64,000 nucleotides of DNA. It comes from Butyrivibrio fibrisolvens 16/4 (GTDB taxonomy: Bacteria > Bacillota > Clostridia > Lachnospirales > Lachnospiraceae). This document shows positions 1-64,000 of the stretch, in pieces. Made by a program: the position numbers and the translations under genes. How positions within the stretch are numbered: the first letter of the stretch is position 1; every line of letters begins with the position of its first letter. The notes under the pieces were generated by a model, which saw nothing but the letters and a program-made list of their open reading frames with translations, did not search any database and had not been told where the DNA came from. The stretch spans positions 1,501,824 through 1,565,823 of the forward strand of contig FP929036.1 of NCBI GenBank assembly GCA_000209815.1, written 5' to 3'.

Positions 1-63
1 TATCCAGGACAGATTAAGGTTAATGTAATTCGTGAATCACGAGTTACAGATTACGCGAAGTAA
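1..63 (+). CDS. rny: Ribonuclease Y, C-terminal end (partial)
   Basis: The window opens inside a gene; the last 20 codons read YPGQIKVNVIRESRVTDYAK before TAA. This ending matches the conserved C-terminus of RNase Y, the membrane-anchored endoribonuclease that starts mRNA decay in Firmicutes. Only the tail is visible, so the KH and HD domains cannot be checked. A strong terminator follows directly. Confidence 0.8.
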   Translation, partial: YPGQIKVNVIRESRVTDYAK

Positions 64-68
64 TATTT

Positions 69-100
69 AGCGGCTGGTTTTCCAGCCGCTTGTTTTTATT
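69..100 (+). terminator. Intrinsic terminator after rny
   Basis: A 9-bp stem AGCGGCTGG/CCAGCCGCT with a TTTT loop is followed by a T-rich run. It ends rny transcription and separates it from the Nudix gene. Confidence 0.9.
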
Positions 101-159
101 TTATAGGCACTCCTTGTAAGAAATTGGGATTTAGGGGCGTCATTTAAGGAGACATAATT

Positions 160-711
160 ATGAAAGAAATTAAAAGAGTTAGCAGAAAGCTGGTACATAA
201 GGGTTCAATCCTGGACATCTATGAGGATACTATGCTACTTCCAGATGGAAAGACTGAAAAATGGGATTTTGTTAGTCACAGAATGGGTGCAGCTTGTGTG
301 CTTGCAGTAAAACCGGATGGGAAAATTCTTATGGTTAGACAATACAGAAATGCCCTTGAAAGAGAAACTTTGGAGGTTCCAGCAGGAAAGAGAGATTCTG
401 TGGATGAGGACACAAGTGTATGTGCCGCAAGAGAGCTAGAGGAAGAGACTGGATACAGAGCTGGAAAAATCGAAAGGCTTCTTTCCTTAAAATCAACTGT
501 TGCATTTTGTGATGAATTAATAGATGTTTATCTTGCTACAGAGCTTGTTAAGGTAGGAGAACAGAAGCTGGATGATTCGGAGGAAATAGATATAGAAGCC
601 TGGGATTTGAAGGATCTTATGGAGATGTGCTATGAAGGTAAGCTTCAAGATGCTAAGACAGTTGCTTCAATTATGGCATATGCTGCCAGAGATTACGTAA
701 ATAGAGATTAG
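160..711 (+). CDS. Nudix hydrolase, ADP-ribose pyrophosphatase type
   Basis: A 183-residue protein predicted to hydrolyse ADP-ribose or a related nucleotide sugar to AMP and a sugar phosphate in the cytosol. The N-terminal half has the YRxAL..TLEVPAGK pattern typical of ADP-ribose pyrophosphatases. The Nudix box follows at about residues 76-98, with RELEEETGY as its metal-binding core. The box is one residue longer than the consensus between its first Gly and the Arg. An AAGGAG site lies just before the ATG. The gene stands alone between two terminators. Family is sure; exact substrate is inferred. Confidence 0.85.
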   Translation: MKEIKRVSRKLVHKGSILDIYEDTMLLPDGKTEKWDFVSHRMGAACVLAVKPDGKILMVRQYRNALERETLEVPAGKRDSVDEDTSVCAARELEEETGYRAGKIERLLSLKSTVAFCDELIDVYLATELVKVGEQKLDDSEEIDIEAWDLKDLMEMCYEGKLQDAKTVASIMAYAARDYVNRD

Positions 712-772
712 AATAGGCTTTCTTTACTTGATTGCTAGATTTTTAACAATTTTTAATGTTGAAATTATACAA

Positions 773-808
773 AGAGATTAAGGATTATAATTCCTGATCT
801 CTTTTTTG
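773..808 (+). terminator. Intrinsic terminator after the Nudix gene
   Basis: The arms AGAGAT..AGGA and TCCT..ATCTCT form a stem followed by six T residues. Confidence 0.75.
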
Positions 809-990
809 TTGTGCAATATCAACTATATATGAAGATGTATTTTTGTGCCAAATTACTGATTGTACTTAAATAAAAACAACACAACGTTACAAAACCTGTT
901 ATAATTCCAATTCGTGTTCACAAAAATAACACAAATGCATTTTTGTTTTGGTAGATGGTTTTTGGTTTATTTTTGTTTATGGAGGTTATT

Positions 991-2985
991 ATGAAAAAGA
1001 CTAAAAAGGCCCTTTTCTCTAGTGTAAAAACTAAGCTAATTATTGCTATGGTTGCTTTGGCTGCTATGCCACTTTTAGTATCTACAGCAATTAATTATAA
1101 TTCATCAACTAAGTCAGCTACATATACAGCTAAGGAGCAGAATGAATGGTCTGCTTGGTATTTACAGTCAGAGCTTAATACTATTTTTGCTGAAGGCGAA
1201 GCTGCCTTAAATACCATTGCTGCTTCTCAGGATACAGTAGATTTTCTTCTTAATCAAGATAAGGCAGAAAATGTTAAATATCAGATGCAGTACATCAATT
1301 CAAAAATTGACGATGGAAATGCTATTACCCTTGTAAATACTTGGGGCCAGATGGTACTTAGAAGTGATGACAAGACACTTTCTGATGTTTCAAGTAGAGA
1401 TTACTTCAAGGGTGCTATGCTTGGTAAGACTACAGCTTCTTCAGTAATGGTAAGTACCTCTACAGGTGTTAGAAGTATATGTCTTGCAGTTCCAGTCTTT
1501 ATGCCAAATACAAATGATGTTATTGGTGTTTTATATAGAAGCTATGATTTAGCACAGTTATACGAAGTTTTGGTTGATGCAGAAGGTAATTCATTTATCG
1601 TAGATAAAAATGGTACTGTTGCTGCTACATCAACTGCATTAATTACAGTTGATGATGAACCAATTGTTATTACAGATGCTCCTTTTATGGTTTCTGGTTA
1701 TGAGTCTGGTACATATAAGAACGACGCAATGGGTGAATTAATGTACACCTCATATGTAAAGGAGCCTATTACAGGTTATACAGTTTGTATGAATATTCCT
1801 GTAAATGAAGTGCTTTATGCATCTCGAGTAAGTGCAATTACATCTAATATGTTAGGTTTAGTTCTTATCTTAATCGGTGGTGTTGTTGCATTCTTTATCG
1901 CAGTTAGCTTTACAAAGCCAATTCTTGCTGTTAATGATTCACTTGCGGCACTTGCAGATGGTAGATTCAAAAAGATTGAAAAATATACAAATCGTAAGGA
2001 CGAGTTTGGTCACATCGTAAACTATACAAATACAGTTATTGAAAAGCTTTCAGGTATTGTTGGAAGCATTATGAATTCATCAGCTACAGTTGGTGAGTCA
2101 TCAGAGGAATTATCTATGATGGCTAATCAGATTTCTGCTACAGCTGATAGTGTTGCAGTTGCAGTTCAGCAGATCGCAACAGGTGCTGTACAGCAGGCAG
2201 AGGAAATCCAGTCAGCAGCTCAGAATACAAATAAGATTACTGATGCTGTAGGAAACGTACAGGATTCAACAGTTGAAATGACATCTCTTGCAGACAGAAT
2301 GAAGAATGCTTCTGAGGCATCTAGCTCTTCACTTGCAATTCTTCAGAATACAAGTAGTGATATGACTCTTCAGATTGAAGAAATTTCTCAGAAGATTTCT
2401 TCTACACAAAATGCAGTTTCAAATATTAATGAAAGAGTTGAGGGTATCTCTGGTATCGCGGCTCAGACAAATCTTCTTTCACTTAATGCTTCAATTGAGG
2501 CAGCTAGAGCTGGCGAGGCTGGTAATGGCTTTGCAGTAGTAGCAGAGGAGATTAGAAAGCTTGCAGATGATTCTGAAAGCTTAGCTCAGGAAATTAGAGT
2601 ATTGATGGATGAGCTTTTAGCAGAGGCACAGCAGGCTGTTAATGCAGCAACTCACGTAATGAATGGAAATATTGAGCAGCAGAAGGCCCTTGGTGAGACT
2701 CTCGATGCAGTTCAGGGAATGCTTCAGGATATTGATGAGACAGTAGAAAGCGTTACTAAGATTTCTGGTGAGGCAAATACTTGCGTAACATCAAATACAG
2801 TAGTAGCTAATGCAATGTCATCATTATCAGCAATTTCTGAGGAGAATGCAGCTTCATCTGAAACAACAGGTGCATCTGTAGAGGAGCTTTCAGCAACAGT
2901 TGCTACACTTGCAGATTCTGCTTCACATCTTAAGGGTATTGCAGAACAGTTAAATGAAGAAATGAAATTCTTCAAAATAGCTTAA
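991..2985 (+). CDS. Methyl-accepting chemotaxis protein
   Basis: A 664-residue transmembrane chemoreceptor that signals ligand binding to CheA/CheW. TM1 lies near residues 14-34, then a periplasmic dCache-like sensor of about 250 residues (contains [12 protein letters not shown]), TM2 near 287-308, a HAMP segment and a long coiled-coil signalling domain. The hairpin tip reads [20 protein letters not shown] and continues with [18 protein letters not shown]. The ATG at 991 is chosen over one 36 bases upstream because GGAGGT sits 5 bases before it. cheW follows 30 bases downstream, so the two are probably co-transcribed. The ligand cannot be told from sequence. Confidence 0.93.
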
Positions 2986-3015
2986 TTATAGTAGGTCAAT
3001 TGGAGGTTTTAAGAA

Positions 3016-3468
3016 ATGAACGAATTAGTAGTTCTAAATAATACAGAAAAACAGGATAAGCAGTATATTGTATTTAATATACTCAAGGAATCCTTTGCCA
3101 TAGATATTTCTGATATTAATTCTATTATTATGGTACCAGAGATTACTAGCATTCCAAAGGCACCAGAATATATGAAGGGCGTGATTAATTTCCGTGGTCA
3201 TGTTATTCCTGTAATGAGTTTACGTAAAAGAATGAATTATAATGAGGAAATTATCGACAAGGACTCACGCATAATTGTTCTTAACCTTGAAAATGATGAA
3301 ATGCTTGGAATCATCGTTGATGATGTAAAGGCTGTAATGAAGATAGCAAATGATGAAATTCTTGAGCCTTCTCCATTCCTTAAAAAAAGCGAAAGCTTAA
3401 TTAGTGGAGTAGGAAAGAAGAATGATGAGCTTATTTCAATTTTTGAAGTAGATAGACTTACAGCATAG
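3016..3468 (+). CDS. cheW: Chemotaxis coupling protein CheW
   Basis: A 150-residue single-domain CheW that links chemoreceptors to the CheA kinase. The family pattern is visible: YIVFNILKESFAIDI at the start, then VPEITSIPKAPEYMKGVINFRG and a later VDDVKAVMKI. A GGAGG site precedes the ATG. Its position right after the chemoreceptor suggests a dedicated or co-expressed pair rather than the main flagellar che operon. A two-way terminator follows. Confidence 0.93.
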   Translation: MNELVVLNNTEKQDKQYIVFNILKESFAIDISDINSIIMVPEITSIPKAPEYMKGVINFRGHVIPVMSLRKRMNYNEEIIDKDSRIIVLNLENDEMLGIIVDDVKAVMKIANDEILEPSPFLKKSESLISGVGKKNDELISIFEVDRLTA

Positions 3469-3471
3469 AAT

Positions 3472-3520
3472 AAAACCTCTAGTAATATTGGCAAGGCTAG
3501 TTATTACTAGAGGTTTTTTA
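3472..3520. terminator. Bidirectional terminator between cheW and aroF
   Basis: A long stem AAAACCTCTAGTAAT/ATTACTAGAGGTTTT is flanked by T residues on the plus strand and A residues on the other side. It can therefore end transcription from both converging genes. Confidence 0.88.
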
Positions 3521-3524
3521 TGTG

Positions 3525-4556
3525 TTAATTTCGCTCAGCTATCGTATACAAGAGATGGCGAGTGTCTTCCCAGCCAAGGCAAGGGTCTGTAATAGACTGT
3601 CCATAGGTCTGGTTTTCAGAGATAGGCTGACAGCCTTCTACAAGATATGATTCAATCATTACACCCTTTACTAATTTTTTAATATCATCTGAATGATTGC
3701 GGTTGTGCATTACCTCTTTAACGATACGAATCTGCTCTTTAAACTGCTTGTTTGAATTAGAGTGATTAGCATCAATGATGCAGGCTGGATTTACAAGATC
3801 CATTTCCTCGTACATATTGTGAAGACGAATAAGATCCTCGTAATGATAGTTCTGTGTGCTGTTGCCGTGTTTTGAAACGGCACCACGTAAAATAGTGTGG
3901 GCAAGAGGATTTCCTGTGGTGGTAACCTCGTAGCCAGAGAATGTGAAGTGATGTGGATGCTGGGCCGCATATACAGAGTTAAGCATAACTGAAAAATCCC
4001 CTGATGTAGGGTTTTTCATACCTGATGCCACATCAAATCCTGAAACTGTAAGACGATGATGCTGGTCCTCTACAGAACGTGCACCGATTGCAACGTATGA
4101 AAGAAGGTCGTCAACATATCCCCAGTTTTCTGGATAGAGCATCTCATCTGCAGCGGTTAATTCAGATTCTGTCATAGCACGGATATGCATTTTTCTCATG
4201 GCAATAAGTCCAGCTAACATATCAGGCGCCTCGTTAGGATCTGGCTGAGAGGCAATTCCCTTATAGCCGCTTCCTGTAGTACGAGGCTTATTTGTATAAA
4301 TACGAGGAACAACTAATACCTTGTCTTTTATGTCTTCGGCAACTCTTGAAAGCTTGCTGATGTATTCGCAAACTGCATCTTCATTGTCAGCAGAGCAAGG
4401 CCCGATGATACATAAAAATCTATCGTCTTTTCCAGTGATAATATCAGCAACTTCCTGGTCGCGTTTTTTCTTGATTTCCTGAACTTTTTCAGGGACAGGA
4501 AGCATTTCCTTTATTTCTTCCGGTGTTGGCATTTTCTTAAGATAATTGAAACTCAT
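3525..4556 (-). CDS. aroF: 3-deoxy-7-phosphoheptulonate synthase (DAHP synthase, class I)
   Basis: A 343-residue enzyme joining phosphoenolpyruvate and erythrose 4-phosphate to give DAHP, the first step of the shikimate pathway. Its length and the motifs IIGPCSAD, PRTTGSGYKG, GARSVEDQHHR and DANHSNSNK are those of the AroFGH type I-alpha family. It lies 15 bases downstream of aroE on the same strand, so the two form an aromatic amino acid operon. Which aromatic amino acid inhibits it cannot be read from the sequence. Confidence 0.93.
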   Translation of the reverse strand: MSFNYLKKMPTPEEIKEMLPVPEKVQEIKKKRDQEVADIITGKDDRFLCIIGPCSADNEDAVCEYISKLSRVAEDIKDKVLVVPRIYTNKPRTTGSGYKGIASQPDPNEAPDMLAGLIAMRKMHIRAMTESELTAADEMLYPENWGYVDDLLSYVAIGARSVEDQHHRLTVSGFDVASGMKNPTSGDFSVMLNSVYAAQHPHHFTFSGYEVTTTGNPLAHTILRGAVSKHGNSTQNYHYEDLIRLHNMYEEMDLVNPACIIDANHSNSNKQFKEQIRIVKEVMHNRNHSDDIKKLVKGVMIESYLVEGCQPISENQTYGQSITDPCLGWEDTRHLLYTIAERN

Positions 4557-4571
4557 TTTTATTCCTCGATT

Positions 4572-5426
4572 CTATTTAAAATATTTAGCTTTAACTATAT
4601 CAACAGGCATATCCTGATTTGTCCATAGTTTGAAGGCAGCAGCCCCCTGATAGAGCAGCATATATTTGCCGTTCATTGTTTTGCAGCCTAGTGATGCAGC
4701 ATCCTTTAGAAGACGTGTCATTTCAGGATGATAGATGGTGTCACAGACTGTAAGATTCTGGTGGAGAAATTCCTTTGGTACCAGTGAAGTATCGTCATCA
4801 CCCATTCCTACATTTGTTCCATTTATAAGAATGTCGCTTTCCTGAAGGGAAAATTCCATAATGTCTTTATCTGCAATATCGTATACAAAAACATCACATT
4901 CGGTAGCTTTTGAAATTCTGTCAGCGTAATCTACAACATTATCAAAGGTGGCATTTTTGCGTTTGAAAATACTGATTTTTGAGACACCCTCAGTGGCTGC
5001 CTGAGTCATGATGGAAGTAGCTACACCACCGGCGCCAAGCATAGAAATAGTTGCGCCTTTATATTTGATGTTGCATTCAGCCATAGATTGTAGAAAGCCA
5101 ATTCCGTCTGTGGTGTAGCCGAAAAGCTTTCCATCTCTATTAACTACCGTATTTACGGAGTGGGCAAGGGAAGCTACTTCATCAATTTCATCCAAAAGAG
5201 GGATGATGGAAGTTTTGAAAGGCATTGTGCAGTTGAAACCGCCACAATTAATAGCCTTTAGGCCTTCAACAACCTTTGATAAATCATCTGGCTCTACATT
5301 AAATGCCATGTAAGAATTATCCAGACCTAAAGTATCAAACGCCAGATTGTGCATGGCAGGGGAGATACTATGTGAAACAGGGTTTCCAAGTAAACAATAT
5401 AATCTAGTGGAACCTATTGGATTCAT
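4572..5426 (-). CDS. aroE: Shikimate dehydrogenase
   Basis: A 284-residue NADPH-dependent reductase converting 3-dehydroshikimate to shikimate. The shikimate site reads NPVSHSISPAMHN, and the catalytic Lys lies in NCTMPFKTS (usually NVTMPHK). The nucleotide-binding glycine loop is LGAGGVA. A near-perfect AGGAGGT site precedes the ATG. It is the first gene of a two-gene operon with aroF, and its promoter must lie in the 136 bases shared with the divergent tRNA-Arg. Confidence 0.92.
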   Translation of the reverse strand: MNPIGSTRLYCLLGNPVSHSISPAMHNLAFDTLGLDNSYMAFNVEPDDLSKVVEGLKAINCGGFNCTMPFKTSIIPLLDEIDEVASLAHSVNTVVNRDGKLFGYTTDGIGFLQSMAECNIKYKGATISMLGAGGVATSIMTQAATEGVSKISIFKRKNATFDNVVDYADRISKATECDVFVYDIADKDIMEFSLQESDILINGTNVGMGDDDTSLVPKEFLHQNLTVCDTIYHPEMTRLLKDAASLGCKTMNGKYMLLYQGAAAFKLWTNQDMPVDIVKAKYFK

Positions 5427-5515
5427 ACCTGTATTACCTCCTAAAGAAATTTTTATTCTAGATTATTATGACGCTTTAAACAACTAAAGTCCACAGTAAA
5501 ATTAAGGTTTCGGAT

Positions 5516-5544
5516 TTGATGTGAGTTGTAACTTGTGTTACAAT
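5516..5544 (+). promoter_or_regulatory. Promoter of tRNA-Arg
   Basis: TTGATG and TACAAT are spaced by 17 bases and end 18 bases before the tRNA. The spacer and -10 contain the inverted repeat TTGTAAC-TTGT-GTTACAA, which may be an operator or chance. Confidence 0.65.
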
Positions 5545-5562
5545 AAATCGGCAAGTAAATTA

Positions 5563-5636
5563 GTAGGCGTAGCGTAGCTGGATAACGCATCGGACTCCGA
5601 CTCCGAAGATCGCCGGTTCGAATCCGGCCGTCTACA
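5563..5636 (+). tRNA. tRNA-Arg (anticodon CCG)
   Basis: A full cloverleaf is visible: acceptor GTAGGCG/CGTCTAC, D stem GCGT/ACGC, anticodon stem TCGGA/TCCGA around loop CTCCGAC, and T arm GCCGG-TTCGAAT-CCGGC. The anticodon CCG reads CGG codons. CCA is not encoded. The gene stands alone with its own promoter. Confidence 0.95.
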
Positions 5637-5670
5637 GTTAACGAGCCTACAATACTAACCGGAGGGGCAC

Positions 5671-6941
5671 ATGAACTTTCAGAAATTTAAAGAAAAATTA
5701 TTATATATTATAGGAATTATTGGCGATTTTATCCTTGAACATAAAAGATATTTTTAGCAGGATGTATTTTTATTTGTATGGCACTTGTTGTGTTCTTAGG
5801 AACAGGAGAGAGCGCAGCGGGAGACAAGGCACTTCAGGGTGGCGTGTACAAAAGCTTCAAGGAAAATAAGAATAATGACCTGACTAAATTAATCTCAGAT
5901 TATTACAAGGCATACGCTGAAGGCAATACAGACAAGATTCAGAAGCTTGCTACTAATATTTCCGATGAAGAAATTAGCTATATTAAGTTCTATAGTCAGT
6001 ACATTGAAAAGTTTAGCGATATGGAAGTGGTTACTAAGGAAGGCCTGAATGAAGGCGACTATTTCACTTCTGTAAAGGTTAATCTGAAATATGAGAATAT
6101 CGATACAGCTGCGCCAGGTCTTGATTTCTTCTATGTTCAGACAGACAAAGATGGAAAGCTTTTTATTAACGGACTTTATGATTCATTCAATCAGGAAAAC
6201 AATATCTACGAGATGGATACTAATATTGCTGATTTATATAGCATTTATATTCGTCAGCAGGATTTCTTAGATCTTTGGGCAGGAGTTCAGTCGGATTTTG
6301 CAGAGGCTCTTGAAAGTGATGCCACACTAAAAGCATTTTTAGACGAGTCACTGAAAGAAGCACATGTTCAGTGGAACCAAGAGTATAAAGCTCAGGTTGA
6401 GCAGGCAGAGCAGGAAGCTGCAAAGGCTGAAGAGGAAGCTAAGGCAAAGGCAGAGGAAGAAGCTAAGGCTGCGGAGGAAGCCGCAAAGGCTCAGCAGGAA
6501 GAGGAAAATGCATTCAAGGGCAAGACCGACTCAAAGGTTAATGTCCGTGCTGCAGCTGATAAGACTAGTGAAAAACTTGGTTCTGTTGAAAAGGGCACAG
6601 AAATCACTATCTACGGTGAAGAAGGAGATTTCTACAAGTTTGATTACAACGGTACAAAGGCATATATCGTTAAATCTTCTGTAAAGGTTTCTAATGGAGA
6701 TGATACAGAGGAACAGCAGGCAGAGAACGAGAATGTAACTATCACAAAGTCTTATGCAAAGGGCGATAAGATTACAATCAAGTCTACTACAAATATCCGT
6801 TCAAAGATGGATACATCTTCTTCTAAGGTTGCAGTTGCATACGAGGGAGATACTGTAGAGGTTGTAATGAGCTATGCTGAGGGCTGGACAAAGGTTAAAT
6901 ATAAGAACAAGGAAGGCTTTATCCGTACAGATCTTTTATAA
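5671..6941 (+). CDS. Membrane-anchored protein with two bacterial SH3 domains (frame break)
   Basis: A predicted 423-residue protein after one repair. The ATG at 5671 has GGAGGGG before it and reads MNFQKFKEKLLYIIGIIGDF. The frame then breaks at a run of five T (5751-5755). A sixth T joins it to the transmembrane stretch FLAGCIFICMALVVFLGTG and the rest of the protein. The extracytoplasmic part has a globular region, an Ala/Glu/Lys-rich segment (about 6400-6510) and two SH3b repeats (SKVNVRAAADKTSEKLG, TTNIRSKMDTSSSKV). SH3b domains commonly bind cell wall, so a wall-associated role is likely. No catalytic domain is seen. Confidence 0.75.
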
Positions 6942-6974
6942 TTTGCTTTCTATTGTTTACAAGTTTTGATTTTT

Positions 6975-7000
6975 ATGGAGACCAAAGATTTGGTCTCCAT
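6975..7000. other. Perfect 12-bp hairpin
   Basis: ATGGAGACCAAA is followed, after two bases, by TTTGGTCTCCAT. No T run follows, so it is not a classical terminator. It may stop transcription after the SH3 gene or protect the mRNA end. Confidence 0.5.
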
Positions 7001-7022
7001 TCTGATATAAATGGAGGTTTTG

Positions 7023-9746
<2,724 letters not shown>

Positions 9747-9798
9747 AATATAACGGTTTTTTACATAAAAATACACATTTATACTTTATAATGTGCTT

Positions 9799-11505
9799 AT
9801 GATGGAAAGAAGGCGTCAAATACTAATAAACAGGTACTTTATACTCCCAATGCTAATGATATTTATGACAGTAGTAGTGTTGGCATTTGGGGGTAAATGG
9901 TTTACCTCATCGTCAAACTTTTCAATCAGCCGTATAGATGATGGCTGGTCTGTTTTTCGTGGGGGTATAACCAGTAATGACGTGACTTTATCCAAATATA
10001 ATATTGGAAAAAGCAAAAGAGGAGAGCGTATTTCCATTTCTAAAACATTTTTTATACCAGAGCACAATACACTAATGTTTAGAAGCAATTTGCAGGCAGT
10101 TGAACTTTTAGTGGATGGTAAAGTTAAGTATTCTTATGGTATAGATGAATTAGAAAAAGGAAAATTCATTCCTAAAAGATACAATATGGTTGATATGAAC
10201 CCTCAAGCTGGTAGGCATAATATTATGATTGTGTATACCATGGGTGAGGATAATTCTGTTGAAAAATTATCACCGGTTTATTTAGGCCACAGAAGTTTAT
10301 TAATGCAATCATTCTTCAGCTACAACAGAATTTCTATGTTTATTGGTAGCTTTTTGGTTGTCTATGCTTGCATTTTGTTTGCTCTGTCAATTTATCTTGC
10401 TCTTACCCGAAGAACAGCTTCTCAAATTTATATTGGTGCTAATTTTTCTATGCTATTAGGATGCTATATCCTTGCTAGAAATGATATTTTATGGTTCATT
10501 GGTTCTCACAATGAATTTTTCTCTATGATGGAGTATCTATCCTTCTATTTTATACCTTTGGCATTTTCAATTCTTTTGTATTCTACTCATCCAGATTTAT
10601 TCAAAAGAAAACAACGTATTTTTATTATTATTAATATCGTATTTCCGATAATGTTACTGCTACTTCACGTAATTGGAATCCTTCATATAAACAGAATGGT
10701 TAATGTAGTGGGAGTGTTATGCTTTATTGAAATCATAGTTATTATGCCTTCTCTTTATGGAGCTATTGTAAAGAAGCAGAAAAGCAATGAGGAATCAGAG
10801 CTATATTATACGGTAGATGCTGATTATTACCTTGTGTTTGGCCTTATCACAATGCTTATTTTTTCATTTCTTGAAATAATTATTGGGGCTTTTTATAATC
10901 CTGATATTAATTTTACGGATACAAAACTATTCCCATCATTAGATTTGTTGGAAATGGGAATGTTGTTTTTCATGCTTTGCTATTTTGTATATTATTTTAT
11001 GAATGGCATCAACCATATGAGTGCAGACAGAGTAAAAAAACAGTTGGAGGGCATGGCATACACTGATGCATTAACAGGTCTTTTAAACCGAGCCGCTTGT
11101 AATCAGTACTTTGCTACTTTGACAGGAGACTATACCATTGTCAGCCTTGATTTGGACAAGCTTAAGGTGGTGAACGATACCTTTGGACATACTGTTGGCG
11201 ATAAGATGATTATCGCATTTACGAAGCTTCTAAGGGAAGTTTATGTAGATTCTGATATGATTGCAAGGACTGGTGGAGATGAATTTGTAGTTGTATATAA
11301 GAAAATTGATAGAGAAGCCTGTGAGGCCTGCGCCCAGGAATTGCAGGAAGAAATGCGCAAATATAATAAATATAGCAAGGATATAACACTAGGGGCATCT
11401 GTTGGTTTTGCCTATAGTGACGAGGTACAAGGGGGAAGATATCAGGATGTATTCGCTAAGGCTGACTTACGCATGTACGAAATGAAGGGGGTGCATCATG
11501 GGTAA
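9799..11505 (+). CDS. Membrane diguanylate cyclase with 7TM sensor (first of a pair)
   Basis: About 568 residues. One N-terminal membrane helix precedes an extracytoplasmic beta-rich domain (roughly residues 35-170). A block of about seven membrane helices follows, resembling the 7TMR-DISM sensor layout, then a cytoplasmic GGDEF domain. The GGDEF domain makes c-di-GMP from two GTP. The active site reads RTGGDEFVVVY and is intact. No RxxD inhibitory site is seen five residues upstream, so product feedback may be absent. No clear ribosome site exists; GTG at 9793 is an alternative start. The 3' end overlaps the next, similarly built gene by 8 bases. Confidence 0.85.
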   Translation: MMERRRQILINRYFILPMLMIFMTVVVLAFGGKWFTSSSNFSISRIDDGWSVFRGGITSNDVTLSKYNIGKSKRGERISISKTFFIPEHNTLMFRSNLQAVELLVDGKVKYSYGIDELEKGKFIPKRYNMVDMNPQAGRHNIMIVYTMGEDNSVEKLSPVYLGHRSLLMQSFFSYNRISMFIGSFLVVYACILFALSIYLALTRRTASQIYIGANFSMLLGCYILARNDILWFIGSHNEFFSMMEYLSFYFIPLAFSILLYSTHPDLFKRKQRIFIIINIVFPIMLLLLHVIGILHINRMVNVVGVLCFIEIIVIMPSLYGAIVKKQKSNEESELYYTVDADYYLVFGLITMLIFSFLEIIIGAFYNPDINFTDTKLFPSLDLLEMGMLFFMLCYFVYYFMNGINHMSADRVKKQLEGMAYTDALTGLLNRAACNQYFATLTGDYTIVSLDLDKLKVVNDTFGHTVGDKMIIAFTKLLREVYVDSDMIARTGGDEFVVVYKKIDREACEACAQELQEEMRKYNKYSKDITLGASVGFAYSDEVQGGRYQDVFAKADLRMYEMKGVHHG

Positions 11506-13176
11506 AAAAATACTTTATCTGGGAATCTCCTTTATATCCCTCTTAGTAATATACATCTTTGCTCATTATTTCTTTAAACCAAATAACTATTCAAATGTAG
11601 TTGTTTTGGATAGCGGGTGGGATGTTACTTACAATGGAAATCTTTATGAGGATGTGAAGCTATCTGAGCTTAGAAAGCTGATTGGGAATAGTACTTATAA
11701 AGGGGATATTATCACTTTAAAAAATGATAATGTTGATCTGGGCTATTTCATTTCTCCAACATTAATGTTTGATTCAAGATTTAGTGCCTGGGAGGTGTAT
11801 TGTGGAGATAAATTAGCAGGGCATAGATTTTTAGAGGAATATAAAACAGGAAAGTATATTGGCTGCGAACTAAACTATGTGAGTTTGCCTAAGGCGTTTA
11901 AACTATCCACGATTCAGATTACTCTTATGGTGACTGAGGATAATGCTTATGCATATTATCAGGCTCCAGCTGTAGGTGGCTACGTGGATCTGCTTATGTA
12001 TGGCGTGTATAATCACATGTTCATATATTTGGTTGGTGCGTTTCTTGTTGTTTTTGGAATAACGTTTTTTGCCGTTGCTTTAGGATTTAGAAGCAACATT
12101 CCAGAAGTGAACATGCAGATGTATGCCGCGTTAATGTATGTTGCTCTGGGAGTGTGGTTTTTGTCTCAGTTTAAGCTGGGGGATTTGTTCATTGAAACCA
12201 GCGGACATCAAACAGAAATAGAATATATTGCTTTGTATATGGTGGTTCCACTTATGTATATGACCATTGGCTGTATGAGAGACTACCTAAAAATAAAGCG
12301 TTCCTGATTTTCAGTATATGTGGTTCGATTATTCCGTTCTTATTAATAGCACTTCATTTTACAGGGCTTGTTCATATCAATAGGACATTGGGAATATATC
12401 AGCTGGATGCGTTAGTACTGATTGTATTTATGTTTGTTAAGGTTCTAATTAAGGATGCAAAAGCGAATTTGATTACCAAGTCCCAGTTTATTCAGGCTGT
12501 TGGACAAATCGGCCTGGCTGCAGCATGTACTGTTAATGTTATCTTTTATTATCTAGAACTATATGGCATATGTGAACAGATAATGCTTTCTAAGTTGATT
12601 GTTCCTGTGGCAGCTATATTTATGGTTTTTGGAACATTGCTTAATTATTCAACCTTTATTTCAGAGTCTTTCGCCAGAAATGAAGAGTATTCTTCACTTG
12701 CACATCTTGCTTATGCCGATGAGCTGACAGGCTTGGCAAACAGATCTAGGTACGAGGCTTATATGGCTAAGATTTCTAAAAGCGAAGAGGATTATTGTGT
12801 TATCAGCATAGACCTAAACGGCTTAAAGGCTATCAATGATAATCAGGGACATCTGATGGGAGATAAATACATATCCGATGTAGGAGAAGCTTTAAAGGAA
12901 AGCTTTGGACATGTTGGCTTTATTGCAAGAACTGGAGGAGATGAATTCGTTGGTATTCTTACAGATGGCAGCATGGAAAAAGTAGATGAAATTATTGAAA
13001 GGCTGAATAGTTGTCTTGATAATATGAATAAATCTGACCCTAACATATATAGAAGTGCTGCTATTGGCTATGCTTTCAGACATGAATTTAAAAATGCGGA
13101 TTCCAATCGAGTATATCTTATGGCTGACCAGCGTATGTACAAGAATAAAGAATTATTGCATGGCAGAAGAAGATAG
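11498..13176 (+). CDS. Membrane diguanylate cyclase with 7TM sensor (second of a pair, frame break)
   Basis: About 559 residues after repair. Same layout as its upstream neighbour: N-terminal helix, extracytoplasmic domain starting with VVVLDSGWDVTYNG, about seven membrane helices and a GGDEF domain with intact RTGGDEFVGI. The frame breaks at an A5 run (12289-12293). A sixth A links DYLKNKAFLIFSICG and recovers two missing membrane helices. No RxxD inhibitory site is seen. The two genes look like a tandem duplication that has diverged in the sensor, so they may respond to different signals. Confidence 0.82.
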
Positions 13177-13237
13177 GTTGTGTTATCATTAAAAAGTTAC
13201 CTAAGATATACTAGTTTATGGGAGGAGAGGGAGAAGT

Positions 13238-14161
13238 ATGCCAATTAGAACACAAAATGATTTACCTGCAAAGGCAATACTTGAGCATGAAAATATATTT
13301 GTTATGGATGAGAACAGGTCTACTCATCAGGATATTAGACCTATCTCTATTGGAATATTAAATCTAATGCCATTAAAGGAAGCTACAGAGCTTCAGCTTT
13401 TGCGTTCGCTTTCAAATACACCACTTCAGGTGGATGTGACATTCCTTACAGTTGGAAGTCACGAGAGTAAACACACTAGCAAGACTCACCTCAACAATTT
13501 CTATGAGCGTATCGAGGATGTATACGATAGATATTTTGATGGACTCATCATCACAGGAGCGCCAGTAGAGCAGATGCCTTTCGAGGAGGTAGATTATTGG
13601 GAGGAGCTTACCCACGTTTTTGAGTGGACTAAGACTCACGTTACATCAACACTTCATCTTTGCTGGGGCTGCCAGGCAGGATTGTATTATCGATATGGCA
13701 TTGATAAATATGATTTGCCTGAAAAGAAATTTGGAGTATTTCCACATCGTGTTCAGAATAGAAAGATTCCTATTGTCCGCGGATTTGATGATATTTTCTA
13801 TGCACCACACAGCCGTCATACCGGAGTGCATACAGAGGATATAGAGGCTTGCGAGGATTTGGTGGTTTGCGCCAAGAGCGAGGAAGCTGGTGTGTTCCTT
13901 TGCATGTCTAAGGACGGTAGCAATATCTTTGTTATGGGACATCCAGAGTACGACCGTTTCACCCTTGATAGCGAATACAAGCGCGACAGGAGCAAGGGAC
14001 TGGAAATAGCATTGCCTGAGAATTACTATCCTGACAATGATCCAGAACAGAAGCCTCTGCTCCAGTGGCGAAGCCACGGGAATATTTTGTATAGTAATTG
14101 GTTGAATTATTACGTATATCAGAACACCCCTTATGAGTGGAATAAGATTAGTGAAAAATAA
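13238..14161 (+). CDS. metA: Homoserine O-acyltransferase MetA, predicted acetyl-CoA type
   Basis: A 307-residue enzyme activating the hydroxyl group of L-homoserine for methionine synthesis. The catalytic Cys lies in LHLCWGCQAG (residue 142), and the His/Glu pair is in GHPEYDR. The family is often named homoserine O-succinyltransferase, but residue 111 is Glu (TGAPVEQM). From published work on the family, Glu at this position goes with acetyl-CoA use and Gly with succinyl-CoA. So O-acetylhomoserine is the expected product (inference). GGAGGAGAGGGAG precedes the ATG, and a strong terminator follows. Confidence 0.92.
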   Translation: MPIRTQNDLPAKAILEHENIFVMDENRSTHQDIRPISIGILNLMPLKEATELQLLRSLSNTPLQVDVTFLTVGSHESKHTSKTHLNNFYERIEDVYDRYFDGLIITGAPVEQMPFEEVDYWEELTHVFEWTKTHVTSTLHLCWGCQAGLYYRYGIDKYDLPEKKFGVFPHRVQNRKIPIVRGFDDIFYAPHSRHTGVHTEDIEACEDLVVCAKSEEAGVFLCMSKDGSNIFVMGHPEYDRFTLDSEYKRDRSKGLEIALPENYYPDNDPEQKPLLQWRSHGNILYSNWLNYYVYQNTPYEWNKISEK

Positions 14162-14176
14162 AGATTGAGTTTATTT

Positions 14177-14220
14177 AAGTGCCGCAGCCATATCAATGAT
14201 ATGGCTGCGGCACTTTTTGT
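14177..14220 (+). terminator. Strong intrinsic terminator after metA
   Basis: A stem of about 17 bp, AAGTGCCGCAGCCATAT paired with ATATGGCTGCGGCACTT, ends in a T-rich tract. The tract runs straight into the palindromic repeat array. Confidence 0.93.
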
Positions 14221-14490
14221 TTTATCACAAGATTGTCTGCCAGCCCGCTAACTTCCGTTGGGCTGTGATAAATTTTTGCTGATTTGACTTAGGATTTATC
14301 ACAAGTGAACGAAGACAAGGGGCTGCTGAGACTTCTTGTGATAAAAATCAGCCGAAATTCTCATTTTTTATCACAAACCAACGACAACATGCGGCTTCCG
14401 AGAGTTTTATTTGATAAATTCTAGTGCAAATCTTCATTTTTTTATCGCAGCAAGTCTGCCAACACGCAATCTTTTGTTGGGTTGCGATAG
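14221..14490. repeat. Array of four palindromic units with 72-74 base period
   Basis: Four units start at 14221, 14295, 14367 and 14441; each is 50-52 bases, separated by 21-22 base spacers. Each begins TTTATCACAA-like and ends with the inverted TTGTGATAAA. Unit 2 has perfect 11-base arms (TTTATCACAAG/CTTGTGATAAA). Unit 4 has TATCGCA/TGCGATA, so both arms changed together. Units 1 and 4 share a core (GTCTGCCA...GTTGGG) and units 2 and 3 share another (AACGA..ACA). It matches no CRISPR, tRNA or terminator pattern. Array layout is seen directly; function is unknown. Confidence 0.8.
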
Positions 14491-14631
14491 CTGACTTATT
14501 GGAAGAGACCGAATCGGAGCTGTTTGATAATTGACAATAGTATGTAAAAATATTTAAAAGGAGAAGTGCTATTTGACAAAGTATTCGTTTAGAAGATAAG
14601 AAAGATTAGTCTTCATTGCCAGGAGGTAACA

Positions 14632-14871
14632 AATTGTACAGTTACATTTGATGGATGCTTTGCAGTAAAAAATTTCTCCATCGTGGAAAACAAGAAAGGC
14701 GAATACTTTGTATCCATGCCAAGCTACAAAACTAAAACTTTGGATACTGATGGCAATCCAGTTTTCAAAGATATCGCATTTCCGATAACTAAGGAATTTA
14801 GGGAAGCGTTGTATGGAAAGATATTGGAGGGCTTTGAAATCGGGGAGGAGATGGAGTTTGATTGGCGATAA
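14632..14871 (+). pseudogene. SpoVG-like domain protein, start lost
   Basis: The frame reads TVTFDGCFAVKNFSIVENKK, then GEYFVSMPSYKTKTL, DIAFPITKEFREALYGKILE and stops at TAA. This is the SpoVG fold seen in short proteins carried by integrative elements and phages of Clostridia; true SpoVG is a small nucleic-acid-binding protein. An AGGAGG site lies at 14621, but no ATG, GTG or TTG in this frame follows it. Either the start was mutated or a one-base error hides it. About 78 residues remain, the size of the whole domain. It lies at the left edge of the island. Confidence 0.55.
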
Positions 14872-14897
14872 AATGTAATTTGTAAATGATATGGCCC

Positions 14898-14930
14898 ACC
14901 GTCTGCCGATAGGAAGACGGTAGATTTTTG
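14898..14930 (+). terminator. Probable terminator after the SpoVG-like relic
   Basis: ACCGTCT and AGACGGT form a 7-bp stem, with five T residues starting three bases after it. Confidence 0.55.
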
Positions 14931-14986
14931 TATTCATAAAAAATATTTTTTGCTAGTTACGGTCTATACTGTGCTGAATTCATGTG

Positions 14987-15017
14987 TTAACATTACTATA
15001 AAATCATTATATATAAT
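14987..15017 (+). promoter_or_regulatory. Probable promoter for the 15041 gene
   Basis: TTAACA and TATAAT are spaced by 19 bases, with the -10 ending 23 bases before the ATG at 15041. Spacing is slightly long. Confidence 0.45.
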
Positions 15018-15040
15018 AGTTGGGTGGGAGAATAAATAAT

Positions 15041-16996
15041 ATGGATGAGACATATAGAACACTAGCGAGTCTTGCTGTAGCGAGGGAATTGTATGATCGA
15101 GAGAAAAGTTTATATGATGTATTAAAGGAGTATATAAAAGTAATCATTATCGAAGAAAAACTATATTCATTTGATATTTCTGAACTTACAAGTTTACTAA
15201 ACAGAAGGTTTAGTTTTTCTGTTAAAGATGCAGTTGTAAAAACATGTTTACGTCAAATGAATCTTGGTCACACAGGGTCAATTTGGCAATGTGACATAGG
15301 TCAATTTAATATCGACGGATGGCAGCAATCAACGATTGAGGCAGAAAGAAAGAGTAAAAGTATAATTCGACAATTGATGAATTATATAGGTACTGTTAAT
15401 GATATTGAAGAACTTGATTATGATGAAAACTATTACGCGAAAACATTTTGTGATTTTTAATTAATAGTGGAGCAATATCTAATGATGAACTAAAGAAGAT
15501 TTATAGTGAATTTATTGTTTCAATGGAAGGTAATGAAGAGTTTGTAGATGTTATCTCTCAATTGAAAGAAGGAACTATATTTTTCGAAGGCATTCGATTT
15601 TGTGATAATCCAAGTGAAATAGGTTCACGGTGGAAAGGAAATATGAATTTATATTTTGATACTGAAATTTTGTTTGCAGTATCGGGATATAATAATTCGT
15701 TGCTTCAAGATTACTCTCTCGAACTTTTAAAAAGTGTTAAAGAAATAAATCGCAATTGTCCTAAAGATAAACGTATTAAAATAAAATTCTTTGAATCAAC
15801 CAAAAAAGAAATTGATTACTATTTTGATTCTGCTATTAGAATTGTTAAGGGGCAAGATGTACTAGATCCTACTAAAGAAGCTATGTCCCAAATAGTTAAA
15901 GGGTGCTTGAGAAAAAGTGATGTAGAGCAAAAGCGCTCTTTATTATTTCAAAATCTAAGGGAAAAAGGCATAGAGTTAGATTGGGAAAACTATTATGATG
16001 AAAAATATGCAGATTACAATATTGAGCAACAAGAATTAGAAGATAAGTATACTTCGTTATGGGGGCAATCGCAAAATCTTATTCATGACTCAATTAAGCA
16101 GTTAAGTAATATTAATAAAATTAGAAAGGCTGTAAATGATAGAGGTCTCGAAAATTGTATTGCGATATTTGTTACTGGAACAAGTAGGACTATTAAACTT
16201 TCGAAAGCAGAGGAATTTATTAATGAACATGAGGTACCTAAAGCAACAACAGTTGATTTTTTAATTAATTATTTATGGCTCAAATCTAACAAGGGATTTG
16301 GTGTGGGAAGTACGCCTAGAACATTAGATATGATTGCTCAATCAAGATTTATTTTAAAAAATATGATGATTGATCAATTATCTGAGCAATATTTGCAAGC
16401 AAAAGGCATGTATGAAAATGATGAACTATCGAAGGAAGCTTTTGCTCAGTTAAATTTTGATATTAGAGAAAAATTCAGCATGTTGAAGATGGCGATATGG
16501 GAATAAATGAAGCACTTGAAGATGTTAGCAAATGGGACTTTAGAAGTGCTGACGAGTTGGTGAATTATCAGAAAAGTAAAGAAAACAAAAAGACGAAAAG
16601 ATAGCAACGTTTTCAAAAACTATTGAATATCAAGAACAACAATTAACGGTAGTAACTGAAGATAATAATAAGAAAAATGATATTATAGAACGACAAGGAG
16701 AACAGCTTCAGCAAGCAAATTCTATTATTCAAGAATATCAAGAGAAGGATAGGAGACATAGAAGACGTAAGAGAAAAGCTATTATTGCTTGCATAATATT
16801 AATGATTATAGGGTTTTCGTGTTTATTAGTTTGGGGAATTCTTAATCAAAAAATGTTTGTGAATATTTTTTCGGGAATCATGGATTTAATTGGATTTGTT
16901 ATGCTTTTTTCACCGCTTAAGAAAAAAATATATCCCATAGAGGAGATTATTCAAAATGTAGATGAATTATCATGCGAGGATGATATATCAGCATAA
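15041..16996 (+). CDS. Unrecognised large island protein: possible PIN-like nuclease, coiled coil, membrane tail (three frame breaks)
   Basis: Three one-base repairs join four fragments into one frame of about 652 residues: T5 at 15454, G3 at 16499 and A5 at 16587 each gain one base. Residues 1-140 are helical. From about residue 200 a segment reads MNLYFDTEILFAVSG, then FFESTKKEIDYYF and later CIAIFVTGTSRTIK. The spacing of acidic residues and the final beta strand recall PIN-type nucleases, but the last acidic residue is not obvious. A Gln/Glu-rich coiled coil and one or two membrane helices (IIACIILMIIGFSCLLVWGI) end the protein. It lies beside a restriction-modification pair, so a defence role is plausible but unproven. 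Confidence 0.6.
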
Positions 16997-17030
16997 TAAG
17001 AAAGGGCAGTTTTCTGCCCTTTCTTATTCT
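16997..17030. terminator. Terminator after the 15041 gene
   Basis: A 13-bp perfect stem TAAGAAAGGGCAG/CTGCCCTTTCTTA with a TTTT loop, starting right at the stop codon. The tail is only moderately T-rich. Confidence 0.75.
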
Positions 17031-17034
17031 ATAA

Positions 17035-17179
17035 TTGTTTCATTGCGATTTTGAGATTATTAAAAATACGACGGATAGTTATCATTTATATGATGCTATC
17101 TGTTTTTTGTGTGAAAAAGGAATAGATTTAATTACAAAAGCGCATGTTCGGGGTGGATCAAAGCGATGTCTTATGATAT
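17035..17179 (+). pseudogene. Possible gene remnant upstream of the methyltransferase
   Basis: An open frame of 48 codons from TTG reads YDAICFLCEKGIDLITKAHV, then RGGSKRCLMI and stops. The pattern of a hydrophobic strand followed by KGIDLITKA resembles the core of some DDE transposases, but the match is too short to be sure. No ribosome site precedes it. It may be the end of a gene deleted when the island formed, or chance. Confidence 0.25.
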
Positions 17180-17259
17180 AATAATTTTCGGTCATCGATC
17201 CATCAATTGATGGTGCTAATTTTATTCGACCAAATACAAGTGGGATGGCTATTTAGCCA
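17174..17259 (+). promoter_or_regulatory. Promoter and palindromes ahead of the methyltransferase
   Basis: An extended -10 (TGATATAAT, 17174-17182) is followed by the 14-base palindrome CCATCAATTGATGG (17200-17213), which starts inside a GATC site. A second hairpin TGGCTA-TT-TAGCCA lies just before the AGGAGG site. These fit control of restriction-modification expression, by a repressor, by methylation of the promoter GATC, or by RNA folding; which one is not known. Confidence 0.5.
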
Positions 17260-17274
17260 AGGAGGACTTATGTT

Positions 17275-18495
17275 ATGCAAAAAACAATATGTGAATTATT
17301 TGCCGGAGTCGGAGGATTTCGGTTAGGTTTTGAACGCCTTAATACAGGATGGAACACAACATGGTTTTCACAATGGGAACCAGAAAAAAAGAACCAATGG
17401 GCTCATGATTGTTATGTTGAGCATTTTGGAGATTTGCCAGATTTACAAGGAGAGTTTCATACTGGCGAAGATATTAGCATAATTAATAAAGACAATATTC
17501 CTGATCATAATCTTTTAGTTGGTGGATTCCCATGTCAGGATTATAGTGTTGCACATTCTTTAAATACGTCTGAAGGTATTGCAGGGAAAAAGGGAGTCCT
17601 TTGGTGGCAGATTCGCGATACCATCATTGCAAAAAATCCGGCTTTTTGTATTTTTGAGAATGTTGATAGATTATTAAAGTCACCTGCAAAGCAAAGGGGA
17701 AGAGATTTTGGTATTATTCTTGCTTGCTTAGCTAATCTTGGATATTCAGTTGAATGGAGAGTAGTAAATGCAGCTACATATGGAGCTGCACAGAGGAGAA
17801 GAAGAACTTTCATTTTTGCGTATAGAAACGATACTGTTTATGGTCAGCAGATGTCCGGACAGAATGCAGAACAGCTTATCAAAACAAATGGTTTTATGGC
17901 ACAAGCTTTTCCTATTAGTGAAATGGGAGAAATTGCAGAAATTGATTTGATTGAGGATTTGGTGGAAATCTCTGATTCATTTGCATTTTCATTTGAAAAT
18001 GCTGGTTATATGACGAATCATCATGTGTATACTTCTAAAACCATCGAAAGAGAAGAACCACCTATTCTTTTAAGGGATATATTAGAGCATAATGTTGAAG
18101 AGTCATTTTATATCAATGATGAAGATAAAATGGCAAAATGGGTGTATTTAAAGGGTGCAAAAAAGATTCCTAGAAAGACAAAAGAGGGACATGAATACAC
18201 TTTTTCTGAAGGGCCAGTTGCTTTTCCTGATCCTTGGGATAGGCCAGGGCGAACAATGTTAACTAGTGAATCAACGCTTAATCGCAGTACCCATGTTGTT
18301 TCAGATCTTGATACAGGAAGATTGAGGATTCTTACACCGATTGAAGCCGAGAGATTACAAGGATTTGATGATGATTGGACTAACACAGGTATGCCTCAAA
18401 GAATGAGATTTTTCTGTATGGGTAATGCGCTTGTTGTTCCGATGATTACTAGGATGGGCTCAATTCTTGATACTATTATTCAAAATGAACCATAG
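17275..18495 (+). CDS. C5-cytosine DNA methyltransferase (predicted GATC-specific)
   Basis: A 406-residue enzyme that methylates carbon 5 of cytosine from S-adenosylmethionine. Motif I FAGVGGFRLGF, motif IV with catalytic Cys GGFPCQDYS, motif VI ENVDRLL, motif VIII QRRRRTF and motif X GNALVVP are all present, so it should be active. It lies 12 bases upstream of a Sau3AI-like endonuclease. In the Sau3AI system the partner is also a C5 enzyme acting on GATC, so GATC specificity is inferred from context and length. A good AAGGAGG site precedes the ATG. Confidence 0.93.
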   Translation: MQKTICELFAGVGGFRLGFERLNTGWNTTWFSQWEPEKKNQWAHDCYVEHFGDLPDLQGEFHTGEDISIINKDNIPDHNLLVGGFPCQDYSVAHSLNTSEGIAGKKGVLWWQIRDTIIAKNPAFCIFENVDRLLKSPAKQRGRDFGIILACLANLGYSVEWRVVNAATYGAAQRRRRTFIFAYRNDTVYGQQMSGQNAEQLIKTNGFMAQAFPISEMGEIAEIDLIEDLVEISDSFAFSFENAGYMTNHHVYTSKTIEREEPPILLRDILEHNVEESFYINDEDKMAKWVYLKGAKKIPRKTKEGHEYTFSEGPVAFPDPWDRPGRTMLTSESTLNRSTHVVSDLDTGRLRILTPIEAERLQGFDDDWTNTGMPQRMRFFCMGNALVVPMITRMGSILDTIIQNEP

Positions 18496-18507
18496 GAGGA
18501 CTAAATA

Positions 18508-20055
18508 ATGACTTTATCGTATGATTATATAAAACATGATAGGCGAGACATTCTTAGGCATGCCAAGGTATTAGAAAATAATTATTATGTTGGTGATGTT
18601 TATAACTTGGAAAAGTCTGGTAAATGTAGAGAAGAATTATTAGAATATTACGATGAAAAGCACATGATTGGCTATACTGATGATAGTGGAAAATATCATC
18701 GTCCCGATAAAGGCAGAATTGGAAATCTTGTTCAAGAAGTATACTTTGATCAACCTAGGGATAATATGTCAGAATCCGATTTACGTGAAGCGGGTGTGGA
18801 ATTAAAAGTAAGCCCATTGAAATTCAGACCTCGTGCGGGATTGGGAGTAAAAGAACGACTTTTGCTGGGAATGATTAACCGTGAAGATAGGTTGCCAGAA
18901 AACTTTTGTGATTCGCACATTTACAAAAAGTGTAAATTGATGATGTTAGTTTATTATATTGATGAAACATCTCAGAATAGGACACCATTTGAGTTTCCAT
19001 TTTATAAGTCTGCTTATGTAAAAATTCCTGAAGTAGACATGGCAATGATTGAGCAAGATTATAAATATATAAGAGATTGCGTTAACGAAGGAAGATATGA
19101 CGATTTGCATGAAAGTAGAGCGCATTATCTTTCACCGTGTACCAAAAATTCTGGAAGAGCTTTTTCATTTAAACCATCGTATATGAATCAGCTTTTTAGA
19201 GAATATATAAATGCCGATAGAATTTTATATAATCCAGACAATGATCAAGAAACATTTGATATCATCAATCAGTATGATCCAATTGTAACTAATCCAGATG
19301 ATTTACAAAATCGCACATTTGAAGAGATTGTTCTAGATAAATTTGAACCATACAAGGGAATGACTATTAATGAGATTAGACAATCTCTTATGGATTTAGA
19401 TGATTATGAAACATGGAGTACAAGTGCTTCATACGATAAAGCTGTATTTGCTAGGACAACTTTTGCCATGCTTGGAATAACAAGTGAAGAAGCAGAGGAA
19501 TTTGTCAGATCAAATACCTATGTAAAATCTCTTAGAATAGAACAAGATGATACCATGAATGAAGACATTTCATTCTCAGCTTTTGATTTTTCTGAGTTAC
19601 TTGAAGAAGAGTGGGAAGAATCAACAGTTTATGATGAAATGGTTGCTAGATCTTTTTTATGGGCTATATACAAGCATGATGGCACTGATTATATATTTAA
19701 GGGTGCAACATTTTGGAGTTTGCCAATAGAAGATTATGAAACCGTTCATAGTGGTTGGGAAGATATTAGAGATATAATCAGGACCGGCGTCAACTTTGCT
19801 TTAGATATAAAAGCAGATGGAGAATATGTAACAACTAAAAGAGGAAAGAATAGAATTCTAAATAGTTTTCCAGATACAAGGAATACAAATCCAAATAGAA
19901 AAGAATATAGATTATGCCCATCATCAAAACCATATAATCGAATTATTTCGATTAGACCACATGCATCATTGGTTTATTATGAATTGAATAGCTTAAATTA
20001 TTTTGATACAGAAAACGGTAAACCAACGGTAGCACATTACCAAATGGTGATGTAA
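18508..20055 (+). CDS. Sau3AI/MutH-family type II restriction endonuclease (GATC)
   Basis: A 515-residue protein similar in length and block order to Sau3AI. The first half has the MutH-like catalytic site: ESDLREAGVELKVSPLKF, with Asp and the ExK pair, then KERLLLGMIN. Family blocks HYLSPCTK and GRAFSFKPSYM follow. The C-terminal half repeats the fold without the catalytic residues (SFSAFDFSELLEEEWEES, FWSLPIEDYE), as in Sau3AI, where it acts as an allosteric DNA-binding domain. Predicted cut is at GATC. It is translated from its own GGAGG site, 12 bases after the methyltransferase stop. Confidence 0.88.
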   Translation: MTLSYDYIKHDRRDILRHAKVLENNYYVGDVYNLEKSGKCREELLEYYDEKHMIGYTDDSGKYHRPDKGRIGNLVQEVYFDQPRDNMSESDLREAGVELKVSPLKFRPRAGLGVKERLLLGMINREDRLPENFCDSHIYKKCKLMMLVYYIDETSQNRTPFEFPFYKSAYVKIPEVDMAMIEQDYKYIRDCVNEGRYDDLHESRAHYLSPCTKNSGRAFSFKPSYMNQLFREYINADRILYNPDNDQETFDIINQYDPIVTNPDDLQNRTFEEIVLDKFEPYKGMTINEIRQSLMDLDDYETWSTSASYDKAVFARTTFAMLGITSEEAEEFVRSNTYVKSLRIEQDDTMNEDISFSAFDFSELLEEEWEESTVYDEMVARSFLWAIYKHDGTDYIFKGATFWSLPIEDYETVHSGWEDIRDIIRTGVNFALDIKADGEYVTTKRGKNRILNSFPDTRNTNPNRKEYRLCPSSKPYNRIISIRPHASLVYYELNSLNYFDTENGKPTVAHYQMVM

Positions 20056-20168
20056 TGACAAAGCAATGTTTTTGGTTCAATAATGAGTATATTCTTGAAC
20101 AATTGCAAGATTATATTTGATTTTGAGTTCTTAATATTACATATCAAAATCGGAGAGCTAGTATATTG

Positions 20169-20447
20169 ATGATTGGGTTCAATAATGCTAATATCTTTGT
20201 TAGTGAACGTACTGGAGAAACTTGTGAAGCCTCTGGTCCGGAAGGCTCCTGAGGGGGCCTTTCGTTATTTATGGGGAATTATGGATAAACCTTTTAAAAC
20301 ATATGATGAGTTGCTTGATTTTTTTGGAGAGAAAAAAGCAATTAGTTATCTCAGGCAGCTGAAATTGATGAAGAAATTACAGTTCTTAATCGAAATCTAG
20401 AAATTCTAAAATTACGATTGGACAATTTTCATAACCATCAACTATAG
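20169..20447 (+). pseudogene. Small gene or gene remnant after the endonuclease, frame broken
   Basis: Three overlapping frames look coding in turn. ATG at 20169 gives FNNANIFVSERTGETCEASG, then the frame shifts near 20250 to APEGAFRYLWGIMDKPFKTY-DELLDFFGEKKAIS. Near 20346 it shifts again to SQAAEIDEEITVLNRNLEIL-KLRLDNFHNHQL and TAG. The second shift is cured by one T; the first is less clear. A hairpin GGCTCC-TGAG-GGGGCC sits in the middle. The product would be about 90 residues and ends in a coiled coil. Not recognised. The stretch 20056-20168 before it holds nothing else convincing. Confidence 0.35.
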
Positions 20448-20488
20448 GGATTCCCGAAAAGCTATGGCTATAGGCTATGAAATATATA

Positions 20489-20518
20489 TTGAAATTTGTA
20501 GTTTTTTAATGTTATCAT
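20489..20518 (+). promoter_or_regulatory. Promoter of candidate small RNA 1
   Basis: TTGAAA and TATCAT are spaced by 18 bases. Predicted start is near 20525, just before a row of hairpins. Confidence 0.5.
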
Positions 20519-20524
20519 CTTAAC

Positions 20525-20604
20525 AAGAAGAAGCAGTGATGCTTCTGGGCTGGTCGAAAGACCCGGGTCCACCAAAAAGCGGGTAAGACACCCGCTATTT
20601 TAAC
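20525..20604 (+). ncRNA. Candidate small RNA 1
   Basis: No reading frame fits, but the stretch is highly structured. It has hairpin AGAAGCA-GTGA-TGCTTCT, then GGTC-GAAA-GACC with a GNRA tetraloop, then terminator AGCGGGT-AAGAC-ACCCGCT followed by ATTTT. A promoter-like sequence lies directly upstream. The transcript would be about 80 bases. It matches no RNA family I know. Its place between the restriction enzyme and a GNAT pair is suggestive only. Confidence 0.5.
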
Positions 20605-20670
20605 CTAATAAAGCTAGTTTTTGTGTGAAACACATGTATTGTTTTTAGGTTAGATTGATATAATATACAG

Positions 20671-20813
20671 TTAAGAAAGGCGTATGCCTTGGTGGGTTGA
20701 CACCTAAAATCTGATACTTTTTCCAGACATAGGTGCTGGAGGTTGGCAGACAACGGAAAAATCAACCACTAAATGGGAATGTACATTGCTACGGCATATA
20801 CATTCCCATTTTA
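20671..20813 (+). ncRNA. Candidate small RNA 2
   Basis: An extended -10 (TGATATAAT) at 20656-20664 precedes four successive hairpins. They are AAGGC/GCCTT, CACCTA..TCTG/CAGA..TAGGTG, GGTTG/CAACC and a terminator-like 11-bp stem ATGGGAATGTA/TACATTCCCAT with T residues. About 140 bases, no convincing reading frame. The chain of nested stems ending in a terminator is typical of a stand-alone structured RNA. Not identified. Confidence 0.5.
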
Positions 20814-20824
20814 AATGGAAATCT

Positions 20825-20880
20825 GAGCGAAAGCTCTTTTAATCACCGTAGGTGGAAGAATTTCCCACTATTTTTATTTA
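20825..20880 (+). terminator. Two further hairpins with T tracts
   Basis: GAGC-GAAA-GCTC followed by TTTT, then GTGG..CCAC followed by TATTTTTATTT. They probably back up termination of the small RNA region. The remaining bases to 21006 hold an extended -10 (TGATATAAT at 20972-20980) for the next gene. Confidence 0.45.
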
Positions 20881-21006
20881 AAATTAGCTGTATTGAATAC
20901 TTAAGTGTTTTGCAGCTGAGGCTAGAAATTGGTATATAAAACATTACTGAATAGAAGAATGATTGGAATTATGATATAATTAAAGCAGAATAAGCGAGGG
21001 ATAATA

Positions 21007-21560
21007 ATGATTACAGTTTGGATTGACGATTTTACTCCTTGTCTAAAGGATGAATCAACGGGAGAATTAGTTGATACAGAAGTAGTAAGATTAAAAGAAA
21101 AAGTTTTCTTGAAAAGTATAATAAAAATAATGGATGGTATATTAATTGGGCTGAGTTACTTGATGCAGATAATGAGATTTATGCACTAGTTATTAAAGGG
21201 TCAGTTAATATACAGGGATTGATAGCATTAGCAGGTAGTGATGATATGCAAGCTGTTCATATTGCATGGATGGTTGCAGCTCCTGACAATAATCCTGTTT
21301 TTTCAGAAGATCATAGCAAAAAATACAGTGGAGTAGGTGGGCATTTATTTGCCATTGCAGCACAGCGCTCAGAAGAAATGGGATATGAAGGTGCTATTAC
21401 AGGAAATGCAGCCAATAAGGAGTTGGTCGAACATTATCAAGAAGTATTCAATGCTCAACATATAGGAATGCTTCATCCATACCAGGTTTTTATTGATTCG
21501 CCAGATACTGCGAAAATCAGAGAGGTATATAACTATGAATGGACAAATGAAGAACTATAA
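21007..21560 (+). CDS. GNAT-family acetyltransferase-like protein (frame break)
   Basis: About 184 residues after repair. The first part, MITVWIDDFTPCLKDESTGE, is followed by a break at an A4 run (21112-21115); a fifth A restores KKYNKNNGWYINWAELLDAD. Later IHIAWMVAAPDNNP-type strand and KYSGVGGHLFAIAAQRSEEM give the GNAT acetyl-CoA loop (GVGGHL). The target is unknown. It overlaps the next small gene by 26 bases, an arrangement common in toxin-antitoxin pairs. Acetyltransferase toxins exist, but this one is not shown to be such. Confidence 0.65.
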
Positions 21561-21730
21561 TAATTATTATAAGCAGTTGGAAACGATGGATTTAACGCCT
21601 GTTTCTGCAAAAGATTTGCCTCATGTTAAATTAGATATTAGGGGGGGCAATTGCTTATGCAAAGAAATTAGGTAAGCAAGTTTTTGAATTGACAGATGAA
21701 GAAAAACAAAGGTTTATGCGTACTTATTAA
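21535..21730 (+). CDS. Small partner protein with DIRGAIAYAK motif (frame break)
   Basis: A 64-residue protein after repair. A run of seven G (21641-21647) must be read as six to give KLDIRGAIAYAKKLGKQVFE and then LTDEEKQRFM. This short conserved family is often seen next to GNAT-like genes in Clostridia (from memory). It has no predicted membrane segment and no DNA-binding motif I can see. The start lies inside the end of the GNAT gene, so the two are probably translationally coupled. Antitoxin-like role is inference. Confidence 0.55.
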
Positions 21731-21754
21731 TAGGGGTTAAACTTTGACTTTTTT

Positions 21755-21800
21755 ATAGACCAGCGACTCTGGTGGAGCCCAGACTAACTGGTCTATTATT
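21755..21800 (+). terminator. Terminator after the GNAT pair
   Basis: ATAGACCAG pairs with CTGGTCTAT, enclosing an inner stem CTCTGG/CCCAGA, and TATTTTG follows. Confidence 0.7.
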
Positions 21801-21954
21801 TTGTCCCAAATGGTGTTTTGATCAAGGTGATGCTAAGTGTCGCAGCACAAAGGCTGCGGCTTCTGAGAGTTTTATGGGATAAAATATAGTCAAAATCTTC
21901 ATTTTTTTATCGCAGCAAGTCTGCCAACACGCAATCTTTTGTTGGGTTTCGATA
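21799..21954. repeat. Right-hand copy of the palindromic repeat
   Basis: Bases 21856-21954 match 14391-14490 at about nine in ten positions, and the last 62 bases match at all but one. The left palindromic unit here has arms TTTTGTCCCA/TGGGATAAAA instead of TTTTATCACA/TGTGATAAAA, again changed on both sides. An internal CGCAGC/GCTGCG hairpin resembles the metA terminator stem. The two copies bracket the island. Confidence 0.8.
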
Positions 21955-22018
21955 CAGTAAAATCAAAAATCAAAATAGCGTTAGGTGGCTCAAATTTTAA
22001 TCAGCGCACGGAGGTTTT

Positions 22019-22360
22019 ATGAATATACAAATTTTCGGCACTAAGAAGTGCAATGATACAAAGAAGGCAGAACGCTTTTTTAAGGAGCGTGGCATCAAGT
22101 ATCAGTTTATCGATATGAAGGAAAAAGGCATGAGCAAGGGAGAACTTACATCAGTTGCTTCTGCTAATGGTGGTATTGCAAATATGGTTAACGTAAATGC
22201 GAAGGACCAGGATGCAGTAGCATTGTTTCAGTATATTGCTGATGAGGATAAGCTGGAGAAGTTACTTGAATCACAGCAGATTATCAAGACTCCAGTAGTG
22301 AGAAATGGAAAACAGTCTACAGTTGGCTATCAGCCAGATGTTTGGAAAACATGGCAGTAG
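22019..22360 (+). CDS. ArsC/Spx-family thioredoxin-fold protein
   Basis: A 113-residue protein with the ArsC fold: FGTKKCNDTKKAERFFKERG near the start holds the single redox Cys (residue 11), and TPVVRNGKQSTVGY carries the conserved Pro loop and the phosphate-binding region. It lacks the CxxC of Spx, so it resembles the YffB/ArsC-like branch: glutaredoxin-dependent reductase or regulator of unknown target. GGAGG precedes the ATG. It is the first ordinary gene after the island. Confidence 0.8.
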   Translation: MNIQIFGTKKCNDTKKAERFFKERGIKYQFIDMKEKGMSKGELTSVASANGGIANMVNVNAKDQDAVALFQYIADEDKLEKLLESQQIIKTPVVRNGKQSTVGYQPDVWKTWQ

Positions 22361-22439
22361 ATTGACGAACTTCATTTGTGTTATGCTTATTGTAGTTGGA
22401 ATTGCAGGACTTACGATTCTTGCAAAGGAATGAGAATAA

Positions 22440-23221
22440 ATGGGGGATAATAAGACGATGCCAAACGAAAATGGTACCTGGGTAATGTATGGGGTAGAGT
22501 GGGATGATCCTGAATGCCTACATACAGTTGATGAAGCAATCGAATATATAAATGAAATAGGATTTCTTCCATTGTTTAAGAATGAAATTCCCGGCTTCTC
22601 ATTAGAAGAGCGCACAGTGCCTGAATATTGGTGGAGTGGAAATCCAACACTTGATCCATGGGAATGGAGAGAAATAATAGCACGTCGCGGTAGCGTTGCC
22701 TATGGTAAGTTTTTCAATAAGAAAGCTGGGTTTATATCAAAGGAATGGTTCCCATATTTTGCTAACTATAGACGTGATGGCTATGATTTTGATGCTCTTT
22801 GGGATGATGAAAAAGCATCAAGACGCCAAAAGAAGATTATGGATGTCTTAGAAACCTGCGATGAAATTTATTCCAATGAATTGAAGCAAAAAGCAGGCTT
22901 TGGCAAAGACGGTGAAAAAGGATTTGATGGTACAATTACTGATCTTCAGATGATGACATATCTTACAGTGCGTGACTTTAGGCAGCGCAAGAACAAAAAG
23001 GCGAAGCCTATGGCTGGCCAATTGCTATATATACTAAGCCTGAAAACATCTATGGTCGTGACCATGTAGCATCTTTATATTCCAAAGATCCTATAGAATC
23101 TGGAAAAGCTATAGCGAATCATATTATGGAGGTATATCCTATAGCAACTACAAACCAGATTAAGAAAATTATAGGCGGCATGGTAGGACATGCATCAAAA
23201 TCAAATTTAGAATTTGTATAG
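22440..23221 (+). CDS. AlkZ-related protein (frame break)
   Basis: About 260 residues after repair of an A5 run (22995-22999). The repaired part reads NKKGEAYGWPIAIYTKPENI. Blocks such as FLPLFKNEIPGFSLEE, DPWEWREIIARRGSVAYGKF and YRRDGYDFDALWDD are those of a Clostridia family named AlkZ-related after the winged-helix DNA glycosylase AlkZ. Whether it excises damaged bases is not known. A GGGGG site lies ten bases before an alternative ATG at 22458. A 16-codon hydrophobic frame just upstream (22384-22434) may be a remnant. Confidence 0.65.
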
Positions 23222-23283
23222 ATATACAATCTGTCCATTAAAAATAAAATAAACTGCCACTTTTAAAGTGGTCAGATATTAGA

Positions 23284-23320
23284 TAGCATCATACCTAAAA
23301 AAGAAAGGGGTATGATGCTA
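23284..23320 (+). promoter_or_regulatory. Perfect 12-bp inverted repeat over the amidohydrolase start
   Basis: TAGCATCATACC (23284-23295) is repeated inverted at 23309-23320. The loop and right arm hold the AAGGGG ribosome site and the A of the ATG. Folding in the mRNA would hide the start, so translation control is possible; a protein operator is the alternative. Confidence 0.5.
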
Positions 23321-24080
23321 TGTTTAGTTTTAGTGATTTTAAAAAGATAGATATGCATTCGCATATCGGAACCTGGGGGAACCCGTTTAATTTCAGCGGA
23401 GATGTTGGGCTGGTTTTGGATTTGATGGACAGATTTAATATCGAAAAGACGTTGCTTTGTCCATCAGATTCATCAAAAATGCAGATGTAATCGAGGCATA
23501 TAAATCTGCACCAGACAAAATTGTTCCTATCGCCTGGGTGGACTGTACTAAAGAGCAGGCAGCTTATGATGAGTTGGAACACTTGATTAGAGATGAGGGT
23601 TTTAAAGGTGCAAAAATACAGTCATTGTTTGATGGATATGCGGCTGATTCGCCTATAGTCGATCCGGTTGCTGAAATATGTGAAAAGTATAATGTTCCAT
23701 TTCTGGTTCACTCTGGACATGAACCTTTTTCATTGCCTTGGCAAATCGGTCTTTTAGCTGAGCGACATCCACACTGCAAGTTTGCCATGCTTCATATGGG
23801 ACATGGACACGGAATATATGTTGAGGCAGCACAAACCATTGCTAAGAGATATAAAAATATTTGGCTGGAAACCTCTGGTACTTCTATGAGCGCACAAATC
23901 TATAACGCATATACGAATGTAGGAAATGACAAGGTGATGTTTGGATTAGATACTCCATTTCATGCGCCAGAAGTTGAAATTCAAAAGATACTTTCATGTC
24001 CTTTGAAGGAACAAGATTACGAAAATATTTTTTATAATAATGCAAAAAATTTCTTGGGTTCATTATTGGAAGAGGTGTAG
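23320..24080 (+). CDS. Amidohydrolase-family (TIM-barrel) protein (frame break)
   Basis: About 253 residues after repair of an A5 run (23475-23479), which joins CPSDSSKNADVIEAYKSAPD. The N-terminal DMHSHIG is the metal-binding HxH. FLVHSGHEP, HMGHGHGIY and FGLDTPFHAPE supply the later metal ligands and the final Asp of the amidohydrolase-2 group. It should be a metal hydrolase or decarboxylase acting on a small carboxylic or cyclic substrate, not identified. An ECF transporter S-component follows after 4 bases, so the substrate may be a vitamin-like compound taken up by that protein (inference). Confidence 0.75.
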
Positions 24081-24084
24081 AGAT

Positions 24085-24591
24085 ATGAATACAAAAACAA
24101 ATTATAGAGCAATAGATATAGCAATCGATGGCATGATGATTTCACTGGTTTTTCTGGGTACATTCTATTTCAAAATACCATCTTTGTTTGGCTATACACA
24201 TCTAGGAGACTGCATGATTATTCTGGCAGTATGTTTGCTGGGAACAAAGAGAGGCGCTTTTGCTGGTGGGATTGGAGCAGGACTTGCAGATTTGCTTGGC
24301 GGATATACCGCATGGATTTTACCAACAATGGCTTTTAAAGCAACCTGGGCCATTGTTATGGGATTTATCGCCTACAAATTACTAAGGAATAATAAATATG
24401 CATTTTGGATTGGTTCAATAGCCGGTGGTATTATTCATATTATTTTATATACAGGCATAAAGATTCCGATGTTTGGATTTGCATATGCTTTCAGCACTTT
24501 GCTGACACTTACAGCACAAACTATTAGTGGAATCGTGCTGGGTAATTTGCTGTATTTGTTATTGCGTGGTCGTATTAAGGCGTTTGTGTAA
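24085..24591 (+). CDS. ECF transporter substrate-binding (S) component
   Basis: A 168-residue integral membrane protein with five to six helices. Features of ECF S-components are visible: the short loop THLGDCMIILAV and GTKRGAFAGGIGAGLADLLG-GYTAW, typical of the HmpT/ThiW-like group. It binds a micronutrient and works with the shared EcfAA'T energy module, which is encoded elsewhere. The start at 24085 follows GGTGTAGAGAT and lies 4 bases after the amidohydrolase stop. Substrate is not known. Confidence 0.82.
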   Translation: MNTKTNYRAIDIAIDGMMISLVFLGTFYFKIPSLFGYTHLGDCMIILAVCLLGTKRGAFAGGIGAGLADLLGGYTAWILPTMAFKATWAIVMGFIAYKLLRNNKYAFWIGSIAGGIIHIILYTGIKIPMFGFAYAFSTLLTLTAQTISGIVLGNLLYLLLRGRIKAFV

Positions 24592-24723
24592 GATTAGAGA
24601 CTGTCTATATTACAAGAAATAGTGGCTATTCCATTCTTGAATAGCTGTCTTTGAAATCTGAATGACTGCCTCCTTGTTTTCTTGTTATAATTCAATAGTA
24701 GTAATCAATAAGGAGGTAGTGTT

Positions 24724-25107
24724 ATGGCTTGTTTTACAGTACCAGCTGGTGAAGCTGTTGTAACAACTATAGTAAAGAAAACAATTGAGAAGAGAGGTGG
24801 AAAGCCAGAGAATACAGCAAAAGAGAATGGTATTCCATTTTCGCGTAAGTTAAAGTGGCTCACAAATCTTCTTTGGGGAGGTTCAGTACTTTTAGCATAC
24901 GAACACGTATGGCATGGAGAGGTAAAGCCATTCTTTCCATTTTTGACAGCAATGGAGAATCCAGCAGATAAGGCAGAGATGCTTCATGAAATGGGAACAG
25001 TAGGTGTTGGAATGGCACTTCTTGTAACAGCAGTATGGATTGGAATTTGCGTAGCGGCAGATGTTATTGTTAAGCGTCCACTTTCAGGCGTTAAATCTGT
25101 TAATTAG
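24724..25107 (+). CDS. Small membrane protein, unknown function
   Basis: A 127-residue protein with a strong AAGGAGGT site. It starts MACFTVPAGEAVVTTIVKKT, has a basic linker, and two membrane helices (LTNLLWGGSVLLAYEHVW and MALLVTAVWIGICVAADVIV). No known domain. It is followed after 11 bases by another small membrane protein; the two likely work together. The 130 bases upstream hold a short hairpin GGCTATTC/GAATAGCT and a TTATAAT -10-like sequence. Confidence 0.7.
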   Translation: MACFTVPAGEAVVTTIVKKTIEKRGGKPENTAKENGIPFSRKLKWLTNLLWGGSVLLAYEHVWHGEVKPFFPFLTAMENPADKAEMLHEMGTVGVGMALLVTAVWIGICVAADVIVKRPLSGVKSVN

Positions 25108-25118
25108 GAGGGGCTGAA

Positions 25119-25418
25119 ATGACATTATTAATTACTGTTTTTGCGGCACTTATTACTACTATTTTGTGGTATAACAGAAAAAATGATGATATGAAACTTC
25201 ACGTGCTGATGTTTATGTTTTGGGGAGCGTCGATCATGTGGTTTGTAGATGCCATCGCAGAGTATATAGAAATGGGAGCAGATTATTTTGCACCTGCATT
25301 AGAAGATATGATTAATGATAGCTTTTTAGGATTTTCAGTTATCGCATTTGCGATGATAATTTGGGTGGTATATATTTTGATTAAAGATCCTAAGGGCGTT
25401 GTACGAAAAGCTTTATAG
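25119..25418 (+). CDS. Small membrane protein, partner of the preceding gene
   Basis: A 99-residue protein with three predicted membrane helices: one at the N-terminus (LLITVFAALITTILWY), one near residues 30-48 and one near 75-90. GGAGGGG precedes the ATG. It shares an operon with the 24724 gene and ends at a terminator. Function unknown. Confidence 0.7.
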   Translation: MTLLITVFAALITTILWYNRKNDDMKLHVLMFMFWGASIMWFVDAIAEYIEMGADYFAPALEDMINDSFLGFSVIAFAMIIWVVYILIKDPKGVVRKAL

Positions 25419-25436
25419 TTTATTCGCATATACGAT

Positions 25437-25470
25437 AAGCTCACTATGATGACTCATAGTGGGCTTTTTT
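25437..25470 (+). terminator. Intrinsic terminator
   Basis: AGCTCACTATGA and TCATAGTGGGCT form a long stem followed by six T residues. Confidence 0.9.
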
Positions 25471-25614
25471 ACTGCCGAAGATTGGATGAAATTAAAAATC
25501 TGAAAGTATGAACTTATAATGAACTTTTCCCTTGTGGACTAGAATGTAAATTCTATTATGATATTATTGTTTATGGCCTTAGTGCACAATAATAATTATA
25601 CGAGGAGAAACAAT

Positions 25615-26706
25615 ATGAAAAATAAGGGAATTGCATTAATTATTTGTTCTATGCTTTTACTTTCAGCTTGTGGGGCTAACGATGCTGATAAAGCACAAGA
25701 GACAAAAACAACCGAAACCCAGGCGACAGAAAACACAGTAGAAAATACCGCAGCAGGAGAGAAGATTTCTAATAAACTTTTTGAAATCACTATGCCTGCA
25801 GATTTAGAGGGCGTCTATGTATCAGACGTTAAGGATGATCAGATTTTTATCTATCACAAAGAGTCAAAAGATGCTGGTTTTGATGGATTGGCATTTACAA
25901 TTTGGGCAAGACCGCTTCCATCCGAATTTGCCGGTGGCCCATATACAAAGAAGGGTGAATTGACAGATGCAGATGGTAAGCGTTATGAAGTAGTGCTTGG
26001 TTATGCCACAGAAGTTCAGTGGGATTTTGAGAAATATACCGAGATGCCAGATGATTTTCAAAAGTTGTATGACTCATCAGAGGATATTCTTGCTAGTATG
26101 ACAGGTGTAAATGGGGCTACATTTGAATACCTGGCAGGTACAAAAGGTGAAGACCTTTATGGAAATATAATTTTAAATTATAAAAAGGCATTTGAAGATG
26201 GTTGGGATGCAAATGTATTTGAACAGAATGGCATGAGTCCAGAATTTTATAGCCTTGGCCAGGATAGCCTTTCGAATATCGGCTTCGCATATTATGACAC
26301 CGATAAAGATGGCGTAGACGAGCTTTTTGTTGGAAGTCTTATGGATGACGAGTTGAAGGGTTCTATTTACGACATATATACAATGGTTGACGGCCAGCCT
26401 ACTCATGTAATTTCAGGTACAGCTAGAAATAGATTTTATATTTATGATGGCGGAATGATTGTAAATGAGTACTCAAGCGGCGCAATGGAAAATGGCAAGC
26501 TTGTATATTGCCTGGAGTCAAATTCAACAGAAATGGTTTACCAGTGGGGAACCAAGATTGACGCATACGAAAATGAAGATCAGCCTTGGTTTACAAGCTA
26601 CACAGAGGATGAATGGGAAAATGTATCGGAAGACGAATTCCAGTCACGTGAGGCAGCATCAGAAGATTATACAAAGTTAGATTTCAAGCCTTTATCAGAA
26701 TTTTAA
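25615..26706 (+). CDS. Secreted lipoprotein, unknown function
   Basis: A 363-residue protein with a lipoprotein signal peptide (lipobox LLLSACG, Cys near residue 20), a Thr/Glu-rich linker and a large extracytoplasmic part. The ATG at 25615 is chosen because GAGGAG lies nine bases upstream. The second half reads AYYDTDKDGVDELFVGSLMD, an acidic calcium-binding-like turn often found in surface proteins that measure or hold ligands. No enzymatic motif is seen. It stands alone between two terminators. Confidence 0.75.
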   Translation: MKNKGIALIICSMLLLSACGANDADKAQETKTTETQATENTVENTAAGEKISNKLFEITMPADLEGVYVSDVKDDQIFIYHKESKDAGFDGLAFTIWARPLPSEFAGGPYTKKGELTDADGKRYEVVLGYATEVQWDFEKYTEMPDDFQKLYDSSEDILASMTGVNGATFEYLAGTKGEDLYGNIILNYKKAFEDGWDANVFEQNGMSPEFYSLGQDSLSNIGFAYYDTDKDGVDELFVGSLMDDELKGSIYDIYTMVDGQPTHVISGTARNRFYIYDGGMIVNEYSSGAMENGKLVYCLESNSTEMVYQWGTKIDAYENEDQPWFTSYTEDEWENVSEDEFQSREAASEDYTKLDFKPLSEF

Positions 26707-26743
26707 TTTGTAAAATAGCATCAGAACCTCATAAAGCAGGATG

Positions 26744-26782
26744 TAGCTAAAAGGTATTGACAGAAACCGTTAGCTATTTTTA
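26744..26782 (+). terminator. Probable terminator after the lipoprotein gene
   Basis: TAGCTAA and TTAGCTA pair across a 19-base loop, followed by five T residues. Confidence 0.6.
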
Positions 26783-26831
26783 ATTGAGAGGTTTATACTG
26801 TATTGTAGAAATCTTAAGGGAGGATGATAAA

Positions 26832-27269
26832 ATGCAGTTTGAAACATTACAAAAAGATATGGTTGCAGCTATGAAGGCTAGAGATAAGGCAAGAAAGGAT
26901 GCGATTTCTTCACTTGTTTCGGATGTTAAGAAAGCTGCTATTGATGCGGGCACTAGAGATAACATTGCTGATGAATTAGTGGATCAGGTTATTCTTAAAT
27001 CATTAAAGACTGCTAAGGAGCAGCTTGATACTTGCCCTGCTGAGAGAACTGATTTAAAGGAAGAGTATCAGTTTAGATATGATGTAATCAAAGAATATGC
27101 ACCTGAAATGATGAGCGAGGATGAGATTCGCGTATTCCTTCAGGAGAAATTTTCTGAGGTTATCGCAACTAAGAACAAAGGGGCAATCATGAAAGAAGTA
27201 ATGCCAGCTCTTAAGGGTAAGGCAGATGGAAAAGCTATCAATATGATTGTTGCGGAGCTTTGCAAATAG
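26832..27269 (+). CDS. yqeY: YqeY/GatB-related protein
   Basis: A 145-residue protein of the YqeY family, which resembles the C-terminal tRNA-binding part of GatB, the amidotransferase subunit. Typical blocks: DMVAAMKARDKARKDAISSL, then YAPEMMSEDEIR and GAIMKEVMPALKGKADGKAI. The ATG at 26832 follows GGGAGG. The family's role is unclear; tRNA binding is inferred from the fold. Confidence 0.88.
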   Translation: MQFETLQKDMVAAMKARDKARKDAISSLVSDVKKAAIDAGTRDNIADELVDQVILKSLKTAKEQLDTCPAERTDLKEEYQFRYDVIKEYAPEMMSEDEIRVFLQEKFSEVIATKNKGAIMKEVMPALKGKADGKAINMIVAELCK

Positions 27270-27278
27270 TAAAAAATG

Positions 27279-27318
27279 AGAGGATGTTGTAAATTGAATT
27301 ACAGCATCCTCTTTGTTT
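27279..27318 (+). terminator. Terminator after yqeY
   Basis: GAGGATG-TTGTAA pairs with TTACA-GCATCCTC, followed by TTTGTTT. Confidence 0.85.
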
Positions 27319-27335
27319 ATGCTCTGTGATAGAGC

Positions 27336-27854
27336 CTATGCCAGCTCTTTCTTCCAGGCTACAGCACCACATCTGGCACAACCGTATTTACGATAATTCT
27401 TAGTGAATTGACTATCGCGTTTACGATATATGGTAGCACCACATTTCTCGCAGGTAAAAATGTATTTAATAGCAATAGAATTTTGGGATTTATAATCTTC
27501 AACTCCTTTTTCTGTGCCGGTGGTTACGCGCTTGATGTTGTAACCATATACCTGATTCATAACCTCTGCATAATATTTCCACTGGCCAGTGTGTTTCATA
27601 CAACCTTTGCAGGTGTGAAGTATTTCATGAATTATGGTTTCTTTGCAGGCCTTCTCGGAGATTCTATCATCAATAAGTAGTTTCTCAGCTATCTGGATTT
27701 CAAAAGTCCTATCGGGATTTTGCTTGCACAGTCCCCATCTAGTTTTAGCTCTAGTATTGATTGTAAATGATGTGATGACACCTGGCTTTATGCCGATGTG
27801 TGTAACTTCGTGTAATGATTCATTTATTAGTTTCTCAAAGTTTTTCATAGCCAA
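27336..27854 (-). CDS. SprT-like zinc metalloprotease-fold protein
   Basis: A 172-residue protein with the SprT/SPRTN pattern. The zinc site is IIHEILHTC, with the family's third His expected in the following CMKHTGQWKYYAEVMN. A C-terminal zinc ribbon follows (FTCEKCGATIYRKR...YGCARCGAVAWKK). In eukaryotes related proteins cleave DNA-protein crosslinks; in bacteria the role is not well known. It is a single gene facing the yqeY terminator. Confidence 0.83.
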   Translation of the reverse strand: MAMKNFEKLINESLHEVTHIGIKPGVITSFTINTRAKTRWGLCKQNPDRTFEIQIAEKLLIDDRISEKACKETIIHEILHTCKGCMKHTGQWKYYAEVMNQVYGYNIKRVTTGTEKGVEDYKSQNSIAIKYIFTCEKCGATIYRKRDSQFTKNYRKYGCARCGAVAWKKELA

Positions 27855-27939
27855 TATTTTAGCAAAGGAGCATAATCACTTCAAATCTAATCTCGCAAGT
27901 ATTAATATATAAAGAAAGTAAGAAAATTTAGGGGGCAGA

Positions 27940-28245
27940 ATGGATTTTAAACGTGAATGGGCCAGAAGCAGGGACGAACTGGTGCAGGCCATAAGGAGCC
28001 TTGGCTTTCCAGATGAGCTTGGAGTGCAGATAGCAAAGATGCTTGGCAGTCCAAAGGCAATGGAAAGGATGATGGCGTATCTTTACAATGTAAAGCCAAA
28101 TACTGCAGAGCTCATAGTGGACGAGGCCCTGGCTATTTGCAGTGATATAGATAGATGGCGAGAAAAGAAAGCCAGCGAGGAAGCTAATGCCAGGTACAAT
28201 GAAATGCTATACTATGGTTTGGATTCAGATGAAGACTATGAATGA
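27940..28245 (+). CDS. Conserved hypothetical protein, helical
   Basis: A 101-residue soluble, mostly helical protein with GGGGGC before the ATG. It reads FKREWARSRDELVQAIRSLG and ends in an acidic tail. The central part (PKAMERMMAYLYNVKPNTAE) resembles a small helical bundle such as UBA, but I do not recognise a family. It leads a run of short genes on the plus strand with gaps of 50 bases or less. Confidence 0.65.
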   Translation: MDFKREWARSRDELVQAIRSLGFPDELGVQIAKMLGSPKAMERMMAYLYNVKPNTAELIVDEALAICSDIDRWREKKASEEANARYNEMLYYGLDSDEDYE

Positions 28246-28294
28246 TTTTTATAGTTGGATATAATAAAAGATAATAAAACTAGAAGGATTTTTT

Positions 28295-28615
28295 ATGACA
28301 CAAGAGACTTTAGATAGAATTAGAAAATTTACAGAAGACCGTGACTGGGACCAGTTTCACTCACCATCTAACCTAGCAAAATCTATTGTTATAGAAGCGG
28401 CAGAGCTACTGGAATGCTTCCAGTGGGATAATGAAAAGTTTGATGAGGAGCACGTAAAGGAAGAACTGGCAGATGTGATGGTGTATTGCCAGAATCTGGC
28501 TGACAAGCTGGGACTGGATCCAGATGAAATCATCAATAAAAAGATGGACAAGAACGAGGCTAAGTATCCCGTGGAGAAGGCTAAGGGAAGCAATAAGAAG
28601 TATACGGAATTATAA
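28295..28615 (+). CDS. MazG-like nucleotide pyrophosphohydrolase
   Basis: A 106-residue protein of the all-alpha NTP pyrophosphatase group. The metal-binding pattern EAAELLECFQW...EELADVMVYC matches ExxE..12-28..ExxD. It starts RIRKFTEDRDWDQFHSPSNL, as in dCTP-pyrophosphatase-like and RS21-C6-type proteins. It likely hydrolyses a non-canonical or excess dNTP to dNMP and PPi. It sits 3 bases before mutT, so the two form a nucleotide-pool cleaning unit. Confidence 0.88.
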   Translation: MTQETLDRIRKFTEDRDWDQFHSPSNLAKSIVIEAAELLECFQWDNEKFDEEHVKEELADVMVYCQNLADKLGLDPDEIINKKMDKNEAKYPVEKAKGSNKKYTEL

Positions 28616-28618
28616 GAG

Positions 28619-29020
28619 ATGAAAACAATACGTGTGGTTGCAGCTGTAATCAAGGCTGAAAATGATAAGAACGAGCCTATAATTTTCGCTACTCAGCGAG
28701 GCTATGGAGATTACAAGGATGGATGGGAATTCCCTGGTGGAAAAATAGAAGAAGGTGAGACTCCACAGGAAGCTCTTAAACGTGAGATTATGGAGGAGCT
28801 TGATACAGAGATTAGTGTTGGTGAGCTGATTGATACTATTGAGTACGATTATCCTACTTTTCATTTATCCATGGACTGTTTCTGGTCTGAAATTATTAGT
28901 GGCGATTTAGTGCTCAAAGAGCATGAGGCTGCTAAGTGGCTAACTAAGGAACAGCTTGGCGATGTGGATTGGTTGCCAGCAGATATTACTTTGATTGATA
29001 AGATTGATGCAGCTATATAG
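28619..29020 (+). CDS. mutT: MutT-type Nudix (8-oxo-dGTP diphosphatase-like)
   Basis: A 133-residue Nudix hydrolase. The Nudix box is GGKIEEGETPQEALKREIME-EL, fully canonical. FPGGK before it and the short length fit MutT, which removes 8-oxo-dGTP to prevent A-to-C transversions. It may also be the broader (deoxy)nucleoside triphosphate pyrophosphohydrolase type. It follows the MazG-like gene almost directly. Confidence 0.88.
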   Translation: MKTIRVVAAVIKAENDKNEPIIFATQRGYGDYKDGWEFPGGKIEEGETPQEALKREIMEELDTEISVGELIDTIEYDYPTFHLSMDCFWSEIISGDLVLKEHEAAKWLTKEQLGDVDWLPADITLIDKIDAAI

Positions 29021-29042
29021 TTAATTTGGGACGATTATTTAA

Positions 29043-29321
29043 ATGAAAGAATTAGTGAGATATCACATGGTTTTTACTGGTCGTGTGCAGGGAGTTGGAT
29101 TTAGATATAAGGCAAATTATATTGCTGACCAGTATCGACTAACTGGATATGTGAAAAACGAATATGATGGTTCAGTTACTGTAGAAATCCAAGGTTCGGA
29201 GCAGGAGATTTATATGTTCCTAAAATCCTTGGCAAATGATAGATATATCGATATTTATGATTTGAAGAAGGAGCGGATTCCTGTAGAAGAAGATGAGCGT
29301 GGATTTATAGTTCAATACTAA
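29043..29321 (+). CDS. acyP: Acylphosphatase
   Basis: A 92-residue enzyme that hydrolyses acyl phosphates. The phosphate loop and catalytic Arg read GRVQGVGFRY; the catalytic Asn sits in GYVKNEYDGSVTVEIQG. The length is that of the common small acylphosphatase. It follows mutT after 22 bases. Confidence 0.93.
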   Translation: MKELVRYHMVFTGRVQGVGFRYKANYIADQYRLTGYVKNEYDGSVTVEIQGSEQEIYMFLKSLANDRYIDIYDLKKERIPVEEDERGFIVQY

Positions 29322-29337
29322 ATTACGTGAGGACATT

Positions 29338-29748
29338 ATGGTTAAACAGATAGTAAAAGATCAAATATTTCTACAGCAGAAGAGTGAGCCAGCCACAGAG
29401 GCGGACGCTCAAGTGATTGTGGATTTAATGGACACATTAAAAGCAAATATAGATAGATGTGTTGGCATGGCTGCAAATATGATTGGCGTGAAAAAGCAGA
29501 TTATTGTGGTGGCGGCCGGACCATTTATCTTTCCAATGGTAAATCCTGTGATAACGAAAAAGAGTGGCAAGTACGAGACTGAGGAAAGCTGCCTGTCGTT
29601 GGATGGAGTAAGGCCATGTGTGAGGTACGATGAAATTGAAGTGGATTATCTGGACCAGAATTTTCAGCCAAAGCACGGGAAGTACAGTGGATTTACAGCA
29701 CAGATAATTCAACACGAGATACAGCATTTTAGTGGAGAGCTGATTTAG
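29338..29748 (+). CDS. Peptide deformylase-like protein with changed active site
   Basis: A 136-residue member of the peptide deformylase family, which removes the formyl group from new proteins using a metal. Motif II keeps the metal Cys (EESCLSLDG) and motif III the metal His pair (QHEIQHFSG). Motif I reads CVGMAANMIG where the family has GVGLAAPQVG, so the Gln that helps bind the formyl group is Met. This suggests low or altered activity. The main deformylase is probably encoded elsewhere. Confidence 0.8.
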   Translation: MVKQIVKDQIFLQQKSEPATEADAQVIVDLMDTLKANIDRCVGMAANMIGVKKQIIVVAAGPFIFPMVNPVITKKSGKYETEESCLSLDGVRPCVRYDEIEVDYLDQNFQPKHGKYSGFTAQIIQHEIQHFSGELI

Positions 29749-29766
29749 AAAACTAGGGGTGAGCCC

Positions 29767-30513
29767 ATGAGTTTATATGCTATAGGTGATTTGCATCTGC
29801 ATTTTCAGTCTGAGCTTAAAGCAAAGAATCAGATTGAAGATAAGATCTGGCAAAATCATGAAGCCATATTTAAAGAAAACTGTAACAATGTGATGACAGA
29901 TGATGACACTCTTGTATTGGTTGGGGATCATAGCTGGGGCAAGAATCTTGCTGAATGTGAAAAGGATTTAGAGTACATCTGTGATTTACCTGGCAGGAAG
30001 ATTTTGCTTCGTGGCAATCACGATATGTTTTGGGATGCAAAAAAGACTGACAAACTAAATGAGATGTTTGCAGGAAAGCTGGAATTCCTTCAGAATAATT
30101 ATTTCGTATATGCGGATTATGCCTTGGTAGGCACAAAGGGATACACTTTTGAAGGTCCATTCTATCTAGACCAATATGGTTACATTCAGGGGTGGGATGA
30201 GGCAGAAGCAGAGCATGCAGAAAAGATGGTAAAAAGAGAATCTGAAAGGTTGATAGCATCTTTTGAAGCGGCAAAGGCTGATGGTTATAAGAAATTCATT
30301 ATGTTTTTGCATTATCCACCAACAAATATTCTTCAGACAAATAGCATCTATACTAAGATTGCTGAGCAGTATAAGGTGGAACAGGTTATCTACGGTCACT
30401 GTCATGGAGAAAGTAGATTTCACGATAGCATAATAGGCAAAAAGCGGAGAATTAAATACTCATTGGTTTCAGGTGATTTTTTACGGTGGAAACCAATGCA
30501 GATTTTAAAATGA
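29767..30513 (+). CDS. Metallophosphoesterase
   Basis: A 248-residue calcineurin-like phosphoesterase with two metal ions. Motifs in order: YAIGDLHLHF, LVGDHSWG, LLRGNHDMFWD, MFLHYPP and VIYGHCHGESR. GDHSW replaces the usual GDxxD/GDxxH form, as in the group of bacterial predicted phosphohydrolases. Substrate unknown. It ends the plus-strand run and converges on the Hpt gene with only 15 bases between. Confidence 0.85.
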   Translation: MSLYAIGDLHLHFQSELKAKNQIEDKIWQNHEAIFKENCNNVMTDDDTLVLVGDHSWGKNLAECEKDLEYICDLPGRKILLRGNHDMFWDAKKTDKLNEMFAGKLEFLQNNYFVYADYALVGTKGYTFEGPFYLDQYGYIQGWDEAEAEHAEKMVKRESERLIASFEAAKADGYKKFIMFLHYPPTNILQTNSIYTKIAEQYKVEQVIYGHCHGESRFHDSIIGKKRRIKYSLVSGDFLRWKPMQILK

Positions 30514-30528
30514 TTAAGGGTAATAATG

Positions 30529-31125
30529 TTATTTAATCAGGGCTTTGATTTCTTTACAAAGCTCTTTAGCTTCATCATAATCCAGCTCATTTACAAAGAT
30601 AGAAAGCTGGGATAGCTTATCCGAAAGCTCCTTATCGCATTGGTAGGTAAGGAGTTTTTTTATTGCTTCCTCAGCTGAGATCATATCGAAATCATCAGCA
30701 GCCTTCTCAATCTCAGTAAGTAGTGCATTACATTCTTCAATAGAAAATGGGATTTTATCTACTTGTTCTTTTACAGCATATGGCTCAAGAAGAGTTTTAA
30801 GCTCTCTGAATCGCGCTAGTACATCCGGTGTTTTATCCATAGCCTTCTCCAATGAACCTTCTTTTCCTATCATTTCTAATTCAAGAAAGCTTTCTGAAAG
30901 ATTGCTATGCCCAATCATTCTACAGGTGGTTTTTAAGGAGTGAACGGTAGTGGTGAAGCTCTTTAGGTCGCCTTCATTAAGATACTTTTCGGTTTCGGCG
31001 CACTTTTTCTCAATAATCCCATAGACGTCACAAAGCAATTCCATATACATATCAAAACTTCCACTTTGCCTGATGCCGGACTCTGTGTCCAGGCCAGGAA
31101 TAATGATTTCATGATTTGCTTCCAT
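30529..31125 (-). CDS. Stand-alone Hpt phosphotransfer protein
   Basis: A 198-residue cytosolic protein with an Hpt domain in its first half. The phosphoacceptor His lies in TTTVHSLKTTCRMIGHSNLS. The second half (about 130-198) is a second helical bundle without a clear His. Hpt proteins pass phosphate between receivers in multistep relays. It is divergent from the REC-HD-GYP regulator and hybrid kinase next door, so they may form one relay. Confidence 0.8.
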   Translation of the reverse strand: MEANHEIIIPGLDTESGIRQSGSFDMYMELLCDVYGIIEKKCAETEKYLNEGDLKSFTTTVHSLKTTCRMIGHSNLSESFLELEMIGKEGSLEKAMDKTPDVLARFRELKTLLEPYAVKEQVDKIPFSIEECNALLTEIEKAADDFDMISAEEAIKKLLTYQCDKELSDKLSQLSIFVNELDYDEAKELCKEIKALIK

Positions 31126-31241
31126 AGATAAACTCCTTTATTTCGTTACGATTCGGACATATCTTATTCATTATTATATATTATACTATCTTGGTACAAA
31201 GTATGCACAGTTGGTTTTTTTCAGCGGGGAGGCATAGCAGT

Positions 31242-32256
31242 ATGGCTGAAAAGGTTATCGTTGTTGATGACGATCCGATTATTTTGAAAAAGCATTGAAG
31301 AGCCTTGCCGATGCAGGTATGAAGGCTATTGCTTTAAAGTCCGGAGAGCAATTACTTGAATATATTTCAACAAAAGAAAGCCCTCAGCTTATCCTATTGG
31401 ATATTCGAATGTCTGGAATGGATGGGTATGAAACCCTGACAAAGCTTCGCGAAATAGAGGAAGTGGGATGTGAAACTCCAGTTATATTTTTGACAGGCGA
31501 AGAGGAAGAGGAGGCAGAGATTCGTGGACTGTCCCTTGGGGCAATGGATTTTATAAGAAAGCCATTTGTTCCGGGTGTTCTTGCGCTTCGTGTAAAACAT
31601 GCAATGGAACTCATCAGTCTTCAAAAGGATCTTGCTGGGGAGGTTGAAAAAAGACAAGGGAAAATGAAGAACTGTTTATTCAGGTGGTTGCTTCCCTTGC
31701 AGATGCAATCGATGCAAAAGATGCATATACTAACGGTCATTCTGGCCGCGTGGCTCTTTATTCTAAAGAGATAGCCCGTCGATGCGGCTATGACGTAAAT
31801 GAACAGGACGCTATTTATATGATGGGACTCCTTCACGACGTGGGGAAAATAGGTGTGCCAGATACTATCATAAATAAAACAGGCAGATTGACTGATGATG
31901 AGTTCCTAAAGATAAAGAAGCATCCGGAAATTGGTGGAAGAATCCTTGAAAATATAAGAAAAATGCCTGAGCTTGCATCAGGTGCAAAGTGGCATCACGA
32001 GAGGTATGATGGCTCAGGTTATCCTGATGGTTTGGCAGGGGAAGATATTCCAGAGACTGCCCGTATAATAGCTGTGGCTGATGCCTATGATGCTATGACC
32101 AGCAACCGTAGCTACAGAAACTTTCTTTCACAAGAGGAGGTTCGAAAAGAAATAGAAGAGGGAATCGGACGTCAGTTTGATCCTCGTTTCGCAAAAGTTA
32201 TGCTAGATATGATAGATGAAGACAAAGATTACACAATGCGAGACCAACCTAACTAA
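31242..32256 (+). CDS. Response regulator with HD-GYP c-di-GMP phosphodiesterase domain (two frame breaks)
   Basis: About 338 residues after two repairs. An A5 run (31287-31291) needs a sixth A, giving DPIILKKALKSLADAGM. An A4 run (31661-31664) needs a fifth, giving RQGKNEELFIQVVASLADAI. The receiver has acidic residues in IVVDDDP, the phosphorylated Asp in ILLDIRMSGMDG and Lys in FIRKPF. The HD-GYP domain has GLLHDVGKIGVPD, WHHERYDGSGYPDG and a full HDxGYP set. It should degrade c-di-GMP under control of the adjacent kinase, opposing the two GGDEF genes at 10-13 kb. Confidence 0.87.
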
Positions 32257-32270
32257 AACGAGGTGTGCTA

Positions 32271-35213
32271 TTGAAAAGAGGATTTACAATCATTGTCAAT
32301 GTAATCATTATTGCTTTCATCATGTGGTTTATAGTTGAACATACAACACAAAAACGCGAGGAAAGCAATAATCATGAATTGCAGGTCTTTCAAAATACAG
32401 CAGAGACCGCAGGGCAGATTATTGCCAATTATCTGGAAGATGAACAGCATTTATGCGACATTTGGGCTAGCTATATAAATCACTATGCTTCTGCAGAGGG
32501 GAATCCTATGACTATCCAGGAGGCTATTGACTATACTCGCAGGGCATCTATTTCGGATATTGTAAGTGCTCATATAATTTACTACGATGACAATTCTTTT
32601 TCTGGTATTTCATCTTCTGAGAGTTTAAAGGGAAATGATGATTACACTGTTTCCTATAAGTCCTATTCACTTTTTTCCGATTTTTCCGAAGAGAAACTGG
32701 ATAATGAAATCAAACAGACTGCCGCTTTTGCAAATCCTCAAAACGGCGTGCTTTCTATGGCCTTTTTAAATACACTCACTTTGCGTGGAGAAAAACCAGG
32801 AGAAACAAGAAAGGCTCTTCTCATGCGTATTATTCCTGTCAGCGAAATCAGTAGAAAGCTGGTATACCTGAAGGGGGAGTATGAGGATGTGGATCTTGCC
32901 ATTATTGATAGTGCTGGAAACTATATGTTTCATGGTAGCCAGCTAAAAAATTCTAGTCTTTTTGAATATTTTAAATCATATAATAATACCAATTATCTGA
33001 GTCAAAGGGAGTTTGAAGAGCAGATTACGGGAGACACTGGATTGCTTGAAATGTATGACTCCAAAGGTCGTATATGTGTTGTTGCACATACACCGGTAAC
33101 TGCAGACAAGGACTGGTTTCTTATAAATCTAATTCCAAAATCAAGCTTGATTACCGAGGTGGTGGACTGGGTTCTCCATGGTGGCACAGTCGGTGCCCTC
33201 ACAGCTCTTTTGATTTTCAATATGACAGCAATGATGCTTTTCAATCGTAGATTAGCCACTATTGCAGATGAAGCGGAAAAGGCAAATGCAGCCAAATCCA
33301 ATTTTCTCTCAATGATGTCCCACGACATACGTACACCTATGAATGCCATCACAGGTTTTAATGAGATGATTAGTCGTGAAAGCCACGATTCTAATATACT
33401 TAGATATTCCGAGGCAATCAGGATGGCGGATAATACGCTGCTTAGCCTGATAAATGATATTTTGGATTTCTCTAAGTTAGAGGCGGGCAAACTGGATATT
33501 CTACCAGTGGAATACGATCTTGTAACCATCCTAAATGATTTAGTAAATATGATTCGTGTAAGAATCGATGAAAAGGAACTGAAGCTGGATATAAATATTG
33601 ATAGAAATATTCCTAGAAAGCTTTATGGCGACGAACTGAGAATTAAGCAATGTGTTTTGAATCTTCTTTCTAATGCTGTGAAATATACCCAGGAGGGAAC
33701 AGTTACTTTTTCAGTAACCTTCGAGCCATGCGTTGATAGTGAGAATGAGATTCTTTTAAAAGTAAGCGTTGCTGATACAGGCAGTGGCATCAAACAGGAG
33801 GATATAGATAAATTATTCATTGCCTTCAAGCGTCTTGAAGAAAGTAAAAACAGAAATATTGAGGGAACAGGACTTGGTCTTAGTATTACACAAAGTCTGC
33901 TGACTATGATGGGCTCCACCCTGAATGTTTTCAGTGAGTATGGCAAGGGCTCTGTTTTTTCATTTGCAGTAAGACAACAGGTTATGGGAGATGAAAAGGT
34001 AGGGGATTATCAGGAGGCCTTCCGTATAGCAACTGAATCAAAGGCGGGATATAAGCAAAGCTTTACTGCAGTTAATGCAAGAATATTGGTAGTTGATGAT
34101 ACACCTCTAAATATCAGTGTATTCACCAGTCTTTTGAAAGACACGAAAATGAATATTGATGCTGCTTCCAGTGGGGCACAGGCCCTTTCAATGTGCGCAG
34201 AGAATAAATATGATGTTATTTTCCTTGATCATATGATGCCTGAAATGGATGGTATTGAAACATTGCATAATTTGCAGGTATTGGATGGCAGTAAAAATGA
34301 CAGTACGCCTGTTATTTGTCTTACAGCAAATGCTATTTCTGGAATGCGGGAGATGTTTCTTACTGAAGGATTTACGGACTATCTGGCAAAACCAATAGAT
34401 TATGTTCGATTAGAGCAAATGCTATTAAAGTATTTGCCAAAAGAAAAGGTTAGGGTTTGCGATTCGGAAAAACCGGGTGATGAAAAACATCTGCCAAAGA
34501 AAATAGTAAACATAGCTGGACTTGATGCTTATGAGGGACTAAAACATTGTGGCGACAATGAAACATATATTGATACATTAAAGCTTTATGCAGAGGCGGT
34601 AAAGGAAAACTCAGCTGCTATAAGCAAGCTGTGGCAGGATAAATCGTTTGATGAGTTAACAATCAAGCTTCATTCTCTAAAGAGTACTTCTAATGTTATT
34701 GGAGCTTCTGAAATAGGGGCTATTGCTGCACAGCTGGAGCAGGCAGGTAAGGATGGTGTCTTAGTGGAGTGTGAAGAGGATTTAAAGAAGCTTCTTTCAA
34801 TGTATACATCACTTGGAAAAGCTTTAGAAACTAACTTTGAACCAGCCAAAGTACTTCTGGTAGATGACGATCCTTTGTATCTGAAAATGCTAATAGGATG
34901 GCTTAAAGATAAATATCAGATCACCGCTGTAAAGTCTGGAAATCAGGCTCTTACTTTTTTGAATGACCATAAGGTAGATTTAGTTTTATTAGACTATGAA
35001 ATGAAAGATATGAATGGCTCCGAGGTTTTAAAGATGCTGAAAGAAAATTCATCTACTGAAGATATTCCGGTGATTTTCCTGACAGGTACTTCTGATGAAA
35101 AGACCATTCAAGCTGTAATGGAGCAATCACCTACAGGATATCTTTCAAAAACTATGGATAAGGATTCCATAATCCAGAAGATAGAAAACTTTTTTAGCCA
35201 GGGCTTAGTATAG
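32271..35213 (+). CDS. Hybrid sensor histidine kinase (HisKA-HATPase-REC-Hpt-REC)
   Basis: About 980 residues. One N-terminal helix, an extracytoplasmic sensor of about 270 residues, a second helix near 305-330, then HisKA with phosphorylated His in MMSHDIRTPMNAITG. The ATPase has LLSNAVKYT, DTGSGI and GTGLGLSI. REC1 (Asp in FLDHMMPEMDG), an Hpt (LHSLKSTSNVIG) and REC2 (LLDYEMKDMNG) follow. It can carry a complete phosphorelay in one chain. TTG at 32271 is taken as start, seven bases after GAGG; GTG at 32265 is too close. A binding lipoprotein follows, perhaps presenting the ligand to its sensor. Confidence 0.88.
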   Translation: MKRGFTIIVNVIIIAFIMWFIVEHTTQKREESNNHELQVFQNTAETAGQIIANYLEDEQHLCDIWASYINHYASAEGNPMTIQEAIDYTRRASISDIVSAHIIYYDDNSFSGISSSESLKGNDDYTVSYKSYSLFSDFSEEKLDNEIKQTAAFANPQNGVLSMAFLNTLTLRGEKPGETRKALLMRIIPVSEISRKLVYLKGEYEDVDLAIIDSAGNYMFHGSQLKNSSLFEYFKSYNNTNYLSQREFEEQITGDTGLLEMYDSKGRICVVAHTPVTADKDWFLINLIPKSSLITEVVDWVLHGGTVGALTALLIFNMTAMMLFNRRLATIADEAEKANAAKSNFLSMMSHDIRTPMNAITGFNEMISRESHDSNILRYSEAIRMADNTLLSLINDILDFSKLEAGKLDILPVEYDLVTILNDLVNMIRVRIDEKELKLDINIDRNIPRKLYGDELRIKQCVLNLLSNAVKYTQEGTVTFSVTFEPCVDSENEILLKVSVADTGSGIKQEDIDKLFIAFKRLEESKNRNIEGTGLGLSITQSLLTMMGSTLNVFSEYGKGSVFSFAVRQQVMGDEKVGDYQEAFRIATESKAGYKQSFTAVNARILVVDDTPLNISVFTSLLKDTKMNIDAASSGAQALSMCAENKYDVIFLDHMMPEMDGIETLHNLQVLDGSKNDSTPVICLTANAISGMREMFLTEGFTDYLAKPIDYVRLEQMLLKYLPKEKVRVCDSEKPGDEKHLPKKIVNIAGLDAYEGLKHCGDNETYIDTLKLYAEAVKENSAAISKLWQDKSFDELTIKLHSLKSTSNVIGASEIGAIAAQLEQAGKDGVLVECEEDLKKLLSMYTSLGKALETNFEPAKVLLVDDDPLYLKMLIGWLKDKYQITAVKSGNQALTFLNDHKVDLVLLDYEMKDMNGSEVLKMLKENSSTEDIPVIFLTGTSDEKTIQAVMEQSPTGYLSKTMDKDSIIQKIENFFSQGLV

Positions 35214-35231
35214 AAAAACGGAGGAATGGAT

Positions 35232-36531
35232 ATGAGAGGTCAGTCACGTCGTTTAATATCGATTATCGTTCTCGTTACATTAATGATTACAACAGTTGTA
35301 GGATGCAAAGGCGCTAAGGAAAAGCCTTTTGCCCCACGGTTTGATGAATCTCAAAGCGGTTCTATCAAGGTGTATGGCTCCTATTCAAATTTTGAGGCTC
35401 TAGAAAGTGAATTCGAGCGTTTTAATGAATACTATCCTAATGTGGAGCTTAGCTACATTTATTTGGATGGGTATAGGGATGCTATTGGTAATTCATTACT
35501 TAGTGTGGAAGCTCCAGATATCTATTGTACGTTTTACTGGATGTGGGAAAATCCCGAATGCGAAGATATCTTTGAGGCAGCAGAGGATTTAGCAGCAGCG
35601 GATTACGGAATTGATTTTTCTAGCGTTAGAGATGGCATCGTTAGAAAAACAGATGAGGGTAAGGTGCTTATGGCTCCGGTTCTGGCTACCTCCTTTGGAA
35701 TGCTTGTAAATAATGATTTGTTTGAAAAAGAAGGGCTACAGGTGCCAAACACCTGGAGTGATTTTGAAAAGGTCTGCGATAAATTTAAAGCAGCTGGATA
35801 TGATTCTCCTGTTATGGGATATGTTTCAACAGCGTCATATTCATTTGAATACAATTTTGCATACCCATCACTTTGTAATTCGGTAGTTTCAAATCCTTCC
35901 ATGAGAGATAGTTTTAATAATCTTGAGCCTGAGGCAGGGGAACTGATGAGACCAAGCCTGGAGAAGCTAAAGAAAATGGCGGATGCAGAAAATATAGATG
36001 TCAAAAAGTGCGAAGATGAGATAGTAGACAATTACGATTCTGCAATAATGAGATTTTTTTGAGGGAGATGTTCCGATGCTTGTTTGTAACGGTGATGTAG
36101 TATCTGGAACAAAGAAGCGAGAAAGCCAATCAGAAAGCTTCTCGGCAGCTCCATTTGAATACAGATTTTATCCAGTGCCTTTTGATGAAAAAGGTGGTTT
36201 TGTCATTGATACAGTGGCCATGAATTTCTCGGTTAATAAGAATAGTCCTAATAAAGATATGGCAATGGAATTTATGCGATTTCTAATCTCCACAAAAGAG
36301 CTTGGAAATATGGCATCTGTAAAAAGACTGATAACCACATCAAAGAATTTAGATTTTGATAATGTTTATTCAGCGCTAGGTAAAACATCAAAGGAGCGGA
36401 CAATCTGTAGCACCGATGCTGATATAAACGATAACGCTGTTAAACAATTTAGGTACGCGGCACATTATGTTTTATTAGGTGAGATGACGGTGGACGAAGC
36501 TGTGGCTCAGTACGGAAATTTAAAGGAATAA
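35232..36531 (+). CDS. Extracellular solute-binding lipoprotein (frame break)
   Basis: About 432 residues after repair of a T7 run (36054-36060), which must be T6 to give AIMRFFEGDVPMLVCNGDVV. The signal peptide ends in a lipobox (TTVVGC). The body is of the sugar-binding type 1 family: SIKVYGSYSNFEALESEFER, then LATSFGMLVNNDLFEKEGL and VPNTWSDFEKVCDKFKAAG. No ABC permease or ATPase lies nearby. It directly follows the hybrid kinase by about 18 bases, so it likely serves as a sensor partner rather than a transporter component (inference). Confidence 0.82.
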
Positions 36532-36561
36532 CTTTAGTAAAATAGCTTTAAGGGTTGCATT

Positions 36562-37394
36562 ATGAAGGAAAACACAAAATATCCAAAGACAGTTAGAAAT
36601 TCTCTTTTATGGATTATTATTTTTGTTACAGGAATGGTAGTATTTACATTTACAGATTTGCCTATCGCAAAGTCTGTATATGCATTAAATAATCCTTATG
36701 GCAAATTTTTTTGAGATATTGGGAATTGTACCTACTTCCTTAGCTGGTATATTCTTTTCAATCAGTAATCTTAAGACTCTGAGAATTGCCTATAACAGGA
36801 AATTAGCGGTTATCGTGTCATTCCTTTCTATATTTGCGTTTGCAGGATTTAATTTGCTGTCACTTTATTATTTAGATAGCAGATTTTGCGTGCCTATGGT
36901 TTTGGTGGACATTGTTATAATTCGTATTTCCGTTACGGCAAATGATTATATATGCAGCCACGCAACCTCCGTGGAACTTCGTAAGATTATGCTGGTTGCA
37001 CTTTTTTTCGACATTGGTAGCAGTGCTTGGACAGACCATTATAAAATATGGCTTTAACAGACCACGTTTTATCACCCTTACTAATCCAGATGTTCAGTTT
37101 ACCTATTGGTTTGTTCATCATCCTATCGCACATGATTCATCATTTCCATCTGGTCATGCGGCACAGGCTGCACTGACTTTTGTACTGGTATTGTTCAAAA
37201 GATTTTTGCCTAAGCTTAGGACTAGAAAATGGGATATTATCCTGTATTCAATAGCTATTTTTGTAACTGTCTCCACAATGTTTGCCAGAATGCTTTTGGG
37301 CTTGCATTATGCATCTGATGTGTGGGCAGGATGTTTTCTTACTCTATTTACCATATCAGCATCTGTAAGATACGTAGATAAACTATATAACTAG
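36562..37394 (+). CDS. PAP2-family membrane phosphatase (two frame breaks)
   Basis: About 276 residues after two repairs; T7 runs at 36706-36712 and 37002-37008 must each be T6. Six membrane helices and the PAP2 triad are visible: KYGFNRPRF (motif 1), SSFPSGHAAQAA (motif 2) and RMLLGLHYASDVWAG (motif 3). The family removes phosphate from lipids such as undecaprenyl pyrophosphate or phosphatidic acid at the outer face. Substrate unknown. It may belong to the same transcription unit as the binding lipoprotein, 30 bases upstream. Confidence 0.82.
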
Positions 37395-37411
37395 TGATAC
37401 GCAAAATAATA

Positions 37412-37435
37412 GGGCAGCTGTCGCTGCCCATAATT
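37412..37435. terminator. Hairpin between converging PAP2 and GH9 genes
   Basis: GGGCAGC-TGTC-GCTGCCC, a perfect 7-bp stem in the 40-base gap between two converging genes. T tracts are weak on both sides. Confidence 0.6.
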
Positions 37436-39683
37436 TATTGATTCATTTCACCTGCTAACAGGTATATTACTGGGGAATTCCAGTAGATTGTAATCTCGTT
37501 TGTAGAATAGCTTTGCGAGTTATCTGCGTAGCATTTTGCTGCAGGCGTTCCTCTTAGCACGTTTGCTACATAAGGATCATCAAGCCCACTGTTTGGACCT
37601 CCAACAATCATACCAGGTACTGTTTTTCCGGTTGCCTGTGATGGTCTGTGATGTGGATGCTCTGGATAAAGTGTGCCATAGCCGGTTAAGAAGCTGTAAC
37701 CGGTAGCATTATTTCCAAATAGATAATTGAGCTGTTTATCGATGGTATCTTTATCAGCATTTCCAAGGGCTTCTTTCATTAAAAGAAGGAATTGACCATT
37801 GTTTGCTATGGTTAGGTTACTTCCCCAAGGATAGCTTGTGATGATAGAAGAGCCATAGGCATTTGAGTGAGCATAGCTTACAATCTGCTTTGCAGTAGCT
37901 TCTGCCTCAGCTTTAATATCTTTTGTTTCTTTAGCCTGCTTTGCTGAAAGATATGCATATGCACCATAGCCAGCCACACCTTGCCATCCAAGACTATAGC
38001 CGTTTTTAGGAAGCTCTTTTAACATAGCTGTTTCATAAGCCTTGTCACCTGTTGTTTTAAAGAGCTCGGCATAGGCCCAGAATCTTTCATCTATGTCGCA
38101 GGTATCTTCATATTCACCTGTTGTTACATCAGATGGATTTCTATATCCCTTTGTATCGGTAGGTGTTTTATCAATATATTCAGCAGCCTTCTTTGAAGCC
38201 TTAAGGCATTTGTCTGCAAAGGCTTTATCTGTCTTTTCGTATATGCGTGATGCCATTGCCATAACTGCTGCAAAATCGCCAGTTGCTGTTGTAGATACAG
38301 GCATAACAATCAGCTCATCGGTTTCATCCTGAGGCATTACTTCGCCTGGGAAGTTGTGGCAGGTTACCTTGTGATAAACACCGCCGTCTTTTCGCTGCAT
38401 CTTCAGAAGCCATTCCAGCTCATATCTGGCTTCGTCCAAAACATCAGGGATGCCATTATTACTTTCTGGTATTCCTACATTATCATCAAATGCCTTTGGA
38501 TAATTTTCGTAGGCAAGCAGTAAATCAGCTACAGAAGTAGCACCGGCTACAGAATATCTTCCGTAATCACCTGCATCATGCCAGCCACCAGTTACGTCTA
38601 TCTGCTTCGATGAATCCTCGTAAAGCACGCATTTTTGTGTGTGACACTCTGGATGGGCAAAATCGCCGGCACAATCACTTTTTAGTTCTGCGCCGCATCT
38701 CTGATAATAGAGCATCTTAAGAGCGGCTTTTAATGCATTGTCATATACATTTTTTGATATTTCAAATGAAGGAGAAATGGCGTCTCCTGCTTCAATATGA
38801 TAGGTGCCTTCGTTCTTTATCTTTGTAAAATCAAAAACAGCTTCCCTATCTTTTGTATCTGCATTATTTTCTCCACCGCCGATTTCAGCTTCAAAAACGG
38901 ATTTGCCTGTTTTTCATCTATAAGTTTTGCTGTCTGATTAAGGCCTGTTCCCTTTATAGTGGCGGTCTTTAGAGCAGATGGAAGATATCCAATCTGATTT
39001 ACAGCAATATCCGGAATCTCGGTTGTGTTGTTATTTGAAACTTTTCCTTTGGCATCCTCTAGGGTGAGGCTAAAATCATCAAAGCAAATGTGATGCTCTG
39101 CAAGATTTGGGTCCATTCCCTCCATTACACCCATATTTATACAAAAGCGTGGGGCGGGGTCAGATGGTTCCGACATTGTAAAGTCGTATTCATAATGAGT
39201 TTTTTCTGTTGTTATTACAGGTTCTTCCTGATAGTATGCGTGATAATCGCCACCGTTAAGCTGGAATCGAACCTGTATTGGACGCTCTACATCACTGTAA
39301 GCATCAAAGGCTAATTTATATTTACAGCCTTCATCAAGTTTAAAACCATCCTGGAAAAGCTGTACGCCATAGTCCACTGAGCCCAGTTTGAAAATAGCTA
39401 CATCCAATTCGCTGTTTTTGTTCTGGGAAATGAAGCTTTCTCCGTCGAAGCAGTATGTGTCCCAAGGAGCTGTGCCGCTATTAAAATCTCCGTTTGTGAA
39501 AAGATTTACACCTAGTTCTACGGTTTCTTCCTCAGGTTCTGCAGGAGGTTCTTCCACAGTCTCTTGAGCTACTGGTTCTTCTCTTGTCTCTGGCGTTTCA
39601 CTGGCACCGCACCCTATGGAACTAACAGCAAGGGCGGAGGACAAAGTAATAGCCAAAAGTGGTTTTAACCTATTGTTTTTCAT
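37435..39683 (-). CDS. Glycoside hydrolase family 9 endoglucanase, lipoprotein (frame break)
   Basis: About 749 residues after repair of a T5 run (38910-38914 on the plus strand), giving DEKTGKSVFEAEIGGGENN. Order: lipoprotein signal (VSSIGCG), Pro/Glu-rich linker, carbohydrate-binding module of the CBM4/9 kind (NLFTNGDFNSGTAPWDTYCF), Ig-like CelD-N domain (PDIAVNQIGYLPS), then the GH9 barrel. Catalytic residues lie in DVTGGWHDAGDYGRYSV, PEHPHHRPSQ and NEITIYWNSP. It should cut cellulose or mixed-linkage glucan at the cell surface. No dockerin is present, so it is free of cellulosomes. GGAGGG lies seven bases before the ATG. Confidence 0.9.
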
Positions 39684-39796
39684 GTCATTACCCTCCAATT
39701 ATTTTTACATCCTCTCTATTAATGTATAGAATACCACATTTAGGCTGAATTATCCTTCTAAATGTTGAACTATAAAGATTTTTAAGGGGCAATAGG

Positions 39797-39825
39797 TTGT
39801 TGATATAGAGGATATTTTTTATAAT
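39797..39825 (+). promoter_or_regulatory. Promoter of the HD-hydrolase operon
   Basis: TTGTTG and TATAAT with a 17-base spacer. The predicted start near 39832 lies so close to the ATG at 39838 that a later start codon is favoured. Confidence 0.7.
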
Positions 39826-39867
39826 AGAATTTATAGAATGAATGATATACAGGAGAGTATGTGTGAA

Positions 39868-40455
39868 ATGGACGAAAGATTAAGGAAACAGCTGGAATTT
39901 GCATTGGAAATTGACAAGGAAAAAAATATTTTTAGACAGACTCATCTTTCTAATCATGGCCGTAATGAAAATGATGCAGAGCACGCCTGGCATATGGCTA
40001 TAATGGCTTATATTCTTAGGGAATATGCTAATGAAAAGGTTGATATTTCAAAGGTAATGCTTATGTGTCTGATTCACGATATTGTAGAGATAGAGGCTGG
40101 AGATACCTATGCCTATGATGAGGTAAATCTGAAGACACAAAAGGCTAGAGAGGATGCTGCCAAGGAGAAGATATATTCATTACTTCCAGATGATCAAAAG
40201 GCAGAGTTTATAGCTCTTTTTGATGAGTTTGAAGCATATGAGACAGCTGAGTCTAAATTTGCACATGCTATGGATAACTTACAGCCATTAATGCTAAACA
40301 ACAGTAATGGTGGAGAGGATTGGAGAAATCACGGCGTTACTTCTGCTCAGGTTCATGGTCGCCAGGATAAGACTAAATTAGGTTCCGAAAAGCTTTTTGA
40401 GGTTGTTAATAGTATAATCGAAGATAACGTAGAAAAGGGGAATATTAAAAGATGA
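39868..40455 (+). CDS. HD-domain phosphohydrolase (YfbR/5'-nucleotidase-like)
   Basis: About 195 residues from ATG 39868; ATGs at 39838 and 39859 are in frame, but the CAGGAGAG ribosome site lies between them and the promoter favours the later start. The metal site is H...HD: THLSNHGRNENDAEHAWHMA, then LMCLIHDIVEIEAGDTYAYD. This fits the HD_3 group, some of which are deoxynucleoside 5'-monophosphatases. The stop overlaps the following SDR start, so the genes are co-expressed. Confidence 0.82.
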   Translation: MDERLRKQLEFALEIDKEKNIFRQTHLSNHGRNENDAEHAWHMAIMAYILREYANEKVDISKVMLMCLIHDIVEIEAGDTYAYDEVNLKTQKAREDAAKEKIYSLLPDDQKAEFIALFDEFEAYETAESKFAHAMDNLQPLMLNNSNGGEDWRNHGVTSAQVHGRQDKTKLGSEKLFEVVNSIIEDNVEKGNIKR

Positions 40456-41209
40456 AAACAGCACTTATTACAGGAGCAACATCTGGAATAGGAAGAGAGT
40501 TTGCTATTCAGCTTGCTAAGAGAGGCTATAGGCTCGTGGTTATAGGTAGAAGAGTGGAACGTCTTGAGGAGCTTAAAGAAGCTGTGGATGTTCCAGTGGA
40601 AATCATCCCGATGGATCTTAGCAAGAAAAAGGAGTGCTTTGCACTATTAGAACAGCTTAAAGATGAGAATATAGATGTTTTCATCAATAATGCAGGATTT
40701 GGTCTGGCTGGTTCATTTATTGAGACTGATATTAAAAAGAAGTTGGCATGATTAAGGTAAATGACGTTGCCATGCACATATTATTCAAGGGCATTCTTCA
40801 AAATATGCAGGAGGCCGGCGAAGGTCATATAATCAATGTGGCATCATCAGCAGGACTTCTTCCAGCCGGCCCTTATATGGCTACCTATTATGCTTCAAAG
40901 GCTTATGTAGTCAGCCTTACAAGAGCGGTAGCTGTAGAGTTAAAAGAAATGGGTAGCAAAATCAGGGTTAGTGCTCTTTGTCCAGGGCCTGTGGATACAG
41001 AGTTTAACGAAAATGCTAAGGTGGTTTTTGCTCTCAAAGGAATCACTCCACAGCAATGTGTTAAGGAAGCCCTTAAGGGTATGGACAAAAAGAAATTAAT
41101 CATTGTTCCATCGCTAAGAATGAAGCTTGCAACTATATTTTCACATCTTGTGCCTTATCCTATTCTTGTGAAAATTACTGGTAGACAGCAGAAGAAAAAA
41201 CTGGGGTAA
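40452..41209 (+). CDS. Short-chain dehydrogenase/reductase (frame break)
   Basis: About 252 residues after repair of an A5 run (40734-40738), giving DIKKEVGMIKVNDVAM. The cofactor loop is TGATSGIG, the NNAG motif follows, then Ser in NVASSAGLL and the catalytic YYASKAY. It uses NAD(P)H to oxidise or reduce an unknown alcohol or ketone. The C-terminal extension (about 40 hydrophobic-basic residues ending GRQQKKKLG) is like those of membrane-associated SDRs such as YdfG/YqjQ types. It overlaps the HD gene by 4 bases and lies 6 bases before surE. Confidence 0.83.
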
Positions 41210-41215
41210 TAATGT

Positions 41216-41932
41216 ATGAGAATTCTAATTACTAACGACGATGGCATTCAGGCTGCTGGCATTATTAGGCTTGCCAGAGCAGCTAAAGAGTTTGGAGAAG
41301 TGTGGGTGGTGGCTCCGGAAAGTCAGCGAAGCGCAGCTAGCCATAGCATCAGCTTACATAATGCAATTGATATATATCCATGTGAGGATTTTCCTATAGA
41401 AGGAGTACATGCATATTCCTGCAGTGGCACACCGGGAGACTGTGTCAGAGTAGGTAGCCTTAGCGTTATGCCAGCAAAACCTGATGTGGTATTATCAGGC
41501 ATCAATTTTGGACTTAATGTGGCATCAGATATTCAGTACTCGGCTACTGCTGGAGCGGCTTTTGAAGCGGCCTTTCAGGGGTATCACGCTATAGCTCTTT
41601 CAGAAGGATGTAATTTTTCTGATGTTACAGATAAATACATACGTGAGATTTTAAAAAAGCTTTTAGATTCGCCTTTAGAGGCTGGAAATATTCATAATGT
41701 TAATTTCCCAGACTGTCCACTTTCAGATTGTCAGGGAATCCTTTATGACAGAACAGTTTCCAGAGGAATGTTTTATAAAGACCACTACAATGTTGTGGAA
41801 GAACTGGATGACGGCGGCATCAGATATATGGTGGAGGGAGTTTATACCCCTGAAGCAGAAGATGATTCGGATTTTCACGCCGTATTAAACAACTATATCT
41901 CAGTCGGTGTTGTAAATAATATTGGTTATTGA
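41216..41932 (+). CDS. surE: 5'-nucleotidase SurE
   Basis: A 238-residue metal-dependent nucleotidase acting on nucleoside monophosphates. The metal site begins LITNDDGIQAAGI, followed by VVAPESQRSAASHSI with the second ligand set, and LSGINFGLN. These are diagnostic of SurE. Third gene of the HD-SDR-surE operon. Confidence 0.93.
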   Translation: MRILITNDDGIQAAGIIRLARAAKEFGEVWVVAPESQRSAASHSISLHNAIDIYPCEDFPIEGVHAYSCSGTPGDCVRVGSLSVMPAKPDVVLSGINFGLNVASDIQYSATAGAAFEAAFQGYHAIALSEGCNFSDVTDKYIREILKKLLDSPLEAGNIHNVNFPDCPLSDCQGILYDRTVSRGMFYKDHYNVVEELDDGGIRYMVEGVYTPEAEDDSDFHAVLNNYISVGVVNNIGY

Positions 41933-41974
41933 TATAATTACACTAGTTTTTCTATGAGAATTTAGGAGGCAGCT

Positions 41975-42352
41975 ATGGCAGAAAATAAGAATTTTGTGAT
42001 AAATGTTAACGGTGATGGTGGTGTCAATATCTCTGAGGAGGTTGTTGGTATCATTGCAGGTCTTGGTGCAGTTGAGGTAGAGGGTGTAGAGTCACTTGCT
42101 GGAAATCTTACAGCTGATACTATTTCAAAGGCTGGTCAGGGTAAGCTTGCAAAGGCTATCAAGGTTGTTGATGGAGATCCTGGAAAGATTATTGTTCGTA
42201 TGGCTATTAATATGAAGTACGGCTACGAGATTCCAAAGGTTTCTGGAATGGTTCAGGAGAAGGTTAAGCAGGCAGTTGAGACTATGACAGGTCTTGAGGT
42301 TACTGCTGTAGATATTCGCATTGCTACAGTTAGTGTTTCTTCAAACAACTAG
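41975..42352 (+). CDS. Asp23/Gls24-family envelope stress protein
   Basis: A 125-residue protein of the Asp23/YqhY group. It reads GGVNISEEVVGIIAGLGAVE, then EGVESLAGN and VRMAINMKYGYEIPKVSGMV. In Firmicutes the family member next to nusB (YqhY) is linked to control of lipid synthesis and membrane stress. Here too it lies just upstream of nusB. AGGAGG precedes the ATG. The 112 bases after it hold a GGGGTGC/GCATCCC hairpin without a T run. Confidence 0.9.
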   Translation: MAENKNFVINVNGDGGVNISEEVVGIIAGLGAVEVEGVESLAGNLTADTISKAGQGKLAKAIKVVDGDPGKIIVRMAINMKYGYEIPKVSGMVQEKVKQAVETMTGLEVTAVDIRIATVSVSSNN

Positions 42353-42464
42353 TTTGCAGTTATTTATTTTTTATGCATATTAATGTATAATTATGGGGTG
42401 CTATCTTTATGGTGGCATCCCTATATTATTCTAAATATCAACATTTTTTTAGGAGTATTTATTT

Positions 42465-42887
42465 ATGAATAGACACGAAGTCAGAAAAGAAGTATTCAAG
42501 GCAGTATTCATGAACGAGTTTCATGACGCTGATGACATGAAGAGTGTTATAGATACATTCCTTCAGGGTCGTAATAATGCCGAGACAGAGGATTTGGCAA
42601 AGAACAATAAGACCCCAGAGGATGAGGAATACATCAAGACAAAATCAGAAGCTATTATTGCTAAACTTCCAGAAATCGACGAGATGATTAACAAGTCTGT
42701 AGACGGATGGAAGACTACACGTATGGCAAAGGTAGATCTTACACTTATCCGCCTTGCTTTATACGAAATCAAATTCGAGAACATTCCTGTAGGTGTAGCT
42801 ATCAATGAAGCTGTTACACTTGCTGACGAGTTCGGTACAGACAGTTCTGCCGGATTTGTTAATGGAGCATTAGCTAAATTAGTATAA
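42465..42887 (+). CDS. nusB: Transcription antitermination factor NusB
   Basis: A 140-residue all-helical protein that binds boxA RNA and, with NusE, supports rRNA antitermination. It reads NRHEVRKEVFKAVFMNEFHD at the start, and the family signature KVDLTLIRLALYEI followed by VAINEAVTLADEFGTDSSAG-FVNGAL. Its stop overlaps the xseA ATG by one base, the start of the long operon running to recN. Confidence 0.93.
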   Translation: MNRHEVRKEVFKAVFMNEFHDADDMKSVIDTFLQGRNNAETEDLAKNNKTPEDEEYIKTKSEAIIAKLPEIDEMINKSVDGWKTTRMAKVDLTLIRLALYEIKFENIPVGVAINEAVTLADEFGTDSSAGFVNGALAKLV

Positions 42888-44104
42888 TGAATAAAAATGT
42901 ATATAGTGTTTCGCAGGTAAATACATATATTGAGCGGATGTTTTCCGACGATTTTATGCTTGGAAATCTATCTCTTTCAGGTGAGGTCAGCAATTGCAAA
43001 TACAATCACACTGGCCATATCTATTTCACCTTAAAGGATGACAAGGCTGCTATTTCCTGTGTTATGTTTGCAGGAAAGCGCGCAAAGGGGCTTCGCTTTC
43101 AGATGAAGGATGGAGACCAGATAGTGGTCACTGGCTATGTAGGTGTTTACAAGCCATACGGCACCTATCAGGTCTATGCTAATGAAATAGAGCTTCAGGG
43201 AGTAGGCGATTTATATCAGCGCTTCGAGGCCCTAAAGGCAGAGCTTGAAGAAAGTGGCATGTTTGATGCTATGTACAAAAAGCCACTTCCTACTCACGCA
43301 ATGAAAATCGGCGTCGTAACAGCACCTACTGGAGCGGCAGTTCACGATATCATTCGTGTTTCCAAGACTCGCAATCCATATGTTTCCATCATTCTTTATC
43401 CTGCACAGGTTCAGGGAGAGGGGGCAGTGCCTTCTGTTGTTTCTGGTATTCAGTGTCTGGATGAAATGGATTTGGATGTGATTATTGTTGGTCGTGGCGG
43501 CGGTTCTATTGAGGACCTTTGGGCTTTCAATGAGGAGGCAGTGGCCAGGGCGATTTTTAATGCCAATACACCTATCATATCTGCAGTTGGTCACGAGACA
43601 GATGTTACCATTGCAGATTTTGTGGCAGATAGAAGAGCTGCTACTCCATCACAGGCCGCAGAGCTTGCCAATTTTGTTTATCAGGATTTTGCTAATCAGC
43701 TTTCTCGTTATTCAGATAAGCTGGAACGAAATCTTGATTTTAAAATTCAGGCCTATCAGGAACGCCTAATGGGATTTCGTCAGCAATTGCAGCTTCTTCG
43801 TCCAGAGAACAAAATCAAGGCAAACGAGGAACGCTTAAAGAATCTTTCAATGAGACTGGACAATCTTATCCATATAAAGCTGGATAGATACGAAAATCGT
43901 CTAGTAGCATTATCAGGTAGATTAGATGGCCTATCACCAGCTAAAAAGCTGGCAGCAGGCTTCGGATATATTACTGATGGGGCAGGAAAACGAGTTGATA
44001 CCGTTTCTTCTATATCTGTTGGAGATAGCATCAATATCAGAATCAAGGACGGCGAGCTTATCACTCAGGTTACAGACAGGAGATTATATGGCTCAGAAAA
44101 ATGA
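42887..44104 (+). CDS. xseA: Exodeoxyribonuclease VII large subunit
   Basis: A 405-residue catalytic subunit of exonuclease VII, which degrades single-stranded DNA from both ends. It has an N-terminal OB fold (YSVSQVNTYIERMF, LSGEVSNCKYNHTGHIYFTL) and the catalytic block IGVVTAPTGAAVHDIIRV with VGRGGGSIEDLWAFNEE and HETDVTIADFVADRRA-ATPS. A coiled-coil region follows that holds XseB. It overlaps xseB by 17 bases. Confidence 0.95.
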   Translation: MNKNVYSVSQVNTYIERMFSDDFMLGNLSLSGEVSNCKYNHTGHIYFTLKDDKAAISCVMFAGKRAKGLRFQMKDGDQIVVTGYVGVYKPYGTYQVYANEIELQGVGDLYQRFEALKAELEESGMFDAMYKKPLPTHAMKIGVVTAPTGAAVHDIIRVSKTRNPYVSIILYPAQVQGEGAVPSVVSGIQCLDEMDLDVIIVGRGGGSIEDLWAFNEEAVARAIFNANTPIISAVGHETDVTIADFVADRRAATPSQAAELANFVYQDFANQLSRYSDKLERNLDFKIQAYQERLMGFRQQLQLLRPENKIKANEERLKNLSMRLDNLIHIKLDRYENRLVALSGRLDGLSPAKKLAAGFGYITDGAGKRVDTVSSISVGDSINIRIKDGELITQVTDRRLYGSEK

Positions 44105-44321
44105 TAATCAGGATATTACAATTGAACAGAGCTTTGAAGCTTTAGAGGAAATCATTTCAAAGATGGAGTCTGCGGACATTTCTTTGGATGATTCCTTCGC
44201 TTTATACAAGGAAGGTATGGCTCAGCTACAGCAGGCCAATGCCAAAATCGAGCAGACAAAGAAAGCAGTTATGGCCATCAATAAAGAGGGTGGCTTAGAT
44301 GTTTTTGAAGGGGAAGACTAG
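44088..44321 (+). CDS. xseB: Exodeoxyribonuclease VII small subunit
   Basis: A 77-residue coiled-coil partner of XseA. It reads TIEQSFEALEEIISKMESAD, then ISLDDSFALYKEGMAQL, the family signature. The ATG at 44088 lies inside the end of xseA; the long open frame upstream is not used. Confidence 0.93.
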   Translation: MAQKNDNQDITIEQSFEALEEIISKMESADISLDDSFALYKEGMAQLQQANAKIEQTKKAVMAINKEGGLDVFEGED

Positions 44322-44322
44322 A

Positions 44323-45216
44323 ATGGATATTAATAACGAGCTGATTGTTAGAGCAGAAGCAGCAGAAGATGTAGTAATTAGATTTTTACCGGATGTGGAA
44401 GGTCTGCAAAGTAGCATTTTTGATGCTATGCAGTACAGTGTCACCGCTGGTGGCAAGCGTCTTCGTCCTATTCTTATGAACGAGACTTTCACACTGTTTG
44501 GTGGAGAGGGCGATGTAATTGAGCCATTTATGGCAGCCATCGAGTTAATCCACACATATTCGCTGGTACATGATGATTTGCCGGCTATGGACAATGATTC
44601 GCTTCGCAGAGGCAAGCCTACTACTCACGCAGTTTACGGTGAGGCTATGGGCGTTCTTGCAGGAGACGCACTTTTGAATTACGCATTTGAAACGGCTCTT
44701 AATGCCTATGATGCTGATATTGATACAGTTCGTGTTACAGAGGCTATGCGTATCCTGGCTAGAAAGGCTGGGGTTTTTGGTATGATTGGCGGACAGGTGG
44801 TGGACGTCGAATCAGAGAAAAAGCAGCTTGAAATGACCAAAGAAAAAATAGATTTTATATATGAGCTAAAGACAGGCGCTCTTATCGAGGCAGCAATGAT
44901 GATTGGGGCTGTTCTTGCAGGTGCTACAGAGCAGCAGGTTACCACCGTAGAAAATGTTGCTAAAAAGATAGGACTGGCCTTCCAGATTCAGGATGATATT
45001 CTTGATGTAATTGGCGATGAGGCCACTATCGGAAAGCCTATCGGCTCAGATGAAAGAAACGAGAAATGTACATTCGTTACATTTGCAGGTATTGAAAAAT
45101 CCAAGGAAGAGGTAAAACGTCTCACTGATGAGGCTATTGAGGAGCTAAACAGCTTACCATACAAGAATGAGTTCTTAAATGAGCTTCTCAATTACTTAGT
45201 TTACAGAGACAAATAA
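44323..45216 (+). CDS. ispA: Polyprenyl (farnesyl) diphosphate synthase
   Basis: A 297-residue trans-prenyltransferase that condenses IPP with allylic diphosphates to give farnesyl diphosphate. The first Asp-rich motif is LVHDDLPAMDNDSLRRG and the second is QIQDDILDVIGDE. GGKRLRP binds IPP. The ATG at 44323 is chosen because GGGGAAG lies about eight bases upstream; it directly follows xseB. Together with dxs downstream it serves undecaprenyl and quinone-type isoprenoid supply. Confidence 0.93.
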   Translation: MDINNELIVRAEAAEDVVIRFLPDVEGLQSSIFDAMQYSVTAGGKRLRPILMNETFTLFGGEGDVIEPFMAAIELIHTYSLVHDDLPAMDNDSLRRGKPTTHAVYGEAMGVLAGDALLNYAFETALNAYDADIDTVRVTEAMRILARKAGVFGMIGGQVVDVESEKKQLEMTKEKIDFIYELKTGALIEAAMMIGAVLAGATEQQVTTVENVAKKIGLAFQIQDDILDVIGDEATIGKPIGSDERNEKCTFVTFAGIEKSKEEVKRLTDEAIEELNSLPYKNEFLNELLNYLVYRDK

Positions 45217-45221
45217 GATTT

Positions 45222-47078
45222 ATGGTTCTTGATAAAATAAAGCAGCCTAACGACATAAAGAAATTAACTAGCGAAGAGATTCAGGCTTTGCCTCAGGAAA
45301 TAAGGTCTTTCCTGATTGAACACCTTTCAAAAACTGGTGGTCATCTGGCATCAAACTTAGGTACAGTAGAGCTTACAATTGCGCTACATCTGCTTCTGGA
45401 CTTCCCAGAGGACAAACTGGTTTGGGATGTTGGTCATCAGGCATACACTCACAAGATTCTTACGGGACGTGCCTCAGATTTTGAGAACCTACGTCAGTAC
45501 GGCGGTATGAGCGGTTTCCCTAAAAGATCTGAAAGTGATTGTGATAGTTTTGATACAGGTCACAGCTCTACATCCTTATCTGCGGCCCTTGGTTATTGTA
45601 TGGCCAGGGATTTGGCAGAGGAGCACTATAAGGTAGCAGCTGTTATTGGCGATGGTGCACTTACAGGTGGTCTTGCTTACGAGGCATTAAATAATGCATC
45701 ACGTCTTCAAAAGTCAAATCTTCTCATTATCCTTAACGATAATGAGATGTCTATATCGAAAAATGTTGGCGGAATGTCTGTCAACCTGGAGAAGCTACGT
45801 ACCAGCTCAAAATATGTTGGACTGAAAAACAACGTGCTTTCTTCCCTTGAAAATTGGCCACATGGTGAGGGCATTATTCGTAAAATCCGTACAACCAAAA
45901 ACGGAATCAAATCATTAATGGTTCCTAATATGGTATTTGAGGATTTAGGCATAATGTATCTTGGTCCAGTTGATGGACACGATATAAATGCTATGCTCAA
46001 CACCTTCAAAATGGCTGCACGTATCAATGGACCAGTTCTTGTACATGTTATTACTAAGAAAGGTAATGGTTATCTTCCAGCAGAGCGCCATCCTTCACGT
46101 TTCCACGGTACAGATATTTTTGAAATAGAGACAGGTCTTCCTAAGAGAAGCAGCAATCCAGGGTATACAGATGTTTTCTCCACTGTTATGAGAAAGATGG
46201 GAGATAGAAATCCTGAGGTTGTGGCTATTACAGCTGCTATGGCTGAGGGTGCAGGTTTAAAGCGTTTTAGAAATATGTTCCCTGATAGGTTCTTCGATGT
46301 GGGTATTGCAGAAGAGCATGCAGTTACATTTGCGGCTGGTCTTGCTTTAGGTGGAAGAATTCCAGTGTTTGCTGTATATTCTTCATTCCTGCAGAGGGCA
46401 TACGACCAGATTCTTGAGGATGTTTGTCTTCAGAATCTTCATGTTATATTTGCAATAGACCGTGCAGGTTTGGTTGGTGCAGATGGTAGCACACATCAGG
46501 GTGTGTTTGATATTTCATTCCTTTCTGCCATGCCAAATATGACAATTATGGCTCCAAAGAATAAATGGGAGCTTTCAGATATGATGAAATATGCGGTATC
46601 TTCTCACTGCGGACCAATCGCTGTCAGATATCCTAGAGGAGAGGCGTATTGCGGTTTGAAGGAGCATCGTGCTCCAATTGAGCTTGGCAAAGCAGAAGAA
46701 ATCAAAGCAGGCTCTAAGGTTTTATTTTTTGCACTTGGCTCTATGGTTAAGAAGGCAGAGGAAGTAGAGGCGCTTCTTTTGGAAAAGGGTATTGATGCAG
46801 GTATCTGCAATGCCCGTTTTGCAAAGCCATTTGATAAAGATTACCTTGATTCAGTTCATGATAATTATGATCTTATTGTCACAATGGAAGAGAATGTTAT
46901 TACTGGAGGCTTTGGTCAGCAGGTGCAGACTTATCTTTCAGACAAGGGTTACAAGGGACGTGTTCTTAAGATTGCAGTCCCAGATGAATTTGTTCAGCAC
47001 GGCAGTGTTACACTTCTTTTCAAGGAGCTTGGTATGGATGCTGAATCAATTACAGAACGTATTTTAAATGTTTTATAG
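45222..47078 (+). CDS. dxs: 1-deoxy-D-xylulose-5-phosphate synthase
   Basis: A 618-residue thiamine-diphosphate enzyme making DXP from pyruvate and glyceraldehyde 3-phosphate, the first step of the MEP isoprenoid route. VWDVGHQAYTHKIL, DTGHSSTSLSAALG and the TPP motif GDGALTGGLAYEALNN are present. The central pyrimidine domain has GIAEEHAVTFAAGLA with the catalytic Glu, and the transketolase C-terminal domain ends the protein. It lies 5 bases after ispA. Confidence 0.95.
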   Translation: MVLDKIKQPNDIKKLTSEEIQALPQEIRSFLIEHLSKTGGHLASNLGTVELTIALHLLLDFPEDKLVWDVGHQAYTHKILTGRASDFENLRQYGGMSGFPKRSESDCDSFDTGHSSTSLSAALGYCMARDLAEEHYKVAAVIGDGALTGGLAYEALNNASRLQKSNLLIILNDNEMSISKNVGGMSVNLEKLRTSSKYVGLKNNVLSSLENWPHGEGIIRKIRTTKNGIKSLMVPNMVFEDLGIMYLGPVDGHDINAMLNTFKMAARINGPVLVHVITKKGNGYLPAERHPSRFHGTDIFEIETGLPKRSSNPGYTDVFSTVMRKMGDRNPEVVAITAAMAEGAGLKRFRNMFPDRFFDVGIAEEHAVTFAAGLALGGRIPVFAVYSSFLQRAYDQILEDVCLQNLHVIFAIDRAGLVGADGSTHQGVFDISFLSAMPNMTIMAPKNKWELSDMMKYAVSSHCGPIAVRYPRGEAYCGLKEHRAPIELGKAEEIKAGSKVLFFALGSMVKKAEEVEALLLEKGIDAGICNARFAKPFDKDYLDSVHDNYDLIVTMEENVITGGFGQQVQTYLSDKGYKGRVLKIAVPDEFVQHGSVTLLFKELGMDAESITERILNVL

Positions 47079-47087
47079 GATAGTAGA

Positions 47088-47885
47088 ATGAAAGAAAGAC
47101 TTGATATAGTTTTAGTAGACAGGGGCTTTGCTCCATCTCGTGAAAAGGCCAAGACTATGATTATGGAAGGCTATGTTTTTGTTAAAGGTAATCGCGAGGA
47201 CAAGGCAGGCACAAAAATTGATGTTGATGCTGATATCGAAATCCATGGTCAGCAGCTAAAATATGTTAGCCGTGGAGGTCTAAAGCTTGAAAAGGCAATG
47301 ACTCATTTTGACATCACTCTTGATGGCAAGGTATGCATGGATATTGGTGCTTCCACAGGTGGTTTTACCGACTGTATGCTTCAGAATGGTGCCAGCAAGG
47401 TATTTTCTGTAGATGTGGGCTACGGCCAGTTTGCATGGAAGCTTCGTCAGGATCCACGAGTTGTATGTATGGAAAAGACAAACATCCGCTATGTCACATT
47501 AGAGGACATAGGAGAAAAGCTTGATTTTGCTTCTGTGGATGTTTCTTTTATCAGCCTTACAAAGGTTCTTGGACCTGCAAAGGCACTTTTAAATGACGAT
47601 GCTGAAATGGTTTGTCTTATTAAGCCACAGTTCGAAGCAGGTCGAGAGAAGGTTGGTAAGAAGGGTGTTGTTCGTGATCCAGCGGTTCATGAAGAAGTCA
47701 TTAACAACATCATCAATTTTGTTACTGAGATAGGTTTTTATGTGCTTCATTTGGAATTTTCTCCAATTAAGGGGCCAGAAGGTAATATAGAGTATCTTAT
47801 TCATATTTCTAACTCAGAAAAAGAGGGGGATGCTATTGATGTTGCTGCTGTTGTTGCAGCTGCTCACGGTAGTTTGGACAAATAA
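47088..47885 (+). CDS. tlyA: TlyA-family rRNA 2'-O-methyltransferase
   Basis: A 265-residue protein with an N-terminal S4 RNA-binding domain (RLDIVLVDRGFAPSREKAK) and an FtsJ-type methyltransferase (DIGASTGGFTDCMLQNGA as the SAM loop). The K-D-K-E set includes Lys in KLEKAMTHF and LIKPQFEAGREKVGK. TlyA methylates riboses in 16S and 23S rRNA; some family members are named hemolysin by history. It overlaps nadK by one base. Confidence 0.92.
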   Translation: MKERLDIVLVDRGFAPSREKAKTMIMEGYVFVKGNREDKAGTKIDVDADIEIHGQQLKYVSRGGLKLEKAMTHFDITLDGKVCMDIGASTGGFTDCMLQNGASKVFSVDVGYGQFAWKLRQDPRVVCMEKTNIRYVTLEDIGEKLDFASVDVSFISLTKVLGPAKALLNDDAEMVCLIKPQFEAGREKVGKKGVVRDPAVHEEVINNIINFVTEIGFYVLHLEFSPIKGPEGNIEYLIHISNSEKEGDAIDVAAVVAAAHGSLDK

Positions 47886-48727
47886 TGAAAAACTTTTTAA
47901 TTGTTGCAAGGTCTTTTAGCGATACACACGAGAAATATATTAATCTGATTCGCGATTATATCAAGGCACATGGCGGAATGTGTATTCTGGATTTGGATAC
48001 TTGTTCTGACAGTTCAGAAGAGCCAATATCTGTTGCTGATGATGTAGAGTGCATTATCACTGTTGGTGGAGATGGTACTGTTGTACGTGTTGCTCAGAAT
48101 GTTACCAATAGAAGTATTCCTATTGTTGGTTTAAACTGCGGTCATTTGGGTTATCTTTGTGATATGACTGTAGACAACGTGGAACATTGCCTTGATCAGC
48201 TCCTTAACGACAATTATAAAATAGATAAACGTATGATGCTTGAGGGCGATTGTTCTAATGATAGTAATAAATACAGGGCACTTAATGATATTGTTGTGGC
48301 ACCTGTTGCGGCAGGCTTGTATGTTTTAAATCTTACAGTAAAGGTTAATGGTATTCAGCTTTACAATCACAATTGTGATGGTCTTATTGTGGCCACACCT
48401 ACAGGCTCTACAGCCTATAATCTATCTGCAAATGGACCAATTGTCAGCCCACATGCAGATTGCATAATACTTACACCAATAAATCCTCATACACTTAATT
48501 CACGAAGCATCATACTTGCTTCTACAGATGAGGTGGAGGTTTTAATAGAGACCCGTCATGAGGAGGATGATCCTCAGGCGAACATAGTCTATGATGGCAC
48601 CCTTCGTCAGGTTTTGAAAAAGGGTGAGACACTTAGAATCTACAAATCTAAGACCACATCATATATGGCAATGCTTGAAAATGTAAATTTCTTGGAACGT
48701 ATAAGAGCAAGAATGCAGGAGATTTAG
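47885..48727 (+). CDS. nadK: NAD kinase
   Basis: A 280-residue enzyme that phosphorylates NAD to NADP. The diagnostic blocks are TVGGDGTVVRVAQN (GGDG), GLNCGHLGYLCD, the NE/D-type RALNDIVV and the catalytic TPTGSTAYNLSANGPIV. It sits between tlyA and argR, as in many Firmicutes. Confidence 0.94.
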   Translation: MKNFLIVARSFSDTHEKYINLIRDYIKAHGGMCILDLDTCSDSSEEPISVADDVECIITVGGDGTVVRVAQNVTNRSIPIVGLNCGHLGYLCDMTVDNVEHCLDQLLNDNYKIDKRMMLEGDCSNDSNKYRALNDIVVAPVAAGLYVLNLTVKVNGIQLYNHNCDGLIVATPTGSTAYNLSANGPIVSPHADCIILTPINPHTLNSRSIILASTDEVEVLIETRHEEDDPQANIVYDGTLRQVLKKGETLRIYKSKTTSYMAMLENVNFLERIRARMQEI

Positions 48728-49187
48728 ATGAAAATAGAAAGACAGGCAAAGATATTAGAATTAATAGTAAAGAATGAAATCGGTACTCAGGAAGAGCTGA
48801 CTGCACGTCTTGAGGATGCTGGATTTAATGCTACACAGGCTACAGTTTCCCGAGATATTCGTGAGATGAAGCTTACTAAGATTGCTGATAGTACTGGAAA
48901 ACTTCGTTATGTAGCTTACAAGTCTACAGAAGAAGATATGAATGAGAAATATATACGCATTTTCCTTGATGGTTTTGTTTCTATGGACAATGCAGAAAAT
49001 ATATTGGTTATTAAGACAGTTTCTGGTATGGCTATGGCTGTTGCTGCAGCTATGGACCATTTTTGATTATCCAGAGGTTGTTGGTGTCATTGCAGGTGAC
49101 GATACTATTATGTGCGCCATCCGCTCATTAGATGACACAGTTGCGATTATGGGGAAGCTCAAAAGAATTATTGAGCAGCGATATTAG
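48728..49187 (+). CDS. argR: Arginine repressor ArgR (frame break)
   Basis: About 152 residues after repair of a T5 run (49060-49064), which must be T4 to give AAMDHFDYPEVVGVIAGDDT. The N-terminal winged helix reads IGTQEELTARLEDAGFNATQ and ATVSRDIREMKLTKI. The C-terminal arginine-binding hexamer domain has GDDTIMCAIRSLDD with the two Asp residues that bind arginine. It should repress arginine synthesis genes such as argH at 56.8 kb. It starts directly after the nadK stop. Confidence 0.92.
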
Positions 49188-49238
49188 GAAAGGTGCAATT
49201 CCTAAGGTTGGCTATAAGGGTCAAAAAAGGAGAATAAT

Positions 49239-50918
49239 ATGCTAGCTAGTTTGCACGTAAAGAATTTAGCTCTGATAGATGAAGAAGAAATCATATTTTC
49301 AAAGGGGCTTAATATTCTGTCAGGAGAGACAGGTGCAGGTAAATCTATTATCTTAGGTGCCCTTCATCATAGTTTAGGTGATAAGGCATCAAAGGATATT
49401 CTTAGAAATTCTGAATCCGAGGCCTTTGTTGAGGCAGTTTATCTTGTGGATGATGAAAAAACTAAAGAGGCCCTCCGTGATTTGGGCGTAGAGCCATACG
49501 ATGATGAGGTAATTATGAGTAGAAAGATTACCGAGTCTAGAAGTGTGGGCAAAATTAATGGAGAACAGGTTCCTGCAGCAAAGATGAAGGAGGTGGGAGA
49601 TATTCTTCTGGATATTTACGGTCAGAAGGAACATCAGTCTCTTCTTAATACTCACAAGCATATGGAATTTTTGGACGAGTTTGCCAAAAACCAAATAGGA
49701 GATTTAAAGCTTCAGGTAGCTGATAGCTACAAGGAATACAAAAAGCTTCTTTCAGAATATGAGGATGCAAAGAAAAGTGATATATCAAAGGAACGTGAGA
49801 TTGTTCTATTAGATCACGAAATAAACGAGATAGAATCAGCAAACCTTAAGATAGGCGAGGATGAGGAGCTAGAGGAGGAATACAGGAAACTATCTAATTT
49901 CTCTAAGACTATGGAATATTTCCAAAGAGCTCACGAGGCTATGACAGGTGAGGGTGGTGCCAGTGATGCTCTTAGCTCAGCTATTTCTGATTTGCGTCAT
50001 ATAGAATCAATCGATGAAAAAGCAGCTGGATTTCTTTCCATGCTTAATGATGCTGACAGCATTATTTCAGATTTCAATAGAGAGCTTTCAAGCTATATGG
50101 CTGATACAAGCTTTGATGCTTCTCGTTTTAATGAGGTGGAGATTCGCCTAAATGAGATAAATCGTCTAAAGGATAAATACGGACCTTCGGTAGAGATTAT
50201 TTTAGAGGAGCTTGCAGCTCGTCAGGAAAAGAAAGCCAAATTCGAAAGCTTTGATGAATATTTATCTGAGCTGAAGTCAAAATTATCAAAAGCTACAGAG
50301 GAGCTTCAGGATTTATGCGACAAGCTCTCAAAGACCAGACATATTGCTGCAAAATCTCTTTCAGAGAAGATGCAGGTAGCCATGAGTGATTTGAATTTCT
50401 TAAACAGTGAGTTTGGAATGGAATTAAACACTTTGGATCACTTTACAGAAAATGGTATTGATGATGGTCAGTTCGTTATCAGCACAAATCCAGGTGAGCC
50501 ACTTCGTCCACTGAAGGACATTGCTTCAGGTGGTGAAATGAGTCGTATAATGCTTGCTATAAAGACAGTACTTGCTTCTGATGGTGGCATTGATACCCTT
50601 ATTTTTGATGAAATAGATGCAGGCATTTCTGGTCGTACAGCTCAGGCTGTTTCAGAAAAGCTTTCTACTGTTGCATCAAATCATCAGGTTATTTGTATTA
50701 CCCACTTGCCTCAGATTGCAGCTATGGCTGACACACATTTCCTCATTGAAAAGAGCGTAGAGAATGGACATACTATCTCTGGTATTAAGAAGCTTTTGGG
50801 AGATGAGACTATTGATGAGCTGGCAAGAATGCTTGGTGGTAGTGCTATTACAGAGGCCGTAAAGACCAATGCCAAGGAAATGAAGGAAATGGCAAAAAGT
50901 TATAAAGAAAGAGCTTGA
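49239..50918 (+). CDS. recN: DNA repair protein RecN
   Basis: A 559-residue SMC-like ATPase acting early in double-strand break repair. Walker A is GETGAGKSIILGAL, followed by the long coiled coil (about residues 150-370), then the signature LRPLKDIASGGEMSRIMLAI and Walker B TLIFDEIDAGISG. RecN often follows argR in Firmicutes. A strong terminator ends the operon. Confidence 0.95.
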   Translation: MLASLHVKNLALIDEEEIIFSKGLNILSGETGAGKSIILGALHHSLGDKASKDILRNSESEAFVEAVYLVDDEKTKEALRDLGVEPYDDEVIMSRKITESRSVGKINGEQVPAAKMKEVGDILLDIYGQKEHQSLLNTHKHMEFLDEFAKNQIGDLKLQVADSYKEYKKLLSEYEDAKKSDISKEREIVLLDHEINEIESANLKIGEDEELEEEYRKLSNFSKTMEYFQRAHEAMTGEGGASDALSSAISDLRHIESIDEKAAGFLSMLNDADSIISDFNRELSSYMADTSFDASRFNEVEIRLNEINRLKDKYGPSVEIILEELAARQEKKAKFESFDEYLSELKSKLSKATEELQDLCDKLSKTRHIAAKSLSEKMQVAMSDLNFLNSEFGMELNTLDHFTENGIDDGQFVISTNPGEPLRPLKDIASGGEMSRIMLAIKTVLASDGGIDTLIFDEIDAGISGRTAQAVSEKLSTVASNHQVICITHLPQIAAMADTHFLIEKSVENGHTISGIKKLLGDETIDELARMLGGSAITEAVKTNAKEMKEMAKSYKERA

Positions 50919-50942
50919 TTTTAAATTTTTAGATGATATAAT

Positions 50943-50975
50943 GAGATTCGCACGGTTATTCAGTGCGAATCTTTT
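50943..50975 (+). terminator. Terminator of the nusB-recN operon
   Basis: AGATTCGCAC and GTGCGAATCT form a 10-bp stem followed by TTTTTCGTTTT. Confidence 0.93.
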
Positions 50976-51021
50976 TCGTTTTATTTTCCCATTTTTATCT
51001 ATGTCATATAGCGGAGGCTAA

Positions 51022-51648
51022 ATGACTTACGAAAATTTAAGAGATGATATTGTCTTTAAGCTCATTAATAAGGAGAAAAATGCTGATTTTATAAAGTCAG
51101 TACCATACGTTGATTATCTTGATTTAGCAGTAATTTTTTATTATGTGGTGAAAGATAATGATGAAGGCCATTTAATGAGGCTTATTACTAATGAGATGTG
51201 TGAGTCTTGGGGAGTAGACGCAAACACACTAATGGAAAATGCTTTGAATAATTCACCTAGAATATTAGGTCTTAAGATACGAGGAATTCTTAGTACCATT
51301 TCATCCATGTTAATTGAGGGTGAATTATTTTCTTTACATGAGGATGAAGAGAGGGATTTACCACTTTATGTTGCTACAAATGATAATGCCTTTTTAGGGG
51401 CTTCGGTTATTCTATACAGAGATATGCTGAAGGCTTTTGCAGCTCGCAAAAAGTCTGATGTGTATATCATTCCTTGCTCGCTTCATGAGGTTCTTTTTAT
51501 TCCTACAGCTGAGTGTCCAGTTGTGGAAGTTAGTGAGCTGAAAAATCTTATTTTCTATGTAAACCGTAATGAGTTGCAGGAAGAGGATTTTCTTTCAGAC
51601 AATCTCTACTATTATAGTTTCGTAGATGATGAATTGACTATAGTGTAG
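51022..51648 (+). CDS. DUF5688-family protein
   Basis: A 208-residue soluble protein matching DUF5688, common in multiple copies in Lachnospiraceae. It reads YLDLAVIFYYVVKDNDEGHL, then LPLYVATNDNAFLGASVILY and IIPCSLHEVLFIPT. Function is unknown. It is a single gene with its own GGAGG site and a two-way terminator. Confidence 0.8.
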   Translation: MTYENLRDDIVFKLINKEKNADFIKSVPYVDYLDLAVIFYYVVKDNDEGHLMRLITNEMCESWGVDANTLMENALNNSPRILGLKIRGILSTISSMLIEGELFSLHEDEERDLPLYVATNDNAFLGASVILYRDMLKAFAARKKSDVYIIPCSLHEVLFIPTAECPVVEVSELKNLIFYVNRNELQEEDFLSDNLYYYSFVDDELTIV

Positions 51649-51658
51649 ATATTAAAAA

Positions 51659-51690
51659 GCCGGTAGTTATATAAACTACCGGCGTTTTGT
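51659..51690. terminator. Bidirectional terminator
   Basis: GCCGGTAGTT-ATAT-AACTACCGGC with GTTTTGTTT on one side and AAAAA on the other, between the DUF5688 gene and the pot operon. Confidence 0.9.
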
Positions 51691-52758
51691 TTAATATGCT
51701 TTAAGTTTTTTCCAAAGTGTAGTGGTGTAATCAAGTGTCTCTTTATCGTAGGCTTCGTATAATTTGCAACGAGCGAGAGTTTCTTTTGTAGGGAAAACAG
51801 TCTCATCAGCAAGTGTATCTTCGTCCTCGTGCTGGGCCACTTTTGTATTAGGAGTAGCATACCATACGTATTCGAAGTTATCTGTAGCAGCCTGTTCTTC
51901 ACACATAAAATCTATCCACTTCATAGCTGCATCATAATGCTTGCAGGTACGTGGTACAAACCAGGAATCAATCCAAAGATTTCCACCTTCATCTGGAACG
52001 ATGTAATCTAAATCTTCGTTATATTCCATACCCATAGCGGCTTCGCCTGAATAGCAAACAGCCATTGCTGCATCTTCTGAAATCATACATTCATAGGTCT
52101 CATCCTGGAGATACGCATATACGTATTTCTTTTCATCGCAGAGAAGATTGAAGGTATCATCAAGCTCTTTTTTACTAGAGGTATTGATATCATAACCTAA
52201 TTTTTTCTGTGCAACCATAAATGCATCACGCTGAGAGTTAATCATTACGATGCGGTTTTTGAAATTTGGATTCCACAGACAATCCCAAGATGAAACAGTA
52301 TCCTTATCAACCATTTTAGTATTGTAAAGAATACCTACAGTTCCATAAAAATAAGGGACAGTATATTTGTGATTTGGATCAAAAGCAGCTGATGCATCTA
52401 TGATAGAAGAATCAATGTTTGAGTAGTTGGAAAGAGAGTTGTAGTCGATAGGAATCAGCTCGCCTTCCTGACGCATTGTTTCAATCATATAATCGGAAGT
52501 ACATATAACATCATAATTAATAGAACCAGCTTTATATTTAGCATACATATCCTCAACAGATTCGTATTCCTCGTATTTAACCTTGATGCCGGTTTCTTCC
52601 TGAAATCTTTTTAGAACATCGGCTTCGATGTATTTACCATAATTTAAAACAATAAGAGTGTCTGTAGCCTCTGCATCAGACCCACAGCCAGTGAAGCCAA
52701 GAATAGGAGTGACACCGAAGACTAAAACGCTTAGGAAGCTAAATAATTTTTTTCTCAT
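51691..52758 (-). CDS. potD: Spermidine/putrescine-binding lipoprotein PotD
   Basis: A 355-residue extracellular binding protein with lipobox FTGCGS. Family blocks: LIVLNYGKYIEADVLKRFQE, TSDYMIETM, PYFYGTVGILYN and GEAAMGMEY. It delivers polyamines to the PotBC permease. It is the last gene of the potABCD operon and overlaps potC by one base. Spermidine rather than putrescine cannot be told from sequence. Confidence 0.92.
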   Translation of the reverse strand: MRKKLFSFLSVLVFGVTPILGFTGCGSDAEATDTLIVLNYGKYIEADVLKRFQEETGIKVKYEEYESVEDMYAKYKAGSINYDVICTSDYMIETMRQEGELIPIDYNSLSNYSNIDSSIIDASAAFDPNHKYTVPYFYGTVGILYNTKMVDKDTVSSWDCLWNPNFKNRIVMINSQRDAFMVAQKKLGYDINTSSKKELDDTFNLLCDEKKYVYAYLQDETYECMISEDAAMAVCYSGEAAMGMEYNEDLDYIVPDEGGNLWIDSWFVPRTCKHYDAAMKWIDFMCEEQAATDNFEYVWYATPNTKVAQHEDEDTLADETVFPTKETLARCKLYEAYDKETLDYTTTLWKKLKAY

Positions 52759-53546
52759 TATTTTGCCACAGCCTCCTTTCTAGGATCCTTCTTGAAATTC
52801 ATAATCAAAAGAAGGACGAATGCAAGAAGGAACAGGATAGTAGATAATGCATAAAGCTCTGGCTGAATTCCCTTTCTAAGCTGAGTGTAAAGCATAGTAG
52901 AAAGGGTATTAACACCTGCGCCCTTTGTAAAGTAGGTGATGGTGAAATCATCTAGTGACATAGTAAGTGCCATCAAAAATCCCGACAAAACACCAGGAAA
53001 AATCTCTGGCCATACAACCTTATAAAAGGCATATGAAGGAGTGGCACCTAAATCCATAGCAGCTTCAAAGCAGGCTTCTGAAAGTGATTGTAATCTAGGA
53101 AGCACATTGAAGATTACATATGGTACTGAAAAAGCAATATGTGCAAGTACTACTGTAAACTCTCCAAGAGGAGTAAATCTTGTGAAGAGAAGCATCAGAG
53201 AGATACCTGTAACAATATCTGCATTTAAAAGTGGGATGTTGGTAGCACCAAGCATAATAGCTGCATGTCTTTTCTTCATATAGTGAATACCGATGGCTGC
53301 TGATGTGCCAAGCAAAGTAGCCAAAATAGAAGAGGCAAGAGTGATTCTGATGGTGGTACCAAGGGCACCCATAATATTGTCGTTTGAAGTAAGGTTCATA
53401 TACCACTTCAAAGTGAATCCGCCCCAAACAGTACGTGACATAGAATTGTTGAAGGACAAGACTATAAGTACAAGTATTGGCGCATATAAAAACAGAAAGA
53501 CAAGTCCGAGATAGATGTAGGAAGCACCTTTTTTAACCTTTGTCAT
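52758..53546 (-). CDS. potC: Polyamine ABC transporter permease PotC
   Basis: A 262-residue membrane permease with six helices. The EAA loop reads EAAMDLGATPSYAFYKVVWP-EIFPG. It pairs with PotB to form the channel. It overlaps potB by 4 bases. Confidence 0.93.
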   Translation of the reverse strand: MTKVKKGASYIYLGLVFLFLYAPILVLIVLSFNNSMSRTVWGGFTLKWYMNLTSNDNIMGALGTTIRITLASSILATLLGTSAAIGIHYMKKRHAAIMLGATNIPLLNADIVTGISLMLLFTRFTPLGEFTVVLAHIAFSVPYVIFNVLPRLQSLSEACFEAAMDLGATPSYAFYKVVWPEIFPGVLSGFLMALTMSLDDFTITYFTKGAGVNTLSTMLYTQLRKGIQPELYALSTILFLLAFVLLLIMNFKKDPRKEAVAK

Positions 53547-54370
53547 ACAAGCATACCTCCATTCTCAGATTCATCGATTTTATTCATTATAGACATAGAC
53601 AAAAGAACGAAAATCATAAGGATGATTGAAAGTCCTGAGCCTAGGTACCAGTTGCGGGCAAGAGTGAATTCCTGCTCGATAACATTACCAATGAGAAGTA
53701 CCTTTCCTCCGCCAAGTAGGTTTGAAACAACGAAAGATGAAAGAGCTGGTACAAAAACCATAATGATTCCGGAGATGATTCCATCTCTGGAAAGTGGCAC
53801 GGTAATCTTAATAAAGGTAGTCCACCAAGTGGCACCAAGATCTGCTGCGGCCTCAACCACCTGGTCACTTACTTTTGATAATGCGTTATAAATAGGCAAA
53901 ATCATGTATGGAAGAAAATCATATACCATACCTAAAGTAACAGCTGACTTAGTGTATAGAATGTGGATTGTAGGAAGGCCAATAGCAGAAAGAATGCTAT
54001 TAAGTATTCCGTTATTTGAAAGTATAATCTGCCAAGCAAGGATACGTAACATAAAGTTCATCCACATTGGTAGAATAAATAGGAAAACAACAAAGCCTTT
54101 GTTTGTTATTTTCAGGTTGTGCAAAATAAGCGCAACGGGATAAGCAATAATCAGGCAGATTATTGTTGTGATAAGTGCCACCTGTACAGAGAGCCAAAGT
54201 GATTTAAGATGGACAGGATCTGTGATGGCTAAAAGATTTGAAAGTGTAAAACTTCCAGCATCATTTGTAAGGGCATAACCTAAAATGTAAAACAGTGGGA
54301 GTATGGTACAAATCAAAACCCAAATAGCGTATGGTGCTGCAAGGAAGCTGGTGCGAAATCTATTAAGCAT
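53543..54370 (-). CDS. potB: Polyamine ABC transporter permease PotB
   Basis: A 275-residue membrane permease with six helices. The EAA loop reads [35 protein letters not shown] is a typical PotB stretch. It overlaps potA by 8 bases, so translation is coupled. Confidence 0.93.
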
Positions 54371-55430
54371 CTTCCTTCATTACCTCCTCATCCTCTGATT
54401 CTGGTTTGTTCATAATCTGAATATTGAATGGGATTACATTGAGTGAAACATGCTGGCCAATCTCAAAATATTTGGTAGTGTGAACAAGCCATTCGTAATC
54501 ACCACACTGTACATCAAGCTCGTAGTGAACACCCTTAAAGAGACAGTCTGTGATAACACCATCCATAAATCCCTTACCAGGCTCTGCAAGCTCTACATCC
54601 TCAGGACGAATAACTACGTCTACAGGCTTCATAGTACCAAAGCCTCTATCTACACAAGGAACCTGAACACCAAGGAACGAAACCAGCTCATCTTTAATCA
54701 TGATTCCTTCAATGATATTACTTTCGCCGATGAAATCTGCTACGAATGCATTTTCAGGCTCGTTATAAATATCCTCTGGAGAGCCAATCTGCTGGATGTA
54801 GCCTTGATTCATAACAACGATAGTATCAGACATTGTAAGGGCTTCTTCCTGATCGTGTGTAACATAAAGGAAGGTAATTCCAAGCTCCTGCTTAATTTTC
54901 ATAAGCTCGTACTGCATGTTCTGACGAAGCTTGAGATCTAGGGCGCCAAGTGGCTCGTCCAACAAAAGAACCTTTGGCTCGTTAACGATGGCACGGGCAA
55001 TAGCTATACGCTGCTGCTGACCACCTGAAAGGGAGTCGATAGAGCGCTTTTCGAAGCCATCAAGATTAACAAGCTTAAGAGCGTATTTTACTTTATCATT
55101 AATATAATCCTTAGATTTTTTCTGGATGTTTAGACCAAAGGCAATGTTTTCCTCAATTGTCATATGAGGGAAAAGAGCATACTTTTGGAATACTGTATTT
55201 ATAGGACGCAGATTTGCTGGAAGCATAGTGATGTCGTTTCCATTTAAATATATTTTTCCAGAATCTGGCTTTTCAAATCCTCCTAAAAGACGAAGAGTAG
55301 TAGTCTTGCCGCAACCTGATGGACCAAGGAGAGTAACGAAAGTATTCTCTTTGATGTAAAGATCAAGCTCGTCAAGGACCAGCTGTTTGTCATAGCTTTT
55401 TGATACATGGTCGAATTGAATAAATTCCAA
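54363..55430 (-). CDS. potA: Polyamine ABC transporter ATPase PotA
   Basis: A 355-residue ATPase. Walker [17 protein letters not shown], signature [14 protein letters not shown], Walker [13 protein letters not shown] and the switch His in VTHDQEEAL are intact, followed by a TOBE domain. The start is TTG (55430) eight bases after AAGGAGG; a nearer ATG is out of frame. It is first in the operon and only 45 bases from tRNA-Thr on the same strand, so read-through from the tRNA is possible. Confidence 0.94.
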
Positions 55431-55474
55431 CGCATTGTCCTCCTTAAATGGGTATTACTTTTGGGTATAAAATA

Positions 55475-55547
55475 AGCTCCAAATCAGACTCGAACTGACG
55501 ACCCCCTCATTACGAGTGAGGTGCTCTACCAACTGAGCTATTGGAGC
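55475..55547 (-). tRNA. tRNA-Thr (anticodon CGT)
   Basis: On the minus strand: acceptor GCTCCAA/TTGGAGC, D arm, anticodon stem CCTCA/TGAGG with loop CTCGTAA, T arm with TTCGAGT. The anticodon CGT reads ACG. CCA is not encoded. Confidence 0.95.
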
Positions 55548-55551
55548 ATTT

Positions 55552-55629
55552 TTCATGATTTTTCGAGCTTGCGAAGGAAAATCATGAACATGACTTGTGC
55601 TTGCCGAAGGCAATTTTAAATGCACAAGT
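55552..55629 (-). repeat. Two palindromic elements upstream of tRNA-Thr
   Basis: TTCATGATTTT..AAAATCATGAA (55552-55588) and ACTTGTGC..GCACAAGT with an inner TTGCC-GAA-GGCAA (55591-55629). Both share a CCTTCG-CAAGC core on the minus strand and look like related units of one repeat family. The remaining 137 bases to the next gene hold no clear feature. Confidence 0.6.
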
Positions 55630-55766
55630 ATCCTTATGTAAGTTAAATAATTCTGCTGTTTAAGTCTAATATAATAAGGGTAAAAATCAATTAAATTGTT
55701 GAGAAAATCCCGTTGTTTTATTATAATGACACTTGTATTAATTCTAGAAAAAATTAGGAGACAGCT

Positions 55767-56117
55767 ATGGCACAGAATAACAGAAAATCCGTTAATATAT
55801 CAGGAGTTAAATCATTCTTCTGCAGGGAGAATTTACCTCTTATTTCTTTAATTTTACTTGTGATTTTTTCAGTGGCATCAATTATTGTAGCTGCTGCTTG
55901 TTTTCACATTAATGTTGTTGTTGCATGCATAATGGTTATTTTAGAGGCTGGCCTTGCAGCTTGCCTTAATAGAATTCCTATCTGGGTACACGGTTTGGTA
56001 TTTATTGCACAGATTGTCATTGGTATTATGGCTTCACAGGTTCCATTTATGATACTTATGGCATGTATTTACGTGCTTGCAATTGTATTTTTATTTATTT
56101 GGGCAAATCATGAATAA
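55767..56117 (+). CDS. Small membrane protein upstream of queH
   Basis: A 116-residue protein with four predicted membrane helices, starting after a soluble N-terminal stretch (MAQNNRKSVNISGVKSFFC). AGGAGAC precedes the ATG. Function unknown. It overlaps queH by 8 bases and so is co-translated with it; a role in queuosine precursor uptake can be guessed but has no direct support. Confidence 0.65.
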   Translation: MAQNNRKSVNISGVKSFFCRENLPLISLILLVIFSVASIIVAAACFHINVVVACIMVILEAGLAACLNRIPIWVHGLVFIAQIVIGIMASQVPFMILMACIYVLAIVFLFIWANHE

Positions 56118-56759
56118 AATTAATTATCAAAAAGAATTAGATAAGTTAATATCACAACTTGAAAAAGAAGGCCGCGTGCCTTCTTTATTGCTACATAGCT
56201 GTTGTGGACCTTGTAGCAGCTACTGCATCGAGTATTTATCCCAGTATTTTAATATCACTGTTTTTACTACAATCCTAATATTTATCCAGATGAGGAATAT
56301 TATCACAGGGTGAAGGAACAGCAGCGATTTATTGATGCCTTTCCTACAAAGTATCCTGTTCATTTCATTGAAGGAGATTACGATAAGGATAGCTTTTACG
56401 CTATTGCAAAGGGTTTAGAGCATGAGCCTGAAAAAGGGGCCCGCTGTCACAAGTGCTATGACCTTCGTCTTAGATGTACAGCCCAGGTTGCAAAGGAAAA
56501 AGGGTTTGACTTTTTTTCAACAACACTTACAATATCTCCAATGAAAGATTCTCAGGTTCTAAATGAAATCGGAATTCGTATAAGCGAAGAGCTGGGAGTA
56601 TCATGGCTTCCATCGGATTTCAAAAAAAGAGAAGGATACAAGCGCTCTACCCAATTATCAGCGGAATATGATATGTATCGACAGGATTACTGTGGGTGCG
56701 TTTATTCATATAATGAAAGAAAAAAGCCTTCCCCTAGAGGGGAAGGGGGACCGCGTTAG
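56110..56759 (+). CDS. queH: Epoxyqueuosine reductase QueH (frame break, repeat-encoded tail)
   Basis: About 216 residues after repair of a T5 run (56261-56265), giving NITVFYYNPNIYPDEEYYHR. QueH reduces epoxyqueuosine to queuosine in tRNA, using an iron-sulfur cluster. The Cys motifs are LHSCCGPCSSYCIEYL, GARCHKCYDLRL and QDYCGCVYS. The last 15 residues (NERKKPSPRGEGGPR) come from a repeat element inserted at the gene end and are not part of the family. The ATG at 56110 lies in the end of the previous gene. Confidence 0.87.
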
Positions 56760-56777
56760 CGGTGGATGAGGTGTAAC
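56727..56777 (+). repeat. REP-like element at the end of queH
   Basis: Two hairpins, CCTTCCCCT/AGGGGAAGG and CCGC-GTTA-GCGG, followed by GGATGAGGTG. This arrangement is a dispersed repeat seen in several bacterial groups (from memory). It supplies the queH stop codon and ends 18 bases before argH. Confidence 0.75.
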
Positions 56778-56794
56778 AAAAGGAGGATAATTTT

Positions 56795-58189
56795 ATGGCA
56801 CAGTTGTGGGGAGGTAGATTTACTAAGTCTACCGATCAGATGGTTTACGATTTCAATGCTTCTATCACTTTTGATAAAAAGCTATTTGCTCAGGATGTCA
56901 GAGGAAGCAGAGCACATGTAAAGATGCTTGCATCTGTAGGTGTTATTACTGACGAGGAGCGTGATGCGATTCTTGCTGGGCTTGATAGCATTGAAAATGA
57001 TGTTAATTCAGGAGCGCTGGAGATAACCACTGAGTATGAGGACGTCCACAGCTTTGTAGAGGCTAATCTTATTGATAGAATTGGGGATGCTGGAAAGAAG
57101 CTTCACACAGGCCGTAGCCGTAATGATCAGGTAGCCCTGGATATGAAGCTTTACACCAGGGACCAGGTAGAGAAGATTGCAGATGAGCTTTCACATTTAC
57201 TTGGTACGATTCTTCACATTATGGAAGAGAATATCGATACCATTATGCCAGGCTTTACTCACCTTCAGAAGGCTCAGCCTATTACTGTAGCACATCATAT
57301 GGGAGCTTATTTTGAAATGTTTAGACGTGACGTAATGCGTCTTGCAAATATTCGTACTACCATGTGGTCTTGTCCACTTGGTTCTGGCGCCCTTGCAGGT
57401 ACCACTTATCCTTTGGACCGAGATATGACAGCATCTCTTTTAGGATTTAATGGACCTACCCTTAATTCAATGGATGGTGTTTCAGACAGAGATTATTTAA
57501 TAGAGTTTTTATCAGCTCTTTCTATTATCCAGATGCATCTTTCTCGTTTTTCAGAGGAGATTATTATCTGGAACAGCAATGAGTATCGCTTTGTAGAGAT
57601 TGATGATGCATATTCAACTGGCTCATCAATTATGCCTCAGAAGAAAAATCCTGATATTGCTGAGCTTGTTAGAGGAAAGACAGGGCGTGTTTATGGCTCA
57701 TTAATGTCACTTCTTACTACAATGAAGGGTATTCCACTTGCTTATAATAAGGACATGCAGGAAGACAAGCAGATGGCTTTTGATGCTATGGAGACAGTTT
57801 CAAACTGCATAGTTTTGTTCGATGGTATGCTTTCTACTATAAAGTTTAATAAGGATGTAATGGCTGCTTCTGCAAAAAATGGCTTTACTAATGCTACTGA
57901 TGCAGCTGATTATCTTGTTAATCATGGTGTACCTTTTAGGGACGCCCACGGAATCATTGGTCAGGTTGTTCTTTATTGTATAAATAAGGGTATTGCTATT
58001 GACGATATGTCTTTAGAGGAGCTAAAAGCTATTTCACCTGCATTTGAAGAAGACATATATGACGCTATTTCAATGGAAACCTGTGTAAATAAGCGTCTTA
58101 CAACAGGTGCTCCAGGGCATGACGCTATGGTTAAAGAGATAGAGTCTAGCAAAGAATTTTTAGAAATTATTCCAAATTTATTTAAATAA
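56795..58189 (+). CDS. argH: Argininosuccinate lyase
   Basis: A 464-residue enzyme that splits argininosuccinate to arginine and fumarate, the last step of arginine synthesis. The signature GSSIMPQKKNPD (flexible catalytic loop with Ser) and TGRSRNDQVALD are present, as well as GFTHLQKAQPITVAHH. AGGAGG precedes the ATG. It is likely an ArgR target, but no ARG box is evident because the REP element lies directly upstream. Confidence 0.95.
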   Translation: MAQLWGGRFTKSTDQMVYDFNASITFDKKLFAQDVRGSRAHVKMLASVGVITDEERDAILAGLDSIENDVNSGALEITTEYEDVHSFVEANLIDRIGDAGKKLHTGRSRNDQVALDMKLYTRDQVEKIADELSHLLGTILHIMEENIDTIMPGFTHLQKAQPITVAHHMGAYFEMFRRDVMRLANIRTTMWSCPLGSGALAGTTYPLDRDMTASLLGFNGPTLNSMDGVSDRDYLIEFLSALSIIQMHLSRFSEEIIIWNSNEYRFVEIDDAYSTGSSIMPQKKNPDIAELVRGKTGRVYGSLMSLLTTMKGIPLAYNKDMQEDKQMAFDAMETVSNCIVLFDGMLSTIKFNKDVMAASAKNGFTNATDAADYLVNHGVPFRDAHGIIGQVVLYCINKGIAIDDMSLEELKAISPAFEEDIYDAISMETCVNKRLTTGAPGHDAMVKEIESSKEFLEIIPNLFK

Positions 58190-58195
58190 TAAAAA

Positions 58196-58248
58196 TAAAT
58201 GCAGGGGATTGGTAATTTTGTAGTATTTTCCCTTGCATTTTTTATTCA
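58196..58248 (+). terminator. Terminator after argH
   Basis: AAATGCAGGG pairs with CCCTTGCATTT across a long loop and is followed by six T residues. Confidence 0.75.
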
Positions 58249-58320
58249 CTTTAATTATAATACACCCTAACACGGACATTTGTCCGTCACAGAAAAACAA
58301 ATTTAAGGAGAGTGTTTGAA

Positions 58321-59406
58321 ATGGGCGAGAAATTAAGAGTCGGAATTCTTGGTGGTACAGGTATGGTTGGTCAGAGATTTATTTCTCTACTAGAAAATCA
58401 TCCTTGGTTTGAGGTTACTACAATTGCTGCCAGCCCAAGAAGTGCCGGACAAAGATACGAAGATGCAGTAGGCGGAAGATGGAAAATGACTACTCCAATG
58501 CCAGAAGCAGTGAAGGACATCATCGTAAAGAATGTAAATGAGGTTGAGGAAGTAGCTTCAGAGGTAGATTTTGTATTCTCAGCAGTAGATATGTCTAAGG
58601 ACGAAATCAAAGCCATCGAGGAAGCTTACGCAAAGACAGAAACTCCTGTAGTTTCAAACAACTCAGCACATAGATGGACTCCAGACGTTCCTATGGTAGT
58701 TCCAGAAATCAATCCAGAGCATATGAAGGTCATCGAGTTCCAGAAGAAGAGACTTGGTACAACACGCGGTTTTGTTGCAGTAAAGCCAAACTGTTCAATT
58801 CAATCTTATGCGCCAGTACTTACAGCTTGGAAGGAGTTTGAACCATACGAGGTGGTAGCTACTACATATCAGGCTATTTCAGGTGCAGGAAAGACATTTA
58901 AGGATTGGCCAGAAATGGAAGGAAATATCATTCCATTTATCTCAGGTGAGGAAGAAAAGTCAGAGAAGGAGCCACTTAGAATCTGGGGACACATCGAAGA
59001 CGGTGTTATCGTTCCAGCTGATGATGTAAAGATTACTTGTCAGTGCATCCGTGTACCAGTTCTTAATGGTCATACAGCAGCTGTATTTGTTAAATTTAAA
59101 AAGAATCCTACAAAGCAGCAGCTTATAGATGCAATCAACAATTTCTCAGGTGTTCCTCAGGAACTTAAGCTTCCTAGCGCACCAAAGCAGTTCATCCGTT
59201 ACATGGAGGAGGACAATCGCCCTCAGGTAGCTCTTGACGTTGATTACGAGAACGGAATGGGCGTTTCAGTTGGTCGTATCCGTGAGGATAGCATCTATGA
59301 TTGGAAGTTTGTTGGACTTTCTCATAACACAGTTCGTGGTGCTGCAGGTGGTGCAGTGCTTTGTGCAGAGCTTCTTAAGGCTCAGGGCTACATTACAAAA
59401 AAATAA
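58321..59406 (+). CDS. asd: Aspartate-semialdehyde dehydrogenase
   Basis: A 361-residue NADPH enzyme reducing aspartyl phosphate to the semialdehyde, for lysine, threonine and methionine synthesis. GILGGTGMVGQRF binds the cofactor. The catalytic Cys lies in KPNCSIQSY and the His in NGHTAAVFV. Length and the KPNCSIQ form fit the archaeal/fungal-type branch found in Clostridia. GGAGAG lies about eight bases before ATG 58321; GTG at 58312 is too close. Confidence 0.94.
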   Translation: MGEKLRVGILGGTGMVGQRFISLLENHPWFEVTTIAASPRSAGQRYEDAVGGRWKMTTPMPEAVKDIIVKNVNEVEEVASEVDFVFSAVDMSKDEIKAIEEAYAKTETPVVSNNSAHRWTPDVPMVVPEINPEHMKVIEFQKKRLGTTRGFVAVKPNCSIQSYAPVLTAWKEFEPYEVVATTYQAISGAGKTFKDWPEMEGNIIPFISGEEEKSEKEPLRIWGHIEDGVIVPADDVKITCQCIRVPVLNGHTAAVFVKFKKNPTKQQLIDAINNFSGVPQELKLPSAPKQFIRYMEEDNRPQVALDVDYENGMGVSVGRIREDSIYDWKFVGLSHNTVRGAAGGAVLCAELLKAQGYITKK

Positions 59407-59457
59407 GAAATTAGCGGTTTTTGTTGACATTTATTTAACAGCTAATTCACAAGTTAT

Positions 59458-59494
59458 TACCCCTTCTTATGCTAAGATAAGAAGGGGTATTTTT
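59458..59494 (+). terminator. Strong terminator after asd
   Basis: TACCCCTTCTTAT and ATAAGAAGGGGTA form a perfect 13-bp stem followed by five T residues. Confidence 0.95.
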
Positions 59495-59516
59495 GACTGC
59501 GGTTTAAGAGGTTTTT

Positions 59517-62457
59517 ATGGGGACAATTAAAAGCAAATATGTAGCTAACAAAAATTTAACAATAGTTAGTTCAACTATATGGGTTTTTTTAACTCTTATT
59601 TGTGTGCTTTCTATCGTTTTTCATTCGCATCCTGTGTACAAATTGGGGCATATATATATAATAATTTTTCTTTTCCTTTTTGCTTATTGCAGGCTTATAT
59701 GGATATCTTATAAGCATGTTTTCTTTTATAGTATGTTTTCTTGTTTCCTTGATTTTTAATAGTGAACAAGCATATTCTATGGCCGTTTTTCTAATAGCTA
59801 TGTTTGGTTATTCTCTTTTTTCTCAATATTTTTGGTTTAAAAGTGCTGTCAAATCTGTTTTAGCGGTACTGATAACAACCACTATGACAACAATTATAGC
59901 AATACTTTGTTTTCCGATTATTAATAGAAATGAGATAACAGAACCATTATGGCAGGTTTGTCTAGGTTTCTTTTGTGGAACAACTATTATAGTTTTTGTT
60001 GCTACGATTTTACTTGTTTTATATTTCAATTATGGATCAGATACCTCTAAAACATTATTCCCTCTAGCCTTTGTATATACAAAGGAGTATCAAAGGAACG
60101 AGTTTTATCAAAGACACCAGAGAAAAACAAAGGTTAGTATCAAAATTACAACTATTATTATTGCTGTTGAGGTTGTATTAAGTACATCTGTAGCTTTTTT
60201 CATTCCTATTTTGTTTCCGGATTTAAAGGCTATGATGATAGACATTATAGATGTACAGCCAAATAGTGAGAAAATTGAAAAATCAACGGATGATGTATAT
60301 GGATACATTTCTGATGCAAATTTTAAAATGAATGATATGGCTATAGTATTTGACTTGAAGATGAGTCTTCTGATGATGTGTATCGGTGTGCCTCTTGCAG
60401 CTATAGCTAATTATTATACAAAGACTTCTATAGGTGGACCTTTAGGTCTTATGTCTGATTTTATGCATTCATTTGTTCTTACCAAGGATGAGGACAAACT
60501 GAAGGTTATAAGACAGATTAGTAATATGGAAATAAAAACCGGCGATGAGATAGAAGTATTATCAGACTATGCAAAGTCTACATTTCTAGAAATGGCCGAT
60601 TATATAGAGCGTTTTGAGAAGCAACAAAAGCTTGAAACTGAGCTTGAAATCACAAAACAGGCCAGTGAGGCAAAATCAAGCTTTCTTTCAAATATGTCAC
60701 ATGAAATACGTACTCCTATTAATGCAATCATCGGTATGAATGAGATGATTATTAGAGAATGTACTGATGAGCAGATACTAGAGTATGCTAATAACGCTAA
60801 ATCAGCAGGAAATTCTCTGCTTTCGCTGGTAAATGATATTCTTGACTTTTCAAAGATTGAGGCGGGCAAAATGGAGATTTTGCCAGTTCAGTATGATCTT
60901 GCTTCCATGGTAAATGATTTGTTAAATCTTATTGCAGCAAGAGCGGAAGAAAAGGGCCTTGACTTTGAAATAAATGTAGATAGTTCTATACCTTCTATAC
61001 TTATAGGAGATGAAATCAGATTAAAGCAGGTGGTAACAAATCTGCTTACTAATGCTGTTAAATATACTGAAAGGGGTACAGTGGCTTTAAGTGTATCATT
61101 TGAAAAGAACGATGAAAATTCTATTACGCTTCATTTTGAGGTAAGCGATACAGGTATAGGTATTAAAGAGAGCGATATAGCAAAGCTGTATTCTCCATTT
61201 GAAAGAATTGAAGAAATCAGAAATAGAACAATCGAAGGTACTGGTCTTGGTATGAGTATTGTTCGTAAGCTTCTAGCCTTGATGGACACAAAGCTTATTG
61301 TGGAGAGTGAGTATGGCAAAGGTTCATCCTTTAGATTTTTTGTAAAACAGGATGTTGTATCCTGGGATGCGATAGGAGACTTTAAGGATAGATATAAGGA
61401 ATATATTAATTCGGCAGAAAAATATCATCAAAGGTTCCAGGCACCAAATGCTAGTATCCTGGTTGTAGATGATACTGAAATGAATCTTACAGTTATAAAG
61501 AGTCTTTTAAAGAAGACCCTTGTAAATGTAGATACAGCTATTAGTGGATTCGAAACCTTAGAGAAGGTGAAAGAGAAGAAATACGATATTATCTTCCTTG
61601 ATCATAGAATGCCGGAAATGGATGGTATTGAAACCTTTGAAAAGATGAAGGTTTTAAATGGAAATATAAATAAGACTACTCCAGTAATCGCTCTTACTGC
61701 AAATGCAGTTTCAGGCGCAAAGCAGGAATATCAAAGCATCGGATTTACAGATTATCTGGCTAAGCCTGTTAATTCCAATGAACTGGAAAAGATGATGGAA
61801 TTTTACCTGCCTGCAGAAAAGATTGAGTCAGTTTCTATTGATAATGGATTTGACAATTACGTTGGCGGAAATGCAGAAATTCCAAAGGATAGCTTCCTTA
61901 ATGAAGTTAAGAAAATAAATCTGAAGGAAGCGATTACTAATTGTGGCGGTGTTGATGTATTAGAAAATGTTATTAAGGATTTCCTGATATCGCTTGACAG
62001 TAAAGCTGACGCTATTGAAGGCTATTTGAATGATGGGGATTTAAGAAACTATACTGTTTTTGTACATGCTTTAAAGAGCTCCGCAAGATTAATTGGAGCA
62101 AAGGAGCTTTCAGATATGGCTGCAGATTTAGAAGCAGAGGGAAATGAAGGTAATTTTATCGCTCTTCATGAAAGGACACCTGCTTTGCTTGAAAAATACA
62201 GAAGCTATAAAGAACATTTAAAGGCTGCAATGGAAAATGAGAATGATTCTGATAAGCCACTAATACCTGAGGAGGATTTAAAACGCGCCTTCAAAGATAT
62301 AAAAGAACTGGCAGAAGCATATAATTACGATGCTATTGATTATATTCTTTCAATGCTAGGAGATTACAGCATACCTGATGATTATAAGGATACATTTAAT
62401 AAGATTAAGCAATATACTGTCGCAGTAGACAGAGATTCAATATTAGAGTTATTATAA
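59517..62457 (+). CDS. Hybrid sensor histidine kinase with membrane sensor (HisKA-HATPase-REC-Hpt) (frame break)
   Basis: About 979 residues after repair of a T5 run (59677-59681), which must be T4 to give FLFLLLIAGLYGYLISMFSF. The N-terminal third has seven or more membrane helices with only short loops, so the signal is probably in or near the membrane. HisKA has NMSHEIRTPINAIIG, the ATPase LLTNAVKYT, DTGIGI and GTGLGMSI. REC has Asp in FLDHRMPEMDG and the Hpt His is in VHALKSSARLIG. It lacks the last REC of its paralogue at 32-35 kb, but a separate two-REC protein follows and may take that place. Confidence 0.85.
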
Positions 62458-62484
62458 CTATTGGTTTCATAAGAGGATTTTACT

Positions 62485-63249
62485 ATGGAAAAGAGACTTG
62501 TTTTAGTTGGTGATTCTAAAAGCTTTATGGTTTCGTCAATTGCAAAGGAATTAACAGATAGTGGCTTTGACATTATTCAGGCCTCTAGTAATGTGGATGA
62601 GCTGAATGCCATCCAAAATCGTCCTTCTGTATTTCTTGTATATATTGATGATTTTAGTGAGATGGATGATTTGTTTGTTTATCTAAAGGATAGTACCTTA
62701 GAAGGGGATATTTCTCTTTCTATTATAGGTTCCCAGAACGATATAGACAGGGTTAAAGCATTGATGCCAAACACGCCTCTTGCTGCATCATTTCTTCGTC
62801 CGATCAATGTAAAGGAAATGTCCATAGCAATGGAGAAGGTCATTCTTGCGGAGGATGAACGTCTTCAAAATAAAAAGATTCTTGTGGTGGATGATGATGG
62901 AACAATGCTTAGAACAATTAAGAGCTGGTTGGAAGGTCATTATCAGGTATTTATGGTAAATTCGGGTATGGCTGCCATAAAATTCCTTGCTAAAAATAAT
63001 GTTGATTTGATTCTATTAGACTATGAGATGCCTGTTACAACTGGTCCACAGGTGTTAGAAATGCTTAGGTCAGAGCCAGATACAGCCGATATTCCGGTTA
63101 TGTTTTTGACCAATAAGAGTGATAAAACCTCTGTTTTGACTGCTGTTGATTTGAAGCCAGAGAAATATTTACTTAAAACCATGAAACCTATGGAAGTCCT
63201 TAAGTCAATAAATGAATATTTCGAGAAAGAAAAGGGTAAAGGATATTAA
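62485..63249 (+). CDS. Response regulator with two receiver domains, first degenerate
   Basis: A 254-residue protein without output domain. The second receiver (about 130-254) is complete: ILVVDDDGTMLRTI, Asp in LILLDYEMPVTTG and the conserved Lys in KYLLKTMKP. The first (1-120) has VLVGDSKSF at the start, a doubtful Asp in VYIDDFSEM, and Arg in place of Lys (SFLRPINV), so it may be a dimer or docking module. It closely resembles the C-terminal REC of the 32-kb kinase (LVLLDYEM). It is likely the final receiver of the adjacent hybrid kinase. Confidence 0.83.
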   Translation: MEKRLVLVGDSKSFMVSSIAKELTDSGFDIIQASSNVDELNAIQNRPSVFLVYIDDFSEMDDLFVYLKDSTLEGDISLSIIGSQNDIDRVKALMPNTPLAASFLRPINVKEMSIAMEKVILAEDERLQNKKILVVDDDGTMLRTIKSWLEGHYQVFMVNSGMAAIKFLAKNNVDLILLDYEMPVTTGPQVLEMLRSEPDTADIPVMFLTNKSDKTSVLTAVDLKPEKYLLKTMKPMEVLKSINEYFEKEKGKGY

Positions 63250-63367
63250 AATCTACAAATTATTAAATTTGAATAAAATTCTTTTTTGGTGTAGTCTGCT
63301 AAAGTAAAATGTGTTATGATAGTAGCCGTACTAATAGACTGATTTAATTTGTTAGGGAGAAATTGTT

Positions 63368-64000
63368 ATGGTTACTAGAACGAATGAACTGAAGAAGTTA
63401 GACACTATTTACCAAAGTAATGCTAATAATCTGGTTCTTGTGTATGGCAGAAACGGTAGTGCAAAAGAGAATCTTCTAGATTCTTTTACAACAGGAAAGT
63501 CATATTTCTATTATAGAAGCCGTCAGTGCTCTGATGCCAAGCAACATGCATATTTTGACAAGCAGATGCGAGAGACCTACAACTATCTTAAGGTGGGGCA
63601 GGACTATGAAGAGACATTCAAGAATTTTCGCTCAAAAGATGGGTCTAAGCTTGTTTTAATTATTGATGAGGCACAGTACGCAATAAAGAAAAATACAGAG
63701 CTTTTTAATGCTCTTGTTGCTTTAAAAAACCGTAAACTTTACCCTGGTAAGGTTATGATTATAATCGTAAGTTCATCTATTGTCTGGGCTCAGAACAATT
63801 TCGCGGAAATAGTTGGTTCCCAGAAGTCTGCAGTAGATGAGTCTATCAAGCTTGAAAATCTTTCTTTCCTTGATATTGTAAGAGCTTTTCCTGAGTATTC
63901 AGTTGCTTCTTGTGTCAGCACTTACGGTATTATCGGTGGTGTGGCAGAGTATGTGGATCGCTGGAATGGAAGAAAGAATATTAAGGCTAATGTCTGTGAG
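63368..64000 (+). CDS. AAA-type ATPase-like protein, partial, degenerate P-loop
   Basis: At least 211 residues; the gene runs off the window end. The ATG at 63368 follows AGGGAGA. It resembles archaeal-type ATPases of the DUF234 neighbourhood, found widely in Bacteroidetes and Clostridia. The P-loop reads VYGRNGSAKENLL where the family has YGRRRVGKTELL, so the invariant Gly-Lys-Thr is Ala-Lys-Glu. Walker B is LVLIIDEAQYA. ATP binding is therefore uncertain. Function unknown. Confidence 0.65.
   Translation, partial: MVTRTNELKKLDTIYQSNANNLVLVYGRNGSAKENLLDSFTTGKSYFYYRSRQCSDAKQHAYFDKQMRETYNYLKVGQDYEETFKNFRSKDGSKLVLIIDEAQYAIKKNTELFNALVALKNRKLYPGKVMIIIVSSSIVWAQNNFAEIVGSQKSAVDESIKLENLSFLDIVRAFPEYSVASCVSTYGIIGGVAEYVDRWNGRKNIKANVCE

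Follow-up and report, generated by a model that had tools for sequence, protein, structure and literature searches.

Helically phased palindrome arrays linked to a predicted PD-(D/E)XK-fold nuclease family in Pseudobutyrivibrio

The window, the whole 64,000-nucleotide stretch of Butyrivibrio fibrisolvens 16/4 DNA analysed here, carries a regular array of four palindromic units at 14222-14490. The array described in the original prediction is real, with units of 49-50 nt and start-to-start spacings of 74, 72 and 74 bases. Unit 1 (14222-14271, - strand, 50 nt) has the arms TTATCACA/TGTGATAA; unit 2 (14296-14344, + strand, 49 nt) is also present, identical, in the related arrays of genomes G011 and G022; unit 3 (14368-14417, + strand) is 50 nt long; and unit 4 (14442-14490, - strand, 49 nt) has the arms ATCGCA/TGCGAT. 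The inverted arm ends pair well in units 1, 2 and 4, but those of unit 3 are imperfect, with one mismatch (TTATCACA/TTTGATAA). The pattern TTTATCRCA N30-40 TGYGATA has five matches in the window (three on the + strand and two on the - strand), all within the array, whereas 100 shuffled versions of the window gave 0.00 on average. A further arm pair, TCCCA/TGGGA, had been placed at the far end of the neighboring island; it is out of register there, and the sole TCCCA N30-60 TGGGA match of the window sits elsewhere (chance mean 1.10). The two core subtypes previously assigned to units 1/4 and 2/3 hold and are one asymmetric core in opposite directions, so that the core polarity of the four units reads < > > <.

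The left neighbor of the array is metA (13238-14161, + strand; homoserine O-succinyltransferase, PF04204), followed by a perfect 19 bp inverted repeat and T-rich DNA (14177-14215, + strand), which is not part of the array and is probably the metA terminator. To the right, a 7.3 kb cargo island (14491-21854) lies between directly repeated array pieces, with the last unit and a half of the window array (the end of unit 3, then unit 4) repeated at its right edge in direct orientation and at 92% identity (21855-21955, + strand; genome position 1523678-1523777). The two pieces align with a score of 84 as direct repeats versus 19 as inverted repeats. The island encodes a C-5 cytosine DNA methyltransferase (17275-18495, + strand; PF00145) and an endonuclease with a MutH domain (18508-20055, + strand; PF02976), presumably of the Sau3AI type, and is by these domain assignments a putative restriction-modification island. 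It also contains a DUF3800-XI RNA at 20546-20593 (Rfam RF02975, 65.2 bits), and the DNA at about 20543-20875 also matches the variable regions next to metA in G011 and G021. Directly right of the array, at 14683-14871, a 62 aa SpoVG-like frame (PF04026) covers the C-terminal half of the model only. The metA gene also adjoins arrays in G003, G011 and G021, where the arrays border DNA unlike the window island; G022 and G014 carry similar arrays in stretches where metA was not seen. In G011, the TTATCRCA array beside metA has a nuclease and an array of the AAGGTATA type no more than about 2 kb away (locus L044, 6269-9323), so that two array systems occupy one place.

Among the matches listed, TTATCRCA units (TTATCRCA...TGYGATAA, 49-50 nt, some 48) occur in 10 of 29 Pseudobutyrivibrio genomes, typically as arrays of three or four units at a 73 bp spacing, and the genome of the window has such arrays at three further loci. 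These matches comprise 128 units (124 distinct) in 34 stretches, which were grouped into 39 arrays or single units under a strict detection that misses degenerate arrays. No TTATCRCA array lies in a reading frame longer than 143 aa, and one overlaps the final bases of a 221 aa SfsA gene. From outside the genus, 32 genomes yielded three single matches to the pattern, taken as chance since a control pattern matched in 2/32. A viral origin was rejected after a pattern scan of viral_contigs, with no relative confirmed among 14 matches. As the original prediction anticipated, no name was found for this palindromic multi-copy family; arrays of this kind are undescribed in the open-licence papers searched, which does not by itself prove absence, and the family is apparently new to the literature.

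The search of other genomes proposed for the array thus yielded many more copies, but clear further compensatory pairs were not found among them. Position 6 is the freely varying one of the eight arm positions, with A or G on both sides, and the 124 distinct units hold 32 A-T, 44 G-C, 26 G-T and 22 A-C combinations. Matched partners number 76/124 against 62.5 expected (P 0.018, kinship ignored), and 48/124 are wobble or mismatched. At position 10, 50 units are matched against 42.4 expected, and the remaining positions are within 3 of expectation. The co-changing of the arms is therefore weak by these counts. Each arm looks like a copy of the same half-site for a protein, TTATCRCA. The core AACGAAAAtA..GG is common to TTATCRCA units and to units with CTGTCACA arms despite the differing arms. 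Core polarity among the 39 TTATCRCA groups of the matches listed is convergent in 21, divergent in 2, uniform in 3 and otherwise in 6 (the window, L044, L045, L047, L049 and one array of L028); the other 7 have fewer than three units, so that 21/32 arrays of at least three units converge on one switch point. The 23 CTGTCACA arrays of at least three units among the matches listed are uniform in 17 cases, convergent in 3, divergent in 1 and otherwise in 2. A single polarity rule for all arrays was accordingly rejected, TTATCRCA arrays being mostly convergent and CTGTCACA arrays mostly uniform, while in AAGGTATA arrays the first, middle and last unit types follow a fixed order.

The spacing of the units follows the helical repeat of DNA. 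For TTATCRCA, 76 of 89 distinct center-to-center spacings are 71-76 bp, and the remaining 13 fall at 64.5, 84, 94.5, 104.5, 117.5, 167.5 and 179 bp or no more than a base away, near whole 10.5 bp turns (Rayleigh P 3e-5, kinship ignored), with a mean deviation from whole turns of 0.77 versus 2.63 expected. With kinship likewise ignored, whole turns are also kept by 12 odd CTGTCACA spacings (P 3.5e-5), by 30 spacings from other genera (P 2e-8; L176, near-identical to L171, left out) and, across 33 arm types, by the main periods, which range between 41 and 84 bp (P 1e-9). This last test repeated an earlier one with 20 hand-picked periods; an 11 bp turn fits the 33 periods almost equally and a 9.5 bp turn much worse. 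The shortest period was observed near a nuclease copy at L346 (1119-1403), with seven units, one every 41-42 bp, or four helical turns. Such phasing is expected where proteins must share one face of duplex DNA, and the helical spacing points to protein-bound duplex DNA, the array behaving as a DNA feature rather than as a folded RNA.

The original prediction had offered a folded RNA and the ends of a small mobile element among the possible natures of the array, and the evidence favors the mobile-element option and not the RNA. A transcribed folded RNA (ncRNA repeats, type III antitoxin-like or CRISPR-like) would accord with the + strand folds of units 1, 2 and 4, which beat shuffles somewhat (z -1.84, -2.55 and -2.15), and with position 6, where matched arms weakly exceed expectation. 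However, the + strand fold of unit 3 is no better than shuffles (z 0.54), position 6 is often wobble or mismatched, and the spacing obeys the DNA helix, and we regard this explanation as very improbable. The claim that base pairing itself is selected is likewise unsupported, with arms that barely compensate and a spacing set by the duplex. A structured RNA was rejected because compensatory changes are weak at positions 6 and 10 and near expectation elsewhere, and a CRISPR array because the units vary and the intervals between the units of AAGGTATA arrays are mutually related rather than unique spacers. Rfam models at gathering thresholds gave no match in the array; their matches in the window are two tRNAs and the DUF3800-XI RNA.

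To find a partner, the genes around the arrays were clustered, which gave several recurring groups. Where identified, recurring neighbors are response regulators with a kinase, an ABC ATPase, genes of the metA neighborhood and surface-repeat proteins. One six-member group without a Pfam family sits exactly between two arrays in L028, L052 and L065 (three genomes), and the six best genus matches of this partner nuclease group all adjoin TTATCRCA arrays. The proteins are about 250 aa long. Pfam has no fitting family (the commonest match reached 5/74 members at E 0.021), NCBIfam (six members) and PDB sequences gave nothing convincing, and PHROGs gave weak endonuclease matches. An AlphaFold2 model of the G002 nuclease (pLDDT 91.3, pTM 0.57), which is 61% identical to the nuclease of the window's genome, consists of a helix, a three-stranded sheet, a long helical stretch and an alpha-beta core, in that order. 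Structural comparison of the core (VIA-align) gave moderate Z scores for Bax1, I-Bth0305I, TnsA and VRR-NUC, and the C-terminal domain is predicted to have a PD-(D/E)XK fold. Residues E159, D189, E204, H205 and D210 are invariant in all 74 sequences of alignment A2, which covers 74 of 77 nucleases (L152, L187 and L193 left out). By analogy, E159, D189, H205 and D210 may form an EDxHD-like active site, an assignment made by residue pattern and not by superposition. The family has 5-11 matches in 19/29 Pseudobutyrivibrio genomes and any match in 28/29, and it was found in 33 of 196 genomes sampled across the order.

Many nuclease copies without TTATCRCA have arrays of their own with other arms, as found by a blind search for repeated inverted-repeat units; these arms include AAGGTATA, CTGTCACA, TTATCAAT, TTGTCAAA, AGTCAGCC, GGGCATCG and more. 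At 77 named nuclease loci, arrays occur in 30/146 near flanks versus 1/137 far flanks (3 of 80 loci without the searched motif left out). Outside Pseudobutyrivibrio, an array is present at 17/62 nuclease loci, and an order-wide search found arrays at 7/28 loci, two of the 28 from the genus, versus 0/28 after shuffling. In the window's genome, four of the five nuclease matches are accompanied by arrays bearing arms of their own, in two cases with only two or three units, and at the fifth none was detected. For three arm types, matching arrays were found genus-wide in 17/17 nuclease-bearing genome-clade pairs among the matches listed. On the same basis, the TTATCRCA nuclease occurs in six genomes, all among the ten with TTATCRCA arrays, leaving four with arrays but no cognate nuclease; the AAGGTATA nuclease occurs in six genomes, all among the seven with AAGGTATA (the seventh, G005, has one unit); and the CTGTCACA nuclease occurs in exactly the five genomes with CTGTCACA arrays. 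Arms group with the clades of a 99-nuclease tree, in which adjacent clades have arms that are similar by eye. The exceptions are L116, which has another arm and is nested in the TTATCRCA clade, and the many copies without a detected array.

Phased palindromic half-sites outside main genes are typical of cooperative regulators, and the arrays might be operators, bound by the nuclease-family protein or a partner as a phased multimer that controls its own and neighboring genes, the solo arrays forming a dispersed regulon. Most CTGTCACA copies have the array 5' of the nuclease, and response-regulator and kinase genes neighbor several arrays, both in keeping with such a role. The AAGGTATA clade weakens it, because the array there lies 3' of the nuclease gene in 6/6 copies, with the gene convergent and directly after the last unit. 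Near flanks with arrays are split between 22 on the 5' side and 25 on the 3' side (in a tally of 47/199 near and 1/137 far flanks that counts some loci twice and leaves out 6 of 110 loci without the searched motif), and residues of catalytic type are invariant. An operator function is thus unlikely in our estimation.

We scored 13 pairs of arrays that bracket DNA, and 12 of them align better as direct than as inverted repeats. The direct alignment is at least twice as good in eight (the window, L046, L047, L371, L374, L377, L380 and L383), moderately better in L113, slightly better in L028, L052 and L065, and not better at all in L089. A nuclease gene lies inside 9/13 pairs. The four pairs without one hold the putative restriction-modification island of the window, an ABC-transporter-like gene (L046), a YhcG/DUF1016 nuclease (L047) and Fic-like and helicase genes (L383). 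At L383 (1090-5623), near-identical CTGTCACA arrays surround the Fic-like gene and the large UvrD-like helicase gene, both named by eye, and the latter has a PDF...EHFG motif resembling that of the array nuclease. Such defence-like cargo between some arrays, and the resemblance of the nuclease C-terminal part to the PADLOC candidate defence proteins PDC-S68 (6/6 members) and PDC-S69 (5/6), would suit a nuclease that is a defence effector or toxin, with the arrays as decoy, self-marker or addiction site and the cargo islands as plain defence islands. We consider this improbable, since clade-specific arms, solo arrays at many loci and derivatives with nuclease scraps suit a mobile-repeat population and not one protective site; the pattern scan of viral contigs also found no relative.

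Of the nuclease gene, dispersed AAGGTATA copies in G021, G014 and G005 retain only a scrap of its end, or else they carry another tail that they share. The AAGGTATA copies have arrays, tails and nuclease scraps in common, and a target-site duplication among them is unreadable at this divergence. The shared promoter-like tail of about 90-120 nt follows the last array unit in L287, L288, L289, L292 and L296 and mostly ends in TTAACAAATC ahead of unrelated genes. Fragments of this tail are also present by themselves in many genomes of the genus, so that a portion of it may be a dispersed promoter repeat in its own right. The two genes that flank the L292 array and its cargo gene have neither between them in G001, G015 and G027, with G001 and G027 examined a second time. 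Near the counterpart of the right-hand gene of L074, no TTATCRCA, AAGGTATA or CTGTCACA units were found at 20/20 loci (L195-L214), where the left neighbor is not conserved and some loci have little upstream DNA. The RNA-gene-like site (by eye) adjoining L075 gave no clean empty site, and the window genome's own nuclease locus gave no syntenic counterpart in a comparison of one flank. No base-exact junctions are readable, because the relatives are represented by one genome per species, mostly 65-86% identical where matching. We infer movement because of the dispersal, the differing surroundings in which nuclease loci sit, the array-free L074 counterparts and the absence of L292 from three genomes.

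What moves the arrays could be another enzyme or homologous recombination, the arrays being passive REP-like repeats and the nuclease frequent cargo. RecA alone can exchange cargo between direct-repeat arrays, the cognate nuclease is missing from the four TTATCRCA genomes noted above (among the matches listed), and further gene families recur near arrays. However, arms and nuclease clade change together, which is unexpected of passive cargo, and the other recurring neighbors, where identified, are common types such as response regulators and an ABC ATPase, with none between paired TTATCRCA arrays. The RAYT family PF01797 does not track the arrays either. A RAYT transposase was rejected as the partner, with PF01797 absent from 6/10 TTATCRCA genomes (G005, G011, G012, G014, G021 and G022) and at least one match in G000, G002, G003 and G009. 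Passive spread appears improbable as the explanation.

On balance, we somewhat favor the array as the cognate target and recombination site of a homing-like nuclease that spreads arrays and the cargo they bracket. A nuclease dimer would bind each 49-50 bp unit with one subunit per arm, the protein of each clade reading its own arm sequence, and three or more units on one helix face would assemble into a single nucleoprotein complex. A cut within an array or close to it would then be repaired from another array copy, which would spread arrays and copy in the DNA lying between two arrays, mostly direct repeats; this DNA would often be the nuclease gene and also cargo such as the window's island. 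Overall, the system would resemble a homing endonuclease with a phased palindrome array as its target and a REP-RAYT-like population of solo arrays. The window array would be of the solo type, beside metA, and would have taken up cargo or been left beside it. More tentatively, and with slightly less than even confidence, we suggest an unnamed class of bacterial mobile system in which a small homing-like nuclease has a clade-specific, helix-phased long-palindrome target and the arrays are docking sites for the nuclease gene and defence cargo. If true, solo arrays spread through the chromosome and repeated arrays serve as interchangeable docking sites. With clades paired to their arrays, the nuclease family gains a likely substrate and a formerly orphan repeat becomes an enzyme-site system open to test; bracketing arrays may also give defence genes a way to be shuffled. 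The series of naturally occurring arms (TTATCRCA, TTATCAAT, TTGTCAAA, CTGTCACA, AAGGTATA and more) is a ready set for protein-DNA reading rules.

Comparison with known systems indicates that the array system is partly REP-RAYT-like and partly EDxHD-homing-like. As in the REP/REPIN-RAYT system (excerpt of Bertels and Rainey 2011, PMC3116915), intergenic palindrome families have a cognate enzyme gene near some copies and dispersed enzyme-free copies, most TTATCRCA arrays show an inverted arrangement, and the repeat types are each tied to a cognate enzyme gene. Two defining features of REP-RAYT that were tested were not found here. The enzyme is a predicted PD-(D/E)XK-fold nuclease, not a tyrosine transposase, and the units, which are longer, stand in helically phased arrays that surround cargo, for the most part in direct orientation. 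REP arms feature a tetranucleotide tag, for instance GTAG; the present units are 48-50 nt long, and their arm consensus TTATCRCA (124 units) has no GTAG-like tag. REP palindromes are described as short, 20-40 bp, in PMC3733652, whose title names the GTAG tetranucleotide. The EDxHD homing endonuclease I-Bth0305I dimerises, according to an excerpt, on a target of nearly 60 bp (PMC3943268), a length close to one 49-50 bp palindromic unit. The array nuclease would share with such enzymes a similar predicted catalytic fold, an E-D-H-D-like residue pattern and a putative dimer on an exceptionally long target. In contrast to them, its gene is flanked by palindrome arrays, the arms differ by clade, and solo arrays are dispersed in bacterial chromosomes.

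Tn7-like ends are inverted around their cargo, whereas the arrays here are mostly direct, and the likeness to TnsA is a match of the modelled nuclease core alone. Iterons and similar arrays have repeats at whole helical turns for cooperative binding, as do the present units in their spacing; unlike iterons, each unit is a long palindrome with an asymmetric core and is linked to a nuclease gene. The Rpn/YhgA-like nucleases are presumably similar in fold to the array nuclease, although no Rpn model is among the 25 of 60 Pfam families listed for it. These families are linked to mobilisation or defence, and the excerpted sources do not mention palindromic arrays for them (PMC5350276, PMC10327210). 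We also observed a 39 nt sequence with AAGGTATAA/TTATACCTT ends and an unrelated core (G000:C1:2651732-2651770), which was excluded from the AAGGTATA count; it is identical in G000, G014, G023 and G025, with a variant in G027.
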